Both the position numbers and the translations under genes were made by a program. The notes beneath the pieces were generated by a model. That model had not been told where the DNA came from. It made no database searches and saw only the letters and a list, made by a program, of their open reading frames with translations. From Clostridia bacterium (GTDB taxonomy: Bacteria > Bacillota > Clostridia > Oscillospirales > CAG-382), in NCBI GenBank assembly GCA_017516825.1, contig JAFXBC010000055.1, positions 1-64,000 on the forward strand: a stretch of 64,000 nucleotides of DNA. Direction: 5' to 3'. Positions 1 through 64,000 of the stretch are shown piece after piece; position 1 is the first letter of the stretch, and the number at the start of each line of letters is the position of its first letter.

Positions 1-9
1 AAGGTGTAG

Positions 10-576
10 AAGGATATTCCCACGGGGAGCGCAAGCTTCAGAAGGAACGGCTCGGAGGAGAATCCGAACAAGCCCATAACAGAGGAGAAGCTGGCGGCCA
101 CGGGACGCTTCGTTATCGGCGGTCCCAACGGCGACTCCGGTCTCACCGGCCGTAAGATCATCGTGGATACCTACGGCGGTTACGCCCGTCACGGCGGCGG
201 CGCATTCTCCGGGAAGGATCCCACCAAGGTGGACCGTTCTGCCGCTTATATGGCTCGCTACGTTGCCAAGAACGTGGTAGCCTCCGGCGCGGCTTCCAAG
301 TGCGAGGTGCAGATCGCTTACGCCATCGGCGTGGCAAAGCCCGTATCCGTGTTAGTGGATACCTTCGGCACCGGCGTGGTATGTGACGACAAGCTTTCCG
401 AAGCTGTTGCAAAGCTGTTCGACCTCCGCCCTGCCGCCATTATCGAGAAGCTTCAGCTCCGCCGTCCCATTTACAAGGCAACCTCCGCTTACGGTCATTT
501 CGGCAGAGAAGACGAGGGCTTCCTGTGGGAAAGCACCGATATGGCAGAGGCTCTCAAGGCTGAGCTGGGTTTGTGA
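10..576 (+). CDS. metK: S-adenosylmethionine synthetase, C-terminal part
   Basis: This is the 3' end of methionine adenosyltransferase, the cytosolic enzyme making SAM from methionine and ATP. From about base 103 the translation follows the family closely: [14 protein letters not shown], then [16 protein letters not shown] and [19 protein letters not shown], ending in the usual YGHFGRED segment and a short acidic tail. The codons before about base 100 do not resemble any MetK, and the frame meets a TAG at 7-9, so the gene cannot be followed upstream. That could be bad sequence at an assembly edge or a disrupted gene. Only the last 160 or so residues are secure. A strong terminator follows. 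Confidence 0.88.
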
Positions 577-612
577 TATTTTGGGGAAGATAAAAGAATT
601 CGTTCAGATCGC

Positions 613-650
613 AAAGCTCCGTTTTTCGAAAGGAAAGCGGAGCTTTTTTT
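613..650 (+). terminator. Intrinsic terminator after metK
   Basis: AAAGCTCCG (613-621) pairs with CGGAGCTTT (638-646), and the T run continues to 650. Confidence 0.85.
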
Positions 651-684
651 GCAAAATAATTATGAAGAAAAATTGAAAAAAGTG

Positions 685-713
685 TTGAATTTTTTCCTTC
701 CCCCTGCTATAAT
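685..713 (+). promoter_or_regulatory. SigA-type promoter of the DUF1846 gene
   Basis: TTGAAT (685-690), a 17-base spacer and a perfect TATAAT (708-713), 40 bases before the chosen ATG. Confidence 0.8.
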
Positions 714-753
714 AGATTTGATTGTGGTAAACACAGAAAGGAAGGCGTTTTTC

Positions 754-2250
754 ATGAGCGAGCAGATCATTCGGGAAGGATTCAGCAACGAGACCTATAT
801 CCGTCTGCAATCCCAAAAGATCAAGGATCGTATTGAAGAGTTTGGCGGCAAGCTTTACATGGAGTTCGGCGGCAAGCTGTTTGACGACTACCATGCCTCC
901 CGGGTATTGCCGGGCTTTGCTCCCGACAGCAAGCTTTCCATGCTTTGCTCCCTGAAGGACCAAGCGGAGATCGTCATTGCCATCAACGCCTCCGACATCG
1001 AGAACAACAAATACCGTGGAGATATCGGTATCCCCTACGATAAGGAAGTTCTTCGACTGATCGACAGCTTCCGTTCAGTTGGGCTCCACGTGGGGAGCGT
1101 GGTTTTGACCAGATACACCGGTCAGCACGCGGCCATCGCTTTTGAAAAGAACCTGTCCTCCCTGGGGATCAAGGTATACCACCACTACCCCATCCGCAAC
1201 TATCCTTCCGACGTTTCCCACATCGTCAGTGAGGACGGCTTTGGGAGAAACGATTACATCGAGACCACCCGTTCTCTGGTGGTGGTAACGGCTCCCGGCC
1301 CCGGCAGCGGCAAGATGGCCACCTGCCTTTCCCAGCTTTATCACGAGCATAAGCGGGGCATCCGTTCCGGGTACGCTAAGTTTGAGACTTTCCCCGTTTG
1401 GAACCTTCCCTTGAAGCACCCTGTGAACCTGGCCTACGAGGCGGCAACGGCAGATCTTTCCGACGTGAATATGATCGACCCCTACCATCTGGAGGCCTAC
1501 GATCAGATCGCGGTGAACTACAACAGAGATATTGAGATCTTCCGTGTTCTGGACGCCATGATGTCCAAGATCTTCGGCAAGTGTCCCTACAAGAGCCCCA
1601 CGGATATGGGGGTCAACATGGTGGGCAACGCCATCTACGACGACGAGGCGGTTTGCTACGCCGCCAAGCAGGAGATCATCCGCCGTTATTACAAGACTTC
1701 CTGCGCCAGATGCAGGGGCAAGGCGGAGCTTTCGGAGATCCGCAAGATCGAGCTTTTGATGGATGAGGCGGGGATCAAGCCAGAGGATCGTGCCCCCGTG
1801 CCTGCCGCAAAGGCGGTGGCAGAGCGCACAGGGTTGCCTGCGGCGGCCATCCAGCTTCCCGACGGGCATATCGTCACGGGAAAGACCACGGATCTGCTGG
1901 GCGCTTCTTCGGCGGCACTGTTGAACGCATTGAAGTATATTGCAGACATCCCTGACGAGGTCATGCTCATCTCCCCCGAGATCATCGAGCCTATCATGCA
2001 TCTGAAGACGGAGCATTTGGGAAGCAAGAACCCCCATATGCATACCGACGAGCTGTTGCTTGCCCTCTCCATCTGTGCGGTCAGCGACGATTACGCTGAG
2101 CGTGCCATGCAGGCCATCGGCGAGTTGAAGGGCAGCGAGGTCCATTCCACCGTCATCCTGGCCCACGCCGACGATAAGCTGTTCACCAAGCTGGGCGCTT
2201 ACGTCACCTGCGAGCCCCAATTTGAGGATAAGAGCTTGTATCATAAGTAA
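754..2250 (+). CDS. DUF1846 (UPF0371) family protein
   Basis: The 498-residue cytosolic product matches the DUF1846/UPF0371 family, whose members have about this length and no settled biochemical role. Recognised stretches are the N-terminal EGFSNETYIRLQSQKIKDRI, a GPGSGK glycine loop at residues 182-187 (phosphate-binding in appearance) and a CARC pair at 317-320. The ATG at 754 was chosen because GGAAGG lies 9 bases upstream and the family N-terminus begins here. The longer open frame upstream would cross the promoter. It is a single-gene unit with its own promoter and terminator, between metK and an ABC transporter. The family call is firm; no function is offered. Confidence 0.9.
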   Translation: MSEQIIREGFSNETYIRLQSQKIKDRIEEFGGKLYMEFGGKLFDDYHASRVLPGFAPDSKLSMLCSLKDQAEIVIAINASDIENNKYRGDIGIPYDKEVLRLIDSFRSVGLHVGSVVLTRYTGQHAAIAFEKNLSSLGIKVYHHYPIRNYPSDVSHIVSEDGFGRNDYIETTRSLVVVTAPGPGSGKMATCLSQLYHEHKRGIRSGYAKFETFPVWNLPLKHPVNLAYEAATADLSDVNMIDPYHLEAYDQIAVNYNRDIEIFRVLDAMMSKIFGKCPYKSPTDMGVNMVGNAIYDDEAVCYAAKQEIIRRYYKTSCARCRGKAELSEIRKIELLMDEAGIKPEDRAPVPAAKAVAERTGLPAAAIQLPDGHIVTGKTTDLLGASSAALLNALKYIADIPDEVMLISPEIIEPIMHLKTEHLGSKNPHMHTDELLLALSICAVSDDYAERAMQAIGELKGSEVHSTVILAHADDKLFTKLGAYVTCEPQFEDKSLYHK

Positions 2251-2257
2251 ATTCCAC

Positions 2258-2293
2258 AGAAGTCCCGTGAATGCGGGGCTTCTTTCTTTTTTT
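2258..2293 (+). terminator. Intrinsic terminator after DUF1846 gene
   Basis: AGAAGTCCCG (2258-2267) pairs with CGGGGCTTCT (2274-2283), followed by a T-rich run. Confidence 0.85.
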
Positions 2294-2306
2294 GTGTAAA
2301 AAGGTA

Positions 2307-2335
2307 TTGACAAAGTTGGTTTATTGTTGTAAAAT
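2307..2335 (+). promoter_or_regulatory. SigA-type promoter of the ABC operon
   Basis: TTGACA (2307-2312), 17-base spacer, TAAAAT (2330-2335), 40 bases before the ATPase ATG. Confidence 0.8.
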
Positions 2336-2374
2336 GGTTTATAGAAAGAAACCTTCTTTGGAGGATGATCCGTT

Positions 2375-3253
2375 ATGTTAGAGATCCACGGGTTGACCAA
2401 GCGTTACGGCAAGACCGTGGCGCTCAAATCCCTTGACTGCAAATTGGAGACCGGTGTCTACGGGCTTTTGGGCCCCAACGGCTCCGGTAAGACCACGCTG
2501 ATGAATATTTTGACCGCCAATCTCAAAAGCGACGGCGGGACAGTTCTCTTTAACGGACGCGAGATCGGGGGGAACGATAAAGCCTTTCGCAGGCAGATCG
2601 GGTATATGCCCCAGTACTGTGAGATGATCCCCGGGTTTACCGTTTGGGATTTTTTGGGCTACATGGCGGCACTGAAGGGCTTGGAGCGCAAGCAGGCGGC
2701 GTTGCAGATCGAAGCGCTTCTGGGACGGTTCTTTTCGGAGGACGTGAGGGATCAAAAGATCTCCTCCCTCTCCGGCGGCATGAAGCAACGGGTGATGCTG
2801 ATCCAGGCGTTTCTGGGGATGCCCAAGCTGGTTCTGTTGGATGAGCCCACGGCGGGATTGGATCCCATGCAGAGGATGAACGTGAAGAACTTTATTGCGG
2901 AAAACGCCTGTGATAAGACCATCCTGCTCGCCACCCACATTATCAGCGACGTGGAAAGCATTGCAAAAGAATTGATCTGTCTGGAAAAGGGTGTCTGCAT
3001 TTTCAAGGGTGCGCCCGGAGAGCTGGCGTTGAAAGCGGATGGCATGGTATGGCGTTACGCCGATGTCCCGGGAGAAGCCCTGATGACGGGGAGCCGGGTG
3101 CGTATTCTCTCTGCGCGGGGAGAAGGCTCGGAGGTCTGCTATCGGTTGCTTGCTCCCCAAAAGCCTTTCCCAAAGGCAACCCCTCTCCCTCCGACTCCCG
3201 AGGACGCCTACGCCCTGCTTTACGGAGAACGATATGAAGCTGATACGATTTGA
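2375..3253 (+). CDS. ABC transporter ATP-binding protein
   Basis: This 292-residue ABC ATPase drives the membrane protein encoded next. Visible motifs are Walker A GPNGSGKT (33-40), Q-loop near YMPQY (77-81), signature LSGGMKQR (132-139), Walker B LVLLDEP (152-158) and the H-loop in LLATHIISD. The 70-residue tail after the ATPase core resembles that of CcmA/NatA-type exporters. The ATG at 2375 follows a weak GGAGG-like site. The next gene starts 20 bases before this one stops, so the two are co-transcribed and probably translationally coupled. The substrate cannot be read from sequence; multidrug, lantibiotic-immunity and cell-envelope exporters all use this subtype. Confidence 0.92.
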   Translation: MLEIHGLTKRYGKTVALKSLDCKLETGVYGLLGPNGSGKTTLMNILTANLKSDGGTVLFNGREIGGNDKAFRRQIGYMPQYCEMIPGFTVWDFLGYMAALKGLERKQAALQIEALLGRFFSEDVRDQKISSLSGGMKQRVMLIQAFLGMPKLVLLDEPTAGLDPMQRMNVKNFIAENACDKTILLATHIISDVESIAKELICLEKGVCIFKGAPGELALKADGMVWRYADVPGEALMTGSRVRILSARGEGSEVCYRLLAPQKPFPKATPLPPTPEDAYALLYGERYEADTI

Positions 3254-5297
3254 GCTTTTGAAGATCGCGGTCAGCCGCGGATTTTTGGGAGTGGCGGCGG
3301 CCTTGCTGGTGCTGTCCGGGGTGTTGGGGTATTTTTCCGCCCGTGAGCCTCGCTACGATCCAAAGGAAACGGACGCCATCGTGGAAAGCTATCGGGTCGA
3401 TCCCGAGGAGACTTTACGGCAGTACGAAGCCTTGGAGAAAGAATACGACTCCTATCGCGAACTGCTTCTCTCGGAGAGTGTTCAGCCCTCACAGCCTCCT
3501 GCTTCCGTGGTACGCTTTGAGCAATATCAGCTCGCCTTCGATAGAATTTTGCGTCAAGAGCAATATACGGAGATCCTCCGCGGCGCCATCCGCAATCTGG
3601 AAAAGCAGGGTGACGGGGGATTGGGAAAACAGGCGGCGGTGAATCGGTATCTTTTGGGAAGGTACGAAAGAAACCTTTCCCTGCGGTTGGGAACGGAAAG
3701 CATGGAGGGGCTTACGGGGCTTTATAAAGCGATCTCCCTTTTATACCTTCCTTTGGTGCTGTTTGCTATCTTTCTGGGCGTGACCGCGGTTTATTCCCAG
3801 CGGGAGAGGGGAACGGAGACTCTGATCCACGCTTCCCTTTTGGGGCGTGCCGCTTCTTCTCTGGCAAAGGCGGTAGCCTCCGCGTTGGTTTGGAGCTTGG
3901 TTTGTTTTTTGTCCCTGCTGCTTGCTGTGGGAGCGTATTCCGTAAAAAGCGGGTTTTGGAGCTTCGGAGGATATCTCCAGGAATGTGAAGCGTTTATGCT
4001 CTTCCCCATCCCACTGACGGTGGCGGAAAGCCTTCTGCTCCTGTTTGGGCTGATCCTTGCCTGCGGTCTGGCGTTCTGCGGGATCGCCGCGTTAGCGGGA
4101 AGATATTGCAGAAACCGCGTGTTTCCCATGGCAGGCACATCCCTCTTGCTTTTGACGGGCTTGCTCCCCCAGCCGCCGCAGGCGGGCAGCCTTTTGCGGA
4201 TCTTGCCCGCTGCCAACCTGTTCGACGGAAATAAGGTGTTTGCCCACCTTTACCCGGTGGTGGTAAGTGATACGCCTTTCTACGGAGGCTTTTTCGTGTT
4301 GGCGGTCTATACGGCCGTTCTCTTTGCCATCTGGGGGCTCTTTGTTGCCCTTCCCGTCAAGGCAGTGGATCGGAAGGGACGAACCCTTTCTTTGCCCAAG
4401 CTGCCCCGCCGCCACACCGTGGGAACCGTTTTGGGCTACGAATGGAAGAAGCAGTTGTTTGCCAACAAAACGTTGTGGCTGTTGTTGGGAGCAATGGTTT
4501 TGAAAATTGTCGTTTCCCGGAATACCCTTGCCTACGAGCCCACCTACGCCGACGAAAAATACCGCACGTATATGCTGTCCATTCAGGGCCCTTACACCGA
4601 GGAAAAGCGGGAAACGGTACAAAAAGAGCTGGATGAGCTCTACGGACTGATGGCAATACGCTCCGAGATGGAGACTCGTTACCGCAACGGGGAGATCTCC
4701 CGGGAGGAAATGGGGCGTTATCTTTCTGCCTTTTACGAGGCGGAGCATAACGAGAAGGCGCTTTTGGCGGTTGCGGAACGGCTGGAGGAATTGCACATCC
4801 GTTATCTGGACGGGCAGGCCGCCTTCGTGGTATACGACGTTGGATGGGAACGGTTACTTTCCCAAAGATCCGATCTGCTTTTCCTGCTTTTGATCATCGG
4901 AGCCTGCTGCGGGCTTTACAGCGACGAATACAGACGGGGAATGCACAGTCTTTACGCCACGTGCGCTTACGGTGCCGCCGAAAGATCCAAGCGGTGCTTC
5001 TGCGTTGGGTTTGCCGCTGTGACGGCAGGTCTGTTCCGTTGTATTGATCTGTTTGTTTTATGGAGGCAATCCTTACTTCCGCTATGGAACGCCCCTGCCT
5101 GCGGGCTGGGAGGGTTTTCCCTTCTGCAAAACGCCCCGTTATGGACGGTGTTTGCCGCCACGGTATTGGTCGTCTTTGCCTTCGCCCTGGGAATTTCCGC
5201 CGTGGTGTCGCTATTTTCCCGCTTAACGAAAAACAAAGGGATCGCCTTCCTGCTTTCCCTTGGTTTGCTTCTGCCTTTTTCTATGCTGATCTTTTGA
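3234..5297 (+). CDS. ABC transporter permease (ABC-2-like, 687 aa)
   Basis: This large membrane protein is the partner of the preceding ATPase. It seems to have two halves. Each opens with a short cytoplasmic segment and a hydrophobic helix (MKLIRFELLK then FLGVAAALLVLSGVLGYF; later LGYEWKKQLFANKTLWLL), followed by a long charged extracytoplasmic region rich in E, R and Y, then a bundle of helices. That is the layout of ABC-2 permeases, here apparently two units fused in one chain. ATG 3234 overlaps the ATPase stop by 20 bases and has GGAG 6 bases upstream. A lipoprotein gene begins 7 bases downstream. The substrate is unknown. Confidence 0.82.
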   Translation: MKLIRFELLKIAVSRGFLGVAAALLVLSGVLGYFSAREPRYDPKETDAIVESYRVDPEETLRQYEALEKEYDSYRELLLSESVQPSQPPASVVRFEQYQLAFDRILRQEQYTEILRGAIRNLEKQGDGGLGKQAAVNRYLLGRYERNLSLRLGTESMEGLTGLYKAISLLYLPLVLFAIFLGVTAVYSQRERGTETLIHASLLGRAASSLAKAVASALVWSLVCFLSLLLAVGAYSVKSGFWSFGGYLQECEAFMLFPIPLTVAESLLLLFGLILACGLAFCGIAALAGRYCRNRVFPMAGTSLLLLTGLLPQPPQAGSLLRILPAANLFDGNKVFAHLYPVVVSDTPFYGGFFVLAVYTAVLFAIWGLFVALPVKAVDRKGRTLSLPKLPRRHTVGTVLGYEWKKQLFANKTLWLLLGAMVLKIVVSRNTLAYEPTYADEKYRTYMLSIQGPYTEEKRETVQKELDELYGLMAIRSEMETRYRNGEISREEMGRYLSAFYEAEHNEKALLAVAERLEELHIRYLDGQAAFVVYDVGWERLLSQRSDLLFLLLIIGACCGLYSDEYRRGMHSLYATCAYGAAERSKRCFCVGFAAVTAGLFRCIDLFVLWRQSLLPLWNAPACGLGGFSLLQNAPLWTVFAATVLVVFAFALGISAVVSLFSRLTKNKGIAFLLSLGLLLPFSMLIF

Positions 5298-5304
5298 GGT
5301 GTTT

Positions 5305-6513
5305 ATGAAAAAAATATTGCTGATTAGCCTTTTTGCCCTTTTGCTTACCGCCTGCGGTGCGGATTATTCCTATTCTATTCCCGAGGAACCTTCCGCGGAA
5401 AACAAAGAAGTTTTTCGGTTGGAGGAGGCTTCCTTCCTGTCGCCCTATTATCTCTCCTTGGGAGAAGATGGCCTGCAAAGGATTTCCGAGGGCGGGCAGA
5501 TCCGCTGTCTGCTGGGAAGGCATGGGAATCTGCTGTGTGCCAACACCCCGACACGGATGATCTTCTGCTATGAAATCGAGGAGTATATCCATCAATTAAT
5601 GGAATACAACAAGCTGACGGGGGAGTTTGCCCCTGCCTGCCACGACGTGATGTGTTCACACGAGGAGTGTCTGTTTTCGGTGGACAACAAGGTGTTCGGC
5701 GGGGAGCGGCATTTGTATTTCCTTCCCCATACGGGGGACGGCGGTTACTATCTGTCGGAGCTTGACGGCACGGATCCCAAGGCGCTCCCCCTGCCCGAAG
5801 ACGCATACCTTCACATGGAGACGGAGGAGGGCCTGTACTGGGAGAAAACGGAGCTTATAGAGGAGCGGGCGTACTATTCCTTGTGGCTGTATTCTTTTTC
5901 CGACGGGGAAAGCCGTCAGATCGCACAGCCTGTGGAAAACGTGTCCTACTACGTTACCAAAGACGGTATCTATCTCCACGACCTTTCCACGTTGACGCTG
6001 TACAGAATCGATCCTTCCGTCGGGGAAAAGACAAAGGTGGCCGAGGGCGTGATCTCCCTGTCAAGCTTTGGGGGACAGCTTTACGATTACGATCCTGCCA
6101 CGGGAGCATTCAAAAAGCTTTCGGAGAATGGCTTTGTGACCGTTGCCAACATACCGGGGGTCTTCGACTACTGGATCAGTGAGGGGTCTATCTATTTCTT
6201 CCGGGAGGATCGGGCGTTCATGGAATCCGTTCGGGAGGATCGGGAGCTTTATCAATACCTTTCGGAGGACAATCCCACCTGCGGCGGTCTATACAGGATC
6301 AAAGAAGGAGACGAGGAGCCTCAATTGCTGTGCAGGCTGAGCCACGACGGAAAGCCTGCCTTGATCGAGCATCTGTTTGCGGACGGAGAAGTGCTGTACG
6401 TTCAGTATCGGGATTACGAAAGCTTTTTCAACCGATACAGCGAAAAGCGGGGTGAGCCCGGCCTGGCGATCCTGGATGCAACCACCGGCAGTTTTTTGGA
6501 GATCCCGGGATAA
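5305..6513 (+). CDS. Lipoprotein, beta-propeller-like, third gene of ABC operon
   Basis: The product is a 402-residue lipoprotein with signal MKKILLISLFALLLTAC and lipobox cysteine C17. The rest is soluble and rich in Y, G and D, with repeating segments of the kind YYLSELDGTDP and IYLHDLSTLTLYRIDPSVG that suggest a beta-propeller. The motif CHDVMCSHEECLF near residue 110 occurs in uncharacterised Clostridia lipoproteins often labelled DUF5050-like. ATG 5305 was preferred over GTG 5299 because GAGG lies just upstream and the lipoprotein signal then starts normally. It sits 7 bases after the permease, so it is likely a surface component or sensor of that transporter. Function unproven. Confidence 0.75.
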   Translation: MKKILLISLFALLLTACGADYSYSIPEEPSAENKEVFRLEEASFLSPYYLSLGEDGLQRISEGGQIRCLLGRHGNLLCANTPTRMIFCYEIEEYIHQLMEYNKLTGEFAPACHDVMCSHEECLFSVDNKVFGGERHLYFLPHTGDGGYYLSELDGTDPKALPLPEDAYLHMETEEGLYWEKTELIEERAYYSLWLYSFSDGESRQIAQPVENVSYYVTKDGIYLHDLSTLTLYRIDPSVGEKTKVAEGVISLSSFGGQLYDYDPATGAFKKLSENGFVTVANIPGVFDYWISEGSIYFFREDRAFMESVREDRELYQYLSEDNPTCGGLYRIKEGDEEPQLLCRLSHDGKPALIEHLFADGEVLYVQYRDYESFFNRYSEKRGEPGLAILDATTGSFLEIPG

Positions 6514-6522
6514 ATCCAATTT

Positions 6523-6557
6523 TTAAGGGGACTTTCTTCGAAAGAAAGTCCCCTTAA
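6523..6557. terminator. Long perfect hairpin between convergent genes
   Basis: TTAAGGGGACTTTCTT (6523-6538) pairs perfectly with 6542-6557 over 16 bases with a 3-base loop. T-rich sequence follows on the plus strand. It lies between the lipoprotein gene and the convergent small membrane protein gene and could stop transcription from either side. Confidence 0.75.
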
Positions 6558-6565
6558 GTGCGTTT

Positions 6566-6853
6566 TTATTGAATGATAAGGTTAAACGTCACCAAGAACA
6601 GATCCAGGGCGACCAGGACGGCCTCCATGGTGATCCATTTCTTGGGGTTCTCCCCGAAGACTGCCATGACGCCGGAAACGCCTACCAGCAGGATACCGCC
6701 CACGGTGAAGGAGGTGGTGGGGATCCGCTGGAGGGACAGCCCGGAGGACAGGGTTTTCGGCAGGAAGAACATGGCGATGATGTTAAACGCCGCAACCACC
6801 GCCAGCAGGATCCCTGCGGTGAGGGAGGTTGGGTCGAACTGCTTTTTCTTCAT
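6566..6853 (-). CDS. Small membrane protein, three predicted TM helices
   Basis: The 95-residue product begins MKKKQFDPTSLTAGILL and has three hydrophobic segments: about residues 12-30 (ending in FLPK), 47-65 and 74-94. There are no catalytic motifs. It is read just downstream of the dockerin protein gene with a gap of 10 bases, so it probably shares its transcript. I do not recognise a named family; it could be a stray accessory membrane protein. Confidence 0.6.
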   Translation of the reverse strand: MKKKQFDPTSLTAGILLAVVAAFNIIAMFFLPKTLSSGLSLQRIPTTSFTVGGILLVGVSGVMAVFGENPKKWITMEAVLVALDLFLVTFNLIIQ

Positions 6854-6863
6854 ACACGTCTCT

Positions 6864-8825
6864 TTATTCGTCGATATAGAAGGTCCACATACACTCGGTG
6901 TGAACGGTATCTCCCGCGGTCATCTTGTCCTGGGCTCTGCCATCCCACTTGGAGAAGTACAGCTTGTTGGAGGTGGTGTTCATATCCCAGAAGGATACCT
7001 TGAAGTTGTTGTCGTAGTTGTTACAGCTGGTTTCGGGGGTGAGCACACGGATATCGAACTTGTATTTCTCTCTGCCGCCGTAACCCCAGATCACGCATCT
7101 GTCTGCGGCGTTGCCATCGTACTGCTTGCCGGAATAATCCGCAGCGCCGGTCTTCAAAGTCTCTGCCACGAAAAGGAGGTCTTCCCCGTCCAGGAAGGCG
7201 CAATACAGGCCGTACTTTTTGCTGATGGGGAACATACAGGTATAGGACAGGCCGTAGTAAGCGTCCTTCACGTATTCGTAGTCCACCGCCAGACGGATCT
7301 GAGGGCCTACAATGGTATAATTCCGCACGGCGTTGGCGTAATGCTCGTTTTCGGAGTAGCCGTTGGCCGCATCTCCCCAGTAAAGCTGCGTGGTCTCCAC
7401 GATCTTCAGATTCTTCACAGTGGCGGTCTGGCCCACGTTCAGGGTGATCTCCTTGTCGGTGTCGCCGTCGAAGAACTTCAAGGAGGTCATCTGCTCGTTG
7501 TTGTGGTTACCGCCGGACCATTGCCAGCTTCCCTTCTTTTCCCCTACGCGGTAGACGTATTCCCAATCGGTGGAATCGCTGACGAAGGGATGGCGGGTCC
7601 CGTCGGGGTCGGTGTATTCCCATTTGCCCAGGTTAAAGGTACCCCAGGCGGTTTTGTGGAGGGTCATATACAAAGTGCCGCCTTGGTACTTGCAGGTGAC
7701 GCCGTACTCCGTCTGGCTGTTCCGCTTGAGGGTCATGTCATAGGAGGTGAGCAGCTCCACCTTATCGGAGGTATCCATATCCTTGAATTCCTCGGTAACG
7801 TCTCCCCTGCCGTCATGCTCGACCACGGGTACGTATTTCTCGTAAAGATCGTGCTTTTTCAGCACGTGGCTTTTGATCAGTGCGTAATCAATGGCGGTGA
7901 CCTTGCCGTCTCGGTTGGCGTCTGCGGCTTTCGCGGCGGTTTGGGACAGAGTCATGGCCTTTAGCACGTAGCGCTTGCAAAGCATATAGTCCATGGGGTT
8001 CACCCTGCCGTCCATGGAAAGATCGCCATCCAGGATGACGGTGTATTTGTTGAGGGCGGTTTTGCCGCTTTTGTCGTATTTGGTGATCACGTCCCCCGTT
8101 GCCAGGCCGCCGGAGGTCTTTTCCTTGCCGTTTTTATCGGTGATCTTCAGGCCTTCCGTGGTGTTGGCGTTTGCAAGAAGCTCTTGGGAGGTCATCTTCT
8201 CGCGGATACCGTAGATATACTCCCCCTCCACGTAGGCGTTGCCCTTGGGGAAGGACAAGGTATTCACGTAGCCGCAGAAAACGTCCACCTCGGAAACGAA
8301 GGCGAAGAAGCCGCCCGGGGCGATCTCAATGCGGATATAGCGGTATTCACCGGAGATGTCCGCCACGTAGTCGTGGTTGACACCCGTACCCCCGGTAACG
8401 TCCTCCAGAACGCCCAGAGGGGTGAAATTCTTGCCGTCCAGGGAACCGAACACCTTGACCTCGGCGGGAAGAATAATGGCCCAATCGTCCTTTTTGCCGA
8501 ACTGTACCCGCACACGGGCCAGATCGGAATAGGCTTTCCCCAGGTCCACGATGATCTCGTGAGGGGTGCTTCCCTGCAGGAAGGCGTACCATTCGGAGCC
8601 ATCGATGGTGGTACCGTACACGCCGTCGGTAAGCTCATTCATCTTTTTGTTGCGGTAATTACCCGTGTATTTGTCCGCGTCCAGGACGTAGGGGGCAGTG
8701 GAGGTGTAGGAGCATCCCTTGGATACGATCCGCAGGCCGTCCTCCTCTACTGCGGCGACGGGGGTGATCCCCAGGGTGGTCATCACCATGGCGATGAGCA
8801 AACATAAAATCAAGGCTCTTTTCAT
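6864..8825 (-). CDS. Secreted discoidin-like/dockerin type I protein
   Basis: A 653-residue exported protein. A signal peptide ends near PVAAVEE (residue 27). Residues about 35-190 look like a carbohydrate-binding F5/8-type (discoidin) domain with paired phrases such as HEIIVDLGKAYSDLARVRV and YIRIEIAPGG. Near residues 275-335 lies a dockerin-like pair of calcium loops, DGDLSMDGRVNPMDYML and DANRDGKVTAIDYALI, separated by about 37 residues. The C-terminal 300 residues are rich in W, Y and D and not recognised. Dockerins normally bind cohesins, so it may be tethered to a scaffold on or off the cell. GGAAGGGAG precedes the ATG at 8825. The dockerin is internal rather than terminal, which is less usual. 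Confidence 0.82.
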   Translation of the reverse strand: MKRALILCLLIAMVMTTLGITPVAAVEEDGLRIVSKGCSYTSTAPYVLDADKYTGNYRNKKMNELTDGVYGTTIDGSEWYAFLQGSTPHEIIVDLGKAYSDLARVRVQFGKKDDWAIILPAEVKVFGSLDGKNFTPLGVLEDVTGGTGVNHDYVADISGEYRYIRIEIAPGGFFAFVSEVDVFCGYVNTLSFPKGNAYVEGEYIYGIREKMTSQELLANANTTEGLKITDKNGKEKTSGGLATGDVITKYDKSGKTALNKYTVILDGDLSMDGRVNPMDYMLCKRYVLKAMTLSQTAAKAADANRDGKVTAIDYALIKSHVLKKHDLYEKYVPVVEHDGRGDVTEEFKDMDTSDKVELLTSYDMTLKRNSQTEYGVTCKYQGGTLYMTLHKTAWGTFNLGKWEYTDPDGTRHPFVSDSTDWEYVYRVGEKKGSWQWSGGNHNNEQMTSLKFFDGDTDKEITLNVGQTATVKNLKIVETTQLYWGDAANGYSENEHYANAVRNYTIVGPQIRLAVDYEYVKDAYYGLSYTCMFPISKKYGLYCAFLDGEDLLFVAETLKTGAADYSGKQYDGNAADRCVIWGYGGREKYKFDIRVLTPETSCNNYDNNFKVSFWDMNTTSNKLYFSKWDGRAQDKMTAGDTVHTECMWTFYIDE

Positions 8826-8860
8826 GCTGTAAGGTCTCCCTTCCGGTTTTTTATACTGAT

Positions 8861-8889
8861 ATTATACCTTCTTTTTTTCACCGGGTCAA
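8861..8889 (-). promoter_or_regulatory. SigA-type promoter of dockerin gene
   Basis: On the minus strand: TTGACC (8889-8884), 17-base spacer, TATAAT (8866-8861). Confidence 0.75.
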
Positions 8890-8974
8890 GTGGTTTTGGC
8901 ACAGGAAACGGATTTTAGCAGAATGTACAAAGCAGGCACATTCTTTTCGTTCAGAATGCGCCTGCCGTTTTGCG

Positions 8975-9256
8975 TTACTTGCCGTCCACCGCGTCGGAAA
9001 CGGCGGATTCCACGTCGGAGATCAAGTCCTCCGCGCCGCTTTCCACATCGGAGATCAGATCGGAAACGTGGTCGCCCAGATCCTTGGATTCCTCCCTTGA
9101 GGTATCGGGTCGGTGGGAGGTGTGCTCCCGGCTGTCGTCGGAGATGACACCGTTGCTTTCCGCACTCCCGGAGGTATTGCCGTCTCTGCCGTCACAGCTT
9201 GCCAATACGAACAAAGCAAGCAGCGCCAACAGCAAAGAGAGAATCTTCTTCATCAT
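8975..9256 (-). CDS. Small lipoprotein with acidic, repeat-bearing tail
   Basis: A 93-residue lipoprotein: MMKKILSLLLALLALFVLASC with cysteine C21, then a charged, low-complexity tail. The end carries a near-exact internal repeat, DLISDVESGAEDLISDVES. ATG 9256 was chosen over the more distal ATG 9268 because AAAGGA is about 12 bases upstream of the former and almost touches the latter. Such short lipoproteins with disordered tails are common in gut Clostridia and have no known job. It is transcribed away from the alpha-galactosidase gene. Confidence 0.6.
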   Translation of the reverse strand: MMKKILSLLLALLALFVLASCDGRDGNTSGSAESNGVISDDSREHTSHRPDTSREESKDLGDHVSDLISDVESGAEDLISDVESAVSDAVDGK

Positions 9257-9390
9257 AGAGAAGCCCATTCCTTTCGTTAACTTGCGGTACGTGTATACCG
9301 ACAATAGTTTGCACCGTGTTCCACGGAGTTATACGCGGCGTTTTTCAAAAGTCGTACAAAACGGAGGGCGATTTTTTGTCATCTTTGCCG

Positions 9391-9419
9391 TTGATTCCCA
9401 ACAAGAAAATCAATATAAT
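9391..9419 (+). promoter_or_regulatory. SigA-type promoter of alpha-galactosidase gene
   Basis: TTGATT (9391-9396), 17-base spacer, TATAAT (9414-9419), 37 bases before the ATG. Confidence 0.75.
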
Positions 9420-9455
9420 GAAAGAAAAAGATTTGCAAAACAAGGAGATATACTT

Positions 9456-10592
9456 ATGATCGTTCAAAGACCCCCTTTGGGTTGGAATTCCTGGAATACC
9501 TTCGGCCAGAACATCAACGAGAACATGATCCGCGAGATGGCGGACGCCATGGTGGAGACGGGCTTGCGGGATGCGGGCTACGAATACCTGGTCATCGACG
9601 ACTGCTGGTCCATGCATCAGCGGGGCGAAAACGGCAGACTGGTGGCCGACCCCGAGAAGTTCCCAAGCGGCATGAAGGCCGTAGCGGATTACGTTCACAG
9701 CAAGGGCTTGAAGTTCGGTATGTATTCCTGCGACGGCACCCTGACCTGTGCCAGATATCCCAGCTCCTTTGATTACGAATTCGTCGACGCCGCTACCTTC
9801 GCGGAATGGGGCGTGGACTTTTTGAAATACGACAACTGCAACAGGCCCGTGAACTACCCCGGCAGACTGCTTTATAAGCGCATGGGTCTGGCGCTTGCCA
9901 ACTGTGGCAGAGATATTCTGTTCTCCGCTTGCAACTGGGGTGTGGACAACAGCCCCGAATGGATCAAGGAGACCGGTGCCCATATGTGGCGCTCCACCGG
10001 TGACATCGTAGACAACTGGGCCTCTATCAAGGATCTCACGCTGGCACAGCTTCCCCTTTTGAAAACCAATGGGCAGGGCTGTTTCAACGATATGGATATG
10101 CTGGTGGTGGGCATGGGCGGCAAGGGCAACGTGGGCGTAGGCGGCTGTACGCTGGAGGAATACCGCACCCACTTCTCCATCTGGTCCTTCTTCGGATCTC
10201 CTTTGATGATCGGCTGTGATATCCGCGAGATGTCCGACGAGGTCAAGGCCATTCTGATGAACAAGGAGGTTCTGGCCATCAACCAGGACGCCGCTTATCG
10301 TCAGCCCTTTGAGATCAGCACCGTCCATTGGGGCGGAGAGCTGGCGTGGAGCGTTTGGGGCAAGTTCTTGGAAAACGGCGATATCGCGCTGGGCTGCTTC
10401 AACCTCAGCGACAACAACACCAATCCTTGTCTGGCTATGGCAGATCTGGGTCTGGGCGGCAGAAGCGGCAAGGCCTTGAAGATCCGTGACCTGTGGTCCG
10501 GAGAGGACTTGGGCGTGTTCAAGGATCAGTTCGTGGCAGACGTGGCCGCACACGGCTGCAGAATGTTCAGAGGGCAGGTCGTAGATGCCTGA
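9456..10592 (+). CDS. Alpha-galactosidase, glycoside hydrolase family 27
   Basis: A 378-residue cytoplasmic GH27 enzyme that releases terminal alpha-galactose from oligosaccharides such as raffinose, stachyose or melibiose. It opens with the family hallmark PPLGWNSWNTF. The catalytic nucleophile is D126 in FLKYDNC, and the acid/base is most likely D183 in WRSTGDIVDNW. FNDMDMLVVG and QDAAYRQP are also family-typical. There is no signal peptide, so the substrate must be imported. ATG 9456 has AAGGAGA 8 bases upstream; the frame stays open far upstream but crosses the promoter. The last 8 bases overlap the next gene. galT, about 40 kb away, would be needed for use of the galactose. Confidence 0.93.
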   Translation: MIVQRPPLGWNSWNTFGQNINENMIREMADAMVETGLRDAGYEYLVIDDCWSMHQRGENGRLVADPEKFPSGMKAVADYVHSKGLKFGMYSCDGTLTCARYPSSFDYEFVDAATFAEWGVDFLKYDNCNRPVNYPGRLLYKRMGLALANCGRDILFSACNWGVDNSPEWIKETGAHMWRSTGDIVDNWASIKDLTLAQLPLLKTNGQGCFNDMDMLVVGMGGKGNVGVGGCTLEEYRTHFSIWSFFGSPLMIGCDIREMSDEVKAILMNKEVLAINQDAAYRQPFEISTVHWGGELAWSVWGKFLENGDIALGCFNLSDNNTNPCLAMADLGLGGRSGKALKIRDLWSGEDLGVFKDQFVADVAAHGCRMFRGQVVDA

Positions 10593-10776
10593 GTGCATCG
10601 TCTGCGGTAAAAGCCTTTCCGTCTACGACGTAGGGGCTACCAAAAAGCTGATCAACCGGGGTGCAGAGGAATTTCTGTGCATCCCCTGCCTGGCAAAAAA
10701 GTTCCATGTCACGGAGGAGCTGATCTATCACAAGATCGAAGAATGGAAGGAACAGGGCTGTATGCTGTTCCCATAA
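10585..10776 (+). CDS. Zinc-ribbon-like miniprotein
   Basis: A 63-residue protein starting MPECIVCGKSL and containing a second pair FLCIPCLAKKF near residue 33. The four cysteines CxxC-x(24)-CxxC should bind one zinc. The middle VGATKKLINRGAEEF and the tail IEEWKEQGCMLFP recall short uncharacterised Oscillospiraceae proteins. It starts 8 bases before the alpha-galactosidase stop, so it is translationally coupled to it. Why a zinc miniprotein rides with a sugar hydrolase is unclear. Confidence 0.7.
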   Translation: MPECIVCGKSLSVYDVGATKKLINRGAEEFLCIPCLAKKFHVTEELIYHKIEEWKEQGCMLFP

Positions 10777-10797
10777 GGCTCCGTATTACAACAGAAA

Positions 10798-10839
10798 GAT
10801 CCCCTCGAAGCGGATTGGCTCCGAGGGGATCCGTTTTTT
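10798..10839. terminator. Bidirectional intrinsic terminator
   Basis: GATCCCCTCG (10798-10807) pairs with CGAGGGGATC (10822-10831). T run on the plus side at 10834-10839 and a shorter one on the minus side. It separates convergent genes. Confidence 0.85.
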
Positions 10840-10842
10840 ATT

Positions 10843-12684
10843 TTATTCCTGTTCGGCCGCGGCGACGGGCTCGGCAGGTGCTTCCTCGGCGGGAGCTTCT
10901 GCGGGGATTTCCTCGGCAGGTGCTTCCTCGGCAGGGACTTCTGCGGGGATCTCCTCGGCAGGGACTTCTGCGGGGATCTCCTCTGCGGGAGCGGGCTCAA
11001 AGGATTCCTCCGTGCCGGTGGCTACGGGGACGGGCTCCTCCTTCTTTCCGGCGGGGAAGAACTTGGGCATGAAGTGATAGAGGAACTCTGCGATCAGCAT
11101 GATCACGGCCATCACCACGCTGATGATGCCTCTGGAGGACTTGGCCTCGATATCGTCGATCTGATCCTCTAAGCTGGCCAGGAGCTGCGTTGCGGGTTCG
11201 TAAGCCTCGTCGTCCTCGTCCATATCCTCTACGGCATCCTCTAAGTCGTCGCGGGTCTCCACGAGGAGCCTGTACTCAACGTTCTCGGGGGTGCCCTTTT
11301 CCAGGTACGCTTCCTGCCATACCTTGAAATTACCGTCGGCATAGGCGTCCTCCAGGGCTTCCTCGGAGCCTGCGGAGAAGAGCAGGATAGGCAACAAAGT
11401 AAATACCAGCAACGTGATGGCAAGACCGCGCATAGCCTTATAGGGCTCACGATCACCGTTGCGAAGCTTCTGCAGCTTGTATCCCATACGCTCCACGGAG
11501 CTGACCACGGTACCGATCATCAAGCCGATACCGCCCAAAGCCACCAGCAATACCACGGCGGTATTGATCATGTTTGCCAGGGTGACGGCACTCTCTGCGG
11601 CGTCGCTAAGCTCGCTTGCGCTTGCGTAATCGCCGTCAAGGGTATCCAGCTTCTGGGCATAGTGGGCGCCGGACATAGAGGGAATGGCGTCCTCCAGGTC
11701 GGAAACCAGGTTCAGACCGCTGAAGTTCACCAGCATAATGAGAGCGGCAACGATGGTGACCACGGCCATGGCCTGCTTCCCCAAGGCCAAGGGCTTGTTG
11801 GGTTCATCCAGGACGATATGCTTCACGGCGCGGAACACGTTGCCCACCAACCATACGATAATACAGCTCACCACGCCTGCACCCACGGAGATGCCGTCGG
11901 GGGCGAAGAGCATGAACAGCACCAGCATGGAGATGAAGGAGCCGCAATAGCCGGAGATGGGGAAACGCTCCATACGTCTTTCGATGACGGTGAGGTCGTC
12001 GTCCTTGAGATGCTTCAGATAATGTACGATCTGGGCGATGAGCTTGAACACCAGGATGATGGGGTAGATCAAGGCAAGTCCGATCAAACCGATGGTTAAG
12101 GCGGCAAACAGAATGGTACCCAGCAAAGGCATGGGGTTGATCCCGTAGGCGGTGGCGGATTCCTCGATGACGTCGCCATCCTCATCGGAGGTGGCAGAGG
12201 CGGCAAAGAAGTAAACGGCACTGACCAGGGAACGGAAGCCATCGTCGTTCTTCACCTTATCGATGATGCGCTCATGATCCGCCTCGGTGAGAGCCTCCAG
12301 GTCCTCCTCCAGGGTCTTACGGGTCTCGGCAACATCCTCCAGGAAATCCTCGATCTCCTCCTCGGAGGCCTCCTCGTCACGCAGTTCCTGCAACCGCTCG
12401 GACGAGTTGTTCACGTAGCCCTCGTTGGACTGAATGGTCACAAGGGTGATGAAATCGCTGAAGTTGGTAACCAAGCTGAAGACGGTTCCATAGCCCAGCT
12501 CGATTTCTCTGACGGGGGTCATGTGAGAGGTATATCTGGCCTCGTAGAACAGCTCGGGATACTCGGTGCGGTTGGCATCCAGCACCACCACGGGTAAAAA
12601 AGACGTTACGGTGAAAACCGCGGCCAGCAAAAGGAGTACCAAGTTGTACCACTTTACAAGCCTTCTTTTGGATTGTTCGCGCAT
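10843..12684 (-). CDS. Polytopic membrane protein with coiled-coil and Ala/Glu/Pro repeat tail
   Basis: A 613-residue membrane protein I do not recognise. One TM helix lies at about 12-32. It is followed by an extracytoplasmic, strongly acidic segment with coiled-coil character (ELRDEEASEEEIEDFLEDV), then several helices from about 185 to 330, a second acidic coiled-coil segment after residue 450 (DLEDAVEDMDEDDEAYEPAT), and a final helix near 525-545. The last 55 residues are a tandem A/E/P/I/V repeat. GGGAGG stands 9 bases before ATG 12684. It has its own promoter. The layout suggests a cell-envelope protein with a flexible cytoplasmic tail. Confidence 0.7.
   Translation of the reverse strand: MREQSKRRLVKWYNLVLLLLAAVFTVTSFLPVVVLDANRTEYPELFYEARYTSHMTPVREIELGYGTVFSLVTNFSDFITLVTIQSNEGYVNNSSERLQELRDEEASEEEIEDFLEDVAETRKTLEEDLEALTEADHERIIDKVKNDDGFRSLVSAVYFFAASATSDEDGDVIEESATAYGINPMPLLGTILFAALTIGLIGLALIYPIILVFKLIAQIVHYLKHLKDDDLTVIERRMERFPISGYCGSFISMLVLFMLFAPDGISVGAGVVSCIIVWLVGNVFRAVKHIVLDEPNKPLALGKQAMAVVTIVAALIMLVNFSGLNLVSDLEDAIPSMSGAHYAQKLDTLDGDYASASELSDAAESAVTLANMINTAVVLLVALGGIGLMIGTVVSSVERMGYKLQKLRNGDREPYKAMRGLAITLLVFTLLPILLFSAGSEEALEDAYADGNFKVWQEAYLEKGTPENVEYRLLVETRDDLEDAVEDMDEDDEAYEPATQLLASLEDQIDDIEAKSSRGIISVVMAVIMLIAEFLYHFMPKFFPAGKKEEPVPVATGTEESFEPAPAEEIPAEVPAEEIPAEVPAEEAPAEEIPAEAPAEEAPAEPVAAAEQE
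10853..11000 (-). repeat. Tandem coding repeat (EEIPAEVPA units)
   Basis: Within the membrane protein gene, imperfect 15- to 27-base units encode EEIPAEVPA and variants such as EEAPAE. Two consecutive 27-base copies, near 10922-10980, are almost identical. Such repeats can change copy number by slippage without breaking the frame. Confidence 0.75.
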
Positions 12685-12726
12685 AAATAGGTTCCTCCCG
12701 GATGATTATTTGTGGATTTCGATATC

Positions 12727-12755
12727 ATATTACAACAAATCGTGTTATTTGTCAA
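12727..12755 (-). promoter_or_regulatory. SigA-type promoter of the 613-aa membrane protein
   Basis: Minus strand TTGACA (12755-12750), 17-base spacer, TAATAT (12732-12727). Confidence 0.75.
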
Positions 12756-12789
12756 TATTTCGTTCAAAAAAAGAACATATTTCGGCAAT

Positions 12790-12819
12790 AAAAGATCCCT
12801 CCCGGTGTTCGGGAGGGAT
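12790..12819 (-). terminator. Terminator at the end of the secA operon
   Basis: ATCCCTCCCG (12795-12804) pairs with CGGGAGGGAT (12810-12819). On the minus strand it is followed by a short T-rich run (12794-12788). Confidence 0.8.
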
Positions 12820-12828
12820 ACAGGGGTT

Positions 12829-14148
12829 TTATTCGTCCGTCTCAACGTAAAGCATCATTTGCTTTTTTGCATTTTCCTCGAAGGCGGCCAGGCGGCGGTT
12901 GGTGAAGATCCAAAGCAACAGCACCAAAACGATCCTGGAGGAATTCAGCTCTCTGACGGAAAGGGGCAGTACGTAGATCACCGTTTGCACGGCGGCGTAC
13001 AGCAGGAAGATCCAATAGGTGAAGCCCCCCAGGTACACCTTGCCGCAACGGACGGAGGCGGATAGCGCATCCACTTCTTCTGCGAAGGACAGCCAGCCGT
13101 AGAACAGACCCCACGTCCCTATCAGCATGATCCCGGCTGAAAGCAGCTGCACGCCGATCTCCACTTCCCCGAAGGCACGGAGATCCCAGACGGTACAGAA
13201 GCGGCGGTACAGCTCTGCCAAAAGGAACCATACCGCTCCTGCGGCCAGGAGAGCGGCGGTCCTGCGGAACCGTTTTTCTCCGGCAAAGCCGTCCAGGAAC
13301 AGACAGCCCAGGGCAAAGAAGGCGGGAAAGGCGCAGACGGGCATAAAGCGGAAGCCCTCCACGTGGAGATCCAACAGGAACACCAGCCCCAACGCAAAAC
13401 AGATCCTTGCCATGTGGAGGTGAGAAAAGCGGCGCTTCAGCAGACGGATGGGATCTTCTGCCACGGCGGAATGGGAAAACACCCCTTCCAAGGAAGACAT
13501 TCGGAAGAAGGCCTTAAGGTAGGGCAGACAGGAGACCAGCCATACCACCGCGGCGATGATGACGAACACAGAGAAGACCAGGTTCAAAAGAGGCTCGGCG
13601 GCGGCAAGCTCCATGCACAGGTAGTACAGGTCGTCGTCCAAGATCTCCCCGTACTGCACCAGCCAATCGGGAATGGCAGTGAGCTGGGGCAGGAAGGTGG
13701 CAAGCCCTCTCACCCAAAGGAACAGGTGGGAAAGGAATTTGACGTTTTCCGTTTTCAGATACAGGTCGTCGTTGCCCGCATCCCGGGAGAAGGCGTCCAC
13801 ACCCTTGAAGAAGCGGGAAAAGAACAGCATACCGCACCAGATCTCCCCTGCCGTGGCCACGGTAACGGCCAGCATGGTATCCGAGGGGATCTCGGAACTC
13901 TGCAGAGGAAACCAGAGTAAGGTCTTTCCAAGCTGGACGGCGATGAGGTACAGAGCCTGCTTTCTGGCAAAGAACATTTCCTCGTTTTGCTCGGAGAAGC
14001 TTCTCAGCCCAAACCAGATCATTCCCCAGGCCAACAGGTCGGGGAGAATATCGGTGATGCCCCAAACGGGGTTGACCAGCAGGAGGAACCCCGCCGTGAT
14101 CAGGAAAGCGGAGAGCTTCTGTTCCGTTGTACGATTTGCACGCGTCAT
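12829..14148 (-). CDS. Uncharacterised polytopic membrane protein
   Basis: A 439-residue protein with about nine or ten hydrophobic segments from FLITAGFLLLVNPVWGI at the N-terminus to IYVLPLSVRELNSSRIVLVLLLW near the C-terminus, and a short charged tail. No transporter or enzyme signature was recognised. The gene lies 21 bases after the 209-residue membrane protein, itself 3 bases after secA, so all three should be co-transcribed, and the unit ends at the hairpin at 12795. Association with secA could reflect simple proximity and not a role in secretion. Confidence 0.7.
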   Translation of the reverse strand: MTRANRTTEQKLSAFLITAGFLLLVNPVWGITDILPDLLAWGMIWFGLRSFSEQNEEMFFARKQALYLIAVQLGKTLLWFPLQSSEIPSDTMLAVTVATAGEIWCGMLFFSRFFKGVDAFSRDAGNDDLYLKTENVKFLSHLFLWVRGLATFLPQLTAIPDWLVQYGEILDDDLYYLCMELAAAEPLLNLVFSVFVIIAAVVWLVSCLPYLKAFFRMSSLEGVFSHSAVAEDPIRLLKRRFSHLHMARICFALGLVFLLDLHVEGFRFMPVCAFPAFFALGCLFLDGFAGEKRFRRTAALLAAGAVWFLLAELYRRFCTVWDLRAFGEVEIGVQLLSAGIMLIGTWGLFYGWLSFAEEVDALSASVRCGKVYLGGFTYWIFLLYAAVQTVIYVLPLSVRELNSSRIVLVLLLWIFTNRRLAAFEENAKKQMMLYVETDE

Positions 14149-14169
14149 AGTGATCTTTCCTTTTGAAGG

Positions 14170-14799
14170 TTACTTCCGTTTTTTGAACTTTTCGGCGTCT
14201 TTGGCTTTTCTTTCCAGCACCTGACGGTTATGCTCCGCCACCATTTCCTTGTCCTTTTCGTATTGGGACTCGCTGGTGATCAGCACCAGGCAGGTGTGGG
14301 TGAAGAACAGGTTCATCAAAAGCACCGCGTAATAGGCGATGACCGCAAAAACGGTAACGCGGAGATCCACCAGCTCGCTGAAAAGCACCATGGTAACGGC
14401 AATGGCGATGAACAGAGAAGAAAAATACAGCTGTCGGTTGGCGGAATTCTTCAGCTTTTGATGGTCGTTGGCAATGGCGATGTTACGCACGCCGATACAC
14501 TGATACAGGATCATAAAGAACCAGGCGATGAAGAACAGCAGGTAGGTACCCAGGTTCAGCCAGGGGAACTGCTCTGCCAGGTTCACGTCCACCCCCAGAA
14601 CGGGGACGAACACGTCCAGCAGGACGAACAGCCCGCGGGGAAGCATGAACAGGGCGGCCACGGAGGCGTACAGGAAGGTACGCTCCAGGCGGGAGGCCAG
14701 GAAGAAGCCGTAGGCCAGCAGGGGGGCGGCGATGATGCCGAAGCCTGCGGCGTGCATCAGCAGGAAGCAATAGCCCAGAAAGGCGATTCCGAAGCCCAT
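14170..14799 (-). CDS. Uncharacterised membrane protein directly downstream of secA
   Basis: The 209-residue product has about six hydrophobic stretches (from GIAFLGYCFLLMHAAGFGI to VFAVIAYYAVLLMNLFF) and a lysine-rich cytoplasmic tail that reads like a helix, EHNRQVLERKAKDAEKFKK. Its ATG is 3 bases after the secA stop, with GGCGG inside the secA end as ribosome site, so it depends on secA transcription. I cannot name the family. Confidence 0.7.
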   Translation of the reverse strand: MGFGIAFLGYCFLLMHAAGFGIIAAPLLAYGFFLASRLERTFLYASVAALFMLPRGLFVLLDVFVPVLGVDVNLAEQFPWLNLGTYLLFFIAWFFMILYQCIGVRNIAIANDHQKLKNSANRQLYFSSLFIAIAVTMVLFSELVDLRVTVFAVIAYYAVLLMNLFFTHTCLVLITSESQYEKDKEMVAEHNRQVLERKAKDAEKFKKRK

Positions 14800-14802
14800 G
14801 GA

Positions 14803-17556
<2,754 letters not shown>

Positions 17557-17646
17557 AATAACGGTTTCCTTTTCTCTTGGTACATTCGATTTCATACTAT
17601 CATAACACATTTTTGAAAAAAAGTATAGCACTTTTTGTAAAAATAA

Positions 17647-17675
17647 TTGCATTTTGGTAAAGAAAGTTATATAAT
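17647..17675 (+). promoter_or_regulatory. SigA-type promoter of trmL-mnmE-mnmG-rsmG
   Basis: TTGCAT (17647-17652), 17-base spacer, TATAAT (17670-17675). secA is transcribed divergently from the same 156-base gap. Confidence 0.7.
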
Positions 17676-17712
17676 AGACGGTACATTATACGTTTTGAAA
17701 GCGAAAAAGGCT

Positions 17713-18213
17713 ATGCATCACATCAACGTCGTCCTTTTGGAGCCGGAGATCCCCCAGAACACGGGGAACATCTCCCGCACCTGTGCCGCCACCCATTGCT
17801 CCCTGCATCTCATCAAGCCCTTGGGGTATTCTTTGGATGACCGCTATCTCAAGCGGGCGGGGCTGGATTACTGGCAGCATCTGGATCTGCACATTTACGA
17901 GAACATCGGGGAGTTCTACGAAAAGAACCCCGGTGCGGTCTGTTATTATTTCACCACCAAGGCCTCTGCCTGCTATACCGACCCGGTTTATCCCGAGGAC
18001 GTGTATCTGGTATTCGGCAAGGAGACCAAGGGGTTGCCCGAGGAGCTTCTGAAGGAGCATCGGGAGACCTGCGTACGGATCCCCATGTGGCAGGAGCTGA
18101 GAAGTCTGAACCTTTCCAACTCCGTGGCCGTGGCGGTGTATGAGGTTTTGCGCCAACGTTCCTTTGGGGAGCTGAACACGGCAGGAAAGCTCCACACGGG
18201 GGAAAGCTTATGA
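17713..18213 (+). CDS. trmL: tRNA (cytidine(34)-2'-O)-methyltransferase TrmL
   Basis: A 166-residue SPOUT methyltransferase that methylates the 2'-OH of the wobble base in certain leucine tRNAs using SAM. The N-terminal HHINVVLLEPEIPQNTGNI, the central LVFGKETKGLP (knot, SAM site) and the C-terminal IPMWQELRSLNLSNSVAVA (the second half of the knot) are family hallmarks. ATG 17713 has AAAAAGG very close upstream; TTG 17695 in the same frame is a weaker alternative. The stop overlaps the mnmE start as ATGA, so translation is coupled. Grouping with mnmE and mnmG makes a tRNA wobble-modification operon. Confidence 0.93.
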   Translation: MHHINVVLLEPEIPQNTGNISRTCAATHCSLHLIKPLGYSLDDRYLKRAGLDYWQHLDLHIYENIGEFYEKNPGAVCYYFTTKASACYTDPVYPEDVYLVFGKETKGLPEELLKEHRETCVRIPMWQELRSLNLSNSVAVAVYEVLRQRSFGELNTAGKLHTGESL

Positions 18214-19574
18214 GAACGGTAGCGGCTATCTCCACTCCCTACGGCAAGGGAGGCGTGGCGCTGATCCGCATCACCGGTGAGGATGCGATTGCCATCGCCC
18301 AAAAGGTTGCCATCCGTACGGGAAAAGGGACTCTTTCCGACGCCCTCTCCGCCACGGCGGTGCGGGTGACCTTTGAGGATGGGGGTATCCCCTTTGACGA
18401 CGGCCTGGCCACGGTGTTCCGCGCACCCCGCTCCTTTACGGGGGAGGACGTGGTGGAGCTTTGCTGTCACGGGGGCATTCTGGTGACCCAAAAGCTGTTG
18501 GGCGCCGTTTTTACCGCGGGTGCCTTTCCCGCAGGGCCGGGAGAATTTACCCGCCGTGCCTTTCAGAACGGAAAGCTCTCTCTTTCCCAGGCAGAGGCGG
18601 TGGGTGGACTCATCGACGCCAAAAGTGACAAATATCTGACGGTTTCCCTGCTCCAATGCAGAGGAGCCCTTTCCGAGAAATTACAGCGCTTGTGCGATAA
18701 ACTGCGCTTTCTGATCGCCTCGGTGTACGCCTTTATCGACTATCCCGACGAGGATATGACGGACGTCACCGTGGAGGAGATGAAGGAGCGGTTGACGGCC
18801 ATCTGCGGGGAGGTACAGACTCTCTGCGACAGCCATGCTTACGGCAAGGCCATCAGCGAAGGGATTCCCGTTTGCATTCTGGGCAAGCCCAACACGGGGA
18901 AAAGCGCCCTGTTGAACGCTTTGGCAAGAGAGGATCGTGCCATCGTCACCGCCATTCCCGGCACCACCCGCGACGTGGTGAAGGAGCAGATCCGTTTGGG
19001 AGACCTGCTGTTGAACCTTTCCGACACCGCGGGCATTCGGGAAAGCGAGGACGTGGTGGAGCGTTTGGGCATTGAAAGAAGCCTGCGTTCTCTGGAGGAA
19101 GCGGAGCTGGTGCTGGCCGTATTCGATAGCTCCCGTCCTTTTGACGAGGAGGATCGGGAGGTTCTGCGGCTGATACGAGATCACGGCAAGGAAGAACAGA
19201 CGGTGTATCTGCTGAACAAGGGCGACTTGCCCGAGGCGGAAGGGGTAAGGTCTTCCCTGCCCAAGGTACCCGTATGCATTTCCGCCATGGAAAAGACGGG
19301 GCTGGATGCCTTGGAGGCCGCCGTGAAGGAACGGTTTGCCCACACCGAGACGGATTCTCTCGGGGAGATCGTGGTGGGGGCAAGGCAGTTTGCCGCCCTC
19401 ACAAAGGCACGGGGATATTTGCAGGATGCCTTACGTACGCTGGAGGGATTCTCCCAGGACATGGCGGGGCTGGATATGGAAAACGCCCTGCAGGCTTTGG
19501 AGGAGGTAGACGGCAAGACCGCCTCCGACGAGATCGTAAGCGAGATCTTCTCCCACTTCTGCGTGGGAAAATAG
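18210..19574 (+). CDS. mnmE: tRNA modification GTPase MnmE
   Basis: A 454-residue GTPase that works with MnmG to place the (carboxy)aminomethyl group on wobble U34 of several tRNAs. The N-terminal formyl-THF-binding domain starts TVAAISTPYGKGGVALIRI. The G domain carries GKPNTGKSALLN near residue 226, DTAG in NLSDTAGIRES, and NKGD. The chain ends with the invariant CVGK, the cysteine motif of the family. It overlaps trmL by 4 bases and is 10 bases before mnmG. Full length for the family. Confidence 0.97.
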   Translation: MRTVAAISTPYGKGGVALIRITGEDAIAIAQKVAIRTGKGTLSDALSATAVRVTFEDGGIPFDDGLATVFRAPRSFTGEDVVELCCHGGILVTQKLLGAVFTAGAFPAGPGEFTRRAFQNGKLSLSQAEAVGGLIDAKSDKYLTVSLLQCRGALSEKLQRLCDKLRFLIASVYAFIDYPDEDMTDVTVEEMKERLTAICGEVQTLCDSHAYGKAISEGIPVCILGKPNTGKSALLNALAREDRAIVTAIPGTTRDVVKEQIRLGDLLLNLSDTAGIRESEDVVERLGIERSLRSLEEAELVLAVFDSSRPFDEEDREVLRLIRDHGKEEQTVYLLNKGDLPEAEGVRSSLPKVPVCISAMEKTGLDALEAAVKERFAHTETDSLGEIVVGARQFAALTKARGYLQDALRTLEGFSQDMAGLDMENALQALEEVDGKTASDEIVSEIFSHFCVGK

Positions 19575-19584
19575 GATAAAGACT

Positions 19585-21465
19585 ATGACATTTTACGAAG
19601 CTGAACAACTGGATATTGCGGTGATCGGCGCGGGACACGCAGGCATCGAGGCCGCCCTTGCGGGGGCGCGGATGGGCTTGCGGACGGCACTGTTTACCCT
19701 GACGCTGGATCTGGTGGGCAATATGCCCTGCAACCCCTCCATCGGAGGCACGGGCAAGGGGCAACTGGTCTTTGAGATCGATGCCTTGGGCGGCGAGATG
19801 GGCAAGGCGGCCAACGCCGTGATGCTCCAAAGCCGTATGCTCAACGCCTCTAAGGGCCCTGCGGTGCATTCCCTGCGGATGCAATCCGACCGTGTGGCCT
19901 ACCGCAACTACATGAAGCGAGTTTTGGAGGAGACGGAAAACCTCACTCTGATCCAGGCGGAGATCACCGCCATCCGCCATGAAAACGGAACCGTTACGGG
20001 AGTGGAGACTGCCTTCGGCGGGTTCTTCCCTGCGAAATGCGTGATCATTTCCACGGGAACCTCCTTAAACGGCAAGATCTTCGTGGGAGAGGCCTCCTGC
20101 GAGGCAGGCCCCGACAACACCGTTCCCGCCAAAGCCTTGACGGAGAGTCTTTTGGAAATGGGTGTAAAGCTTGCCCGCTTTAAGACGGGAACGCCCCCCA
20201 GGATCCATGCAGACAGCATTGATTATGACAAGCTGGAGCTTCAGGAGGGGGATGAGACGCCCATTCTCTTTGGGTCGGACGCCCCTGCGGTCAACCGCCT
20301 GCCCTGTTACATCACTTATACCAACGAAGAGACCCATCGGATCATCCGTGAGAACTTCCACCGCTCCCCCTTGTATTCCGGGGAGATCGTGGGAACGGGT
20401 CCCCGTTACTGTCCCAGCATTGAAACGAAAATCGAGCGATTCCCCGACAAGGAGCGCCATCAGATCTTCGTGGAGCCCATGGGGCTGGACACCAAGGAGG
20501 TGTATCTCCAGGGTCTTTCCTCCTCCCTGCCGGAGGAGGTGCAGAAGGCCTTCGTTCACACCATCAAGGGCTTGGAGAAGGCCGTCTTTATGCGCACGGG
20601 GTACGCCATCGAATACGATTGCTGTGATCCCACCCAATTGAAGCCCACCATGGAGTTCAAGGAGATCCGCGGTCTGTTCGGCGCGGGGCAGTTCAACGGC
20701 ACCTCGGGGTACGAGGAGGCCGCCGCCCAGGGCTTGGTGGCAGGGATCAACGCCGCTTTGCTTTGCAAGGGAGAGGAGCCCTTGGTGCTTTCCCGCAGTG
20801 AAAGCTATATCGGCACCATGATCGACGATATTACGGTAAAAGGCACTGACGAGCCCTACCGTGTGATGACCTCCCGCAGTGAGTACCGTTTGCTTCTCCG
20901 TCAGGACAACGCCAAGGAACGTCTCATCGGCTACGGCAAGCGGGTAGGATTGGTGGGAGAAGAAGCTTACCAAGCCTTTCTTATGGAGGACGAGCAGAAG
21001 AAGCAGGAGATCCTGCGGCTTTCCCACAGTCATCTGCCCGCATCCGAGGAATTGAACGCTTTATTGGAATCCAAAAACTACGCTCCTGCGCCTACGGGGC
21101 TGAACAAGGCGGAGTTTTTGCGGAGGCCCTTCCTCACGTTAGAGGATCTTTACGCCCTGGAGGGCGGGGAGCATCCTTTGCCCCCTTCCGTGCGGAGACG
21201 GGTGGAGGTAGAGCTGAAGTACGAGGGCTACATCAAGCGCCAGCTGGAGGAAGTGAAGCGGTTTGCCAAGATGGAGGAAAAGCAGATCCCCAAGGACCTG
21301 GATTTCCACGCCATCGGCGGTCTTCGCCTGGAGGCACGGCAGAAGCTTTCCGACCTGCGCCCCGACACGGTGGGCAAGGCAGCCCGCATTCCCGGGGTCT
21401 CCCCTGCGGATATTTCCGTGCTGTTGGTAGCACTTGCACAGAGAGGGTATCATGACGAAGCTTAA
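19585..21465 (+). CDS. mnmG: tRNA uridine-5-carboxymethylaminomethyl modification enzyme MnmG
   Basis: The FAD-dependent partner of MnmE, 626 residues. The Rossmann motif VIGAGHAGIEAALAGARMG sits at residues 13-31, followed by NPSIGGTGKGQLV, a GidA signature. Second signature region: the GLFGAGQFNGTSGYEEAAAQG stretch. The C-terminal helical domain that contacts MnmE and tRNA is present. Its 3' end overlaps rsmG by 14 bases. Full length. Confidence 0.97.
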   Translation: MTFYEAEQLDIAVIGAGHAGIEAALAGARMGLRTALFTLTLDLVGNMPCNPSIGGTGKGQLVFEIDALGGEMGKAANAVMLQSRMLNASKGPAVHSLRMQSDRVAYRNYMKRVLEETENLTLIQAEITAIRHENGTVTGVETAFGGFFPAKCVIISTGTSLNGKIFVGEASCEAGPDNTVPAKALTESLLEMGVKLARFKTGTPPRIHADSIDYDKLELQEGDETPILFGSDAPAVNRLPCYITYTNEETHRIIRENFHRSPLYSGEIVGTGPRYCPSIETKIERFPDKERHQIFVEPMGLDTKEVYLQGLSSSLPEEVQKAFVHTIKGLEKAVFMRTGYAIEYDCCDPTQLKPTMEFKEIRGLFGAGQFNGTSGYEEAAAQGLVAGINAALLCKGEEPLVLSRSESYIGTMIDDITVKGTDEPYRVMTSRSEYRLLLRQDNAKERLIGYGKRVGLVGEEAYQAFLMEDEQKKQEILRLSHSHLPASEELNALLESKNYAPAPTGLNKAEFLRRPFLTLEDLYALEGGEHPLPPSVRRRVEVELKYEGYIKRQLEEVKRFAKMEEKQIPKDLDFHAIGGLRLEARQKLSDLRPDTVGKAARIPGVSPADISVLLVALAQRGYHDEA

Positions 21466-22153
21466 CGAACTGACAAGACAATATCTTCCAAATCTGACGG
21501 AAGAACAATACGCACGCCTTGACCTCATCGGGGAGCGTTTGGTGGAGGTGAACCAAAGTCTGAACCTCACCGCGCTGACCGCCCCCGAGGAGGTTGCGCT
21601 GTTGCATTTTTACGATTCCTTGACCTTACTTGAGACGGGGTTATTCGGCGGCGACTTTTCCGTTCTGGACGTAGGTTGCGGCGGGGGCTTCCCTTCCCTG
21701 CCCTTGGCGGCCTGCACGCCCTGCAAAGTGACCTCCAACGACGCCACGGCAAAGAAGCTGAACTTCGTTTGCGAGACCGCAAAGCTTGCTGGGATGGAGA
21801 TCACTCCCTTATGCGGCAGGGCAGAGGAACTGGGGAAGGAAAAGGCTTACCGAGAGCAATTCGACCGTGTGGTCTCCCGCGGGGTGGCACGGATGTCCGT
21901 GCTTTGCGAGTGGTGTATGCCCTTCGTGAAGGTGGGAGGATACTTTATTGCCATGAAGGGCAACCGTGGCAGAGAGGAGCTGGAGGAGGCTTTGCACGCC
22001 GTTGAGGTTCTTGGCGGCAAGGTAGTGGAGGTTCTGGATGCGCCCATTCCCGTATTCGACCGCAGTCACACCTTGTTGGTGATCCAAAAGGTGGCGGAGA
22101 CGGATGTCAAGTATCCCCGCCCCAACGGCAAGATCATGAAGAAGCCTTTGTGA
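21452..22153 (+). CDS. rsmG: 16S rRNA (guanine(527)-N7)-methyltransferase RsmG
   Basis: A 233-residue SAM-dependent methyltransferase acting on G527 of 16S rRNA; loss in other bacteria gives low-level streptomycin resistance. The SAM-binding segment VLDVGCGGGFPSLPLA begins near residue 71, with VVSRGVARMSVL further on. ATG 21452 has GAGAGG 5 bases upstream and overlaps mnmG; an upstream ATG-like start at 21434 is less likely. It is last in the operon; a hairpin-rich region follows. Confidence 0.95.
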   Translation: MTKLNELTRQYLPNLTEEQYARLDLIGERLVEVNQSLNLTALTAPEEVALLHFYDSLTLLETGLFGGDFSVLDVGCGGGFPSLPLAACTPCKVTSNDATAKKLNFVCETAKLAGMEITPLCGRAEELGKEKAYREQFDRVVSRGVARMSVLCEWCMPFVKVGGYFIAMKGNRGREELEEALHAVEVLGGKVVEVLDAPIPVFDRSHTLLVIQKVAETDVKYPRPNGKIMKKPL

Positions 22154-22154
22154 T

Positions 22155-22274
22155 GGGGGGGCGTTTAAGAGGGCGCTGCCCTCTTGAACTCCCGCTTAAA
22201 CCTTTTTCTTTCGAAAAAGAAAAAGGTTTAAGAATCCAAAAAGAAACTTGAGTGCCGAAAACTGACGTTTTCGG
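22155..22274. repeat. Intergenic cluster of three hairpins
   Basis: Between rsmG and the Nudix gene are three inverted repeats. The first is GTTTAAGAGGGC / GCCCTCTTGAAC (22163-22189, one wobble pair). The second is a perfect 17-base stem at 22195-22211 and 22216-22232 with loop CGAA. The third is CCGAAAAC / GTTTTCGG (22255-22262 and 22267-22274). The first two have GTTTAA/TTAAAC at their bases. The second has no clean T run, so this looks more like a dispersed palindromic repeat than a plain terminator. Confidence 0.7.
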
Positions 22275-22285
22275 GGGAGGGTAAA

Positions 22286-22879
22286 ATGGAACTGAGAGAC
22301 AAAAACGGGTTGACGGAAGCGGAATTTTTGGCGCGGTACGATGCTTCCAAATTCGAGCGGCCTTCCGTAACGGTGGATATCATTCTGTTCCGCGGGGACA
22401 GCGTTTTACTCATCCGCAGGGCGGGGCACCCTTCCATTGGGAAGTTAGCGCTTCCAGGCGGGTTCGTAGACCCCAATGAGACGGTGGAGGAAGCCGCACG
22501 GCGGGAGCTTTGGGAGGAGACCCACGTAAAGGAGATCCTTTGCAAGCAACTGCCCGTACAGTCAAGGCCCGACCGAGATCCCCGCACACGGATCATCACC
22601 GTGCCCTTTTTGGCCTGCATGGTCAACGAGAACCAGGAGGCCAAGGCGGATGACGATGCAAGCGAAGCGAAGTTCTGGCAGGTCTCCGCAGAGGATAGGG
22701 GAACACAGGTAACCTTTACCCTGCGGCACAAGGAAGAGGCCGTGACCTTCACAGTGGAGCGGTACCATCCTACAGGAACCTTCCCCGAGGTAATTGCATA
22801 CCGTGTAGTGGGGGAAGATCCCCTGGCAGGCGACCACGGAGAGATTCTGGCAAGAGCCTGGGACGAGAAGAAAAAATAA
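22286..22879 (+). CDS. Nudix hydrolase
   Basis: A 197-residue Nudix protein that would hydrolyse a nucleoside diphosphate linked to another moiety; ADP-ribose-type substrates are common for this subgroup. After RPSVTVDIILFRGDSVLLIRR comes LALPGGFVDPNETVEEAARR followed by ELWEETHV, covering the Nudix box at about residues 58-81. The usual glycine near the end of the box (EExGU) is H here. The catalytic EExxE set is intact. GGGGGAGGG precedes ATG 22286. It is probably a single gene. The beginning resembles the sensor domain of NrtR-type proteins, but no DNA-binding domain is visible. Confidence 0.85.
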   Translation: MELRDKNGLTEAEFLARYDASKFERPSVTVDIILFRGDSVLLIRRAGHPSIGKLALPGGFVDPNETVEEAARRELWEETHVKEILCKQLPVQSRPDRDPRTRIITVPFLACMVNENQEAKADDDASEAKFWQVSAEDRGTQVTFTLRHKEEAVTFTVERYHPTGTFPEVIAYRVVGEDPLAGDHGEILARAWDEKKK

Positions 22880-22990
22880 GTGCAGGAATAATTCTAAGGT
22901 CTTTGAAGTATAACGAAAAGAATATCGTTCTTGCAAAAAATCTACGCAAAAACAGTTCTTCGGAAGCAACACGGACAGCTGTACGCACTC

Positions 22991-23040
22991 TCCTTCCACC
23001 ACCTGCGGTGGTCCCCCTCCCTCCCGGAGGGAGGCTTGAA
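22991..23040. repeat. Palindromic intergenic repeat (GGTGG / CTCCCTCC type)
   Basis: Two adjacent hairpins: ACCACC (22998-23003) with GGTGGT (23007-23012), and CCTCCCTCC (23016-23024) with GGAGGGAGG (23026-23034), ending in CTTGAAA. From memory, repeats with this pattern (a small hairpin, then CTCCCTCC.GGAGGGAGGCTTG) are scattered through many gut Clostridia genomes. Only one copy was seen in this window. Confidence 0.65.
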
Positions 23041-23069
23041 AAAATAATCGGAAGAATTGCTTTTTCGAC

Positions 23070-23098
23070 TTGACAAACAGGTATGAATCAGATATAAT
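23070..23098 (+). promoter_or_regulatory. SigA-type promoter of tRNA-Gln
   Basis: TTGACA (23070-23075), 17-base spacer, TATAAT (23093-23098), a full consensus match 14 bases before the tRNA. Confidence 0.9.
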
Positions 23099-23111
23099 AG
23101 ACAGGTCAGTT

Positions 23112-23185
23112 AGGGGTATCGCCAAGCGGCAAGGCAAAGGACTTTGACTCCTTCATCGATGGTTCGATTCCATCTACCCCTGCCA
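23112..23185 (+). tRNA. tRNA-Gln (anticodon TTG)
   Basis: The acceptor stem AGGGGTA (23112-23118) pairs with TACCCCT (23175-23181). A D-arm with GCGGCAAGGC follows, then the anticodon stem AAGGA / TCCTT around loop CTTTGAC giving anticodon TTG. The T-arm is GATGG TTCGATT CCATC. Discriminator G and an encoded CCA end the gene at 23185. It is a single-gene transcription unit. Confidence 0.95.
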
Positions 23186-23213
23186 AAAAAAGCACGCCCC
23201 AGCGTGCTTTTTT
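23186..23213 (+). terminator. Intrinsic terminator of tRNA-Gln
   Basis: AAAAAAGCACGC (23186-23197) pairs with GCGTGCTTTTTT (23202-23213). It starts immediately after the CCA end. Confidence 0.92.
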
Positions 23214-23278
23214 CATTTGATCCGAAGGATTGGTATGCAATCGCCCAAGCCCATTTCGGAGGTTCCCCATGGATATGC

Positions 23279-23307
23279 TTGATTTGTTCACAAATTTATG
23301 GTAAAAT
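23279..23307 (+). promoter_or_regulatory. SigA-type promoter of citrate synthase gene
   Basis: TTGATT (23279-23284), 17-base spacer, TAAAAT (23302-23307), 71 bases before the ATG. Confidence 0.7.
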
Positions 23308-23377
23308 GAAGAAAAGGTGGCGAACAGGCTACCATTTTACGAAGTTTGTTTTTAACACACAAGGAAGGAGAAATACG

Positions 23378-24733
23378 ATGAATTATTCCGAAATTACCCC
23401 GTACATCAAAGAGCTTGCGGCAATGTCCGATGCCAACAACCACATTCTCCCCGAAATGTACGCACAGCACGACGTGAAGCGGGGCTTGCGTGACATCAAC
23501 GGAAACGGTGTTGTTGCGGGGCTTACCGAGATCTCTCGTATCAAGGCTAAAAGCAAAGATGCCGACGGCAACGAGATCCCTTGCGAGGGTCAACTTTATT
23601 ACCGCGGGATCAACGTACGGAGCATCGTTAAGGGGTTTCTTGACGACGACCGTCCCGGATTTGAGGAAACCGTCTATCTGCTTCTGTTTTCCAAGCTACC
23701 TACCAAAGACGAGCTTGCGCGGTTTTGCGAACAGCTCTCGGCCTATCGTTCCCTGCCGCCATCCTTTGTCCGCGATATGATCCTCAAGGCTCCCGGCAAG
23801 GATATGATGAATATTCTGTCCAGATGTGTACTGGCGTTGTATACCTACGACGAAAACCCGGATGATATATCCACCGCAAATATTTTGCGCCAATGTCTGC
23901 AGTTAATTGCAGAATTTCCGCTTCTTGCGGTTTACGGATATCAGTCCTTTCAGCATTATCACAACTACAACAGTCTTTTTATTCATTATCCGAAAAAGGA
24001 ACTGAATACTGCCGAGAATCTGCTTTACATTCTCCGAGAGGACGGAAACTACACTCCTCTGGAAGCCAAGCTTCTCGATCTTGCTCTCGTGCTTCACGCG
24101 GAGCATGGAGGCGGTAACAACTCCACCTTCACCACCCACGTAGTTACTTCGTCGGGAACGGATACCTATTCCGCTATCTCGGCTGCCTTGGGCTCCCTCA
24201 AAGGGCCCCGTCACGGCGGAGCCAATATCAAAGTCATGCAGATGTTCGACGACATGAAGGCCAACGTGGATATAAAAAACAAGGATGCGATCAGAGAGCA
24301 CTTGGTCAAGCTCCTTGATAAGCAGGCGTTTGACAAAGCCGGTCTTATCTACGGTATGGGGCATGCCGTTTATTCCCTGTCCGACCCGAGAGCCGATATT
24401 CTCCGCACCTACGCAAGGAAACTATCCGAGGAAAAGGGCATGCAGGAAGAATTTGAGCTGTATGAAACCGTTGAGCGCATGGCCCCCGAGATCATAGCGG
24501 AAAAGCGTAGAATGTATAAGGGCGTCAGCGCAAACGTTGACTTCTATTCCGGCATGGTCTACAAAATGCTCGGGCTTCCCTATGAGTTGTTTACGCCCAT
24601 ATTTGCCGTAGCAAGAATTGCAGGCTGGAGTGCCCATCGCATGGAAGAGATCCAAAATGCAGGCAAGATCATCCGTCCTGCATACACAAGCGTGAAGCCG
24701 GAAAAGGAATATATCGTTTTGAAGGATCGGTAA
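23378..24733 (+). CDS. Citrate synthase
   Basis: A 451-residue member of the common (Si-type) citrate/methylcitrate synthase family, which joins acetyl-CoA and oxaloacetate. Hallmarks: LYYRGINVRSIV, ALVLHAEHGGGNNSTFTTHV with a catalytic histidine, LKGPRHGGANIKVMQM with the second, and GMGHAVYSLSDPRA. ATG 23378 was chosen because AAGGAAGGAG is 7 bases upstream; the frame upstream runs back through the tRNA gene. In an anaerobe it most likely feeds glutamate synthesis through 2-oxoglutarate. The following membrane-protein gene begins 57 bases later with no terminator between. Confidence 0.95.
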   Translation: MNYSEITPYIKELAAMSDANNHILPEMYAQHDVKRGLRDINGNGVVAGLTEISRIKAKSKDADGNEIPCEGQLYYRGINVRSIVKGFLDDDRPGFEETVYLLLFSKLPTKDELARFCEQLSAYRSLPPSFVRDMILKAPGKDMMNILSRCVLALYTYDENPDDISTANILRQCLQLIAEFPLLAVYGYQSFQHYHNYNSLFIHYPKKELNTAENLLYILREDGNYTPLEAKLLDLALVLHAEHGGGNNSTFTTHVVTSSGTDTYSAISAALGSLKGPRHGGANIKVMQMFDDMKANVDIKNKDAIREHLVKLLDKQAFDKAGLIYGMGHAVYSLSDPRADILRTYARKLSEEKGMQEEFELYETVERMAPEIIAEKRRMYKGVSANVDFYSGMVYKMLGLPYELFTPIFAVARIAGWSAHRMEEIQNAGKIIRPAYTSVKPEKEYIVLKDR

Positions 24734-24790
24734 ATAACCGTAAGCGAAAAGATTTTGCGTGCGCTTTGCAGATGAAAAAGAGGTAACGCT

Positions 24791-25357
24791 ATGGTTTTTA
24801 CAATGATCATCGGGGCGGTGTTCTTCGCTCTCTCCGCGTTGCTGGGGCTTTTGGTGTTATGCGGTGCTTTGTTCAAAAACATCGGCGCCACGCATTTCGG
24901 CATTGTCGGCACGTTGTTTTTCCTGCTCTTCCCCTGCTTTTGCTTCGGGATGCAAGTAACGCTCTACTTGACCGCTCCGCACGTGTGGGGGCTGGCATGG
25001 TTTTTCATCGTCTTAAACGTATACTTTTTGGTTCTGCAATATATTCATCTTGTGGGCTCTGCCGTCTTTACAGGGAGCAGTATTTACAGGCTGACGAGAT
25101 TTCTTGTTTGGAAAAGACATTCCTACGATGACGTTATCGGCTACGTCATGAAAAAGTCCTCCGGCGTGATTTGGCGGAGGTTCGGTTCCCGCAAGGTCGT
25201 GACCTTTGACGTAGAGATCTACTTTACCGGAGATCAATACGCTTCATTCAGCACCAAGGATCGATCCAACAGGAAAGTGGAATATATTACGAAAATGCTG
25301 GAAGATCATCACTGCCGCCGCAATGGGCGGATCAAAGGAAAGAGGGGTTCTTTATGA
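24791..25357 (+). CDS. Membrane protein with basic C-terminal domain
   Basis: An unrecognised 188-residue protein. Three hydrophobic stretches occupy roughly residues 3-30, 36-60 and 68-95. They are followed by a soluble basic region with beta-like phrases VVTFDVEIYFTGDQYASF and a very basic end (HHCRRNGRIKGKRG). ATG 24791 has AGAGG 6 bases upstream. The stop overlaps the next start as ATGA. No enzyme motif is visible. It begins a run of three uncharacterised genes behind citrate synthase. Confidence 0.65.
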   Translation: MVFTMIIGAVFFALSALLGLLVLCGALFKNIGATHFGIVGTLFFLLFPCFCFGMQVTLYLTAPHVWGLAWFFIVLNVYFLVLQYIHLVGSAVFTGSSIYRLTRFLVWKRHSYDDVIGYVMKKSSGVIWRRFGSRKVVTFDVEIYFTGDQYASFSTKDRSNRKVEYITKMLEDHHCRRNGRIKGKRGSL

Positions 25358-25752
25358 GTTTTTTCAAGTGGATAAAAAAGGTTTTTGAACCGTCTGTGGA
25401 TAAGCCGGAACAAGAACTGAAAGAGGCATTTCGCTTTTTGCTCGAAGACTACGGTTTTTCCTATGCCAAGCTGGATCTCGGGGATCTTGAGGATCGAAAC
25501 GGCAAGCGGATCTTCTATGGACCGCTATACGCTTATCAGTTTTACAACGACAGGCTGTGCATCCATATCGTAGAGTTGGTTCAGAGGCATGAAATTGACG
25601 TTTACGTGACAGAAAAACGGGAAACCGATCAACACCGTATTTTCAGTGGCGAAAAGCTTCCCTCTCATTTAGCTGCCAATTGGCGTCTGCTTGCAGCGGA
25701 AATCAAAACCGAGATAGCCGCCAATCAAACGATTTTCGGAAAGCACGTTTGA
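25354..25752 (+). CDS. Hypothetical cytosolic protein
   Basis: A 132-residue soluble protein that I do not recognise. It starts MSFFKWIKKVFEPSVDK, an amphipathic or membrane-touching helix, then has a charged, aromatic-rich core (EDYGFSYAKLDLGDLED, FYGPLYAYQFYNDRLCIHIVEL) suggestive of a small alpha/beta fold. It is coupled to the preceding membrane protein by a 4-base ATGA overlap, so the two products probably act together. Confidence 0.6.
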   Translation: MSFFKWIKKVFEPSVDKPEQELKEAFRFLLEDYGFSYAKLDLGDLEDRNGKRIFYGPLYAYQFYNDRLCIHIVELVQRHEIDVYVTEKRETDQHRIFSGEKLPSHLAANWRLLAAEIKTEIAANQTIFGKHV

Positions 25753-25778
25753 AGCAAATCAAAATAGAGGTTCTCTTT

Positions 25779-26222
25779 ATGAAACTGCGGATCGTCGAAT
25801 ACTTAACGGATATTGAAGAAGTGGAAGGGGTTGCCCTTTCCGCGCATCTTTGCTGTTCCTGCGGGGGCAGACGGTTCTATTTTGCCTACAAGGGGAAGCA
25901 GACCAAGGGAATCCTTGCGCCCTATTTGGTGAAGAAGGGCGGTCAGCTTGTGGTCAAGGCAATCTGCAGTAGTTGCAAAAATGCGTTTGTGATGTACGAT
26001 TCCGGGGTGGACGGGCGTCATGCAAAGCCTTGGAAGACGGATATGGAATATGCCGACTTCGCTTTGCCTACCAACAGAAGCGACAGCTACGAGGTGGTTG
26101 TGAAATACAACTATTACCCCGAGAAGTTCAAGGAAGACGGGGTGTATTCCAACGCGTTTGAGGATTGCTTTGCCTATCTGACGGACAAGAACGGAAAAGA
26201 AAAGGCACTTTTTGAGGAATGA
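25779..26222 (+). CDS. Hypothetical protein with two CxxC pairs
   Basis: An unrecognised 147-residue protein. HLCCSCGGRRFYFAYKG near residue 22 and AICSSCKNAFVMYD near residue 63 supply two CxxC pairs about 40 residues apart, so it should bind one zinc in a treble-clef or ribbon fold. The C-terminal half is rich in Y, D and E. ATG 25779 has AGAGG 8 bases upstream and lies 26 bases after the preceding stop. It is the last gene of this group; no clear terminator follows before the next promoter. Confidence 0.62.
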   Translation: MKLRIVEYLTDIEEVEGVALSAHLCCSCGGRRFYFAYKGKQTKGILAPYLVKKGGQLVVKAICSSCKNAFVMYDSGVDGRHAKPWKTDMEYADFALPTNRSDSYEVVVKYNYYPEKFKEDGVYSNAFEDCFAYLTDKNGKEKALFEE

Positions 26223-26233
26223 GCACTTCCCTC

Positions 26234-26262
26234 TTGACAAACGGATTTTTTTGTGTTATAAA
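26234..26262 (+). promoter_or_regulatory. SigA-type promoter of the aspS2 leader
   Basis: TTGACA (26234-26239), 17-base spacer, TATAAA (26257-26262). The start of transcription would be near 26269, giving a leader of about 300 bases before aspS2. Confidence 0.8.
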
Positions 26263-26290
26263 AGGACAATCATATTTTTTGGAGAAGAAC

Positions 26291-26332
26291 GTGAGCCGCT
26301 TTTATCTCGCCAATTTGGACGATGATATTTAG
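26291..26332 (+). CDS. Putative leader peptide with three consecutive Asp codons
   Basis: A 13-codon reading frame, MSRFYLANLDDDI, starts with GTG. GGAG sits 6 bases upstream (26281-26284) and about 12 bases after the presumed transcription start. Three Asp codons (GAC GAT GAT, 26318-26326) stand just before the stop TAG (26330-26332). A strong hairpin and T run follow 90 bases later, and the next full gene encodes an aspartyl-tRNA synthetase. This is what a ribosome-sensed attenuator leader looks like: slow decoding at Asp codons would report low charged tRNA-Asp. Expression of the peptide is inferred only. Confidence 0.55.
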   Translation: MSRFYLANLDDDI

Positions 26333-26433
26333 CGCTTGAGCCTTTGGCCGTTTGGCTTTGGGTGCAAGCGCTTTTGGTGTTGCACTCGGGCGGGAGACGG
26401 CTTACGCTTTTTGCTTTGATCCCCATGGGTGCA
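26331..26433 (+). promoter_or_regulatory. Competing RNA pairings in the aspS2 leader
   Basis: Segment 1 AGCGCTTG (26331-26338) pairs perfectly with segment 2 CAAGCGCT (26365-26372). GTGCA (26362-26366), overlapping segment 2, can pair with TGCAC (26381-26385). The same TGCAC, extended to TGCACTCG (26381-26388), can pair instead with TGGGTGCA (26426-26433) in the left arm of the terminator, using two wobble pairs. These are mutually exclusive structures by inspection. Energies were not calculated. Confidence 0.45.
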
Positions 26434-26462
26434 TACCGCATCCGTGGGGTTTTTGTTTTTTG
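26421..26462 (+). terminator. Intrinsic terminator inside the aspS2 leader
   Basis: CCCCATGGGTGC (26421-26432) pairs with GCATCCGTGGGG (26438-26449, two wobble pairs), followed by TTTTTGTTTTTTT. It lies between the leader peptide and aspS2, so full-length transcription of aspS2 from the upstream promoter must pass it. Confidence 0.85.
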
Positions 26463-26487
26463 AAGAAAAGCGAAGGAAGGTGATCTT

Positions 26488-26541
26488 ATGCGGCAGTTTG
26501 ATCTTGCCGTGGAAGACGGGGTCTCTGTTGTAAGCTATTAA
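26488..26541 (+). CDS. 17-residue ORF between the terminator and aspS2
   Basis: ATG at 26488 is preceded by GAAGGAAGGTG, a strong ribosome site with 6-7 base spacing, and encodes MRQFDLAVEDGVSVVSY before TAA at 26539-26541. aspS2 starts 27 bases later. The quality of the ribosome site makes translation likely. It could be a second regulatory upstream ORF, or simply recruit ribosomes. No similar peptide is known to me. Confidence 0.45.
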   Translation: MRQFDLAVEDGVSVVSY

Positions 26542-26568
26542 AAATCAAAAACAATGGAGACTGAAAAA

Positions 26569-27879
26569 ATGAAAAGGATTACAAATCAAATCAATACGAA
26601 CTATACCGAGCCCGCCTCCCTTTCCCGGCGTTTGGGCGAGGTGGTGACTCTTTGCGGGATGATCTACAAGGTACGGCTGATGAGCGGCTTTGCCTTTGTG
26701 ATCTTGAAGGCGGGAACACAGCTTTTGCAATGCGTTTGCGATCTGCCCATGGAAAACCTTCGCGAGGGAGCTTGGGTACGGGTTACAGGAACCGTTTTGG
26801 CAGAGCCCCGCAGCAAGGCGGGGTATGAGGTACGCATCGAGAGGATCGAGGCACTTTCTCTCCCTGCGGAGGAAGCCCCCGTGGTGGTGAACAACAAGGA
26901 GGTGAAGGCCTCCCTCTCCACCCTTTTAGATTACCGCCCCTTGACGTTGCGGAACGAAAAGGAGACGGCCATCTTCAAGGTGCAATCGGAGCTTTGTAAG
27001 GGGATCCGCAGTTTTCTGGACGGGCAGGGGTTCGTGGAGATCCACACCCCCAAGATCGTGGGTGGCAACGCGGAGGGCGGTGCCATCGTGTTTGGGCTGG
27101 ACTATTTCGGCAAGCCTGCTTTTTTGGCCCAATCCCCTCAATTCTACAAACAGACCATGGTGGGGATCTTTGAGCGGGTGTATGAGATCGCCCCGGTCTT
27201 CCGCGCGGAAAAGCACCACACCGCAAGGCATATCAACGAGTACACCGGGGTGGACTTGGAGATGGGGTTCATCCACAGCTTTGAAGAGCTGATGGCTTTG
27301 GAGACGGCCATGCTGGGCAGCGTGTTTGAACACTTGAAGGAAAGCTGTGAAAAGGAGTTGGCGCTTTGGAAGGCAGAGCTCCCCGTGGTGGATTCTATCC
27401 CCGCCATTCCCTTTTCGGAAGCCAAGGAATGGGTGGCGAAAGAATACGGCAGACCCATCACCGACGAATGGGATTTTGAGCCGGAGGAGGAAAAACTGCT
27501 TGGTGAGCTGGTAAAGAGGGAGACGGGGAGTGAGTTTGTGTTCGTGACCCATTACAAGACCGCCAAGCGTCCCTTCTACACCATGGAGACCCCGGGGAAT
27601 CCCGAGGTGACGGAAAGCTTTGACCTTTTGTTCCGGGGAATGGAGATCACAACCGGAGGACAACGGATCCATAATTACCACGCCCAGGTGGCAAAGATGG
27701 AACGGCTTGGGATGGAGGTTGACGCCTTTGAAGGCTATCTCATGGCCCACAAATACGGTCTGCCACCCCACGGCGGGCTGGGCATCGGGCTGGAGCGGTT
27801 GACCGCGCGTCTGTTGGGCTTGGACAACCTGCGGCGGGCGGTATTGTTCCCCAGGGACACGGAACGCTTGACACCGTAA
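26569..27879 (+). CDS. aspS2: Aspartyl-tRNA synthetase, archaeal-type (AspS2 / aspartate--tRNA(Asn) ligase)
   Basis: A 436-residue class IIb synthetase that charges tRNA with aspartate. An N-terminal OB-fold anticodon-binding domain is followed by a catalytic domain with motif 2 in VFRAEKHHTARHINEYTG and motif 3 in GGLGIGLERLTARLLGL. The RHINEYTGVDLEMGF sequence fits AspRS better than AsnRS, and the bacterial GAD insertion is missing, which makes it the archaeal-type enzyme that in many Clostridia also charges tRNA-Asn before GatCAB amidation. ATG 26569 has GGAG 9 bases upstream; ATG 26554 would lack a site. Expression is probably controlled by the upstream attenuator-like leader. Whether it is discriminating cannot be told by eye. 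Confidence 0.9.
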   Translation: MKRITNQINTNYTEPASLSRRLGEVVTLCGMIYKVRLMSGFAFVILKAGTQLLQCVCDLPMENLREGAWVRVTGTVLAEPRSKAGYEVRIERIEALSLPAEEAPVVVNNKEVKASLSTLLDYRPLTLRNEKETAIFKVQSELCKGIRSFLDGQGFVEIHTPKIVGGNAEGGAIVFGLDYFGKPAFLAQSPQFYKQTMVGIFERVYEIAPVFRAEKHHTARHINEYTGVDLEMGFIHSFEELMALETAMLGSVFEHLKESCEKELALWKAELPVVDSIPAIPFSEAKEWVAKEYGRPITDEWDFEPEEEKLLGELVKRETGSEFVFVTHYKTAKRPFYTMETPGNPEVTESFDLLFRGMEITTGGQRIHNYHAQVAKMERLGMEVDAFEGYLMAHKYGLPPHGGLGIGLERLTARLLGLDNLRRAVLFPRDTERLTP

Positions 27880-27972
27880 TTTTTTTAGAAAAAAAGATAA
27901 AAAAACGATAAAAAAGCGATGGGAAATGTGACTGTATTTTTAAAAGCCAAATGATATGAGGAGGTTTTTTAC

Positions 27973-28527
27973 GTGGAAGATGAAAAAATCATAGAATTGT
28001 TTTTCCAACGCTCGGAAATCGCAATTCCGTCCCTTGCGCAAAAATACGAAAAGCCGTTGTTTTCCGTCAGTTATCGCATCTTGCAAAACCGAGAGGATGC
28101 GCAAGAGTGCATTAAAGATACTTATTTGGGGATCTGGAATGCCATTCCACCAACGAGGCCCGCTTCTCTGTATTCCTTTGCGTGCCGCGTCGCGCGAAAC
28201 ATTTCCATCAATCGACATAAGCATAACTGTGCCGCCAAGCGTAATTCTTACACGGTCTCCATAGAGGAGATTGGAGACTGTATACCCGCAAGCAACACCG
28301 TGGCAGAGGATTTTGAGCTGCAGCTGTTGACGGATACGCTGAATCAATGGTTGGAAAGCCTGCGGCCGCAAAACCGGTATATCTTTGTACGTCGGTATTG
28401 GTATATGGATCCCGTCCCGCAGATCGCAACCGCCATGAAAATGTCAGATGCGGCAATCTATCTCCGCTTAGATCGTTTGAAAAAGAAGCTGTACAAATAT
28501 TTGAAAGAAAGGGGTTATCCGGTATGA
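27973..28527 (+). CDS. ECF-type RNA polymerase sigma factor
   Basis: A 184-residue group IV sigma factor. Region 2 is visible at LFSVSYRILQNREDAQECIK followed by DTYLGIWNAIPP (about residues 29-60), and region 4 with its helix-turn-helix in IATAMKMSDAAIYLRLDRLK near residue 155. It starts with GTG at 27973 after GAGGAGG, spacing about 9. Its stop overlaps the next gene's ATG, and that gene encodes a single-pass membrane protein, the classic layout of a sigma factor held by its anti-sigma factor until an envelope signal arrives. The target promoter is unknown. Confidence 0.88.
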   Translation: MEDEKIIELFFQRSEIAIPSLAQKYEKPLFSVSYRILQNREDAQECIKDTYLGIWNAIPPTRPASLYSFACRVARNISINRHKHNCAAKRNSYTVSIEEIGDCIPASNTVAEDFELQLLTDTLNQWLESLRPQNRYIFVRRYWYMDPVPQIATAMKMSDAAIYLRLDRLKKKLYKYLKERGYPV

Positions 28528-29579
28528 AAAGCTTTGGCGAACAGTTAAACAACGCTTTCGGAGGAATCGACGATCGGTTCATCCTTTCGGCTCAAAATCC
28601 TCCAAAATCAGAAAAACGCATTTTGCTGGGTTCTATTGCCGCCGCCCTCTGCGTGCTTCTCGTGCTGATCCCGTTCTTGGTCACACAGGGCACGTTTCTC
28701 CGAGGTGACGGCTGGGAACAGGTTTTTTACGAGGCTGCGACACTCCAAAAGAAAAAGACCGGCCCTTACGGAACTCTTTGTATGATGACGGTCAATCTTG
28801 GTGATATCTCGGGGGTGACGGAGTACCAGCCTGCGGAGGACGTTTGCCTTGAGATGTTCGGACAATGGCTTTTCTCTTGGGGGAGCATGGACTATTCTCT
28901 GCAATTCTCCCTCTTCCCGGAGGAGCATTTGGAATCTTACGTCTATCAAGAATTCGAAAAAGCGGGGTACACCAAGGAGCAAGGTATGGAGAAGATCTCC
29001 CAAACAGCCTCGGAGCTTTTCCCCTTCCGCAAAGTGGAGATCCAATACACCGTAACGGCTATCAAGCGGGACGATCCCGAGCTGACCCGCAGATTCTTCC
29101 AAAGGATCAATCTTGAGAAAGCGGGGATCGATCCCAACGAGGTCACAAGCGTCCTGCATTATTCTTTCGAGCAAGTACGCCTCTACTACGACGGGTTGCT
29201 CAGTTCCGGGAACATCTTTGATGACGAGCTGGGCAGCGGAGTCTACTTCTATGAGTACAAAGGAAAATGGTATCTTGCCCCCAATATGCTGGAGGATGAT
29301 ATGTCTATCGATCTGCTTCACGCCGGCAAGAAGAAGCCTTCCACGTACTATGAACAAAAAAAACTGTGGGGAACCATCACGTCCATAGAAAACGGATATA
29401 TTTGCATCGATGATTCCTTCTACTTCTTTGCGGATGAAGAACTTGCAAAGGGGTATCGGGAGGGCGATTCCGTTTCCGTCCGTTACTACAACGCCGTATA
29501 CCGCATGGAACGCATAGAGGACGGAAAAAAATGCAAAGTTGCACGGGCTGTTTCCATCAAAAAAGAAGACCCCTCATAA
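28524..29579 (+). CDS. Single-pass membrane protein, putative anti-sigma factor
   Basis: A 351-residue protein coupled to the ECF sigma gene by an ATGA overlap. Residues 1-33 are cytoplasmic (MKSFGEQLNNAFGGIDDRFI) and could bind the sigma factor. One TM helix follows at about 34-52 (LLGSIAAALCVLLVLIPFLV), then an extracytoplasmic domain of 300 residues with mixed alpha/beta phrasing and a final beta-rich part around GTITSIENGYICIDDSFYFF. No zinc-binding anti-sigma motif (HxxxCxxC) is present. The anti-sigma assignment rests on position and topology. It resembles other uncharacterised partners of Clostridia sigma factors. Confidence 0.68.
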   Translation: MKSFGEQLNNAFGGIDDRFILSAQNPPKSEKRILLGSIAAALCVLLVLIPFLVTQGTFLRGDGWEQVFYEAATLQKKKTGPYGTLCMMTVNLGDISGVTEYQPAEDVCLEMFGQWLFSWGSMDYSLQFSLFPEEHLESYVYQEFEKAGYTKEQGMEKISQTASELFPFRKVEIQYTVTAIKRDDPELTRRFFQRINLEKAGIDPNEVTSVLHYSFEQVRLYYDGLLSSGNIFDDELGSGVYFYEYKGKWYLAPNMLEDDMSIDLLHAGKKKPSTYYEQKKLWGTITSIENGYICIDDSFYFFADEELAKGYREGDSVSVRYYNAVYRMERIEDGKKCKVARAVSIKKEDPS

Positions 29580-29584
29580 TCGTT

Positions 29585-29620
29585 TCCCCATCGAGGTCAT
29601 TTCCTCGGTGGGGATTTTTT
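29585..29620 (+). terminator. Intrinsic terminator after sigma/anti-sigma pair
   Basis: TCCCCATCGAGG (29585-29596) pairs with CCTCGGTGGGGA (29603-29614, one wobble pair), then six T. Confidence 0.88.
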
Positions 29621-29667
29621 ATGAAAGGAGGCAACAGCGCCGGTAGCCCATTCCTCCCGGCTTCCTA

Positions 29668-29696
29668 TTGACATCTTCCCTGCTTCGTGGTAAAAT
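29668..29696 (+). promoter_or_regulatory. SigA-type promoter upstream of 29741 gene
   Basis: TTGACA (29668-29673), 17-base spacer, TAAAAT (29691-29696). Confidence 0.78.
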
Positions 29697-29740
29697 TATC
29701 ATTGGTATTTTTGCTAAACCATTCCAAAAGAAAGGCAGTA

Positions 29741-30124
29741 ATGCACTTGGACGCAAAATATTTTTGGATCATGGTTGCAATAGCATTTGCGGTAGGCTTG
29801 ATCAGTCGTTATGTTTACGACAAATTTTACGTAGACTATCGATTTTACAAGAAGGTTTTACGTAAACGTTGGATATATTTGGTGATCCTTTGGACGGATC
29901 TGTTTTTGACTTTCGCGATCATCGGTTTGGCGCTCCTGTTTCCCGGTTGGTGGCTGTGCATTTTTGGCGGCGTTTGGTTAGGCACAATGGGGGAATTGAT
30001 ACCGTTATATCACATCAAAAGCGTAAATAGGCTCTCTTACGACTATATGTACGAGGTCTATATCAAAAACGCTCGCCATTGGGAAAAGAATATGAACGCG
30101 CAGAAGAAGAAAAAAGCAAAATAA
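29741..30124 (+). CDS. Small membrane protein, two to three TM helices
   Basis: An unrecognised 127-residue protein. The first helix is at residues 7-25 (YFWIMVAIAFAVGLISRYV). Helices follow at about 44-90 (YLVILWTDLFLTFAIIGLAL then WWLCIFGGVWLGTMGELI). The tail is lysine-rich (NAQKKKKAK). ATG 29741 has AAAGG 6 bases upstream; the frame upstream lies across the promoter. The MFS gene begins 28 bases after the stop, so the two may share a transcript. Confidence 0.65.
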   Translation: MHLDAKYFWIMVAIAFAVGLISRYVYDKFYVDYRFYKKVLRKRWIYLVILWTDLFLTFAIIGLALLFPGWWLCIFGGVWLGTMGELIPLYHIKSVNRLSYDYMYEVYIKNARHWEKNMNAQKKKKAK

Positions 30125-30152
30125 GAAAAAACGAAAGAAGGGAAATTTTCCC

Positions 30153-31448
30153 ATGAAAACGAAATTATCCGGAAAATTCTGGTTTGTTTTGGTGTTGTTC
30201 AGCCTGGTGGGGCAGATCGCCTGGGTGGTGGAGAATATGTATCTCAACGTGTTCATCTACAAGATGTTCCGTGCCTCCGCCGCGGATATTTCCGCCATGG
30301 TGTCCGCCAGCGCGGTTGCCGCCACTTTGACCACGGTGCTCATGGGTGCCCTTTCCGATAAGCTCGGGAAACGCAAGGTGTTCATGTGCGGCGGGTACTT
30401 GGCCTGGGGTATTTCCATTCTCGGGTTTGCCCTTTTAAAGGCGGATCTGATCGGGGCCATGTTCCCCGGGGTTGCCTCCGCCATGGCGGTGGGAGTCACC
30501 CTGGTGATCGTTCTGGACTGCGTGATGACCTTCTTCGGGTCTACTGCCAACGATGCCGCCTTCAACGCCTGGCTGACGGACAGCACCGACGACACCAACC
30601 GCGGGGCGGCGGAGGGGATCAACGCCATGATGCCCTTGGTTGCCATTTTAGTGGTGTTCGGGGGATTCATGGCCTTTGATCTGAACAGCGAAGAAAGCTG
30701 GACGTGGATCTTTGTGATCATCGGCGGCGTGGTGCTGGCGGTGGGGCTTGCGGGGTGCTTCTTTATCAAGGAGCCTGCGCTGACCCCCGCAAAGGAAGGG
30801 TATTTCAAGACGGTGGTCCACGGCTTTTTGCCCTCCACCATACGAGAAAACAGTGCGCTGTACTTCTACCTTGCGGCGTTCATTGTGTTTAACGTCTCCA
30901 TTCAGATCTTTATGCCTTATCTGATCCTGTACTACGAGGTATCCCTGGAGATGGCGGATTACGTTTTGATCATGGCGCCCGCTATCATTCTGGCCTCGGT
31001 GGTGACGGCCTTCTGGGGCAGGGTCTACGACAAGAAGGGCTTTGGCTTTTCCGGGTGGTGCAGTCTCGGCTGGCTGGCGGCGGGGTATCTTCTGCTGTAT
31101 CTGTTCCGCGGGACGGCCCTTGTATTCCTGGGCTCTCTGCTGATGATGTGCGGGTATCTTGCGGGGATGGCGGTATTCGGCGCCAAGATCCGTGAGCTGA
31201 CCCCCGCAGGCAAGGCGGGGATGTTCCAGGGGGTGCGTATTTTCTCCCAGGTATTGGTTCCCGGGCTGGTGGGCCCTTGGATCGGCAAGACGGTGCTTGC
31301 CAACGCGGAAAAGATTGTCAACAACGACGGCACGGAGTCCTTCATTCCCAACGCCAACATCTTCTTGGCGGCCTTGGGGGCGGCAGTGGTGCTTGCGGTG
31401 CTGTTGTTACTGAAAAATAGCAAGAAACAGAAAGGAAAAACCGTATGA
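30153..31448 (+). CDS. Major facilitator superfamily transporter
   Basis: A 431-residue protein with 12 likely TM helices. The MFS signature between helices 2 and 3 reads GALSDKLGKRK, and the corresponding loop in the second half reads WGRVYDKKGF. NDAAFNAWLTDSTDDTNRGAAEG resembles sugar-type MFS carriers of Clostridia. A long loop in the last third precedes the final helix. The stop overlaps the start of an SGNH hydrolase gene by ATGA, so the carrier probably imports or exports the ester or glycan that the hydrolase handles. Substrate unknown. Confidence 0.85.
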   Translation: MKTKLSGKFWFVLVLFSLVGQIAWVVENMYLNVFIYKMFRASAADISAMVSASAVAATLTTVLMGALSDKLGKRKVFMCGGYLAWGISILGFALLKADLIGAMFPGVASAMAVGVTLVIVLDCVMTFFGSTANDAAFNAWLTDSTDDTNRGAAEGINAMMPLVAILVVFGGFMAFDLNSEESWTWIFVIIGGVVLAVGLAGCFFIKEPALTPAKEGYFKTVVHGFLPSTIRENSALYFYLAAFIVFNVSIQIFMPYLILYYEVSLEMADYVLIMAPAIILASVVTAFWGRVYDKKGFGFSGWCSLGWLAAGYLLLYLFRGTALVFLGSLLMMCGYLAGMAVFGAKIRELTPAGKAGMFQGVRIFSQVLVPGLVGPWIGKTVLANAEKIVNNDGTESFIPNANIFLAALGAAVVLAVLLLLKNSKKQKGKTV

Positions 31449-32089
31449 ATCCTCTTTTGAACAAATCCGTTCTCTTCGTGGGGGACTCCCTGTGCGAGGC
31501 ATACTGCGAGTGGAACACGGAATACGATCACATCCGCGGTTGGGCGGGGCGTATTATGGCAAAGAACGAAATGACCGGTGTGAACAAGAGCCTGGGCGGT
31601 GCTTCCATTGGTAACTGCCGCGGGGAAAACATCGTTTACAAGCAGCTTGTGGACATGACGGGGAACGACTACGATTACCTCATCATCGAGGGCGGCGCCA
31701 ACGATGCCTGGGATTCCGCACCCGTAGGGGTAATGACCGAGGGCTTTGACGGGCCCTTTGACCGCGACAGCTTTGCAGGCGGTTTGGAGGCCACCTTTGC
31801 TTACGCCAAGGAGCATTACAAGGGGGCAAAGCTGGGGTATATCGTGACCTTTCAAATGCCCTCTGCACAGTTTGGCAGAATGGCCGATATGAGCGAGTAC
31901 TTCGCCCTCTCCAAAGAGATCTGCCATAAGTGGGGGATCCCCTATCTGGATCTGTATTTCGACGAGAAGTTCAACAGAGAGGTGATGAAGACGGAAAGCG
32001 ACCTTCATCTCCCCGACTTCATTCACCCCAACTCCGCGGGGTATGATCTGTTGGCTCCCGTCATTGAGGATTGGATGAAAACCCTGTAA
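31445..32089 (+). CDS. SGNH/GDSL-type esterase
   Basis: A 214-residue SGNH hydrolase without a signal peptide. Block I is VLFVGDSLCEAY with the catalytic serine at about residue 15. Block II glycine lies in NKSLGGAS. Block III GGAND is at about residue 83. Block V, DFIHPNSAGYDLL, supplies Asp and His near the C-terminus. Such enzymes remove acetyl or acyl groups from sugars or lipids. It is coupled to the MFS transporter by a 4-base overlap, which suggests intracellular deacetylation of an imported sugar. The lipoprotein gene that follows begins 20 bases later. Confidence 0.85.
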   Translation: MNPLLNKSVLFVGDSLCEAYCEWNTEYDHIRGWAGRIMAKNEMTGVNKSLGGASIGNCRGENIVYKQLVDMTGNDYDYLIIEGGANDAWDSAPVGVMTEGFDGPFDRDSFAGGLEATFAYAKEHYKGAKLGYIVTFQMPSAQFGRMADMSEYFALSKEICHKWGIPYLDLYFDEKFNREVMKTESDLHLPDFIHPNSAGYDLLAPVIEDWMKTL

Positions 32090-32109
32090 GAAGGTTCGGA
32101 GGGATTTAT

Positions 32110-32559
32110 ATGAAAAAAGCATTGCTTGCAGTCTTGCTGGCTGCGATCACCTTGGCCTTCACCGGGTGCGGGCAGATCGAGGACACCAACGGAGAAAATA
32201 ATTTTGCTCTGCAAACCATTACCGACGAAAACATTGTCGAAGGGATGAACGTGGTTACTTTTGCCTCCGTAAGGACTTCCTCGGGAAACAAAGAATCCCT
32301 TTCAGTGGGAAAGCTTTCCGGCGTGTTGGATCTGTATAACGGGAACGCCTCGGGAGAGACTGTACGCTTCGCGGTGAATTGCGACGTAACCGCCGGAAAT
32401 GCACGATTGGTCGTGGTATATGACGGTAAGATCGTCCATGAGTTTGATCTCCACGAGCAGGGACAGAGCTTTGTTCTGGAAAACGCAAAGGGAGACTTTG
32501 CATTGAAGCTTGCGGGAGAGAGCGCCGCCTTTGAGGTGGTATTTGAGGTCGACGAGTAA
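32110..32559 (+). CDS. Small lipoprotein
   Basis: A 149-residue lipoprotein: signal MKKALLAVLLAAITLAFTGC with cysteine C20, then a beta-rich domain (LVVVYDGKIVHEFDLHEQGQ, FALKLAGESAAFEVVFEVDE) resembling an immunoglobulin-like or jelly-roll fold. GGAGGG is 6 bases before ATG 32110. It ends the MFS-SGNH group; a terminator follows. No function recognised. Confidence 0.68.
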   Translation: MKKALLAVLLAAITLAFTGCGQIEDTNGENNFALQTITDENIVEGMNVVTFASVRTSSGNKESLSVGKLSGVLDLYNGNASGETVRFAVNCDVTAGNARLVVVYDGKIVHEFDLHEQGQSFVLENAKGDFALKLAGESAAFEVVFEVDE

Positions 32560-32603
32560 GCTTACCTGTACCCGCCCTTCTCAGGTATTCAAGCGGATCA
32601 TTC

Positions 32604-32630
32604 AAAACGGCTGAAAGACGCCGTTTTTCT
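32604..32630 (+). terminator. Intrinsic terminator after small lipoprotein gene
   Basis: AAAACGGC (32604-32611) pairs with GCCGTTTT (32620-32627), followed by TCTTT. Confidence 0.78.
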
Positions 32631-32734
32631 TTCCCCGCCATTCAACGGAGCGTTGAGTTTTATTCTGCCTTCCGTCGCTTCAATCGCCTTTTGAACCGTG
32701 GTATACTGTTCTAAAATAGAAAAGGAGGGGCGGC

Positions 32735-34330
32735 ATGGAGCGCGATCGGGAGTTTAGCCTGCTTTTTCCTAAGGGGGCAAAAGCGGAAGAGCGGGTAATC
32801 ATAAGCCGCAAGGCCTGCAAAGCCTTGATGGGGAACTATCTTTACCACAGGGAAATAGATCTTTGCGATTATCTTACCACAGACGAGGAGACCATTCTCT
32901 ACCGCAGGGAGCTGTTCTGCGATCTTTTGGAGCATTCCGAGGCGGAAGCGCTTTTGCGGGAGCTGTTACCGCTCCTGAAAAGCATGGAGGAGCTTTACCG
33001 TCTGCGGGAAAACAGCCATCATACGGAAGGACAGCTTTACGCCATCAAGCTGATCGAGCTGTATTTGCAGTTTGTTTCCTGCGCGGGAGACGGGTTGCGG
33101 AAGCATGGTGAGGCCATCCGTTCAAGCGCTCTTTTGGAATTACGGGAGCGGATAAGGGAGATCGAGGAATCTGCGTGGTACATGGCTCTGAGGGAGAATA
33201 CCAAGGCGCTTTCCCGTGAGATCACCCGGGTAAAATGCGTCACCGTTGGAATGAATTTAGACGAGACCTTCTCCCCCGTTTCCTTCGGTGTGCTGGGCTT
33301 TCACAGCCGCCCTATGGAACCCGGCGGCCTGATGGAGCGGTTGCTGGGGCATCCTGCATCCGACGGACTGACTGCTTTGTGTCCTTTGAAAAACACCGCA
33401 GGGCATTTGAGCAAGGAAGAAAAGCACTTTGCGGATATGGCGGTAAGCTCTGCGCTGAACAGGCTGTTCAAAAGCGCCATGGGAGAATGGGAGCCCTCGG
33501 TGAAAAGCTTTTTCCGAAGGGAGACAAGGGAATTTCTGCCTTTGATCGGAGAATTGAAGTTTCTGCTCTTTGGAGTGGATCTGCTTACGGAATTGAGAAG
33601 CAAGGGACTTCCCTTGTGTTCCCCGAGCATCGCTCCCATGGAGAAAAAGATCTTTTCCGTCAAGGGGCTTTATCATCCTGCCTTGGGAGTGCCTGCGAAG
33701 CGATTGGTGGCCAACGATCTTACCTTTGACGAGAAGGGCAGGCTCTATCTTTTGACGGGTGCCAACAGCGGCGGGAAAACGGTGTTTCTTTCCTCCGTGG
33801 GGATCTGCCAGGTCTTTACACAGCTTGGTTTTCCCGTCCCCGCAAAAGAAGCGGAGATCAGCCCCGTGGATCGTATTTTGGTACATTTCGCGGGGAAAAC
33901 CGCCGCTATGGATCTGGGGCGGTTGGAGGAAGAATGTTTGGCGGTCAAAGCCCTCTTTGGGGACGTGACGGAATACAGCCTTGTGTTGATGGACGAGCCC
34001 TTTTCCTCCACAAGTGCCTTTGAGGGAGCGCACATTGCCTTCGACGTGATGGCTTCCCTTTCGGCTTACGGGTGTCGAGGGGTGTTCTCCACCCATCTTC
34101 ACGAATTGGTGACCATGAAGGAGGAGATCAACCGTCTCCCCCGCTCCCGTTCTGCCGTGGATACCCTTGTGGTGGGGATGGATCGCGGAGGAAAACGCAC
34201 CTACAAGATATACAGAAAAACGCCCGACGGGAAAAGCTATGCAGCCGGCATCGCAGGACGGTACGGGCTGGACTATGAAGAATTACTGCGTTTGCAGGAC
34301 GAAAAGCAAGGAGGAATAAAGCATGGCTGA
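32735..34330 (+). CDS. MutS-like ATPase without mismatch-recognition domain
   Basis: A 531-residue protein with a helical N-terminal half and a MutS-type ABC ATPase in the second half: Walker A LLTGANSGGKT near residue 348, Walker B SLVLMDEPFSSTSA near residue 417, and the H-loop GVFSTHLHEL. It lacks the N-terminal mismatch-binding domain of MutS1 and the Smr nuclease of MutS2, so it belongs to one of the minor MutS-like groups with no established role. GGAGGGG lies 5 bases before ATG 32735. The gene overlaps the following XRE-TPR regulator by 8 bases. It may act on branched DNA or on ribosomes, as other MutS relatives do; neither is shown here. Confidence 0.8.
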   Translation: MERDREFSLLFPKGAKAEERVIISRKACKALMGNYLYHREIDLCDYLTTDEETILYRRELFCDLLEHSEAEALLRELLPLLKSMEELYRLRENSHHTEGQLYAIKLIELYLQFVSCAGDGLRKHGEAIRSSALLELRERIREIEESAWYMALRENTKALSREITRVKCVTVGMNLDETFSPVSFGVLGFHSRPMEPGGLMERLLGHPASDGLTALCPLKNTAGHLSKEEKHFADMAVSSALNRLFKSAMGEWEPSVKSFFRRETREFLPLIGELKFLLFGVDLLTELRSKGLPLCSPSIAPMEKKIFSVKGLYHPALGVPAKRLVANDLTFDEKGRLYLLTGANSGGKTVFLSSVGICQVFTQLGFPVPAKEAEISPVDRILVHFAGKTAAMDLGRLEEECLAVKALFGDVTEYSLVLMDEPFSSTSAFEGAHIAFDVMASLSAYGCRGVFSTHLHELVTMKEEINRLPRSRSAVDTLVVGMDRGGKRTYKIYRKTPDGKSYAAGIAGRYGLDYEELLRLQDEKQGGIKHG

Positions 34331-35450
34331 AACAATGGGACAGATCATTAAGCGGCTGAGAAAAGAACGAAACTTCACCCAGGAGGAACTGGCGGAGCAG
34401 CTGGGGGTGACCTTTCAGGCAGTCTCCAAGTGGGAAAACGATACGGGAATGCCGGATATCTCCCAGGTGGTGCCCTTGGCATCGGTGTTTGAGGTGAGCA
34501 CAGACGTGCTGTTCGGGCTTTACGGCAAGAATTGTCGGGAGGAGGTAGAGGAGCTTTTGGGGAAAGCCCGCAGTATGGTTCCTTCCCCTGCCACAAAGGA
34601 AGCTGTTTTACAATGCTACCGGACGCTCACCGAGGGGCTTGCAAAATATCCCAACAATACCGCGCTGTTGATGGGTTGTCTGGAGGCGGGGCTCTCCCTC
34701 GCCTTCCCGGAAAACGACACCTACGACAACGCGAACGGGAAGCAGATCTACCGCGAGTGTATCCATTTTGCGGATCTGGTGATCAAATACGGCAGGAACA
34801 CCAACGACGTGATGCGGGCACGGATGATCATGGTCTTGCTTCACAGCGCATACGGCAACGGGGAGGCCGCGGGACACCATGCGGCACAGTTCCCGCGGAG
34901 AGCGGATATGACGGCACACACCATGGAGTCTTACATCGCTCATTTTGAAAAGGACACCCAAAGGGAAAACCGCTGTTATCAAACGGATCTTGTCTACCAC
35001 CTCGTCGCCATGCTGGACGATCTGGTTGCCATCGGATTCTGTTATTTCCGCGTAGGGCAGTACGAAGAAACCAGATCAGCCCTTACCAAAGCGCTGGAGC
35101 TGATCGAATTGCTGTTCGGGGAGGAAGAGGTGCTCCCATCCTTCCACTTGAGGGAACGAGGAGATATCTACGTACTGTTGGCACAGCTTTCCTTGAAGGA
35201 GGGCGACACCCACAAGGCGCTTACGGAGTTGGAACAGTCGGTGGATCTCTATTTCAAAGGGAGGAAAGGCTACCGCGGGCAAGAGGTTACAACGCCCTTG
35301 TTCCGTCTGGCAGATTGTCGGTTTTTCCACCTCGATCCCCGGGAGAAAGGACGTATATTGGCACGGCTGACGCATCCCGTTTTTGCACCCCTGAAAACCG
35401 AAGAACGGTACCGCACACTTTTGGAGCGGGTCGAAAGCGATGCAGAGTGA
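34323..35450 (+). CDS. XRE-family regulator with TPR-like sensor domain
   Basis: A 375-residue protein. Residues 4-62 form a Cro/CI-type helix-turn-helix (KRLRKERNFTQEELAEQLG then VTFQAVSKWENDTGMPD). The rest is helical with TPR-like spacing, for example GQYEETRSALTKALELIE and EGDTHKALTELEQSVDLYF. Such HTH-TPR proteins often sense small peptides or starvation cues (RRNPP-like), but this one is not a close match to Rgg/PlcR by eye. It starts 8 bases before the MutS-like stop, so the two are made together. A terminator is built over its stop codon. Confidence 0.82.
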   Translation: MAETMGQIIKRLRKERNFTQEELAEQLGVTFQAVSKWENDTGMPDISQVVPLASVFEVSTDVLFGLYGKNCREEVEELLGKARSMVPSPATKEAVLQCYRTLTEGLAKYPNNTALLMGCLEAGLSLAFPENDTYDNANGKQIYRECIHFADLVIKYGRNTNDVMRARMIMVLLHSAYGNGEAAGHHAAQFPRRADMTAHTMESYIAHFEKDTQRENRCYQTDLVYHLVAMLDDLVAIGFCYFRVGQYEETRSALTKALELIELLFGEEEVLPSFHLRERGDIYVLLAQLSLKEGDTHKALTELEQSVDLYFKGRKGYRGQEVTTPLFRLADCRFFHLDPREKGRILARLTHPVFAPLKTEERYRTLLERVESDAE

Positions 35451-35469
35451 AAAGCTCTGCATCTTTTTT
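35439..35469 (+). terminator. Terminator overlapping the XRE-TPR stop codon
   Basis: GATGCAGAG (35439-35447) pairs with CTCTGCATC (35455-35463), followed by T run. The left arm lies inside the coding sequence and the loop holds the stop codon. Confidence 0.85.
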
Positions 35470-35549
35470 ATTCCCGCGACAGGGTTTGACAGAATCGGCG
35501 GGGGAAGTCTGTTATACTACGGGTACGACGTGTGAAGAAAGGACGTGTT

Positions 35550-35891
35550 TTGAAGAATATGACGTTTTCCACCGAGAAAAACGGAGATAAATTACGGATC
35601 CGCTTACAGGGCGAGGTAGACCATCACAACGCGGCGGAGGTACGGACGCGGATCGACCGCATCTTGGAGACGGAACAGCCCGAGGTGTTCTATTTCAACC
35701 TTTCCGGGGTAAGCTTTTGTGACTCCTCCGGTTTGGGGCTGGTGATGGGGCGTATGCGGAAGTGCGGGCAGATCGACGCGGTGCTGATCGTGGAGGCCCC
35801 CTCCGAGGCAGTTATGAAAATTTTGCATATTGCGGGGATGGACAAGCTGATCCGCATTGAAAGGAGCAACGGAAATGGCAAGGCGAGCTGA
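35550..35891 (+). CDS. spoIIAA: Anti-sigma F factor antagonist SpoIIAA
   Basis: This STAS-domain protein frees SigF by binding SpoIIAB when dephosphorylated; it starts forespore gene expression. GEVDHHNAAEVRTRID and FCDSSGLGLVMGRM are family-typical, with the phosphorylated serine in DSSG (58-61 from the chosen start). Start choice: TTG 35550 has AAAGGA 6-7 bases upstream, ATG 35559 has none at good distance, and GTG 35532 is also possible. First of a spoIIAA-spoIIAB-sigF operon with overlapping genes. No convincing SigH promoter was found upstream; a TTGACA/TATACT pair at 35486/35513 has a 21-base spacer, too long for SigA. Confidence 0.92.
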   Translation: MKNMTFSTEKNGDKLRIRLQGEVDHHNAAEVRTRIDRILETEQPEVFYFNLSGVSFCDSSGLGLVMGRMRKCGQIDAVLIVEAPSEAVMKILHIAGMDKLIRIERSNGNGKAS

Positions 35892-36333
35892 AAATACGGT
35901 GAACGAAATGAAATGCGTCTTCCCTGCCAAGAGCATCAACGAGGGGCTGGCGCGAATGACGGTGGCGGCATTTATCGCCCAACTGGATCCCCCTGTGAGC
36001 GTGCTTTCGGAACTGAAAACGGCGGTGAGCGAGGCGGTGACCAACTGCATCGTCCACGCATACCGCCATCGTACGGACAAAATGAAGTGCCCGATCTACA
36101 TAAGCGCTGTCTACACCGGAAGCGGGGTGTTACGCATTACGGTGAAGGACAAGGGAACTGGGATCACGGACGTCGCCCTGGCGCGGACGCCTCTCTACAC
36201 CACAGACGCAGAGGGAGAGCGGAGCGGCATGGGGTTCACGGTGATGGAAAGCTTTACCGACCGTGTGAGGGTCCGTTCCGCACAGGGAAAGGGTACGACG
36301 GTAATTTTGGAAAAACGTTTTGATGTGAAATGA
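35875..36333 (+). CDS. spoIIAB: Anti-sigma F factor / serine kinase SpoIIAB
   Basis: A 152-residue GHKL-type kinase that holds SigF inactive and phosphorylates SpoIIAA. The N-box is in ELKTAVSEAVTNCIVHAYRH, G1 in VKDKGTGITD, G2 in ERSGMGFTVMESF, then GKGTTVILEK. ATG 35875 has AAGGAG 8 bases upstream and overlaps spoIIAA by 17 bases; its stop overlaps sigF by ATGA. This order and coupling are standard in spore formers. Confidence 0.95.
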   Translation: MARRAENTVNEMKCVFPAKSINEGLARMTVAAFIAQLDPPVSVLSELKTAVSEAVTNCIVHAYRHRTDKMKCPIYISAVYTGSGVLRITVKDKGTGITDVALARTPLYTTDAEGERSGMGFTVMESFTDRVRVRSAQGKGTTVILEKRFDVK

Positions 36334-37022
36334 ATGCTCCCGAGCTGTTGGAGCGGGCCAAGGCGGGAGACGCCACGGCGGAGGACATCCTCATGCGGGA
36401 GAACATGGGGCTTGTAAAGTCGGTGGCGGCGCGGTTTCTTGGCCGAGGTGCGGACTACGAGGATCTGTGTCAGCTTGGCGCCATTGGGATGTTAAAGGCT
36501 ATCCGAAACTTTGACACCTCTTACGGGACGGCCTTCTCCACCTACGCCGTGCCGCTCATCATCGGAGAGATCAAGCGGTTCCTGCGGGATGACGGGATGA
36601 TCAAGGTGAGCCGTGAGCTGCGGCAGAAGGGGGCCCATCTGCTCCGAAAAAAAGAAGAGTTCACCGCCGAAAACGGCAGAGAACCCACGGTGACGGAGCT
36701 TGCGGACTACTGCGGCTGCAGTGTGGAGGAGACGGTGGAGGGCTTGGATGCGGGGAACGCGGTGCTTTCCTTCTCGGAGCCTGTGGGAGAACGGGCATTG
36801 GAGGATCTGATCGGCACCGACAACCTGGCAGAGCTTTGCGAAAAGGAGGCCTTGCGGCAGGCGGTTCTCAGTCTCCCCAAGGAGGAAAAGCAGTTGATCC
36901 TGTTACGGTTCTACCGAGGGTACTCCCAGCAGAAGGCGGGAGAGGTGCTTGGGATGACCCAGGTGAAGGTGAGCCGCACGGAAAAGAAGATCTTGGAGAA
37001 ACTGCGGAAGGCGTTGGAATAG
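36330..37022 (+). CDS. sigF: Sporulation sigma factor SigF
   Basis: A 230-residue forespore-specific sigma factor. Region 2 runs MGLVKSVAARFLGRGADYED then LCQLGAIGMLKAIRNFD. Region 3 begins near VSRELRQKGAHLL. The region 4 helix-turn-helix is YSQQKAGEVLGMTQVKVSRT. Its activity is controlled by the two preceding products. A bidirectional terminator follows directly after the stop. It is slightly shorter than the Bacillus protein (about 255) but all regions are present. Its presence is strong evidence that the organism can form endospores. Confidence 0.95.
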   Translation: MNAPELLERAKAGDATAEDILMRENMGLVKSVAARFLGRGADYEDLCQLGAIGMLKAIRNFDTSYGTAFSTYAVPLIIGEIKRFLRDDGMIKVSRELRQKGAHLLRKKEEFTAENGREPTVTELADYCGCSVEETVEGLDAGNAVLSFSEPVGERALEDLIGTDNLAELCEKEALRQAVLSLPKEEKQLILLRFYRGYSQQKAGEVLGMTQVKVSRTEKKILEKLRKALE

Positions 37023-37028
37023 GAAGAG

Positions 37029-37056
37029 AAAACCACCGAGGGCCTCGGTGGTTTTT
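37029..37056. terminator. Bidirectional intrinsic terminator after sigF
   Basis: AAAACCACCGAG (37029-37040) pairs with CTCGGTGGTTTT (37044-37055). T runs lie on both strands; it also serves the convergent lipoprotein gene. Confidence 0.88.
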
Positions 37057-37082
37057 GTAGTTATGATGCAAGCGATGACGGA

Positions 37083-37424
37083 TCAACCGCCTTTTCCGCC
37101 CAGTTCTTCATAGCAGTCGATGGCAATTCCGTTTTCGTCAAAACGGATGACAAAGTATTCTTCCGGGTAGGTTCCCAACCATCCTACCCGTTCCTCTTCG
37201 ATGAGGTAATAGCCTTTCGCATTTTTACAAATGGTGTCTTCATTTACCTCTATTGGATCTCCATAGGGCAATACTATTACTTGGTAGAACGTACCGTACC
37301 GTTCCTGTATCTCCGCAGAAGTCTTGCCGATGATCCACTCCTCGTCATATCCACAGCCGGAAAGGCAAAGGGGCAAGAGAAAACAAAGGCACAAAAGGGC
37401 AAGGAGGATCTTTCTTTTTTTCAC
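37083..37424 (-). CDS. Small lipoprotein
   Basis: A 113-residue lipoprotein: start GTG at 37424 with GGAG about 6 bases upstream, signal MKKRKILLALLCLCFLLPLC then LSGC (C24). The mature part, starting YDEEWIIGKTSAEIQERYG, resembles short Clostridia lipoproteins with the phrase WIIGKTSxEI, fold possibly SmpA/OmlA-like. It ends ELGGKGG. It is a single gene with its own promoter and shared terminator. Confidence 0.7.
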   Translation of the reverse strand: MKKRKILLALLCLCFLLPLCLSGCGYDEEWIIGKTSAEIQERYGTFYQVIVLPYGDPIEVNEDTICKNAKGYYLIEEERVGWLGTYPEEYFVIRFDENGIAIDCYEELGGKGG

Positions 37425-37454
37425 AGGGGGCTCCTTTTTTGTATTTCTGTATTC

Positions 37455-37483
37455 ATTCTATCAAACCGTGTACTTGCTGTCAA
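37455..37483 (-). promoter_or_regulatory. SigA-type promoter of 37424 lipoprotein gene
   Basis: Minus strand TTGACA (37483-37478), 17-base spacer, TAGAAT (37460-37455). Confidence 0.78.
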
Positions 37484-37511
37484 GGCATGTTCACGAAAAT
37501 TTACAAAGCGG

Positions 37512-37539
37512 AAAAAACTCCTCCCGATGAAGGGAGGAG
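37512..37539 (-). terminator. Terminator of the YD-repeat lipoprotein gene
   Basis: CTCCTCCC (37518-37525) pairs with GGGAGGAG (37532-37539). On the minus strand it is followed by a six-T run (37517-37512). Confidence 0.85.
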
Positions 37540-37557
37540 CTTGGGTGGACCGGTTCG

Positions 37558-39393
37558 TCAGTCGATCTCGATTCTGTCGGGGAGGTACAGGTAGGTAAAT
37601 TCGGAAAAACGGTTCTCGTAGCAGGAGTAGCTATCGACGAAATATTCATACACCAAAACGCCGTATTCGTCGTATTGGTTGACGATCTCGTGGGCATTTA
37701 CGGAAGCGCCGCTCTCCCCCGGGGTGGAGAGCTCCCGCAGGAGGTTACCGTCCTCGTCGTATTCCCTGGTGACTTCCACAAAGATCTTATTTTCGGCAGA
37801 ATAGCCTGTCCGTTTGGTCTCTCTGCCTGCCCCGTCGTATTCGCGAACGTAGGTGGCGGAAAGTGTGCCGTCTTTCAGATTCTCGGTCTTTACAAGGTTG
37901 CCCTTTTCGTCGTACTGATGGACGTACTCGTAGACCGTTTTCTTGCCGGATGCCGTTTCGGTACGCTTGATCACGTTACCGTGGTGGTCGTATTCCGTTT
38001 CGGTGACGGTTCTGTCCTTTCCGGTGGTGACCACGCTTTTGATCTCGCGGTTCATATCGTCGTAGGTATAGACAAAGGTGGTCACGGTGCCGCTGGGATA
38101 GGTGCGGGTCTTCTTTGTAAGGTTGTTCCGCTCATCATATTCATAGGTATAGGTGTAGGATCTGCCGTCGGAGTCGGTATGTACCTTTTGGATGGGTCTG
38201 TTCAGGTCGTCGTAGGTATAGACGGAGCTGTTGGATACCGTATCCATGGCGCTTACAGACTGCAGGCTCGTCAGGTTGCCCTGCTCGTCGTAGGTCTCGT
38301 CACAGGAAGATACCCGATAGCCGTTTTTCACCTCGGTGATGCGGGAGATTTCGCCGTTTTCGGAATAGACGTAGGCAAATTCGCCGGTCTGAACGGTACC
38401 GAGGTCATTGACGGTCTTTTCGCAGATCAAATCCCCCTGCTCGTTGTAGGTATATTCCGAGGTGGACGAGCCGAGAGGGGTTTCGGTGATCTTCTTGGTG
38501 ATCCTGCCTTCATGGTCGTAGGTATACTGATAAGAGGTCTCTATGGTGCTTCCGACGATGGCTTCCTCCCCTTCGTCTACGGTGTACTGATCGGTCTCCA
38601 GGATCAAATCCCCTTGGGGATTGTAGGTATAGGAGGTATCGATGGTAGTGGGCCTGTCGCCGCCCATAATGTGTACCCTGCGGATCAGCTTGCCTTCTTC
38701 ATCGTAGGTGTTGCTGTATTCGTAAGAGAGGCCGCTATCGCCCCCGTTGCCGCCGGTGTAGGACATTTTCTCGGTGAGCAGATTGCCGAATTCATCGTAA
38801 CTGCACTCCAAAGTCTCCACGTACTCATCGGAATAAGCGGTGACGGTCAGGACGGGATTCCCCGCTTCGTCGTAGGTGTAGGTCTTCGTTGTGTAACTAC
38901 TCTCGCTGTAAACGACTTTGAGAATATGGAGAAGGCCCCGGTCGTTGTAGGTATAGGTCTCCCGTCTGTTCTCCTTGCCGTCCAAGGTCTCTACGCTTTC
39001 CAGCTTGTTGCCCTTGGCGTCGTAGGTGATCTCATATTCCCGAAGGAAGCTCTGCCAGTCGGGAGACTCAAAGCTATAGGTGACCTCCTCGCGGATCAGC
39101 TCCCCGTATTCGTTGTAGTCGGTGACACGCTTGGCATTGTAAACGGAATAACTGTTGGTATCAATATGTCCCCGCAGTACCAGGAAATCGGTTAGCATCT
39201 CCGCCGCCTTTGCATTATCGCGGTGGGCATAGAGGTACTCGTAGGCTTCCTTGGTCTTGCCTGCGTCCAGAAGCTTTCGGGCTTCGGCAACGTGGTCTGC
39301 CTCGGGCTGCTGTTGCGGCTGAGGCTGACTTTGGCAGGCCGCGAGAGAAAGCAGAAGAACTGCGATCAAAAGGATGGAAATAAGCTTTTTCAT
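37558..39393 (-). CDS. YD/RHS-repeat lipoprotein
   Basis: A 611-residue surface lipoprotein. Signal MKKLISILLIAVLLLSLAAC (C20), a Q/P linker, a TPR-like stretch ARKLLDAGKTKEAYEYLYAH (about 37-56), then roughly 18-20 copies of a YD-type repeat such as YTYDEAGN, CSYDEFGN, YTYDDLNR, HQYDEKGN, spaced about 22-30 residues, to the end. RHS/YD repeats normally make a beta-cage around a toxin or carbohydrate-binding shells. Here there is no RHS core junction motif and no C-terminal toxin, so it is more likely a structural or binding surface protein. AAAGGAG lies 10 bases before ATG 39393. It may be repressed by the neighbouring XRE protein. Confidence 0.85.
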   Translation of the reverse strand: MKKLISILLIAVLLLSLAACQSQPQPQQQPEADHVAEARKLLDAGKTKEAYEYLYAHRDNAKAAEMLTDFLVLRGHIDTNSYSVYNAKRVTDYNEYGELIREEVTYSFESPDWQSFLREYEITYDAKGNKLESVETLDGKENRRETYTYNDRGLLHILKVVYSESSYTTKTYTYDEAGNPVLTVTAYSDEYVETLECSYDEFGNLLTEKMSYTGGNGGDSGLSYEYSNTYDEEGKLIRRVHIMGGDRPTTIDTSYTYNPQGDLILETDQYTVDEGEEAIVGSTIETSYQYTYDHEGRITKKITETPLGSSTSEYTYNEQGDLICEKTVNDLGTVQTGEFAYVYSENGEISRITEVKNGYRVSSCDETYDEQGNLTSLQSVSAMDTVSNSSVYTYDDLNRPIQKVHTDSDGRSYTYTYEYDERNNLTKKTRTYPSGTVTTFVYTYDDMNREIKSVVTTGKDRTVTETEYDHHGNVIKRTETASGKKTVYEYVHQYDEKGNLVKTENLKDGTLSATYVREYDGAGRETKRTGYSAENKIFVEVTREYDEDGNLLRELSTPGESGASVNAHEIVNQYDEYGVLVYEYFVDSYSCYENRFSEFTYLYLPDRIEID

Positions 39394-39448
39394 ATTGGCG
39401 GTACTCCTTTTGTAATCTACGTGGTTTGCTGCTGTAAATCACGCGGAT

Positions 39449-39477
39449 AGTTTACAACAACAAACTCCATTTGTCAA
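39449..39477 (-). promoter_or_regulatory. Proximal promoter of YD-repeat lipoprotein gene
   Basis: Minus strand TTGACA (39477-39472), 17-base spacer, TAAACT (39454-39449), 56 bases before the ATG. Confidence 0.72.
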
Positions 39478-39482
39478 GGGGT

Positions 39483-39514
39483 TTCTGTAAAAAAGTTTGA
39501 AATTTTTTACAGAA
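39483..39514. repeat. 12-base perfect inverted repeat next to a -35 box
   Basis: TTCTGTAAAAAA (39483-39494) and TTTTTTACAGAA (39503-39514), separated by 8 bases, lie 6 bases upstream of the proximal minus promoter's -35. It could be an operator for a dimer or a hairpin in the longer leader. Confidence 0.6.
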
Positions 39515-39620
39515 TGGTTTTTACCCGTGACATAAGCGTTTCGTACGATCGGCGTTTTTCCCACGCCGTTGTAAGGAAATTGACGAAACAAATACGTTTC
39601 CTTGTTTTGCTTACGGACGC

Positions 39621-39649
39621 ATTATAACCTGTTTTAGGTTAAAAGTCAA
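39621..39649 (-). promoter_or_regulatory. Distal minus promoter with embedded operator-like palindrome
   Basis: Minus strand TTGACT (39649-39644), 17-base spacer, TATAAT (39626-39621). The spacer contains AACCTaaaacAGGTT (39640-39626), a 5-base inverted repeat with a 5-base centre, the size expected for a Cro/CI-type repressor dimer. The XRE gene 90 bases away on the other strand is the obvious candidate to bind it. Confidence 0.62.
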
Positions 39650-39739
39650 GTGCTTGAGAAAAAATCAATAAAATAAAAAGCAGTAGAAAAAACGTCGATC
39701 GTTGGCGAAGATAAAACACCGATCAAGGAGGATTCCACT

Positions 39740-39958
39740 ATGTATCATCGAATTCGCGATCTGCGGGAGGATCGTGACCTGAATCAAACACAGCTGGCAG
39801 GAATTCTTGGAATGTCACAAACGGGGTACTCTAAATACGAGACGGGAGAAAATGATATTCCCACGGCCGTGTTGATAAAGCTTGCTCGCTTTTATGACAC
39901 AAGCGTAGATTATTTATTAGGCGAAACAAACGTGAGAAAGCGTTATCCCGGCACATAG
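39740..39958 (+). CDS. Small XRE-family transcriptional repressor
   Basis: A 72-residue protein that is little more than a helix-turn-helix: IRDLREDRDLNQTQLAGILG, then MSQTGYSKYETGENDIPTAV, then LIKLARFYDTSVDYLLGETN. This is the compact Cro/CI or HigA-like fold. AAGGAGG is 8 bases before ATG 39740. It faces away from the YD-repeat lipoprotein gene and its likely operator. A terminator follows. Confidence 0.87.
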   Translation: MYHRIRDLREDRDLNQTQLAGILGMSQTGYSKYETGENDIPTAVLIKLARFYDTSVDYLLGETNVRKRYPGT

Positions 39959-39967
39959 CCCAAATGA

Positions 39968-40004
39968 ACGGCGTCCGAACAGAAGCACGGATGCCGTTTT
40001 CTTT
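39968..40004 (+). terminator. Terminator after the XRE repressor gene
   Basis: ACGGCGTCCG (39968-39977) pairs with CGGATGCCGT (39988-39997, one wobble pair), followed by TTTCTTTT. Confidence 0.78.
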
Positions 40005-40062
40005 TCCGTGTTCGGCTCCGCTTCGGATTCTGCAAAGGAGCATCCCAAGCCCGTGCTTACGC

Positions 40063-40087
40063 AAAAAACCTCCCCGAAAAGGGAGGC
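40063..40087 (-). terminator. Terminator of rarA
   Basis: CCTCCC (40069-40074) pairs with GGGAGG (40081-40086); six T follow on the minus strand (40068-40063). Confidence 0.75.
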
Positions 40088-40096
40088 TTTTGAAGG

Positions 40097-41326
40097 TTAT
40101 TTCTTGATCTTCTGCCAATACTCGTCGGCGGCACGCTCGGTCTTGTTTTCCCCGGGGGTGTAGAAGGTCTTCCCTGCTAAGTCGTCGGGAAGGTACTGCT
40201 GGCGCACCCAATGGTTGGGGAAGGCGTGGGGATATTTGTAGCCACCCTCCGAGCCGGGGCGGTTCTGATCCCGCAAATGCTGGGGAACCATGGTGCCCTT
40301 CCCTGCTTCCACGGCGGCCATGGCGGCGTCGATTGCCGCTTCTCCACTGTTGGATTTGGGGGAGGTGGCAAGCAGGATCACCGCGTCCGCAAGGGGGATC
40401 CGTGCCTCGGGGAGCCCTACCTGCAAGGCGATGTCGATGCAGGATTTGGTAAAGATCACCGCGTTGGGGTAGGCAAGGCCGATATCCTCGGCGGCGCACA
40501 CGGAGATGCGGCGACAAGCGGAAACCAGATCCCCTCCCGCAAGGATCCGCGCTAAGTAGAACACGGCGGCATCGGGATCGGAGCCGCGGATGGACTTCTG
40601 CAGGGCGGAAAGCAGGTCGTAATGGGATTGGCCGTCGCGGTCGTACCGCATACCGGAACGCTGTGCCAGACTGCGGGCAAGGTCCTCGTCGATGGCGGTT
40701 TCGGAGGCGTAGTAGCAATTCTCCAGAGAACCGATGGCCTTCCGCACGTCCCCGCCGCAACCGTAGGCAAGCACCTCCAAGGCGGCATCGGAGCAGGTCT
40801 TGGCGTTCCCGAAATCCCCGTTTAAGATATCGAAGGCACGGCGCAGACCGGGAATGAGATCCAAAGGCTCTACGGGCTTGAACTCAAACACGCTGGAGCG
40901 GGAAAGCAAGGCGGGATAGATGGCGAAATAGGGATTCTCGGTGGTGGAGCAGATCAGGGTGACACGACCATCCTCCACGTACTCCAAAAGGGATTGCTGT
41001 TGCTTTTTGTTGAAATACTGGATCTCGTCGATGTACAGCAGAATGCCCTCGTTCCCCGACATAAGACCGCCGGACAGGTTTAAGATCTCCTTTACGTCGG
41101 AGGTGCCTGCGGTGGTGGCGTTGAGCTTGTAGAACTCCCTGCGGAAGTGCTTTGCGATGAGATCCGCCGTGGTGGTCTTCCCCGTGCCCGGAGGGCCGTA
41201 GAAGATGAGGGAGGGCAGGTGCCCGCTGTCCAGAATACGGCGCAGGGGGGCGTTTTTGGCAAGAAGGTGCGTCTGTCCGCAGATCTCGTCAAAGGTATTC
41301 GGTCTGACACGGTCGGCAAGAGGCAT
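40097..41326 (-). CDS. rarA: Replication-associated recombination protein RarA (MgsA)
   Basis: A 409-residue AAA+ ATPase that acts at stalled replication forks. Walker A GPPGTGKT at 44-51, Walker B ILLYIDEIQYF, sensor 1 ICSTTENPYF, and the C-terminal tetramerisation part with AEDIGLAYPNA and LPDDLAGKTFY are family hallmarks. ATG 41326 was chosen because PLADRVRPNTFDEICGQ is the family N-terminus and GGAG lies 9 bases upstream. The open frame upstream lacks a site. A hairpin-rich gap lies upstream. Confidence 0.95.
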   Translation of the reverse strand: MPLADRVRPNTFDEICGQTHLLAKNAPLRRILDSGHLPSLIFYGPPGTGKTTTADLIAKHFRREFYKLNATTAGTSDVKEILNLSGGLMSGNEGILLYIDEIQYFNKKQQQSLLEYVEDGRVTLICSTTENPYFAIYPALLSRSSVFEFKPVEPLDLIPGLRRAFDILNGDFGNAKTCSDAALEVLAYGCGGDVRKAIGSLENCYYASETAIDEDLARSLAQRSGMRYDRDGQSHYDLLSALQKSIRGSDPDAAVFYLARILAGGDLVSACRRISVCAAEDIGLAYPNAVIFTKSCIDIALQVGLPEARIPLADAVILLATSPKSNSGEAAIDAAMAAVEAGKGTMVPQHLRDQNRPGSEGGYKYPHAFPNHWVRQQYLPDDLAGKTFYTPGENKTERAADEYWQKIKK

Positions 41327-41349
41327 GACGCAAAACTCCTTTTGATTGC

Positions 41350-41512
41350 TTGCAAAACTTCGTTTTACAAGCATGGTCCGCGCGGCGGGGATCCGCGCGC
41401 TTATCGCCGCCTGCCAAAATCAAAGATTTGGGCAGGCTCCCCTCGGCGCGCGAACTCGCTTCGCTCGTTGGGAAGGTGTTTTTTCGAAGGCAAAGCCTCC
41501 GAAAAAACGGAT
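41350..41512. repeat. Hairpin-dense intergenic element between plsY and rarA
   Basis: In about 160 bases there are several inverted repeats: GCGCGG / CCGCGC (41380-41398), GCCTGCC with AAATC and GATTT then GGCAGGC (41408-41437, mostly paired), GAAC TCGC TTCG style small stems near 41452-41468, and TTTTTTCG / CGAAAAAA flanking AGGC / GCCT (41480-41507). No gene, promoter or tRNA was seen in it. The density suggests a repeat element or an attenuating RNA. Confidence 0.6.
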
Positions 41513-41543
41513 TTTAATCTAATTGCATTTTACAAGCGGTTCG

Positions 41544-42338
41544 TTATTTTTCCTTTTTCTTAAAGGAAAGCTTATTTTCCGTACCCTCGAAGAGGCGGCG
41601 GATGTTGGAACGGTGCATGAAGATCAGCATCATACCGATGAACAAGCTGAAACAGATAGCGGGCAGGGAGGGATAGGTACCGCGGACGGTGGCACTGATG
41701 AACACGATGCCCGGGAGAGCAAAGCCGCCCAGAACGGAGCCCAGGGATACGTAACGGGTGATCAGCACGGTGAGGGCGAAGATGGTAGCGGCGATGAGGA
41801 ACACCTGCCAGTCGATCATCAAAACCATGGTGGCGGCGGTGAGAACACCCTTACCTCCGCGGAAGTGATAATAAACGGGAGCGATGTGGCCCAGCATACA
41901 GAACACGCCTGCAAAGTACGCACCCAGCTCACCGCAGGCGATGATGCCGATGAGCACGGAGACAAACTGCTTGAAAATATCCCCGAACAGGGTCAGCAAC
42001 GCGCCCTGCTTGCCGAAGACTCTGCCCATATTGGTCAGGCCCGCGTTGCCGGAGCCGTACTTGCGGATATCGTCGTGGTACTTATACTTGGAAACGATGA
42101 TGGCGGCGTTCAGGCTGCCCAGCAAATACGGAATGATGGTGCAGACCAGGATGCCTGCGCAGAAGATCAGCGCGGCGGTGACGTCCTCACCCTTTTCCAG
42201 GAAATCTCCGTGGAGCCAGTTCAAAAAGCCCTGGAAGGAGACACGAAGGGTCACGCCGTCCACAACCACCTCGCGGGCGATGCCCAGTTTTTCGTACAGG
42301 CCGATAGCACTCCATAACCATTCAAAGAATTGAAGCAT
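41544..42338 (-). CDS. plsY: Acyl-phosphate glycerol-3-phosphate acyltransferase PlsY
   Basis: A 264-residue membrane enzyme that puts the first acyl chain on glycerol-3-phosphate using acyl-phosphate. Family motifs: YLLGSLNAAIIVSK, KYGSGNAGLTNMGRVFGKQG (the glycine-rich GSGNAG motif), GHIAPVYYHFRGGKGV, and a C-terminal HRSNIRRLFEGTENKLSFK. Most PlsY are about 190-215 residues; this one has about 60 extra N-terminal residues (from MLQFFEWLWSAIGLYEKLGI) before the normal start. ATG 42338 follows AAGGAG at about 10 bases. The der stop lies 5 bases upstream, so the two are co-transcribed. Confidence 0.93.
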   Translation of the reverse strand: MLQFFEWLWSAIGLYEKLGIAREVVVDGVTLRVSFQGFLNWLHGDFLEKGEDVTAALIFCAGILVCTIIPYLLGSLNAAIIVSKYKYHDDIRKYGSGNAGLTNMGRVFGKQGALLTLFGDIFKQFVSVLIGIIACGELGAYFAGVFCMLGHIAPVYYHFRGGKGVLTAATMVLMIDWQVFLIAATIFALTVLITRYVSLGSVLGGFALPGIVFISATVRGTYPSLPAICFSLFIGMMLIFMHRSNIRRLFEGTENKLSFKKKEK

Positions 42339-42343
42339 AGTGG

Positions 42344-43663
42344 TCAATCTCCTTTCTGCTTGATGACCAATCGGATGGGAGTTCCCTCAAAGCCGAAGGT
42401 CTTACGCAGACAATTTTCGATATACCGCTGGTAGGAATAATGGAACAGCTCTGCGCTGTTACAGAACAAGGCGAAGGTGGGCGGGTTGGTGGTGGTCTGG
42501 GTCATGTAGTAGATCTTCAGACGTCTGCCCTTATCCGTGGGGGGCTGGACGCGGTCGGTGATGTCCGACAGGAAGTCGTTGAGGACGCCTGTGGTGATAC
42601 GCTTGCAGGATTCCTTGTAAGCGTCGTTCACCAGGGTGAAGATCTTATCCAGGCGCTGTCCTGTTTTGGCGGAGACGAACACCACGGGGGCGTAGGTCAT
42701 GTAGGACAGGGCGTTGTAAACGTCCTTGCGGAAGTTTTCGAAGGTGGAATTGTCCTTCTCCACCAGATCCCACTTGTTGATGACGATGACGCTGGCCTTC
42801 CCCGCGTTGTGGGCCAGGCCTGCGATGTGCTCGTCCTGGGCAGTGATGCCCTCGTTGGCATCCACCATGATCAGGCAGACGTCGCTGTTCTCCACCGCCA
42901 TGTTGGCGCGCAGAACGCTGTATTTTTCGATCTTATCCTCGATCCTGGCGTTGCGGCGGATGCCTGCGGTATCCACCAGGACGTATTTGCCGTGGCTGTT
43001 TTCCACGTAGGTATCCACGGCGTCACGGGTGGTGCCTGCCATGTCGGAGACGATGACACGGTCTTCCCCGCAGATCTTGTTGATGATGGAGCTTTTCCCC
43101 GCGTTGGGCTTGCCGATAACGGCGATGCGGATGCGGTCGGAGTCGTTGTCCGCTTCCTCTTCCTTGGGAAGCAATTCGATGACACGGTCCAGAATGTCGC
43201 CGGTGCCGGTGCCGCTCAAGGAAGACAAGGGGAACACGTCCTCGAAGCCCAGGCCGTAGAACTCGTAGAATTCGGGGGGTGTTGCGCCGATGGAATCCAC
43301 CTTGTTCACGATAACGATGACGGGCTTGCGGGCCTTGCGGAGCATGGTGGCGATGTCGTTGTCGGAATCCGTCATGCCGCTTTTCAGATCGCACATGAAT
43401 AAGATCACGTCGGCGTGGTCGATGGCGATCTGTGCCTGGTCACGCATTTGCACCAACAGCTTGCTGTCGGTGACGGGCTCGATACCGCCGGTATCGATGA
43501 GCATAAAGGTCTCGCCGTTCCATTCCACCTCGTGGTAGATACGGTCACGGGTAACGCCGGGAGTATCCTCCACAATGGAGATACGGGAGCCTGTCAAGCG
43601 GTTGAACAGGGTGCTCTTGCCCACGTTGGGGCGGCCTACTACCGCTACTACTCTGTTAGCCAT
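42344..43663 (-). CDS. der: Ribosome biogenesis GTPase Der (EngA)
   Basis: A 439-residue double-GTPase needed for 50S subunit assembly. The first G domain has GRPNVGKST (10-18) and DTGGIEP. The second has GKPNAGKSS (near 181-189), DTAGIRR and NKWD. A KH-like C-terminal domain ends the chain, with NPPTFALFCNSAELFHYSYQ. Full family length. AAAGGA is about 13 bases upstream of ATG 43663. It lies between DUF512 and plsY, an order conserved in Clostridia. Confidence 0.97.
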   Translation of the reverse strand: MANRVVAVVGRPNVGKSTLFNRLTGSRISIVEDTPGVTRDRIYHEVEWNGETFMLIDTGGIEPVTDSKLLVQMRDQAQIAIDHADVILFMCDLKSGMTDSDNDIATMLRKARKPVIVIVNKVDSIGATPPEFYEFYGLGFEDVFPLSSLSGTGTGDILDRVIELLPKEEEADNDSDRIRIAVIGKPNAGKSSIINKICGEDRVIVSDMAGTTRDAVDTYVENSHGKYVLVDTAGIRRNARIEDKIEKYSVLRANMAVENSDVCLIMVDANEGITAQDEHIAGLAHNAGKASVIVINKWDLVEKDNSTFENFRKDVYNALSYMTYAPVVFVSAKTGQRLDKIFTLVNDAYKESCKRITTGVLNDFLSDITDRVQPPTDKGRRLKIYYMTQTTTNPPTFALFCNSAELFHYSYQRYIENCLRKTFGFEGTPIRLVIKQKGD

Positions 43664-43684
43664 AAATATAGTGAAGTCCTTTCA

Positions 43685-44986
43685 TTAAGACTTTTTCTCC
43701 AAAAGTTTTTTCAGAAGATCCTCGCCGTCACGGGCGGTAACGGATACGGGGATCTGCAAGCTCTCCTCCACGTCCCGGAGGCTGACGCTGTCAAGGAACA
43801 GATCTCCCTCGTGGCGGAGCATATTTTCGGGGATCAAAAGGGTATCCCCCAGATCCTTTCCCCTAAGTTGATCGATCAGGTCGCCTCCCGTCACCAAGCC
43901 GCTGACGGTGATGGTCTCCCCGAAGAAGCGGTTCACGATGGCGTGGACGTCCACCTTCAGAGAAGGAAAACGTTTCATCGCCATGGCGGCCAGCTCCTCC
44001 ATGTGTGCCTTTGCCAGCATTCCCGTGGCGATAGACACGTGGCGGGGAATATCGGGGAGGTCGCAATCCTCCAGGGCGTAGCCGAATTCCACGGTATGGA
44101 GACGCAACATCCCCACGCCGTTTTCCAATTGGGCGTAGTCCTCGTAGGCTTCGTCGGAAGGAAGCTCCTTTTCTGCGGTGAGATAGAACTCGTCGGAGGC
44201 GTACACCTTGCGGGAGCCGAAAGCTGCAAGGCATTCCTCCGCCTTGGCTTCGATACGGGAGATCACGTCCAGAGCGCTTTCCTTATCGAAGGGCAACAGC
44301 TCCGGCAGGCCCTCCCGATGGGCGGTCATCCCGCAGGGGACGGCCGCGAGGCTTTCCAGATTTTCAAGTTTACATAATTCATTCAGAGAATAGCTAAGCT
44401 CTTCTCCGTCGTTGATACCTCTGCAAAGCACCAGCTGGGCGTTGATGCGGATCCCGCCCTCGTCCAGCAGCTTTAAGAAGCGAAGCTTTTCGCCGGCAAA
44501 GCGGTTGCCCATCATTTTCACCCGCAGATCCGGGTTCATGGTATGGACGGAGACGTTCACCGGGGAAATGTGCATACGGATGATCCTTTGGATATCCGAT
44601 TCCCGCAGATTCGTAAGAGTGACATAATTCCCCTGCAGAAAGGAGAGACGCTCGTCGTCGTCCTTGAAATAGATGGTCTCCCGCATACCGTGGGGATTCT
44701 GGTCGATGAAGCAGAAGATACAGTTGTTGGTGCAGCGCTTCTTCTCGTCCATGAGGTAGGTGGAAAACTCCATGCCCAGCTCGGCGTATTCTCTGTTGTG
44801 TAACGGGAAGGTCAATTCTTCCCCATCCCGGGAGACGGTGACCACACTGTTGGCGTCCGTTCCGTAGAAGCGGTAGTCCAGCACGTCGCAAACCCGTTCT
44901 CCGTTGACGTACAGCAGGGTATCCCCCGCTTTGATCCCCGCTCTGTGGGCGGGACTGCCGGGGATGACCGATTGGATCCTGACCAT
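43685..44986 (-). CDS. DUF512 protein: PDZ domain plus radical-SAM-like iron-sulfur domain
   Basis: A 433-residue protein of the DUF512 family. An N-terminal PDZ-like domain (IQSVIPGSPAHRAGIKAGDT, then LLYVNG) precedes a radical-SAM-like domain with the cluster cysteines in CTNNCIFCFIDQ (near residues 85-92), and a DUF512 C-terminal region with GLVTGGDLIDQLRG and LLIPENMLRHEGDLFLD. The reaction and substrate are unknown. The gene almost always sits next to der and plsY in Clostridia, as here, which hints at a link to ribosome assembly or membrane lipid synthesis. 21 bases separate it from der. Confidence 0.9.
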   Translation of the reverse strand: MVRIQSVIPGSPAHRAGIKAGDTLLYVNGERVCDVLDYRFYGTDANSVVTVSRDGEELTFPLHNREYAELGMEFSTYLMDEKKRCTNNCIFCFIDQNPHGMRETIYFKDDDERLSFLQGNYVTLTNLRESDIQRIIRMHISPVNVSVHTMNPDLRVKMMGNRFAGEKLRFLKLLDEGGIRINAQLVLCRGINDGEELSYSLNELCKLENLESLAAVPCGMTAHREGLPELLPFDKESALDVISRIEAKAEECLAAFGSRKVYASDEFYLTAEKELPSDEAYEDYAQLENGVGMLRLHTVEFGYALEDCDLPDIPRHVSIATGMLAKAHMEELAAMAMKRFPSLKVDVHAIVNRFFGETITVSGLVTGGDLIDQLRGKDLGDTLLIPENMLRHEGDLFLDSVSLRDVEESLQIPVSVTARDGEDLLKKLLEKKS

Positions 44987-45015
44987 AAGCTTTCCTCCTC
45001 GTGGGGCATTCTATG

Positions 45016-45051
45016 AAAAAGGCGTGTTACTCAATGCCGTGAGCAACACGC
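45016..45051 (-). terminator. Terminator after rpmF
   Basis: GCGTGTT (45022-45028) pairs with AACACGC (45045-45051), followed on the minus strand by CTTTTTC. Confidence 0.72.
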
Positions 45052-45057
45052 TTTTCT

Positions 45058-45249
45058 TTACGCCTTTTCTTCTCCGACCGTCAAGACTGCCTTGCCACCG
45101 TAATAACCGCAGGTCTTGCAAACACGGTGAGAAAGATTGAACGCACCGCACTTGGGACATTTGGACATTCCGGGAAGCTCGAGCTTCCAAACGTTGGAAC
45201 GACGCTTATCACGTCTTGCTTTGGAGACTTTTCTCTTGGGAACTGCCAT
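45058..45249 (-). CDS. rpmF: 50S ribosomal protein L32
   Basis: A 63-residue ribosomal protein: MAVPKRKVSKARRDKRRSNV, then MSKCPKCGAFNLSHRVCKTCGYY with two CxxC pairs that bind zinc (the zinc form of L32, subject to replacement under zinc limitation in some Bacillota). It is 15 bases downstream of yceD, the usual pairing. Confidence 0.97.
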   Translation of the reverse strand: MAVPKRKVSKARRDKRRSNVWKLELPGMSKCPKCGAFNLSHRVCKTCGYYGGKAVLTVGEEKA

Positions 45250-45264
45250 CTCTAATGAACCTCC

Positions 45265-45774
45265 TTACGTATGATCATTTTCATTATCTTCTTCAAAATA
45301 ACTGCTCAGAGCCGCCCAACGGGGATCGATCTCACGCGTATCGCAGGAGCAACGCTCTACGTTCAGATCACATCCGCACTTGGGGCAAAGGCCTTTGCAA
45401 TCCTCCCTGCAGAGAAACCGGAAGGGCATCTCCGTAAGGATCTGACTGTAAACCACCTCCGAAAGATCCAGCTTGCCGTCCTCCAGAAGCAGGAATTCCT
45501 CCTCGTCCTCGTTGGCAAGCCCTTCCGCCATTTTATAGGACAGAAGAAACTCCAAGCTGACGGGAAACTCCTTGCAGCATCTGCCGCAACGGGCGATGCC
45601 CCGAAGGGAGGCCTTCCCCTCCAAGGTCAGGTAGCCGGCGTGGTTTTCGGCCGCGCCCTCCACAAAAACCTTAGCGGAGATCAGATCATCGGAAAGCTCT
45701 GCACCGGATTCCTCATAGGCAAAAGGGACGGTCTTTACTACCCCGACAACCAGCTCACGAAGATCCAACGTCAT
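45265..45774 (-). CDS. yceD: YceD/DUF177 protein linked to rpmF
   Basis: A 169-residue DUF177 family protein; homologues are implicated in 23S rRNA accumulation and 50S assembly. The family part is FAYEESGAELSDDLISAKVF, with a CGRC pair in GIARCGRCCKEF and a second cysteine cluster CREDCKGLCPKCGCDL near residue 121 followed by RCSCDTREIDPRWAAL, typical of the family C-terminus. ATG 45774 was chosen because AGAGG is upstream; the frame upstream extends across the promoter. It is first in a two-gene operon with rpmF. Confidence 0.92.
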   Translation of the reverse strand: MTLDLRELVVGVVKTVPFAYEESGAELSDDLISAKVFVEGAAENHAGYLTLEGKASLRGIARCGRCCKEFPVSLEFLLSYKMAEGLANEDEEEFLLLEDGKLDLSEVVYSQILTEMPFRFLCREDCKGLCPKCGCDLNVERCSCDTREIDPRWAALSSYFEEDNENDHT

Positions 45775-45825
45775 GGGATAAACACCTCTCTTTGCAAAAG
45801 TCCTCTCGGGTACACAGTTCATTCC

Positions 45826-45854
45826 ATTATAATGCTTTGCTTTCGATTTGTCAA
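45826..45854 (-). promoter_or_regulatory. SigA-type promoter of yceD-rpmF
   Basis: Minus strand TTGACA (45854-45849), 17-base spacer, TATAAT (45831-45826), a full consensus. Confidence 0.88.
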
Positions 45855-45904
45855 TGGTTTTTTTGTTTTTTCTCGGAGAAAAATCCGCTTTTTTCAAAAA
45901 AAGG

Positions 45905-45933
45905 TTGCAAGTCGAAGGGAATTGTGGTAGTAT
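45905..45933 (+). promoter_or_regulatory. SigA-type promoter of the 45980 gene and trmK
   Basis: TTGCAA (45905-45910), 17-base spacer, TAGTAT (45928-45933). Confidence 0.62.
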
Positions 45934-45979
45934 AGTTTCGACTTCCTCGGCAAACAATAGCCACGGGAGGTTGAAACCT

Positions 45980-46168
45980 ATGATGTGCAATATGAAAAAA
46001 ATGATCGCAAGCCACCGACTGACCTGTGATATGATCGGGGTGGCCATGGGGATCGGGCTGGGTTTCCTGGCGGCAAACGCCATGGTGAATTGCTGTACCC
46101 CCGGCAGAAAGATGAAAAAGAAGGCCATGAAGGCGTTCAAGGCCTTGGAGGACAAATTCTGCTGCTGA
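45980..46168 (+). CDS. Small membrane protein, one TM helix, cysteine-containing
   Basis: A 62-residue protein that begins MMCNMKKMIASHRLTCDMIG, with one hydrophobic helix MIGVAMGIGLGFLAANAMV at about 18-36, then CCTPGRKMKKKAMKAF and a C-terminal CC. GGGAGG lies about 11 bases before ATG 45980. It precedes trmK by 57 bases and probably shares its promoter. Not recognised; a YtxH-like small protein (one glycine-rich helix plus charged tail) is a possible comparison. Confidence 0.62.
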   Translation: MMCNMKKMIASHRLTCDMIGVAMGIGLGFLAANAMVNCCTPGRKMKKKAMKAFKALEDKFCC

Positions 46169-46225
46169 CAAAAGCCCAAAGGGGTGCCTTGCGCCCCCTA
46201 CTTAGAATCGGGAAAGGAATCTTTT

Positions 46226-46879
46226 ATGCGTTCTTTGGGAAATCGGTTACAGACGGTGGCAGAGATGCTCCGTACATACGCTCCTTTTCGGTGTCTTGCG
46301 GACATCGGCTCCGACCACGCCTACCTGGCGGTCTACGTGATGAAGGAGGGCATTGCTTCCCTCTCCGTGTCCTCGGACATCAATGAGGGCCCCTTGGACA
46401 GAGGCCGTTCCACCGCGGAGAAATACGGGGTGAAGCCGGATTTCGTGTTATCGGACGGGTTCGACAAGCTGAAGGATTACGCCTTTGACGGTGCCTGCAT
46501 CTGCGGTATGGGAGGTGAGCTGATCGCGGATATTCTCCTCCGCTACGGCCCTCATCCCGACTGCCGCTTGTTCTTACAGCCCATGACGGCCCAGGACGAT
46601 CTGCGGAAATTCCTGTGGGAAAACGGATACGAGATCCTGGAAGAACGGTTCACCCGGGAGCGGGAAAAGCCTTACGGGGTGATCTGTGCGGTGTACACCG
46701 GGAAAAACACAGCGTATACCTACGACGATCTGTTCTTGGGCCAGTTCCGCCCCGACACGGAGGACTTCCATTCCTACAAGGCCAAGGTCCACGCCCAGGC
46801 AAGAAAACGCAGGGACGGTCTGTTGGCCACGGGTGGCGACACCGCAAACGAAGAACGGTTGCTTAAATACAGCGAATAA
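46226..46879 (+). CDS. trmK: tRNA (adenine(22)-N1)-methyltransferase TrmK
   Basis: A 217-residue SAM-dependent enzyme that methylates A22 in the D-loop of some tRNAs in Bacillota. Family hallmarks: CLADIGSDHAYLAVYVM (SAM motif I), SDINEGPLDRGRSTAEKYG, and ACICGMGGELIADIL. ATG 46226 has AAAGGA about 8 bases upstream. The C-terminal coiled-coil part contains FHSYKAKVHAQARKRRDGLL. Its last 17 bases overlap the convergent YcxB-like gene. Confidence 0.93.
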   Translation: MRSLGNRLQTVAEMLRTYAPFRCLADIGSDHAYLAVYVMKEGIASLSVSSDINEGPLDRGRSTAEKYGVKPDFVLSDGFDKLKDYAFDGACICGMGGELIADILLRYGPHPDCRLFLQPMTAQDDLRKFLWENGYEILEERFTREREKPYGVICAVYTGKNTAYTYDDLFLGQFRPDTEDFHSYKAKVHAQARKRRDGLLATGGDTANEERLLKYSE

Positions 46880-47423
46880 ATTTCTTCTCCAGCTTCTCGG
46901 CCAAAAGCTTGCGAAGCTCCAGAGAATCCGCGGGCATCATGTTCCTTTTGGGCACGATGATCGTGGATTTTTTGTCTAAATACAGGTAGAAGAAGCCGCC
47001 CGTCTCGTAGACGCGGAAGAAATCGGTGTAGAAGAAATCGTCCTGGGTGTCCTCCAGCTTGCGGCCGTTATGCTCGGGGTCGAACAGGACGGAATAGATC
47101 AGCCCGTTGTTTCCGAACTGCACCTGATGGGTGGCGTAGAGGTATTCCTGCTTTTTGACGCATACCGTTTTCACCTGCTTACGCAAAAGGGCGAAAAAGG
47201 TACCCAGGCACAATAGGAGCAGACCGCCCACCAGCACCAGGGTGGAGTTTTGACTTGCGAAGCCTACCACCGCCAGATATGCCGCGATGATCACCACCCA
47301 CACGGTAACGGCGGTGCGGATCACACGGGAAAGCTTACCTCTGCAAAGATTGAAATTGGCGTATTCACGGTAATCGGAAAGAACGATCTTTCCCTTGGAG
47401 AGCAGGTATTTTTGCTGTTTCAT
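46863..47423 (-). CDS. YcxB-like membrane protein
   Basis: A 186-residue protein. Two adjacent TM helices lie at about 40-82 (VIRTAVTVWVVIIAAYLAVV, then LVLVGGLLLLCLGTFFALLR). The C-terminal domain, FGNNGLIYSVLFDPEHNGRK then DFFYTDFFRVYETGGFFYLY, matches the YcxB-like (PF14317) pattern of two TM plus a PH-like beta domain. ATG 47423 has AAAGGA 8 bases upstream. It overlaps trmK on the opposite strand by 17 bases and is 17 bases downstream of apgM, so co-transcription with apgM is likely. Confidence 0.75.
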   Translation of the reverse strand: MKQQKYLLSKGKIVLSDYREYANFNLCRGKLSRVIRTAVTVWVVIIAAYLAVVGFASQNSTLVLVGGLLLLCLGTFFALLRKQVKTVCVKKQEYLYATHQVQFGNNGLIYSVLFDPEHNGRKLEDTQDDFFYTDFFRVYETGGFFYLYLDKKSTIIVPKRNMMPADSLELRKLLAEKLEKKFIRCI

Positions 47424-47440
47424 AAAAAGCGTCCTTTCTT

Positions 47441-48661
47441 TCAAAGGTCTTTTTCCAAAAGAAGGGTCAACAGGTCTTCCCCTTTTTCCAGGTACAGCCC
47501 GCCGTCGAAGCCGCTTTGCTCGCAATAGGTGCGGATGCCGCTGTCTTTTTCCTTTTGGGAATCGTACAGCACGAAGGGGACGGCGTCACGGGTATGGGTG
47601 CGGACGTACACGGGAGTGGGATGATCGGGAAGCAACAGGAGGCGGAAGGGCTCGCCCGTCTGCTTGAAATACGCCAGCAGGGGGGCAAGGATCTCCCGAT
47701 CGATGCATTGGATGGCTTTGATCTTTTCGGAATAATTGCCCTGGTGGCCGCATTCGTCGGGAGCCTCCACGTGGATATACACGAACTCCGCACCTGTCTC
47801 CAGCTCACGGATGGCGGTACTTTGCTTCCCTGCGTAGTTGGTATCCAATCCGCCGGTGGCCCCCTCCGTAATAGGGGCATTCATACCTGCACAAAGGCCG
47901 ATGCCGCGGATGAGGTCCACGGCGCAGACCACGGAGGCCTTCAGACCCGTTTTCTCCTCAAAGGAAGGAAGCGCGGGCTTCTTCCCGGGGCTCCAGAACC
48001 ACAGGGAGTTGGCCTTCCGCTTTCCTGCGGCGGCGCGGGCAAGGTTCACGGGGTGGTGATTCAGCAGGTCGAAAGATGCCTTTTGCAGCTCCCAGAAGGC
48101 CTGAGAAGAAAGGTTCACCGGGGCGTGATCCCCGATCCGTCTGCCGATGATGTCGTGGGGACGGGAAAAGTCCGTGAAATCCGGGCAATCCTTCCAGATC
48201 AAGCAATGGCGGTAGCTGACCCCGGTGTAGAAGGTACGGTATTCGTTGCCGAAGGCGGCCTGCACGGCCTTGATCAGCTCGTCGGCCTCCTCGGTAGTGA
48301 TCTCCCCTGCGGAGTGGTCGATCATCCGTCTGTCCTCGTAGCAGGTCTCCTCCTCGGAAAGGCAGACCACGTTGGCACGGATGGCGGTCTCGTCAGCCTG
48401 CATTTTGATCCCGATGCTTGCCGCCTCCAGGGGAGAACGGCCTTTGGAATACACCTTGGGGTCGTAGCCCATGATGGCCAAGTTTGCAGTGTCGCTTTCG
48501 GGAACCATGCCCTCCGGCACGGTGCTGACTCTGCCGTTGATGCCCTTGGATGCGATATAGTCCATGGCGGGCTTGACGGCGGCGGAAAGAGGGGTCTTGC
48601 CCTCCAGCTCCGACAAAGGCAGGTCTGCCATGCCGTCGCCCACGAGAATGATATACTTCAT
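47441..48661 (-). CDS. apgM: Cofactor-independent phosphoglycerate mutase, archaeal type (ApgM)
   Basis: A 406-residue alkaline-phosphatase-superfamily enzyme of the ApgM group, interconverting 3- and 2-phosphoglycerate in glycolysis; some relatives are annotated as homoserine-kinase-like. Hallmarks: IILVGDGMADLPL (metal-binding D9), VPESDTANLAIMGYDP (nucleophile S56), GRSPLEAASIGI, VHVEAPDECGH-like YIHVEAPDECGHQGNY, and LLLPDHPTPVYVRTH near the end. The leader carries a palindrome over the ribosome site. Its nearest purine-rich site is 14 bases from ATG 48661, which is long. Confidence 0.92.
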   Translation of the reverse strand: MKYIILVGDGMADLPLSELEGKTPLSAAVKPAMDYIASKGINGRVSTVPEGMVPESDTANLAIMGYDPKVYSKGRSPLEAASIGIKMQADETAIRANVVCLSEEETCYEDRRMIDHSAGEITTEEADELIKAVQAAFGNEYRTFYTGVSYRHCLIWKDCPDFTDFSRPHDIIGRRIGDHAPVNLSSQAFWELQKASFDLLNHHPVNLARAAAGKRKANSLWFWSPGKKPALPSFEEKTGLKASVVCAVDLIRGIGLCAGMNAPITEGATGGLDTNYAGKQSTAIRELETGAEFVYIHVEAPDECGHQGNYSEKIKAIQCIDREILAPLLAYFKQTGEPFRLLLLPDHPTPVYVRTHTRDAVPFVLYDSQKEKDSGIRTYCEQSGFDGGLYLEKGEDLLTLLLEKDL

Positions 48662-48666
48662 AGCGT

Positions 48667-48682
48667 AAAGGAGATCTCCTTT
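48667..48682 (-). promoter_or_regulatory. 16-base perfect palindrome containing the apgM ribosome site
   Basis: AAAGGAGATCTCCTTT reads the same on both strands. The AAGGAG half on the minus strand is the only Shine-Dalgarno match before apgM, and the other half is its exact complement. As RNA it could pair with itself only with a tight turn, or between two molecules; as DNA it is a candidate operator. Confidence 0.5.
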
Positions 48683-48773
48683 CGACTTTTGCTCCGTTTA
48701 ACAGTATACCAAACGTAAGGCGAAAAATCAACCGCCTTTTTTCATCATTTTTAGCTTGATTCTGATTTTTTTG

Positions 48774-48802
48774 TTGACAAAATCCATAGAGCGTGGTATC
48801 AT
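48774..48802 (+). promoter_or_regulatory. SigA-type promoter of PqqD-S26-SLOG operon
   Basis: TTGACA (48774-48779), 17-base spacer, TATCAT (48797-48802), 35 bases before the ATG. Confidence 0.78.
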
Positions 48803-48836
48803 GAGGGCGGTTTTGATTTGGAAAGGAGTGCTGAAA

Positions 48837-49100
48837 ATGCATATCAAGGACGGCTTTCTCCTGCGGGAAACGGCAGGTAAGTTCATCGTTCTGCCCTTGG
48901 GCGGGGAGCTGGATCTGGGCAGCCTTATCACCCTCAACGAAACGGGGGCTTTTTTGTGGCGGATCTTGGAGGACGGCGCCAGCCGTGAAGAGCTGTTGGA
49001 AGCCCTTCTGGCGGAATACGACGTGGACAAGGAACGGGCGGAAAAGGATCTGGACGCCCTGCTTGCCAAGATGAACGCAGTGGGCGTTCTTGAGGACTGA
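48837..49100 (+). CDS. PqqD-like (RiPP recognition element fold) protein
   Basis: An 87-residue protein of the PqqD family: MHIKDGFLLRETAGKFIVLP, then ITLNETGAFLWRILEDGASR, then a helical half LLEALLAEYDVDKERAEKDL. The fold is a winged helix that in PQQ and other RiPP systems grips the leader peptide of a precursor. ATG 48837 has AAAGGAG 8 bases upstream. The next gene, an S26-like peptidase, begins 4 bases after the stop. No RiPP precursor, radical SAM or cyclase gene is visible nearby, so the partner protein is unknown. Confidence 0.85.
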   Translation: MHIKDGFLLRETAGKFIVLPLGGELDLGSLITLNETGAFLWRILEDGASREELLEALLAEYDVDKERAEKDLDALLAKMNAVGVLED

Positions 49101-49104
49101 GGGC

Positions 49105-49575
49105 ATGGGAGAAAAGGAAAGTCTCCCCCTGGCCGCCTTGGAGGACGTGATCCGCGAGGAGCTGGCAAGCGGCGGCAGTGCGGTGATCAACATTCGCGGA
49201 CAGAGCATGCTTCCCCTGATGAAGGAGGGGGTTTGCAACGTGCGGATCGTGCCGGCAACCTTCCCTTTGAAGAGATACCGGATCCCCCTCTACAAGCGGG
49301 AGGACGGGCAGTTCGTGCTACATCGGGTGATACGGGTGAAGAAGAACGGCTACGTTTGCCGCGGAGATCATCAGATCCAAAAGGAATTCCCCGTGACGGA
49401 TTCCATGATCATCGGCGTGGCGGATGCCCGCATCGTGAAGGGGAAGGAAAAGCCCTTGCGGTCGGCGTTTGCCCTGGTGCAGGGCTGCTTTTTGGCGGAG
49501 ACGGCGTGGTTGCGGGGCATGGCACGGCTGTGCATCGGCAAGCTTGGCCGCCTATGGAAAGGAACAAAGAAATGA
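49105..49575 (+). CDS. S24/S26-like peptidase (signal-peptidase fold)
   Basis: A 156-residue protein resembling the catalytic part of signal peptidase I. The serine lies in INIRGQSMLPLMKEG (S38). The second conserved box reads GQFVLHRVIRV, with a histidine where bacterial type I enzymes have an active lysine region, the pattern of the Ser-His (archaeal/ER, SipW-like) enzymes. A third box is GYVCRGDHQ. A hydrophobic segment near FALVQGCFLAETAW may touch the membrane but there is no typical N-terminal anchor. It follows PqqD by 4 bases and overlaps the SLOG gene as ATGA. Substrate unknown. Confidence 0.78.
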   Translation: MGEKESLPLAALEDVIREELASGGSAVINIRGQSMLPLMKEGVCNVRIVPATFPLKRYRIPLYKREDGQFVLHRVIRVKKNGYVCRGDHQIQKEFPVTDSMIIGVADARIVKGKEKPLRSAFALVQGCFLAETAWLRGMARLCIGKLGRLWKGTKK

Positions 49576-49940
49576 AGGAAGAATTGCGGGTCGCCGTCAT
49601 TGGTTCCCGTGGGATCGATCGGGCGGATCTTTCCCGCTATATACCGAAGGAGGCCACCATGCTGATCTCCGGCGGAGCCATGGGAGTGGATTCCCTTGCG
49701 GAGGCCTACGCCGCGGAAAAGGGGTTGCCCATCAAGGTGATCAAGCCCCAATACAGCTTGTTCGGGAAAAGAGCCCCTCTTGTGCGGAACCGGCAGATCG
49801 TGGAGTGTGCGGATCTGGTGGTGGCCATCTGGGACGGAGAGTCTTCGGGAACGGCTTACACCATCGATTACGCCCACGAAAAGGGTGTGCCCGTGCGGCT
49901 TTACATCCCGCCGACAAAAAACGGCAAAAACAAAGCATAA
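49572..49940 (+). CDS. SLOG-fold (DUF2493/DprA-like) nucleotide-binding protein
   Basis: A 122-residue Rossmann-like protein: LRVAVIGSRGIDRADLSRYI, then TMLISGGAMGVDSLAEAYAA, then IVECADLVVAIWDGESSGTA, matching the SLOG superfamily (DprA, LOG, DUF2493) that binds nucleotides or nucleotide-derived ligands through the GGAxGVD loop. No cofactor or DNA-binding extension. ATG 49572, with AGGA 8 bases upstream, overlaps the S26-like peptidase stop. The terminator at 49939 follows immediately. In other genomes SLOG proteins act as sensors or enzymes on nucleotide signals; its role here is not evident. Confidence 0.8.
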   Translation: MKEELRVAVIGSRGIDRADLSRYIPKEATMLISGGAMGVDSLAEAYAAEKGLPIKVIKPQYSLFGKRAPLVRNRQIVECADLVVAIWDGESSGTAYTIDYAHEKGVPVRLYIPPTKNGKNKA

Positions 49941-49984
49941 AACCACCTACGGCCGGTGAAAACTATCGGCGAGGTGGTTTTTTT
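49939..49984 (+). terminator. Terminator whose right arm also carries the next ribosome site
   Basis: AAAACCACCT (49939-49948) pairs with AGGTGGTTTT (49972-49981), followed by more T. The GAGGTGG of the right arm lies 8 bases before the TTG start of the next gene. Confidence 0.72.
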
Positions 49985-49985
49985 G

Positions 49986-50420
49986 TTGAAACGGTTATGT
50001 CTTCTGTTCGGGATCTGCGGGGCGGTCTACGTATTGCTGGAGCTGATCTACCGCGGGAGATCCCATATTTCCATGTTCTTTGCGGCGGGACTTTCCGCCG
50101 TGGGGATCTGGCTTTGCTGTAACTGCCGCAGGGTGAAGCAAAGATGTCTGGCCCTGAAATGCCTTTTGGGAAGCGCTCTCATCACCACGGTGGAGTTTTG
50201 CACGGGAGTGGTGGTGAATCTGTGGATGCGGCTTGCGGTATGGGATTATTCCGCCATGCCGATGAATCTTTTGGGGCAGGTGTGTCTCCCCTTTTCTCTG
50301 GTGTGGTTTCTCCTTACCCTGCCTATTCTGGGATTGGGGAAGCTGATCTGGGGTCCTTACTTCTCCAGAGAGGCCACGAAACGGGAGATCCCCGCTTCCC
50401 CTGCCTCGTCGGGAGAATAG
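49986..50420 (+). CDS. CmpB-like putative ABC transporter permease
   Basis: A 144-residue membrane protein of the PF06541 (ABC_trans_CmpB) type: four to five hydrophobic segments, a charged loop NCRRVKQRCLALKC and the family phrase ITTVEFCTGVVVNLWMRLAV then WDYSAMPMNLLGQVCLPFSL. Start choice: TTG 49986 has GAGGTGG 8 bases upstream; GTG 49956 would lie in the terminator stem with no ribosome site. The 3' end runs 64 bases into the convergent galT gene. The transported substrate is not known. Confidence 0.75.
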   Translation: MKRLCLLFGICGAVYVLLELIYRGRSHISMFFAAGLSAVGIWLCCNCRRVKQRCLALKCLLGSALITTVEFCTGVVVNLWMRLAVWDYSAMPMNLLGQVCLPFSLVWFLLTLPILGLGKLIWGPYFSREATKREIPASPASSGE

Positions 50421-51850
50421 ACCCCTGCGTCCTCCAGAACGGCTTCGAAGACTCTGCCCACTTCCTCTTCAAGGACGGTGGAAATATTCTCCGCAGTGAC
50501 TTCCCTGCGTGAGAGGATCTCCGCCCACCAGGCGGCGTGCTTTTCCGTACCCTCGGTATCCAAGGGAAGGTTTTGCAGGTGGCGTTCCTCCACTTCCTTC
50601 AGCTCCGCCTTCAAACGAGCGGGAAGGACGGCAAGACCCATGACCTCGATGAGGCCGATGTTTTCTTTTTTGATATGGTGCTTTTCTGCGTGGGGGTGGT
50701 AAAGCCCCATGGGATGCTCCGCCGTGGTGATGTTGTTACGCAACACCAGATCCAATTGGTAGGCCTCCCCTTCCCTGCGGGCGATGGGAGTGATGGTGTT
50801 GTGCTTGCCGCTTTCGTCCTCGGCGATCACCATGGAAGCGGGGTCGGAATAGGTTCTCCAGGCATCCAGAATCCGGCAAGCCAGAGCGTATACCCGTTCC
50901 TTTTCCCCGGTGAGACGGAGGACGGAGAGGGGCCAATGGAGCCATTCCATGCGGATATCGGGATAGTCCTTCAGGATGAAAGTCTTACGGGGAGAGGCGG
51001 TCTCCATGGCGAAGGTATATCTGCCCCCCTGGAAATGATCGTGGGTGAGGATGGAGCCTCCCACGATGGGAAGGTCGGCGTTGGAGCCGATGAAGTAATG
51101 AGGGAACTGCTGTGTGAAATCCAACAGACGGGCAAAGGTCTGATGGGTGATCTGCATGGGAGAATGGGTCTCCTTCAGCAGGATACAATGCTCGTTGTAA
51201 TACACGTAGGGAGAATACTGGAGATGCCAGGTCTCCCCTGCTACGGTGAGGGGAATGGTACGCAGGTTCTGGCGGGCAGGATGATCCGCTCTTCCGTGAT
51301 AGCCCACGTTCTCCGGGCAAAGCTGGCATTTGGGATAGGAGGATTGCCCTACGTTTTTCGCGGCGGCGATGGCCTTGGGGTCCTTTTCCGGCTTGGAGAG
51401 GTTGATGGTGATATCCAGCTCCCCGTATTTGCCGCGGTACTTCCAGCGGAGATCCTTGGCCACACGCTCCGTACGGATGTAGTTGGTATTCCCGGAAAGG
51501 GTGTAGAAGAAGTCCGTGGCGTTCTCGGGGGAGGAGGCGTACAGCGCCTCGAAGGTGCTTGCCACGGCAGAGGGCAGAGGGGTGAAGATCCCCATGATGC
51601 GGGTGTCGAACAGGTCTCTTTCGGTGATGCCGTCCTCGATGATCCCTTCTTCTGCGGCGAAGTCGCAAAGGCGGTCCAGGACGGTCTGGAGAGACAGTCC
51701 CTCGGCGGCGGGAGCATCTTCGAAGCTATCCAGCTGTAAAAGCTCCAAAAGACGGTTGGTGTAGTAGGTGCGGTCTGCCTGTTCCGCCAGATGGTTTTCC
51801 TCGGCGTAATTCAGCAGAGCGTTGATGAAAGAATACACGGTATTGCCCAT
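50357..51850 (-). CDS. galT: UDP-glucose--hexose-1-phosphate uridylyltransferase (class II GalT)
   Basis: A 497-residue Leloir-pathway enzyme that converts galactose-1-phosphate to UDP-galactose. This is the Gram-positive class II form: NTVYSFINALLNYAEENHL at the N-terminus, CQLCPENVGYHGRADHPARQ, and the catalytic GGSILTHDHFQGGRYTFAME. Full family length. GAGGG precedes ATG 51850. It stands alone here, without galK or galE, and is back to back with a secreted glycosidase gene. With the GH27 enzyme at 9456 it fits use of plant alpha-galactosides. Confidence 0.95.
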   Translation of the reverse strand: MGNTVYSFINALLNYAEENHLAEQADRTYYTNRLLELLQLDSFEDAPAAEGLSLQTVLDRLCDFAAEEGIIEDGITERDLFDTRIMGIFTPLPSAVASTFEALYASSPENATDFFYTLSGNTNYIRTERVAKDLRWKYRGKYGELDITINLSKPEKDPKAIAAAKNVGQSSYPKCQLCPENVGYHGRADHPARQNLRTIPLTVAGETWHLQYSPYVYYNEHCILLKETHSPMQITHQTFARLLDFTQQFPHYFIGSNADLPIVGGSILTHDHFQGGRYTFAMETASPRKTFILKDYPDIRMEWLHWPLSVLRLTGEKERVYALACRILDAWRTYSDPASMVIAEDESGKHNTITPIARREGEAYQLDLVLRNNITTAEHPMGLYHPHAEKHHIKKENIGLIEVMGLAVLPARLKAELKEVEERHLQNLPLDTEGTEKHAAWWAEILSRREVTAENISTVLEEEVGRVFEAVLEDAGVYSPDEAGEAGISRFVASLEK

Positions 51851-51882
51851 AAAAACCCTCTGTATGCGTTGAATTCTTCCTC

Positions 51883-51910
51883 ATTATACACAGGATTTTG
51901 ATTTTGTCAA
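51883..51910 (-). promoter_or_regulatory. SigA-type promoter of galT
   Basis: Minus strand TTGACA (51910-51905), 16-base spacer, TATAAT (51888-51883). Confidence 0.82.
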
Positions 51911-51917
51911 GAAAAGA

Positions 51918-51946
51918 TTGACAGGAGGCGAAAAAAAGAGTATAAT
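51918..51946 (+). promoter_or_regulatory. SigA-type promoter of GHL10 gene
   Basis: TTGACA (51918-51923), 17-base spacer, TATAAT (51941-51946). Its -35 is only 7 bases from that of galT, so the two promoters are back to back. Confidence 0.85.
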
Positions 51947-51981
51947 CTTTTGCAAGAAAACAGCATCGGGAGAATGGACTT

Positions 51982-54528
51982 ATGAAGCGAGTTTTACCTC
52001 TGATCTTGACGGTTTGCATAGTCGTTTCTTTGATCCCCTCGGCAGTATTGGGCCTGGGTGTGACGGAAGTGACGGAATATCCCCTGACGGGCATCGACGT
52101 GGATTGCCGCATGGGACAGATGGTGGTATATACCCAAGGCGGGGCCGCCACCGGAACGGATGAAAAATGTACCGAAGCGTTGATAGGTGCCGACGGGAGA
52201 GTTCTTTCCGTGGGCGGGCACAACAACACCGTTCCCGAGGGGGGCTTTATCCTGGCGGGAAGCAGTGCCAAGGCCAAGCACGTGGAGGCCTTGCAGCCGG
52301 GAGACGGGGCTTTTTACGACCCTGCCGCTTTGACGGTGACCCTGGTGCCCAAGGATCACGATCCCTTTTACGAGACCGAAGTAAAGGTGGACGGAGTGAA
52401 CACCACCCGCAAGCAGGATACCATTATTCTCTTTGACGGCAAGGACGGTAAGACCGCCACGGGCACCAACGCCTGGGGCTTTGAGGTCACCGTGGACAAA
52501 GACGGCTACGTCATCGTGGTTGGAGGCAACGACAGCCCCATTCCCGAGGGCGGGTACGTGCTTTCCGGCCACGGTACCGGCAAGACCGCTTTGGAAGCGG
52601 CGGCCAAGGGCGGCATGAAGGTCACCCTCTCTTCCGACAAAAAGACGGCTACCTTTGCCTTTGACAAGGATTCCGCCTACAAGGAATACGTGCTGGCAGT
52701 GGGCGCTATTACCGAAGCCTACGCCACGGCAAAGGCGCAAGACCGTCTGATCGATAGTTCTGCCGCAGACAAGGCCATGGAGGCTTTGCAGGAGACCCTC
52801 AGAGAGCTGAAGGCCGCCTTGGACGGCGGTGACTACGTGGGGTATCTGAGATACGCCTCCCGTATGGAATCCTTGGGGGTGCAAGCCAAGCGTGCCATCA
52901 CCGAAAGCATCTCCGCGGAAGCACGGGGCGTTTGGCTCCGTCCCGCCTTGGTGACGGATCGGGAAAAGATCTTCGATACCGTAGAGGCTATTTGGGAGGC
53001 GGGGTACAACCAGGTCTATCTGGAGGTACAGTTCGACAACACCATGATCATTCCCCTGCCCGAGGGCAATCTGTACGCACAGAACCCCGCCCTGGCAGGA
53101 AGCGATATTCTGGGGACCTATATTGAAGCCTGCCATCGCTTCGGCATTGAGATCCACGCATGGGTCTCCGTCTTCCGCGCAGGCTACAAGGGCTCTTCCA
53201 ACACCAATCTGGGTGTTGCTATGCAGAAGCCCGAGTGGAGACAGGTCTCCAAAAACGGGGTGGATTTCGTTGCCAACGCATACGGCGACGCCTTCTTCCT
53301 GAATCCCGCACTTCCCGAGGTGCAGACCTTCCTGCTGGAAACCTATCGGTATATTCTGGAAAACTACGATATCGACGGCTTCCAGCTGGATTACATCCGT
53401 TATCCCAATAAGGGTGACGGTGAGGAATTCGGCTACGACGAGTATACGCTGAAGCTTTACAAGGACGAATTCGGGAAGGATCCCAAGACCTTTGCAAGCG
53501 GCAGTGAGGACTACGCGCACTGGGTGCAGTTCCGTGCGGACTTCGTGACGGACTTCGTGAAGAAGGTTAAGGAGCTGATCGGGGAGATCCGTCCCGACGT
53601 ATACTTAGGCGCGGCGGTGGCACCCAACTACGCCAATTCTCTGAACAGCATGTGCCAGGACTCCGTGACCTGGATGAAGGAAGGCTTGATCGATATCGTC
53701 TTCCCCATGGCCTACGGCACCACCGACGGCGTGATCCGCTACTTAGAGGAAACCGTTGCCGCCGCGGGAGACAAGGTCTTGGTGATCCCCGGTGTCAGCG
53801 ATCAGGGAGCGGAGATCCTGGAGGAGCAGATCCTGGCAAGCCGAGCCAACGGTGCGGACGGGGTAGCCTTCTTCTCCTGGAACGTGTACGATCGACGCTA
53901 CGCCCCCATTGGTGAATGGGTATTTGCAGAACAAGCAGTTTCTCCCTCATACAGCGGAAAGGACGCCATGGTTGCGCTTTTGAAGCAGATGGCCGCCCGA
54001 GGAGCCCTTTCCGACGGGCTTTTGGACGAGGGCTTGACCGCCAAGTTGAAGGAAACGGCGGAGGCTTTGGAAAAAAGCACGCTGTCTGCCTGTGAAAAGA
54101 CGGTGAGAGAGGTTCTGGACGCCGTGAAGGCAAAGGCAGAGGGTGCAAGCTCCGGCAAGGCGTATTTGGAGGATCTCGCCACCGCCTACCGCATTCTGAA
54201 CACCCAGAGAGACGATGCCAAGGAAGAATACCGCAAGGAACATCCCCTGCCTTGGATGCCCGGAGATGAAGAAGTTTCCCAGGAAGAAAGCACCCAAGTC
54301 GGCGGAGAAAGCGGCACGGAGGAAAGCAAGGAGGAGATCCTGCTCACCCCCGTGGAGAACTTCTTCCGCATTTTCTCCCTGGTGATCCTGTTCGGCGGGC
54401 TGGCGCTGTTCCCCGTTTATTACGTACTGAACATTCGGAGACGGAGGATCATCCGCTCCTTCAGCGAGCCCAAGGAGGAAGACGGAGAATCCGACGAAGA
54501 AGCTCCCCTGCCCCCTCCCGAGGAATAA
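51982..54528 (+). CDS. Membrane-anchored GHL10-type glycoside hydrolase with duplicated N-terminal module
   Basis: An 848-residue exported enzyme. A signal peptide ends near SAVLGLG (residue 26). Two similar modules follow, each with a GGHNNTVPEGGFILAG-like phrase (about residues 77-92) and GGNDSPIPEGGYVLSGHG (about 177-194). The TIM-barrel catalytic domain begins ARGVWLRPALV (314) and carries NYDIDGFQLDYIRYP around residue 465, the GHL10/DUF187 signature, plus IDIVFPMAYGTTDGV and ADGVAFFSWNVYD. A helical region, an acidic linker, one TM helix near residue 800 (IFSLVILFGGLALFPVYYVL) and a proline/glutamate tail end it. Relatives act on bacterial glycans such as peptidoglycan-type sugars. Substrate uncertain. 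Confidence 0.87.
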   Translation: MKRVLPLILTVCIVVSLIPSAVLGLGVTEVTEYPLTGIDVDCRMGQMVVYTQGGAATGTDEKCTEALIGADGRVLSVGGHNNTVPEGGFILAGSSAKAKHVEALQPGDGAFYDPAALTVTLVPKDHDPFYETEVKVDGVNTTRKQDTIILFDGKDGKTATGTNAWGFEVTVDKDGYVIVVGGNDSPIPEGGYVLSGHGTGKTALEAAAKGGMKVTLSSDKKTATFAFDKDSAYKEYVLAVGAITEAYATAKAQDRLIDSSAADKAMEALQETLRELKAALDGGDYVGYLRYASRMESLGVQAKRAITESISAEARGVWLRPALVTDREKIFDTVEAIWEAGYNQVYLEVQFDNTMIIPLPEGNLYAQNPALAGSDILGTYIEACHRFGIEIHAWVSVFRAGYKGSSNTNLGVAMQKPEWRQVSKNGVDFVANAYGDAFFLNPALPEVQTFLLETYRYILENYDIDGFQLDYIRYPNKGDGEEFGYDEYTLKLYKDEFGKDPKTFASGSEDYAHWVQFRADFVTDFVKKVKELIGEIRPDVYLGAAVAPNYANSLNSMCQDSVTWMKEGLIDIVFPMAYGTTDGVIRYLEETVAAAGDKVLVIPGVSDQGAEILEEQILASRANGADGVAFFSWNVYDRRYAPIGEWVFAEQAVSPSYSGKDAMVALLKQMAARGALSDGLLDEGLTAKLKETAEALEKSTLSACEKTVREVLDAVKAKAEGASSGKAYLEDLATAYRILNTQRDDAKEEYRKEHPLPWMPGDEEVSQEESTQVGGESGTEESKEEILLTPVENFFRIFSLVILFGGLALFPVYYVLNIRRRRIIRSFSEPKEEDGESDEEAPLPPPEE

Positions 54529-54555
54529 GAACCTATTACCCGAGAAAGGAACCCT

Positions 54556-55590
54556 ATGTTACGATTTGCATTTTTTGATACCAAAGCCTACGACAAGCCC
54601 GCTTTTGAAAAGCACGGCGAAAAAAGCGGGATCGAATTCAAGTTTTTCGAGACCAAGCTGACCCCCGACACCGCATCCCTTGCCCACGGATACGACGGGG
54701 TATGCGTATTCGTCAACGATAAGATCGACAAGGCGGTCATCGACAGCCTTGCGGGAGGGGGCGTCAAGCTCATCGCCTTGCGCTGTGCGGGCTACAACAA
54801 CGTGGACGTTCCCTACGCCTTCGGCAAGATCCACGTGGTACACGTGCCTGCTTACTCCCCCTACGCGGTGGCGGAGCACGCCATGGCCATGCTGTTGACC
54901 TCCGTGCGGCGAGTTCACAAGGCTTACAACCGCACCAAGGATCATAACTTCAGCCTCAGCGGGCTGACGGGCTTTGATCTCCACGGGAAGACCGTGGGCG
55001 TGGTGGGCACCGGTAAGATCGGCAGGATCTTTATCGATATCTGCCGCGGCTTCGGTATGCGGGTATTGGCTTACGACAAGTTCCCGGCAAAGGACACGGA
55101 TATCGAATACGTATCCTTGGAGACCTTGTTCAAAGAAAGCGATATCATCTCCCTTCATTGCCCCCTCACCGAGGAGACCCGGCACATGATCGGGGAAGCA
55201 AGCATCGCCACCATGAAAAAAGGCGTGGTGCTGGTGAACACCTCCCGTGGCGGGCTGGTGGATTCCAAGGCACTGCTGGAGGGCATTAAGTCCCGCAAGA
55301 TCGGGGCGGCCTGCATTGACGTTTACGAGGAGGAGGCGGACATCTTCTTTGAGGATCGCTCCGGCCATATCATCGACGACGACACCCTGGCGCGGCTGAT
55401 CTCCATGCCCAACGTGTTGGTGACCTCCCACCAGGCGTTCTTGACGGAGGAGGCCTTGGAGAACATCGCCGAAACCACCGTGGGAAACATCCTGGGCTTC
55501 TTTGCAAACGGCGGTCACGAAAACGAGCTGTGTTACCGTTGCGGCAACACCGATTCCTGTAAAAAGCATCGCGTTAACAGATGTTTTTAA
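54556..55590 (+). CDS. D-lactate dehydrogenase (D-2-hydroxyacid dehydrogenase)
   Basis: A 344-residue NAD-dependent enzyme, likely reducing pyruvate to D-lactate in fermentation. NAD motif VGVVGTGKIGRIF with GTGKIG at 151-156, substrate arginine in NTSRGGLVDSKAL, and catalytic histidine in VLVTSHQAFLTEEAL are typical of D-LDH; RCAGYNNVD is the usual substrate-loop phrase. AAAGGA is 6 bases before ATG 54556. The C-terminal tail of about 20 residues with four cysteines (ELCYRCGNTDSCKKHRVNRC) is unusual for the family. The next gene starts 30 bases later. Confidence 0.92.
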   Translation: MLRFAFFDTKAYDKPAFEKHGEKSGIEFKFFETKLTPDTASLAHGYDGVCVFVNDKIDKAVIDSLAGGGVKLIALRCAGYNNVDVPYAFGKIHVVHVPAYSPYAVAEHAMAMLLTSVRRVHKAYNRTKDHNFSLSGLTGFDLHGKTVGVVGTGKIGRIFIDICRGFGMRVLAYDKFPAKDTDIEYVSLETLFKESDIISLHCPLTEETRHMIGEASIATMKKGVVLVNTSRGGLVDSKALLEGIKSRKIGAACIDVYEEEADIFFEDRSGHIIDDDTLARLISMPNVLVTSHQAFLTEEALENIAETTVGNILGFFANGGHENELCYRCGNTDSCKKHRVNRCF

Positions 55591-55620
55591 TATTTTCTTT
55601 CCGAAAGAAGGCGCATTTTC

Positions 55621-56736
55621 TTGAAAACTCTTAAGAAGTATCTGAACCGTTACTTCATCGACGCCATGGGTGCCATGGCCCTGGGGCTGTTCGCATCCCT
55701 GCTCATCGGCACCATTTTCGGCACGGTGTACAAGTACACGGGGCTTGAGATGCTGAACACCATTGCCACCTTTGCCAAGGGGGCTACCGGCGCGGCCATC
55801 GGCGTGGCCATCGCCCATCGGCTGGAGGCGCACCCCCTGGTGATGTTCTCCTGTGGGGCGGTGGGTGCCATGTCCAACGCCATGGGTGCCGTGATCGGCG
55901 AAAACGGCGGTGTACTCCGCTGGGCAGTGACCGCAGGGGACGGCTCCGGCGTGTTCTACGCGGCAGGGCCTGCGGGAGCATTCTTCGCGGTGATCTTCGC
56001 CTGCGAGATCGGCCGATTGGTTTCCAAAAAGACCAAGGTTGATATTTTGGTGACCCCCGTGGTGACCTTGCTGGCAGGCTTTCTGGCAAGCTGGGCGCTG
56101 TGTCCGCTGGTGTCCTACGTCATGTATTACTTAGGGGCCTTCGTGTCCTTTGCCACCACCTTCCAGCCCCTGCTCATGGGCATCGTGCTTTCCGTGGTGA
56201 TGGGTGTGGTGCTGACCCTGCCTATTTCCAGCGCGGCTATCTGTGCCATGATCTTCTCCGACGCGGCCTACGAGGTAGCCCTTTCCAACGGTACGGCAGA
56301 AGGATTCCTTTTGGCAGGCGGTGCCTGCGTGGCGGGCTGTTGCGCCCAGATGGTGGGCTTTGCGGTGGTAAGCTTCCGCGAGAACCGCTGGGGCGGTATC
56401 GTTTCCCAGGGACTTGGAACCTCCATGCTCCAGATGGGCAACATCGTGAAGAAGCCTGTGATCTGGCTGGCTCCCACGCTGGCCGCCGCCGTGACGGGGC
56501 CTATCTCCACCATGATCTTCCACCTGCAATGCAAGGGCGTTGCGGCGGGTATGGGTACCTGCGGGTTGGTAGGGCCTATCGGTGTCATCGACGCCACGGC
56601 GAAGCCGGATGCCAATATGTGGATCGGTCTGGTGCTGGTATGTGTGGTATTGCCCGGGGTATTTGCCTTCCTGTTCAACGAGCTCTTCCGCAAGCTGGGC
56701 TGGATCAAGACCGGCGACATGAAGATCGGCGAATAA
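55621..56736 (+). CDS. PTS IIC-like membrane transporter
   Basis: A 371-residue polytopic protein of the PTS_EIIC_2 (PF13303) type, with about eight to ten helices and the glycine-rich phrases ATGAAIGVAIAHRLEAHPLV, AAGPAGAFFAVIFACEIG and GTCGLVGPIGVIDA. Start is TTG 55621 with AGAAGG 11-12 bases upstream; no in-frame ATG gives the full N-terminus. No IIA or IIB domain is present in the chain or next to it, so it either works with components elsewhere or is a non-PTS relative. Downstream of D-LDH by 30 bases; a terminator follows. Confidence 0.82.
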   Translation: MKTLKKYLNRYFIDAMGAMALGLFASLLIGTIFGTVYKYTGLEMLNTIATFAKGATGAAIGVAIAHRLEAHPLVMFSCGAVGAMSNAMGAVIGENGGVLRWAVTAGDGSGVFYAAGPAGAFFAVIFACEIGRLVSKKTKVDILVTPVVTLLAGFLASWALCPLVSYVMYYLGAFVSFATTFQPLLMGIVLSVVMGVVLTLPISSAAICAMIFSDAAYEVALSNGTAEGFLLAGGACVAGCCAQMVGFAVVSFRENRWGGIVSQGLGTSMLQMGNIVKKPVIWLAPTLAAAVTGPISTMIFHLQCKGVAAGMGTCGLVGPIGVIDATAKPDANMWIGLVLVCVVLPGVFAFLFNELFRKLGWIKTGDMKIGE

Positions 56737-56747
56737 GCGTTACATAC

Positions 56748-56780
56748 AAGAGAGCTTTTGAGAAAGAGCTCTCTTTTCTT
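56748..56780 (+). terminator. Intrinsic terminator after the IIC-like gene
   Basis: AGAGAGCT (56749-56756) pairs with AGCTCTCT (56767-56774), followed by TTTCTTT. Confidence 0.78.
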
Positions 56781-56883
56781 TGCCGTTTCTTTACCGCTTG
56801 TAGGGGTTTTCTCCAAAGAAAAAACGCAGTCTCCGTTATGTTTTTGGCGGGTTGGCGATTTTCTTGTTTTTTTGGTCCATCTA

Positions 56884-56912
56884 TTGACAGTTTTTTTCAA
56901 ATGTGTTAAAAT
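56884..56912 (+). promoter_or_regulatory. SigA-type promoter of the sodium-pump beta gene
   Basis: TTGACA (56884-56889), 17-base spacer, TAAAAT (56907-56912). Confidence 0.8.
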
Positions 56913-56949
56913 GAGCAGGATAAAATAATGTGAATCAAAGGAGAAAACA

Positions 56950-58056
56950 ATGGATTTTCTGTATGAAACCATACTGGCTGTTACCTGGCAGCAGGCGGTC
57001 ATGTGGCTGATCGGCTTCGTGCTGATCTTCTTGGCCATCAAGAAAGACATGGAACCCACCCTTCTGCTTCCTATGGGCTTCGGCACGCTGTTGGTAAACA
57101 TTCCCGGCGTTGACGCCATTCTGGAGGAGGGCGCCATCACCACCCTTTACAACGCGGGTATTGCCAACGAGCTGTTCCCCCTGATGCTGTTCATCGGTAT
57201 CGGTGCGATGATCGACTTCGGCCCGTTGCTGGCAAACCCCAAGCTGATGATCTTCGGCGCGGCCGCACAGTTCGGTATCTTCTTTACCCTGTGTCTCGCT
57301 TCCATGTTCTTCGGTGACAACGAAGCGGCTTCCATCGCCATCATCGGTGCGGCTGACGGTCCTACCGCCATCTCCGTATCCAACAAGCTGAACTGCGATC
57401 CCGGCATCCGCGGTGCCATCATGGTTGCGGCTTACTCTTACATGGCGCTGGTTCCCATTATTCAGCCTCCCGTGATCAAGCTGTTGACCACCAAGAAGGA
57501 ACGTCTCATCCGCATGGACAACCAGGCAAAGCCCGTTTCCCAGACCACCAAGATCCTCTTCCCCATCGTGATCTTCATGATCTCTGCACTGGTGGCTCCT
57601 TCTGCGGCTTCTCTGGTATTCTTCCTGATGTTCGGTAACCTGATCCGCGAGTGCGGCGTGCTGAACTCCCTGTCCGACACCGCACAGAAGGTGCTGGCAA
57701 ACCTGGTCACCATCTTCCTGGGCATCTCCATCTCCATCCAGATGACCGGCGATAAGTTCCTCCAGCCCACCACCCTGCTGGTTCTCGGCCTGGGTCTGTT
57801 CGCCTTCATCTTCGATACCGCAGGCGGCGTATTGCTGGCCAAGTTCCTGAACCTGTTCCTCAAAAAGAAGATCAACCCCATGATCGGTGCGGCAGGCATC
57901 TCCGCATTCCCCATGTCCGGACGTATCGTCCACAAGATGGGCCTGAAGGAAGATCCTCAGAACTTCCTGCTGATGCACTCCATCGGTGTTAACGTTTCCG
58001 GTCAGATCGCTTCCGTCGTGGCAGGCGGTATGATCTTGAGCATTTTCATGGGTTAA
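56950..58056 (+). CDS. Sodium ion-translocating decarboxylase, beta subunit
   Basis: A 368-residue membrane subunit of the OadB/GcdB/MmdB family, which couples decarboxylation of a biotin-bound carboxyl group to sodium export. Family hallmarks: AIIGAADGPTAISVSNKL with the sodium-binding aspartate, VPIIQPPVIKLLTTKKERLI, and AAGISAFPMSGRIVHKMG. AAAGGAG is 7 bases before ATG 56950. Only a tiny 45-residue protein follows; the alpha (carboxyltransferase) and biotin-carrier genes are not in this window. The pumped substrate (oxaloacetate, methylmalonyl-CoA or glutaconyl-CoA) cannot be decided. Confidence 0.93.
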   Translation: MDFLYETILAVTWQQAVMWLIGFVLIFLAIKKDMEPTLLLPMGFGTLLVNIPGVDAILEEGAITTLYNAGIANELFPLMLFIGIGAMIDFGPLLANPKLMIFGAAAQFGIFFTLCLASMFFGDNEAASIAIIGAADGPTAISVSNKLNCDPGIRGAIMVAAYSYMALVPIIQPPVIKLLTTKKERLIRMDNQAKPVSQTTKILFPIVIFMISALVAPSAASLVFFLMFGNLIRECGVLNSLSDTAQKVLANLVTIFLGISISIQMTGDKFLQPTTLLVLGLGLFAFIFDTAGGVLLAKFLNLFLKKKINPMIGAAGISAFPMSGRIVHKMGLKEDPQNFLLMHSIGVNVSGQIASVVAGGMILSIFMG

Positions 58057-58073
58057 TAAGGAGGCTTTTACGT

Positions 58074-58211
58074 ATGAATTTCAATCCCGAAAGATTTGTG
58101 GAAATGCTGCCCAACATGGGCTTCGGTATGCTGGGGATCTTCGTGGTCATCGGTGCCATCGTGGTCTCTACCTACGTGCTGAACGCCATCTTCTCCAGAA
58201 ACAAGCAGTAA
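58074..58211 (+). CDS. 45-residue single-TM protein, candidate gamma-like partner of the sodium pump
   Basis: MNFNPERFVEMLPNMGFGML starts a 45-residue protein with one TM helix (MLGIFVVIGAIVVSTYVLNA) and a short basic end SRNKQ. AAGGAGG is 9 bases before ATG 58074, and the gene lies 17 bases after the beta subunit stop and before a strong terminator, so it is certainly in that transcript. OadG-type gamma subunits also have one N-terminal helix, but are longer and carry a zinc-binding tail missing here. Its size is below common gene-calling limits. Confidence 0.75.
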   Translation: MNFNPERFVEMLPNMGFGMLGIFVVIGAIVVSTYVLNAIFSRNKQ

Positions 58212-58221
58212 TCCTTATGCA

Positions 58222-58257
58222 AAAAAGCGGTCGCTCAAAAGAGCGGCCGCTTTTTGT
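58222..58257 (+). terminator. Intrinsic terminator of the sodium-pump unit
   Basis: AAAAAGCGGTCGCTC (58222-58236) pairs with GAGCGGCCGCTTTTT (58241-58255, one wobble pair), followed by GTTTTG. Confidence 0.9.
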
Positions 58258-58280
58258 TTTGAAGGAGGGGACGAGGACTT

Positions 58281-58373
58281 AAGAATCTTTTTCGTGAAAA
58301 AGGTTCAACCTCGCTCCTTGCGAGGTATAGAATCATCCAAAAAGCTTTTCATGCCAAATGCTATCGCATTTGG
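58281..58373. repeat. Cluster of short inverted repeats downstream of trmO
   Basis: CTTTTTC / GAAAAAG (58287-58302), ACCTCG / CGAGGT (58308-58326) and CCAAATG / CATTTGG (58354-58373). AAGAATC and ATCCAAAAAG phrases recall the cluster at 22155-22274. It lies between two convergent genes and may include the trmO terminator. Confidence 0.5.
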
Positions 58374-58382
58374 AGAGAGAAC

Positions 58383-59045
58383 TCAGGGAAGCTCCACCGA
58401 CACGACGGTAAGAATGCCTTCCCGTACGGTGAAGCGGATCTCCAATTCTGCAAAGGGGAACCCGTAGACGCGGTCAGGATCCTGCTGGTAGGCGGGGCGG
58501 GGATCCTGGGCCAGGATCTCCTTGAGGGGTGCTTGGTACTGCGCGGATACCTTGGCAAGCAGCTCCTCCGGGAACACTACCTCCAAAGCGTACTCCCGCA
58601 AGGGCTCCGCAAAGCCGCCCGAGGCCTCGGGGCGGGCATCCGCAAAGGGCAGATAGGGCTTGATATCCAGGATGGGCGTGCCGTCCATCAGGTCTGCTCC
58701 CGCCACCACCAGCTCGTGTCCCTCGATCCGCAACAGCTTCACGCAGGAAAGACCTATGGGGTTGGGACGGAAGGGAGAGCGGGTGGCGAACACTCCCATA
58801 CGGGTATTCCCTCCCAGGCGGGGCGGCCGCACCGTGGGAGACCATTCCTCACGCACGGCTTCGGAGAACACCCACAAAAGCCAGATATGGGAAAAATCCT
58901 CCAGCCCCCGCAGGGCGTCCTTGACGCGGTATTCCTTTTCGAAGACAATGCGGGATTCCAGCATATCCAGAATGCCGCTTTGGCGGGGAATACCGAATTT
59001 GGTGGGAAAGGGAGTACGGATATGGGCAATGGGTTTCATTTCCAT
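58383..59045 (-). CDS. trmO: tRNA (N6-threonylcarbamoyladenosine(37)-N6)-methyltransferase TrmO (TsaA)
   Basis: A 220-residue SAM-dependent enzyme of the TsaA/VirR-like beta-barrel family that N6-methylates t6A37 in some threonine tRNAs. Hallmarks: PIAHIRTPFPTKFGIPRQSG, LEDFSHIWLLWVFSEA, RMGVFATRSPFRPNPIGLS and GTPILDIKPYLPFAD. The C-terminal extension (GFPFAELEIRFTVREGILTV) is the usual second domain. GAGG is about 10 bases before ATG 59045. Single gene. Confidence 0.92.
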   Translation of the reverse strand: MEMKPIAHIRTPFPTKFGIPRQSGILDMLESRIVFEKEYRVKDALRGLEDFSHIWLLWVFSEAVREEWSPTVRPPRLGGNTRMGVFATRSPFRPNPIGLSCVKLLRIEGHELVVAGADLMDGTPILDIKPYLPFADARPEASGGFAEPLREYALEVVFPEELLAKVSAQYQAPLKEILAQDPRPAYQQDPDRVYGFPFAELEIRFTVREGILTVVSVELP

Positions 59046-59065
59046 GGAAACAGCCTCACTTTTTG

Positions 59066-59089
59066 AAAAGCCGCACCCGAGGGTACGGC
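59066..59089 (-). terminator. Terminator of mscS
   Basis: GCCGCACCC (59070-59078) pairs with GGGTACGGC (59081-59089, one wobble pair); minus-strand TTTTC follows. Confidence 0.7.
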
Positions 59090-59109
59090 TCTTCGTTTTT
59101 TTGGGGGGA

Positions 59110-59916
59110 TCAGTCTTTGTGTACGTGGACGTCCATCTGCTTGTAGGGAACCTGGATGCCGGTCATGTCGAAGGCCTTCTTCACGGCCTCGTTCAGCTCA
59201 AAGTTCACCGTCCAGTAATCGTCCTTCTTCGCCCAGGCGCGGATGACAAAGGCCAGACCGTCCTCGGTTCTGCCGGTATAGACCACGGCCAGGGCGGGCT
59301 CCTTCAGCACCATGGGATGTGCGGAAGCCAGGGAGACCAGTACGTCGCGGACGCGGTCGATATCGCTGTCGGCGGCAACGGTCAGGGAGACGTCCACACG
59401 GCGAAGATCCTTCTTGGAATAGTTGGTGATGGTGCTGTTCATCAAAGTGCCGTTGGGCAGGGTGACGGTCTTGTTATCGGGGGTGCAAAGCACGGTATAC
59501 ATGATGGAGATCTCCTCCACCGTACCGGAAACGCCCTGGGATTCCACGAAATCGTCCACCCGGAAGGGCTTGAAGATCAACAGCATCAGACCGCCTGCCA
59601 GGTTGGACAGAGAGCCCTGCATTGCCAGACCGATGGCAGCACCTGCGGTGGCCAGAACGGTGACCACGGACGCCATGGGAACGCCCATCACGCCGATGGC
59701 GGAGACCACGAGAATGGTCTTCAGGCCGATGCTCACGCAGTTGAAGAAGAAGGACGCCACGGTGCGATCCATCTTGGACGCGATCTTGCTCTTACGCAGG
59801 CGTTTTACAAAGGCTTTGGTACAGGCGAAGCCGATGACCAGGATCAGACCTGCCAGTATCAGCTTACTTCCCACGGAAACGCACAGGTCCACCAGGGAAT
59901 TCAAAAAGTTTTCCAT
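59110..59916 (-). CDS. mscS: Small-conductance mechanosensitive channel MscS
   Basis: A 268-residue channel that opens under membrane tension to release solutes on osmotic downshock. Three TM helices with the pore-lining third helix GAAIGLAMQGSLSNLAGGLM, then the beta domain KPFRVDDFVESQGVSGTVEE and TPDNKTVTLPNGTLMNSTI, and the alpha/beta C-terminal domain ending PYKQMDVHVHKD. GGAGG is 6 bases before ATG 59916. Length is close to E. coli MscS (286). It has its own promoter. Confidence 0.95.
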   Translation of the reverse strand: MENFLNSLVDLCVSVGSKLILAGLILVIGFACTKAFVKRLRKSKIASKMDRTVASFFFNCVSIGLKTILVVSAIGVMGVPMASVVTVLATAGAAIGLAMQGSLSNLAGGLMLLIFKPFRVDDFVESQGVSGTVEEISIMYTVLCTPDNKTVTLPNGTLMNSTITNYSKKDLRRVDVSLTVAADSDIDRVRDVLVSLASAHPMVLKEPALAVVYTGRTEDGLAFVIRAWAKKDDYWTVNFELNEAVKKAFDMTGIQVPYKQMDVHVHKD

Positions 59917-59953
59917 AAATTACCTCCGGATAAGTTTTTTCTTTTCCTTATAT

Positions 59954-59982
59954 ATTCTAATCTTCTTTTTTGGAGTTGTCAA
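59954..59982 (-). promoter_or_regulatory. SigA-type promoter of mscS
   Basis: Minus strand TTGACA (59982-59977), 17-base spacer, TAGAAT (59959-59954). Confidence 0.8.
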
Positions 59983-60034
59983 GGGGAAGGAGGGGATTTT
60001 TTGTGACCAAACCATAAATTTTAGCCGCTTCTTC

Positions 60035-60063
60035 TTGACATTCTGCGAAATAAGAGGTATACT
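60035..60063 (+). promoter_or_regulatory. SigA-type promoter of parA-parB-serS
   Basis: TTGACA (60035-60040), 17-base spacer, TATACT (60058-60063), 28 bases before the parA ATG. Confidence 0.82.
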
Positions 60064-60090
60064 GTTACTGATTGATAAACTGGAGATTTT

Positions 60091-60867
60091 ATGGATATGG
60101 GTAAGTACCGCATTCTTTGCTTCGCCAACCAAAAGGGCGGAGTGGGCAAAACCACATCGGCCGTCAACGTTGCCGCCTGTTTGGCACGGGCGGGAAAAAA
60201 GGTCCTTCTGGTGGACGCAGATCCCCAGGGCAACGCCACCAGTGGCATCGGCGTTTCCAAAAGGGAGCTGGAAAGCACGGTCTACGACGTGCTCATCGGC
60301 GAGAAGACCGTGGAAGAAACGGTGGTGGAAACCAGCGCCAAGAATCTGTTCCTGCTTCCCTCCGGCATTGACCTGGTGGGCGCGGAGCTGGAGCTGGCAG
60401 ACGAGCCTCGGAGAGAATACCGTCTGAAGGACGCCTTGGAGCGGGTACGCGAGGAGTACGATTACATCATCATCGATTGTCCCCCCGCATTGGGATTGGT
60501 GACCATCAACACCCTGGTGGCCGCCGACGGCGTGATCATTCCCCTGCTGTGCGAATACTACTCCCTGGAGGGGTTGACCCAATTGAACGCCACCATCGGG
60601 CAGATCCGCAAGCGCTACAATGCCCATCTTGAGCTTTTGGGCGTGCTGTTGAACATGTACGACGGACGGTTGAATCTCACGGTCAGCGTGCTGGAGGAGA
60701 TCAAGAAGTTCTTCCCCGGGAAGGTGTTCCGCACCCCCATTCCCCGCTCCGTGCGTATGAGCGAGGCTCCCAGCCACGGGCTTTCCATCGTGGATTACGA
60801 GCCCCACGGCAAGGGCGCGGCCGCCTACGCCGCCGTTACCCGGGAATTGATGACCCGTTGCGAATAA
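60091..60867 (+). CDS. parA: Chromosome partitioning ATPase ParA (Soj)
   Basis: A 258-residue ParA ATPase that moves and separates chromosome origins with ParB. The deviant Walker A is ANQKGGVGKTTSAVN with KGGVGKTT at 15-22; DADPQGNATSGIG and YIIIDCPPALGLVT follow. No N-terminal DNA-binding extension, so it is the chromosomal Soj type. GGAG is upstream of ATG 60091; ATG 60097 is also possible. parB starts 20 bases after the stop. Confidence 0.96.
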   Translation: MDMGKYRILCFANQKGGVGKTTSAVNVAACLARAGKKVLLVDADPQGNATSGIGVSKRELESTVYDVLIGEKTVEETVVETSAKNLFLLPSGIDLVGAELELADEPRREYRLKDALERVREEYDYIIIDCPPALGLVTINTLVAADGVIIPLLCEYYSLEGLTQLNATIGQIRKRYNAHLELLGVLLNMYDGRLNLTVSVLEEIKKFFPGKVFRTPIPRSVRMSEAPSHGLSIVDYEPHGKGAAAYAAVTRELMTRCE

Positions 60868-60887
60868 TTTGGAAGAAGGATACGAAT

Positions 60888-61802
60888 ATGGCAAAAAAAG
60901 GCTTGGGCCGCGGACTTGGCGCGCTTCTTTCCGACAACCTGCCCGACCTTCCCGACGTGGAAGTGAAGGAGGACGGCCGTCTGGTACAACTGCATATTTC
61001 CGACGTGGAGCCCAACCGCAAGCAGCCCCGTAAGCATTTTGACGAGAACGCTTTGATGGAGCTGGCGGAATCCATTGGGATGCACGGCCTTCTGGAGCCC
61101 ATTGCGGTACGGAAGAAGGAAAACGGATATTACGAGATCATCGCCGGGGAACGCCGCTGGCGTGCCTCCCGTATGGCAGGGCTGAACACCATTCCCGCCA
61201 TCGTACGGGAGATCGGTGACGAGGAAGCCGCTTTGCTGGCTCTGATCGAAAACCTGCAAAGAGAGGATCTGAATCCCGTGGAGGAAGCCGCAGGATACAG
61301 AGATCTTATTGAACGCTATAACCTCACCCAGGAGGAGGCCGCCAAGAAGGTGGGCAAATCCCGTGCCAACGTGGCAAACCTGATGCGCCTGCTGAAGCAT
61401 CCCGCAAGCGTGCTTTCCATGGTGGAAAACGGCACCCTTTCCTACGGTCACGCAAGGGCTTTGCTTCCCCTGGCAGAGCGGGTGGGAGAGAAGGAGCTTC
61501 TTTCGGTGGCCGAAAAGGTGGCGGAGGAGGATCTCTCCGTCCGTCAGACGGAGGCCTTGGTGAAGCGGATGCTTTCCGCTCCCGGCGCGGAGCCTGTACG
61601 CGAGGATCCCGTGAAGAGCCAATATCTGAAGCTTCTGGAGCGTTCCGTCAGCGAATCCGCAGGACGGAAGGCGGCCATCAAAACGGAGAAGGACGGTAGC
61701 GGCAAGCTGGTGCTTTCCTTCGCCTCCACGGAGGATCTGGAGACTCTGCTTCAGACCATTTGCGGAAAACATTTTTTGGAAGAATTGAGCGAAACGCTCT
61801 GA
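60888..61802 (+). CDS. parB: Chromosome partitioning protein ParB (Spo0J)
   Basis: A 304-residue CTP-dependent DNA clamp that binds parS sites near the origin. N-terminal ParA-activating KKGLGRGLGALLSDNLPD, the CTPase motif in EIIAGERRWRASRMAGL, box LIENLQREDLNPVEEAAGYR, the helix-turn-helix LTQEEAAKKVGKSRANVANL and a short dimerisation domain at the C-terminus. ATG 60888 has AGAAGGA 8 bases upstream. serS follows by 22 bases. No exact parS (TGTTTCACGTGAAACA) was found in the window. Confidence 0.96.
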   Translation: MAKKGLGRGLGALLSDNLPDLPDVEVKEDGRLVQLHISDVEPNRKQPRKHFDENALMELAESIGMHGLLEPIAVRKKENGYYEIIAGERRWRASRMAGLNTIPAIVREIGDEEAALLALIENLQREDLNPVEEAAGYRDLIERYNLTQEEAAKKVGKSRANVANLMRLLKHPASVLSMVENGTLSYGHARALLPLAERVGEKELLSVAEKVAEEDLSVRQTEALVKRMLSAPGAEPVREDPVKSQYLKLLERSVSESAGRKAAIKTEKDGSGKLVLSFASTEDLETLLQTICGKHFLEELSETL

Positions 61803-61824
61803 GGATATTTAAGGAGTAAAAACC

Positions 61825-63102
61825 ATGATCGACATTAAATTTTTGAGAGAGAATCCGGACGTCGTCCGCGAAAACATCAAGAAGAAGTTCCAGGATGCCA
61901 AGCTCCCCTTGGTGGACGAGGTTCTGGAGCTGGACAAGCGTAACCGCGCCATCAAGGGCGAGGTAGAGGCTCTGCGTTCCGAGCGTAACAAGGGCTCCAA
62001 GTCCATTGGTATGCTCATGGGCCAGGGCAAGCGTGACGAGGCCGAGGCTTTGAAGAAACAGATCGCCGCTATGGGCGGTAAGATCGACCAGCTTTCCGCA
62101 GAGGAAAAGCAGGTGGAGGAATCCTTGCTTGCCAAGATGATGCTCATCCCCAATATCATCGATCCCTCCGTGCCCATCGGTAAGGACGACAGCGAGAACG
62201 TTGAGGTACAGAAGTACGGCGAGCCCGTGGTGCCTCCCTACGATATCCCCTACCACACCGAGATCATGGAGAAATTCAACGGTATCGACCTGGATTCCGC
62301 AGGCAGAGTTGCCGGCAACGGCTTCTACTATCTGATGGGCGACATTGCCCGTCTCCACTCCGCCGTGATCTCCTACGCGAGAGACTTTATGATCGACAGA
62401 GGGTTCACCTACTGCGTGCCCCCCTTTATGATCCGCTCCGCGGTGGTCAACGGCGTTATGAGCTTTGCGGAGATGGATGCTATGATGTACAAGATCGAGG
62501 GAGAGGATCTCTACCTCATCGGTACCTCCGAGCATTCCATGATCGGTAAGTTCATCGATCAGATCATCGACGAAAAGCAGCTTCCCATCACCCTCACCAG
62601 CTATTCTCCCTGCTTCCGCAAGGAGAAGGGCGCGCACGGTATCGAGGAAAGAGGCGTTTACCGTATCCATCAGTTCGAAAAGCAGGAAATGATCGTGGTG
62701 TGCAGCCCCGAGGAATCTCCCGTTTGGTTCGATAAGCTTTGGCAGAACACCGTGGATCTGTTCCGCTCTCTGGATATCCCCGTGAGAACGCTGGAGTGCT
62801 GCTCCGGCGACCTGGCGGATCTGAAGGTAAAGTCCGTGGACGTGGAGGCCTGGTCTCCCAGACAGAAGAAGTACTTCGAGGTGGGCTCCTGCTCCAACCT
62901 GGGAGACGCCCAGGCAAGACGCTTGAAGATGCGTGTCAGCGGCGAGAACGGCAAGTACCTCCCCCACACCCTGAACAACACCGTGGTGGCACCTCCCCGT
63001 ATGCTCATCGCCTTCCTTGAAAACAACCTTCAGCCCGACGGCTCCATCCGCATTCCCGAGCCTCTCCGTCCCTACATGGGCGGCAAAGCGGAGATCCGCT
63101 GA
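61825..63102 (+). CDS. serS: Seryl-tRNA synthetase
   Basis: A 425-residue class II synthetase that charges tRNA-Ser. The N-terminal coiled-coil arm that grips the long variable arm begins MIDIKFLRENPDVVRENIKK. Motif 2 is in SPCFRKEKGAHGIEERGVYR, and motif 3 follows LNNTVVAPPRMLIAFLENNL. AAGGAG is 8 bases before ATG 61825. The stop shares one base with the start of the next gene. Its grouping with parAB is common in Clostridia. Confidence 0.96.
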   Translation: MIDIKFLRENPDVVRENIKKKFQDAKLPLVDEVLELDKRNRAIKGEVEALRSERNKGSKSIGMLMGQGKRDEAEALKKQIAAMGGKIDQLSAEEKQVEESLLAKMMLIPNIIDPSVPIGKDDSENVEVQKYGEPVVPPYDIPYHTEIMEKFNGIDLDSAGRVAGNGFYYLMGDIARLHSAVISYARDFMIDRGFTYCVPPFMIRSAVVNGVMSFAEMDAMMYKIEGEDLYLIGTSEHSMIGKFIDQIIDEKQLPITLTSYSPCFRKEKGAHGIEERGVYRIHQFEKQEMIVVCSPEESPVWFDKLWQNTVDLFRSLDIPVRTLECCSGDLADLKVKSVDVEAWSPRQKKYFEVGSCSNLGDAQARRLKMRVSGENGKYLPHTLNNTVVAPPRMLIAFLENNLQPDGSIRIPEPLRPYMGGKAEIR

Positions 63103-63524
63103 TGAATATCACCTTCGTGGTCTGGACGGTACTGACGGGAATCGGTATCGCCATCGTATACCTTTGGTATCAAAGAAAATTCGTGGGAAACTTCGTGCGG
63201 AAGCTGTTGACCATCGACGCATGCTCTCCCGAGACCGCAGTCTCCATGGAGGAGCTTCATTGTAGGATGACTCCTCCCTTGCAGTTGGCGCTGAGAGAAG
63301 AAGGCGCCCTTCAGGACGCGGTGCTGAAGACCGAGGAGGAAACGCCCCGGTATTACGTTGCGCCCGAAAAGAAGAAAATGTTGGAGGCCAAATACAAAAA
63401 CGAGAACGTGGGCTTTTTCGCCGTGCTGTTGGGGATCTGTATCCTGGTGGTGGTGGGCGTGCTGTTCACCGTTCTCTACCCCGTTCTTTCCGATTTCCTG
63501 GGCGGGATGTTCCCCGGGGAATAA
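63102..63524 (+). CDS. Bitopic membrane protein behind serS
   Basis: An unrecognised 140-residue protein. It has one helix at the N-terminus (VVWTVLTGIGIAIVYLWYQR), a basic-to-mixed cytoplasmic stretch with KYKNENVGFF, and a second helix VGFFAVLLGICILVVVGVLF at about 103-122 before a short extracytoplasmic end. The start ATG overlaps the serS stop (TGATG). The centre, MTPPLQLALREEGALQDAVL, looks helical. Membrane role unknown. Confidence 0.68.
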   Translation: MNITFVVWTVLTGIGIAIVYLWYQRKFVGNFVRKLLTIDACSPETAVSMEELHCRMTPPLQLALREEGALQDAVLKTEEETPRYYVAPEKKKMLEAKYKNENVGFFAVLLGICILVVVGVLFTVLYPVLSDFLGGMFPGE

Positions 63525-63542
63525 GCAAATCGCTTTTAACCG

Positions 63543-63557
63543 CCCGCGATGCGGGCT
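63543..63557. repeat. Short GC hairpin between 63102 and 63579 genes
   Basis: GCCCGC (63543-63548) and GCGGGC (63552-63557) around GAT. There is no T run, so it is not a clear terminator; more likely an RNA stem in the operon. Confidence 0.5.
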
Positions 63558-63578
63558 ACGAAAGGCTTGGTCGTATTT

Positions 63579-64000
63579 ATGAAAAGAAGAAATCCGCTGT
63601 ACGTAGCGATCTTCCTTGCCATTGTGCTGGTTTTGATCACCGTGGGAGTGGTTTTGTTGGCGGGATACTGCTACACCACCGACGACGGGATCAAGTTCAT
63701 CGGGCAATCCGAAAGCGGACAGCCCACCAGCGGTACCATCAATTATCCCGACGGAAGCTCCGCCGTGCTGGATTACGTGAACAGCACTATCCGTTATGAC
63801 AACGGGGACGTTTACGTGGGCCAGATCAGCGGTGTGAACCGCAACGGCAACGGCAAAATGACCTTTGCCGCCACGGGCGACGTTTACGAGGGCACCTTTA
63901 TCGACGATAAGATGACCGGTGTGGGCAAGATGACCTACGCCAACGGGGACGTTTACGAGGGCGGTATGCTGGATTCCAAGAAGCACGGCGAGGGCAGGTT
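63579..64000 (+). CDS. MORN-repeat membrane protein, N-terminal part
   Basis: The gene starts at ATG 63579 and runs off the end of the window (140 codons seen). MKRRNPLYVAIFLAIVLVLI starts a signal-anchor helix, then comes an extracytoplasmic region built of MORN-type repeats, YDNGDVYVGQISGVNRNGNG, GDVYEGTFIDDKMTGVGKM and YANGDVYEGGMLDSKKHGEG, each about 23 residues. MORN repeats form a beta-ladder that binds membranes or proteins. The only purine-rich site, AAAGG, lies about 14 bases upstream. The C-terminal part and any catalytic domain are outside the window. Confidence 0.8.
   Translation, partial: MKRRNPLYVAIFLAIVLVLITVGVVLLAGYCYTTDDGIKFIGQSESGQPTSGTINYPDGSSAVLDYVNSTIRYDNGDVYVGQISGVNRNGNGKMTFAATGDVYEGTFIDDKMTGVGKMTYANGDVYEGGMLDSKKHGEGR

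Follow-up and report, generated by a model that had tools for sequence, protein, structure and literature searches.

The adjacent genes for a PqqD-type protein and an S26-like protease in the genome of a Clostridia bacterium (GCA_017516825.1; G000 below) probably encode a trans-acting maturation pair for short YxxP peptides, and the SLOG gene that follows them is likely to be a separate gene that shares their promoter. The window in which they lie is the whole stretch of DNA analyzed, 64,000 nucleotides of contig JAFXBC010000055.1. In this pair, a RiPP recognition element (RRE) would be combined with a Ser/His S26-type candidate leader peptidase.

The PqqD gene is separated from the S26-like gene by a 4-base gap, and the latter overlaps the SLOG gene by the four bases ATGA (Table 1). 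A near-consensus σ70-type promoter, whose sequence is conserved in relatives G002, G010 and G015, precedes the genes, and a strong intrinsic terminator begins at the SLOG stop codon. From the promoter, the spacing and the terminator, the three genes are predicted to be one separate transcription unit; the earlier note, which had described a trio with 4-base gaps or overlaps on one transcript, was thus exact in its coordinates. Comparison with the nearest relative, G002, gave dN/dS values of 0.20 (PqqD), 0.24 (S26-like) and 0.21 (SLOG), and this purifying selection excludes chance ORFs for all three genes. The divergent apgM gene, the anchor gene of the locus, is outside the proposed mechanism. 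A CmpB-like ORF, which overlaps the end of galT on the other strand, was considered as a fourth member of the unit and rejected: it starts inside the terminator hairpin and was recognised only in G000, G002, G010 and G015.

Table 1. Features of the locus (positions in the window).
Feature	Position	Strand	Description
apgM	47441..48661	-	cofactor-independent phosphoglycerate mutase; PF10143; divergent anchor gene of the locus
promoter, sigma-70-type	48774..48802	+	TTGACA-17-TATCAT, 11/12 matches, TG before -10 (extended -10)
PqqD gene	48837..49100	+	87 aa, ATG 48837 to TGA 49100
S26-like gene	49105..49575	+	156 aa, ATG start
SLOG gene	49572..49940	+	122 aa, ATG start, TAA stop 49940
intrinsic terminator	49939..49984	+	hairpin and U-tract from SLOG stop; -24.1 kcal/mol, z -4.46
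CmpB-like membrane protein ORF	49956..50420		PF06541; GTG start

In a Pfam search, the PqqD protein matched PF05402 above the gathering threshold (E=3.4e-18, 66.2 bits versus 23.4). The only solved structures matched by a profile of 24 of its relatives were lasso B1 proteins and similar chaperones, the best being TbiB1 (5v1u, 1.9e-10) and TfuB1 (6jx3, 2.6e-10). Scores against the NCBIfam lasso_PqqD models were below cut-off, as was the score against PqqD_rel_X (TIGR04353; 23.9 bits, cut-off 35). The RRE fold proposed in the earlier note agrees with both the Pfam match and the nearest solved relatives, and the protein can be classed, by its sequence, as a putative B1-type, lasso-B1-like RRE. 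YxxPxL leaders are the recognition target of lasso B1 proteins (PMC10368454).

The S26-like protein had no match in the Pfam search, and its best NCBIfam match, the signal peptidase I model TIGR02228, was below cut-off (1e-5, 25.2 bits versus 51.85). Residues G32, S34, M35, P37, H73, R74, G87, D88 and E94 are invariant across 58 S26-like sequences. In the AlphaFold model (pLDDT 94) the protein adopts the signal-peptidase/LexA fold; the model aligns with E. coli LepB with a Z of 11.3 (rmsd 2.1 over 95 residues) and with the C-domains of LexA and the lambda repressor with a Z of about 10. The invariant set carries the Ser-His signature of SEC11/SipW enzymes; LexA uses a Ser-Lys dyad. No transmembrane segment was predicted (the highest 19-residue hydropathy is 1.07), and since no segment is hydrophobic enough for a membrane anchor, the protein is probably cytosolic. 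Sequence and model together point to a soluble S26/SEC11-like Ser-His protease (Ser34, His73 and Asp88) and candidate leader peptidase. The Ser-His signal-peptidase-like identity suggested earlier therefore withstood inspection of the serine and histidine, which do not vary, and of the fold.

A family of short ORFs (28-56 aa) recurs at S26 loci: among 113 such loci, it was found at 24 by gene clustering and at about 30 by motif, which answers positively the question, raised earlier, of whether a short conserved ORF recurs near the pair. The leader consensus is [YF]xxPxxEIIxFxxEDVITTS, followed by a variable tail. The distance from the Tyr to the Ser of D(V/I)I(T/S)xS is exactly 20 residues in 14 out of 14 peptides from the window's genus (g1) and g7. 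In some peptides the motif is followed by no more than 4-8 residues, which is too little for a typical RiPP core. Three family members tested against NCBIfam models gave no match.

No precursor with the motif was found inside the 64-kb window, so that the earlier statement that none is near is right for the window; a YxxP peptide is encoded elsewhere in the genome, on contig C6 (G000:C6, L241:8182-8331; E=3.2e-8). This peptide, MTKKEYCAPALEIVVLEQEDVITASAPDAANKTPVAGTTGNKGVWDTWA, carries YCAPAL as its YxxPxL leader and is unlinked to the pair, and its ORF has a 4-base overlap with the end of a gene for a 1059-aa secreted protein. A prepilin-like gene, the gene for the 1059-aa protein, that of a dockerin protein and a small ORF make up its neighbourhood (L241:3755-8999), and the surroundings of the peptide in G002 (L242) are similar. 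The genes of unlinked YxxP peptides commonly follow a gene for a large secreted protein directly, or overlap it (L269, L270, L273-L275, L278-L280, L286 and others). At L272 (G206:C23) a 348-codon ORF with S-layer-homology-like repeats ends, in frame, in the peptide sequence, either through a fusion or through an in-frame overlap. Some genomes (G138, G297 and G317) have 7-10 copies of the peptide.

Among 295 genomes of the order, 49 had both S26 and the peptide, 30 S26 alone, 10 the peptide alone and 206 neither (p=4e-25); the corresponding counts by genus were 40/13/3/92 (p=3e-21), both tests treating genomes or genera as independent and being not fully corrected for phylogeny. The sets were transcribed from printed search tables. 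Although the profile for the peptide derives from loci linked to S26, the association holds with unlinked pairs alone: the peptide lies more than about 10 kb from S26 in 37 of the 49 genomes, and removal of the 12 linked ones left 37/30/10/206 (p=4e-19). A recognisable peptide was lacking in 30/79 S26 genomes, and S26 in 10/59 peptide genomes. Within the window's genus, the peptide was present in 10/10 genomes with an intact trio versus 2/14 others (10/0/2/12, p=7e-5). In G010 and G015, two close relatives whose pair carries deletions, the peptide is also missing, a coupled loss.

The pair extends well beyond the window's genus. Among 80 named S26 loci, nearly all from Clostridia, PqqD was present at 64, an HprK-like kinase at 60, NTP_transf_5 at 39 and SLOG at 6; the survey was queried with a narrower S26 alignment, the first, broad one being too diverse. 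A 568-aa ABC exporter was found at 49 and a SPASM radical-SAM enzyme at 14 of the 113 S26 loci. PqqD and S26 thus form the conserved core of a module that is widespread in Clostridia. Within the taxonomic family of the window's genome, the HprK-like kinase usually precedes the PqqD-S26 pair; its matches to the ScmC and HprK_rel_A models are weak and below curated cut-offs. No HprK-like gene was found in G000, whose assembly is 91% complete. HprK genes elsewhere in the window's genus were considered as the module kinase and discarded, as they occupy separate loci near metG, without PqqD. G000 has an NTP_transf_5 gene unlinked to the pair (G000:C29, L264:7284-8408), downstream of spoIIGA-sigE-like genes.

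Complete-looking clusters that are good candidates for experiments were seen at L156, L194 and L208 (including Ruminococcus flavefaciens); they contain a large secreted-type protein, a YxxP peptide, a SPASM enzyme, HprK, PqqD (not at L208), S26, the ABC exporter and NTP_transf_5. At L046, L047, L049 and L050, all from one genus, proteins of 57-61 aa that end in DP(L/N)GSYTG...VQDADDL are encoded near S26 and near a DUF362-like gene. These small proteins (c17) were rejected as precursors: they are without YxxP and lie near the DUF362-like gene.

The SLOG protein is above the gathering thresholds of PF02481 (6e-9, 35.7 bits versus 29.6) and PF10686 (2e-8, 34.4 versus 28.2) and has a DprA/YpsA/ShosA-like Rossmann fold, in keeping with the nucleotide-binding-fold identity assigned to it earlier. 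The phosphoribohydrolase motif of LOG proteins, PGGxGTxxE, is absent from it; its sequence shows WDGESSGTAYTI. The family is present in 199/295 genomes of the order. SLOG genes flanked by apgM and without the pair were found in G007 and G023 of the window's genus and in G026-G029 of another genus. In G010 and G015 the promoter, SLOG and the terminator are intact, whereas S26 is deleted in both and PqqD also in G015.

These data bear on one reading put forward in the earlier note, a single functional unit of three genes in which a nucleotide signal, sensed by SLOG, controls the cleavage of peptides by PqqD-S26. Such a unit would fit the shared promoter, the 4-base spacing, the ATGA overlap and the single terminator, as well as the order of the trio, conserved in about a dozen genomes within the window's genus and in two from a second genus. 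However, over the 295 genomes, with hits of E below about 1e-15 counted, SLOG showed an association neither with S26 (31/48/71/145, odds 1.3, p=0.33) nor with the peptide (odds 1.27, p=0.45), and outside the two genera, which belong to one family, SLOG adjoined S26 nowhere in the genomes searched. Retention of SLOG beside the pair in relatives, on which the note had let its proposal depend, was thus confined to these genera, an outcome that by the note's own terms counts against SLOG, and the co-occurrence of SLOG about which it had asked did not emerge from the counts. Most Clostridia have the same module without SLOG, and SLOG is still there at loci from which the pair is absent or has been deleted. 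We reject SLOG as a functional partner on the grounds of co-occurrence, synteny and the deletion alleles, and regard nucleotide gating as very unlikely. SLOG is a widespread nucleotide-binding-fold protein, co-transcribed with the pair and functionally separable from it. Since it is unassociated with S26 and persists where the pair is absent or deleted, its common promoter with the pair would reflect the history of the locus rather than a mechanism. The absence of the pair at this locus in G007 and G023, the deletions in G010 and G015, and the loss from the locus of an HprK gene that was not found in the genome could also mean that an ancestral HprK-PqqD-S26 module is decaying, the pair being what remains of it, close to loss in the genus and with no current substrate. 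This is unlikely given the dN/dS of 0.20-0.24 on PqqD and S26, the intact catalytic motif and the presence of the peptide wherever the trio is intact in the window's genus (10/10 genomes).

Two further explanations concern what the protease acts upon. The structural likeness to the LexA and lambda-repressor C-domains would allow the S26-like protein to be a LexA-like self-cleaving regulator that forms a split repressor with the winged-helix fold of PqqD. RREs bind peptides, though, and the nearest solved relatives of the PqqD profile are lasso B1 proteins, while the protease has the Ser-His and the HR and GDN motifs of signal peptidases, not the Ser-Lys dyad; we therefore find a split repressor hardly credible. 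The true substrates might instead be the large secreted proteins, with the small peptide as an adaptor or tag for their processing, as could be suggested by the peptides directly downstream of such genes and by L272, where an SLH-like ORF ends in frame in the peptide. The S26 protein is without a membrane anchor, however, and the module itself includes the peptide in many Clostridia, so this is again an improbable account.

We thus favor maturation of YxxP peptides by PqqD and the S26-like protease. The invariant Ser/His, the B1-type RRE and the strong co-occurrence with YxxP peptides lend support to that part of the earlier note which read the two as peptide-binding and peptide-cleaving. PqqD would bind the YxxPxL leader of the C6 peptide and present it to the cytosolic Ser34/His73 protease, which would cut at a site that we place near the invariant D(V/I)I(T/S)xS, releasing the C-terminal part, which is variable and mostly acidic. 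Elsewhere in the Clostridia, the HprK-like kinase, the ABC exporter, NTP_transf_5 and sometimes the radical-SAM enzyme may belong to the same pathway; kinase, nucleotidyltransferase and exporter would act downstream where present, an order that we infer. The window's lineage would have lost the kinase from the locus and kept NTP_transf_5 elsewhere.

More tentatively, and with rather less than even confidence, we suggest an undescribed, widespread clostridial class in which B1-like RREs and a soluble S26-type Ser-His leader peptidase serve scattered YxxP/EDVITTS peptides in trans. The peptides of this class might typically be encoded directly behind genes for large secreted proteins, and its RREs might be those left over by lasso searches, a suggestion that we make with the same reserve. 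In the RRE-Finder survey, the discrete lasso RRE was the top model for almost 8,000 proteins, and no more than about 4,000 of these were accompanied by a lasso leader peptidase and a cyclase, so that about half are left without these enzymes (PMC7470986). For part of these unpaired lasso-B1-like RREs, the module would provide a testable partner protease and substrate family, and the trans arrangement would explain why local cluster searches miss the substrate. The S26-like protein, if the proposal is true, would represent a new type of enzyme that cleaves the leaders of ribosomal peptides; S26/signal-peptidase-type enzymes are unmentioned in a review of RiPP leader proteases (PMC10885120). Given the link with large secreted proteins, the module may have a cell-surface role in gut Clostridia. 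The combination of PqqD with S26, an HprK-related kinase or YxxP in Clostridia is undescribed in the open-access papers searched. RREs, S26 proteases and SLOG proteins are known families, and what appears to be new, on the sequence evidence, is the pairing of an RRE with S26 in peptide maturation.

Each component has known counterparts. SEC11/SipW/archaeal-type signal peptidases (S26B) share the GxSMxP, HR and GDN motifs, the Ser-His pair and the fold with the window's protease, which differs from them in having no predicted transmembrane segment, in its RRE partner and in scoring below family cut-offs. YspA/YpsA/DprA SLOG proteins have the same Pfam matches and fold, whereas the relatives found here are stand-alone proteins of 110-122 aa without PGGxGTxxE. 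The HPr-rel-A system and the SynChlorMet cassette (ScmC/ScmD) likewise have an HprK-like kinase beside PqqD, but the matches here are all below curated cut-offs; to our knowledge, an S26 protease is not part of the definition of either. SCIFF/ranthipeptide systems also combine a small peptide with an RRE, and in some relatives a SPASM maturase is encoded next to the YxxP peptide. The peptide and the RRE differ, however, and G000 has a separate, ordinary SCIFF locus (G000:C55, L265:4125-5740), whose peptide and radical-SAM maturase include the only other PqqD-like domain found in the genome.

There is also a likeness in parts to the lasso B1/B2/K/N machinery of paeninodin and pseudomycoidin, which likewise has a separate PqqD-type B1 and a YxxPxL leader (PMC8498205, PMC10368454). 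Clusters of this type also include an HPr-kinase homologue, nucleotidyltransferase tailoring and an ABC exporter, as do the related loci here (PMC8498205; rumen survey PMC7533575). A lasso peptide system is nevertheless ruled out, because none of the 63 genomes of the family has a match to the B2 protease, PF13471, over cut-off, and G000 has no match of any score; inspection of the recurrent neighbours by eye revealed no asparagine-synthetase-like lasso cyclase C. Compared with lasso systems, an S26-type Ser-His protease stands in place of B2, the peptide is usually unlinked, and the leader spacing is 20 residues from Tyr to Ser versus the lasso positions of Tyr -17 and Thr -2.
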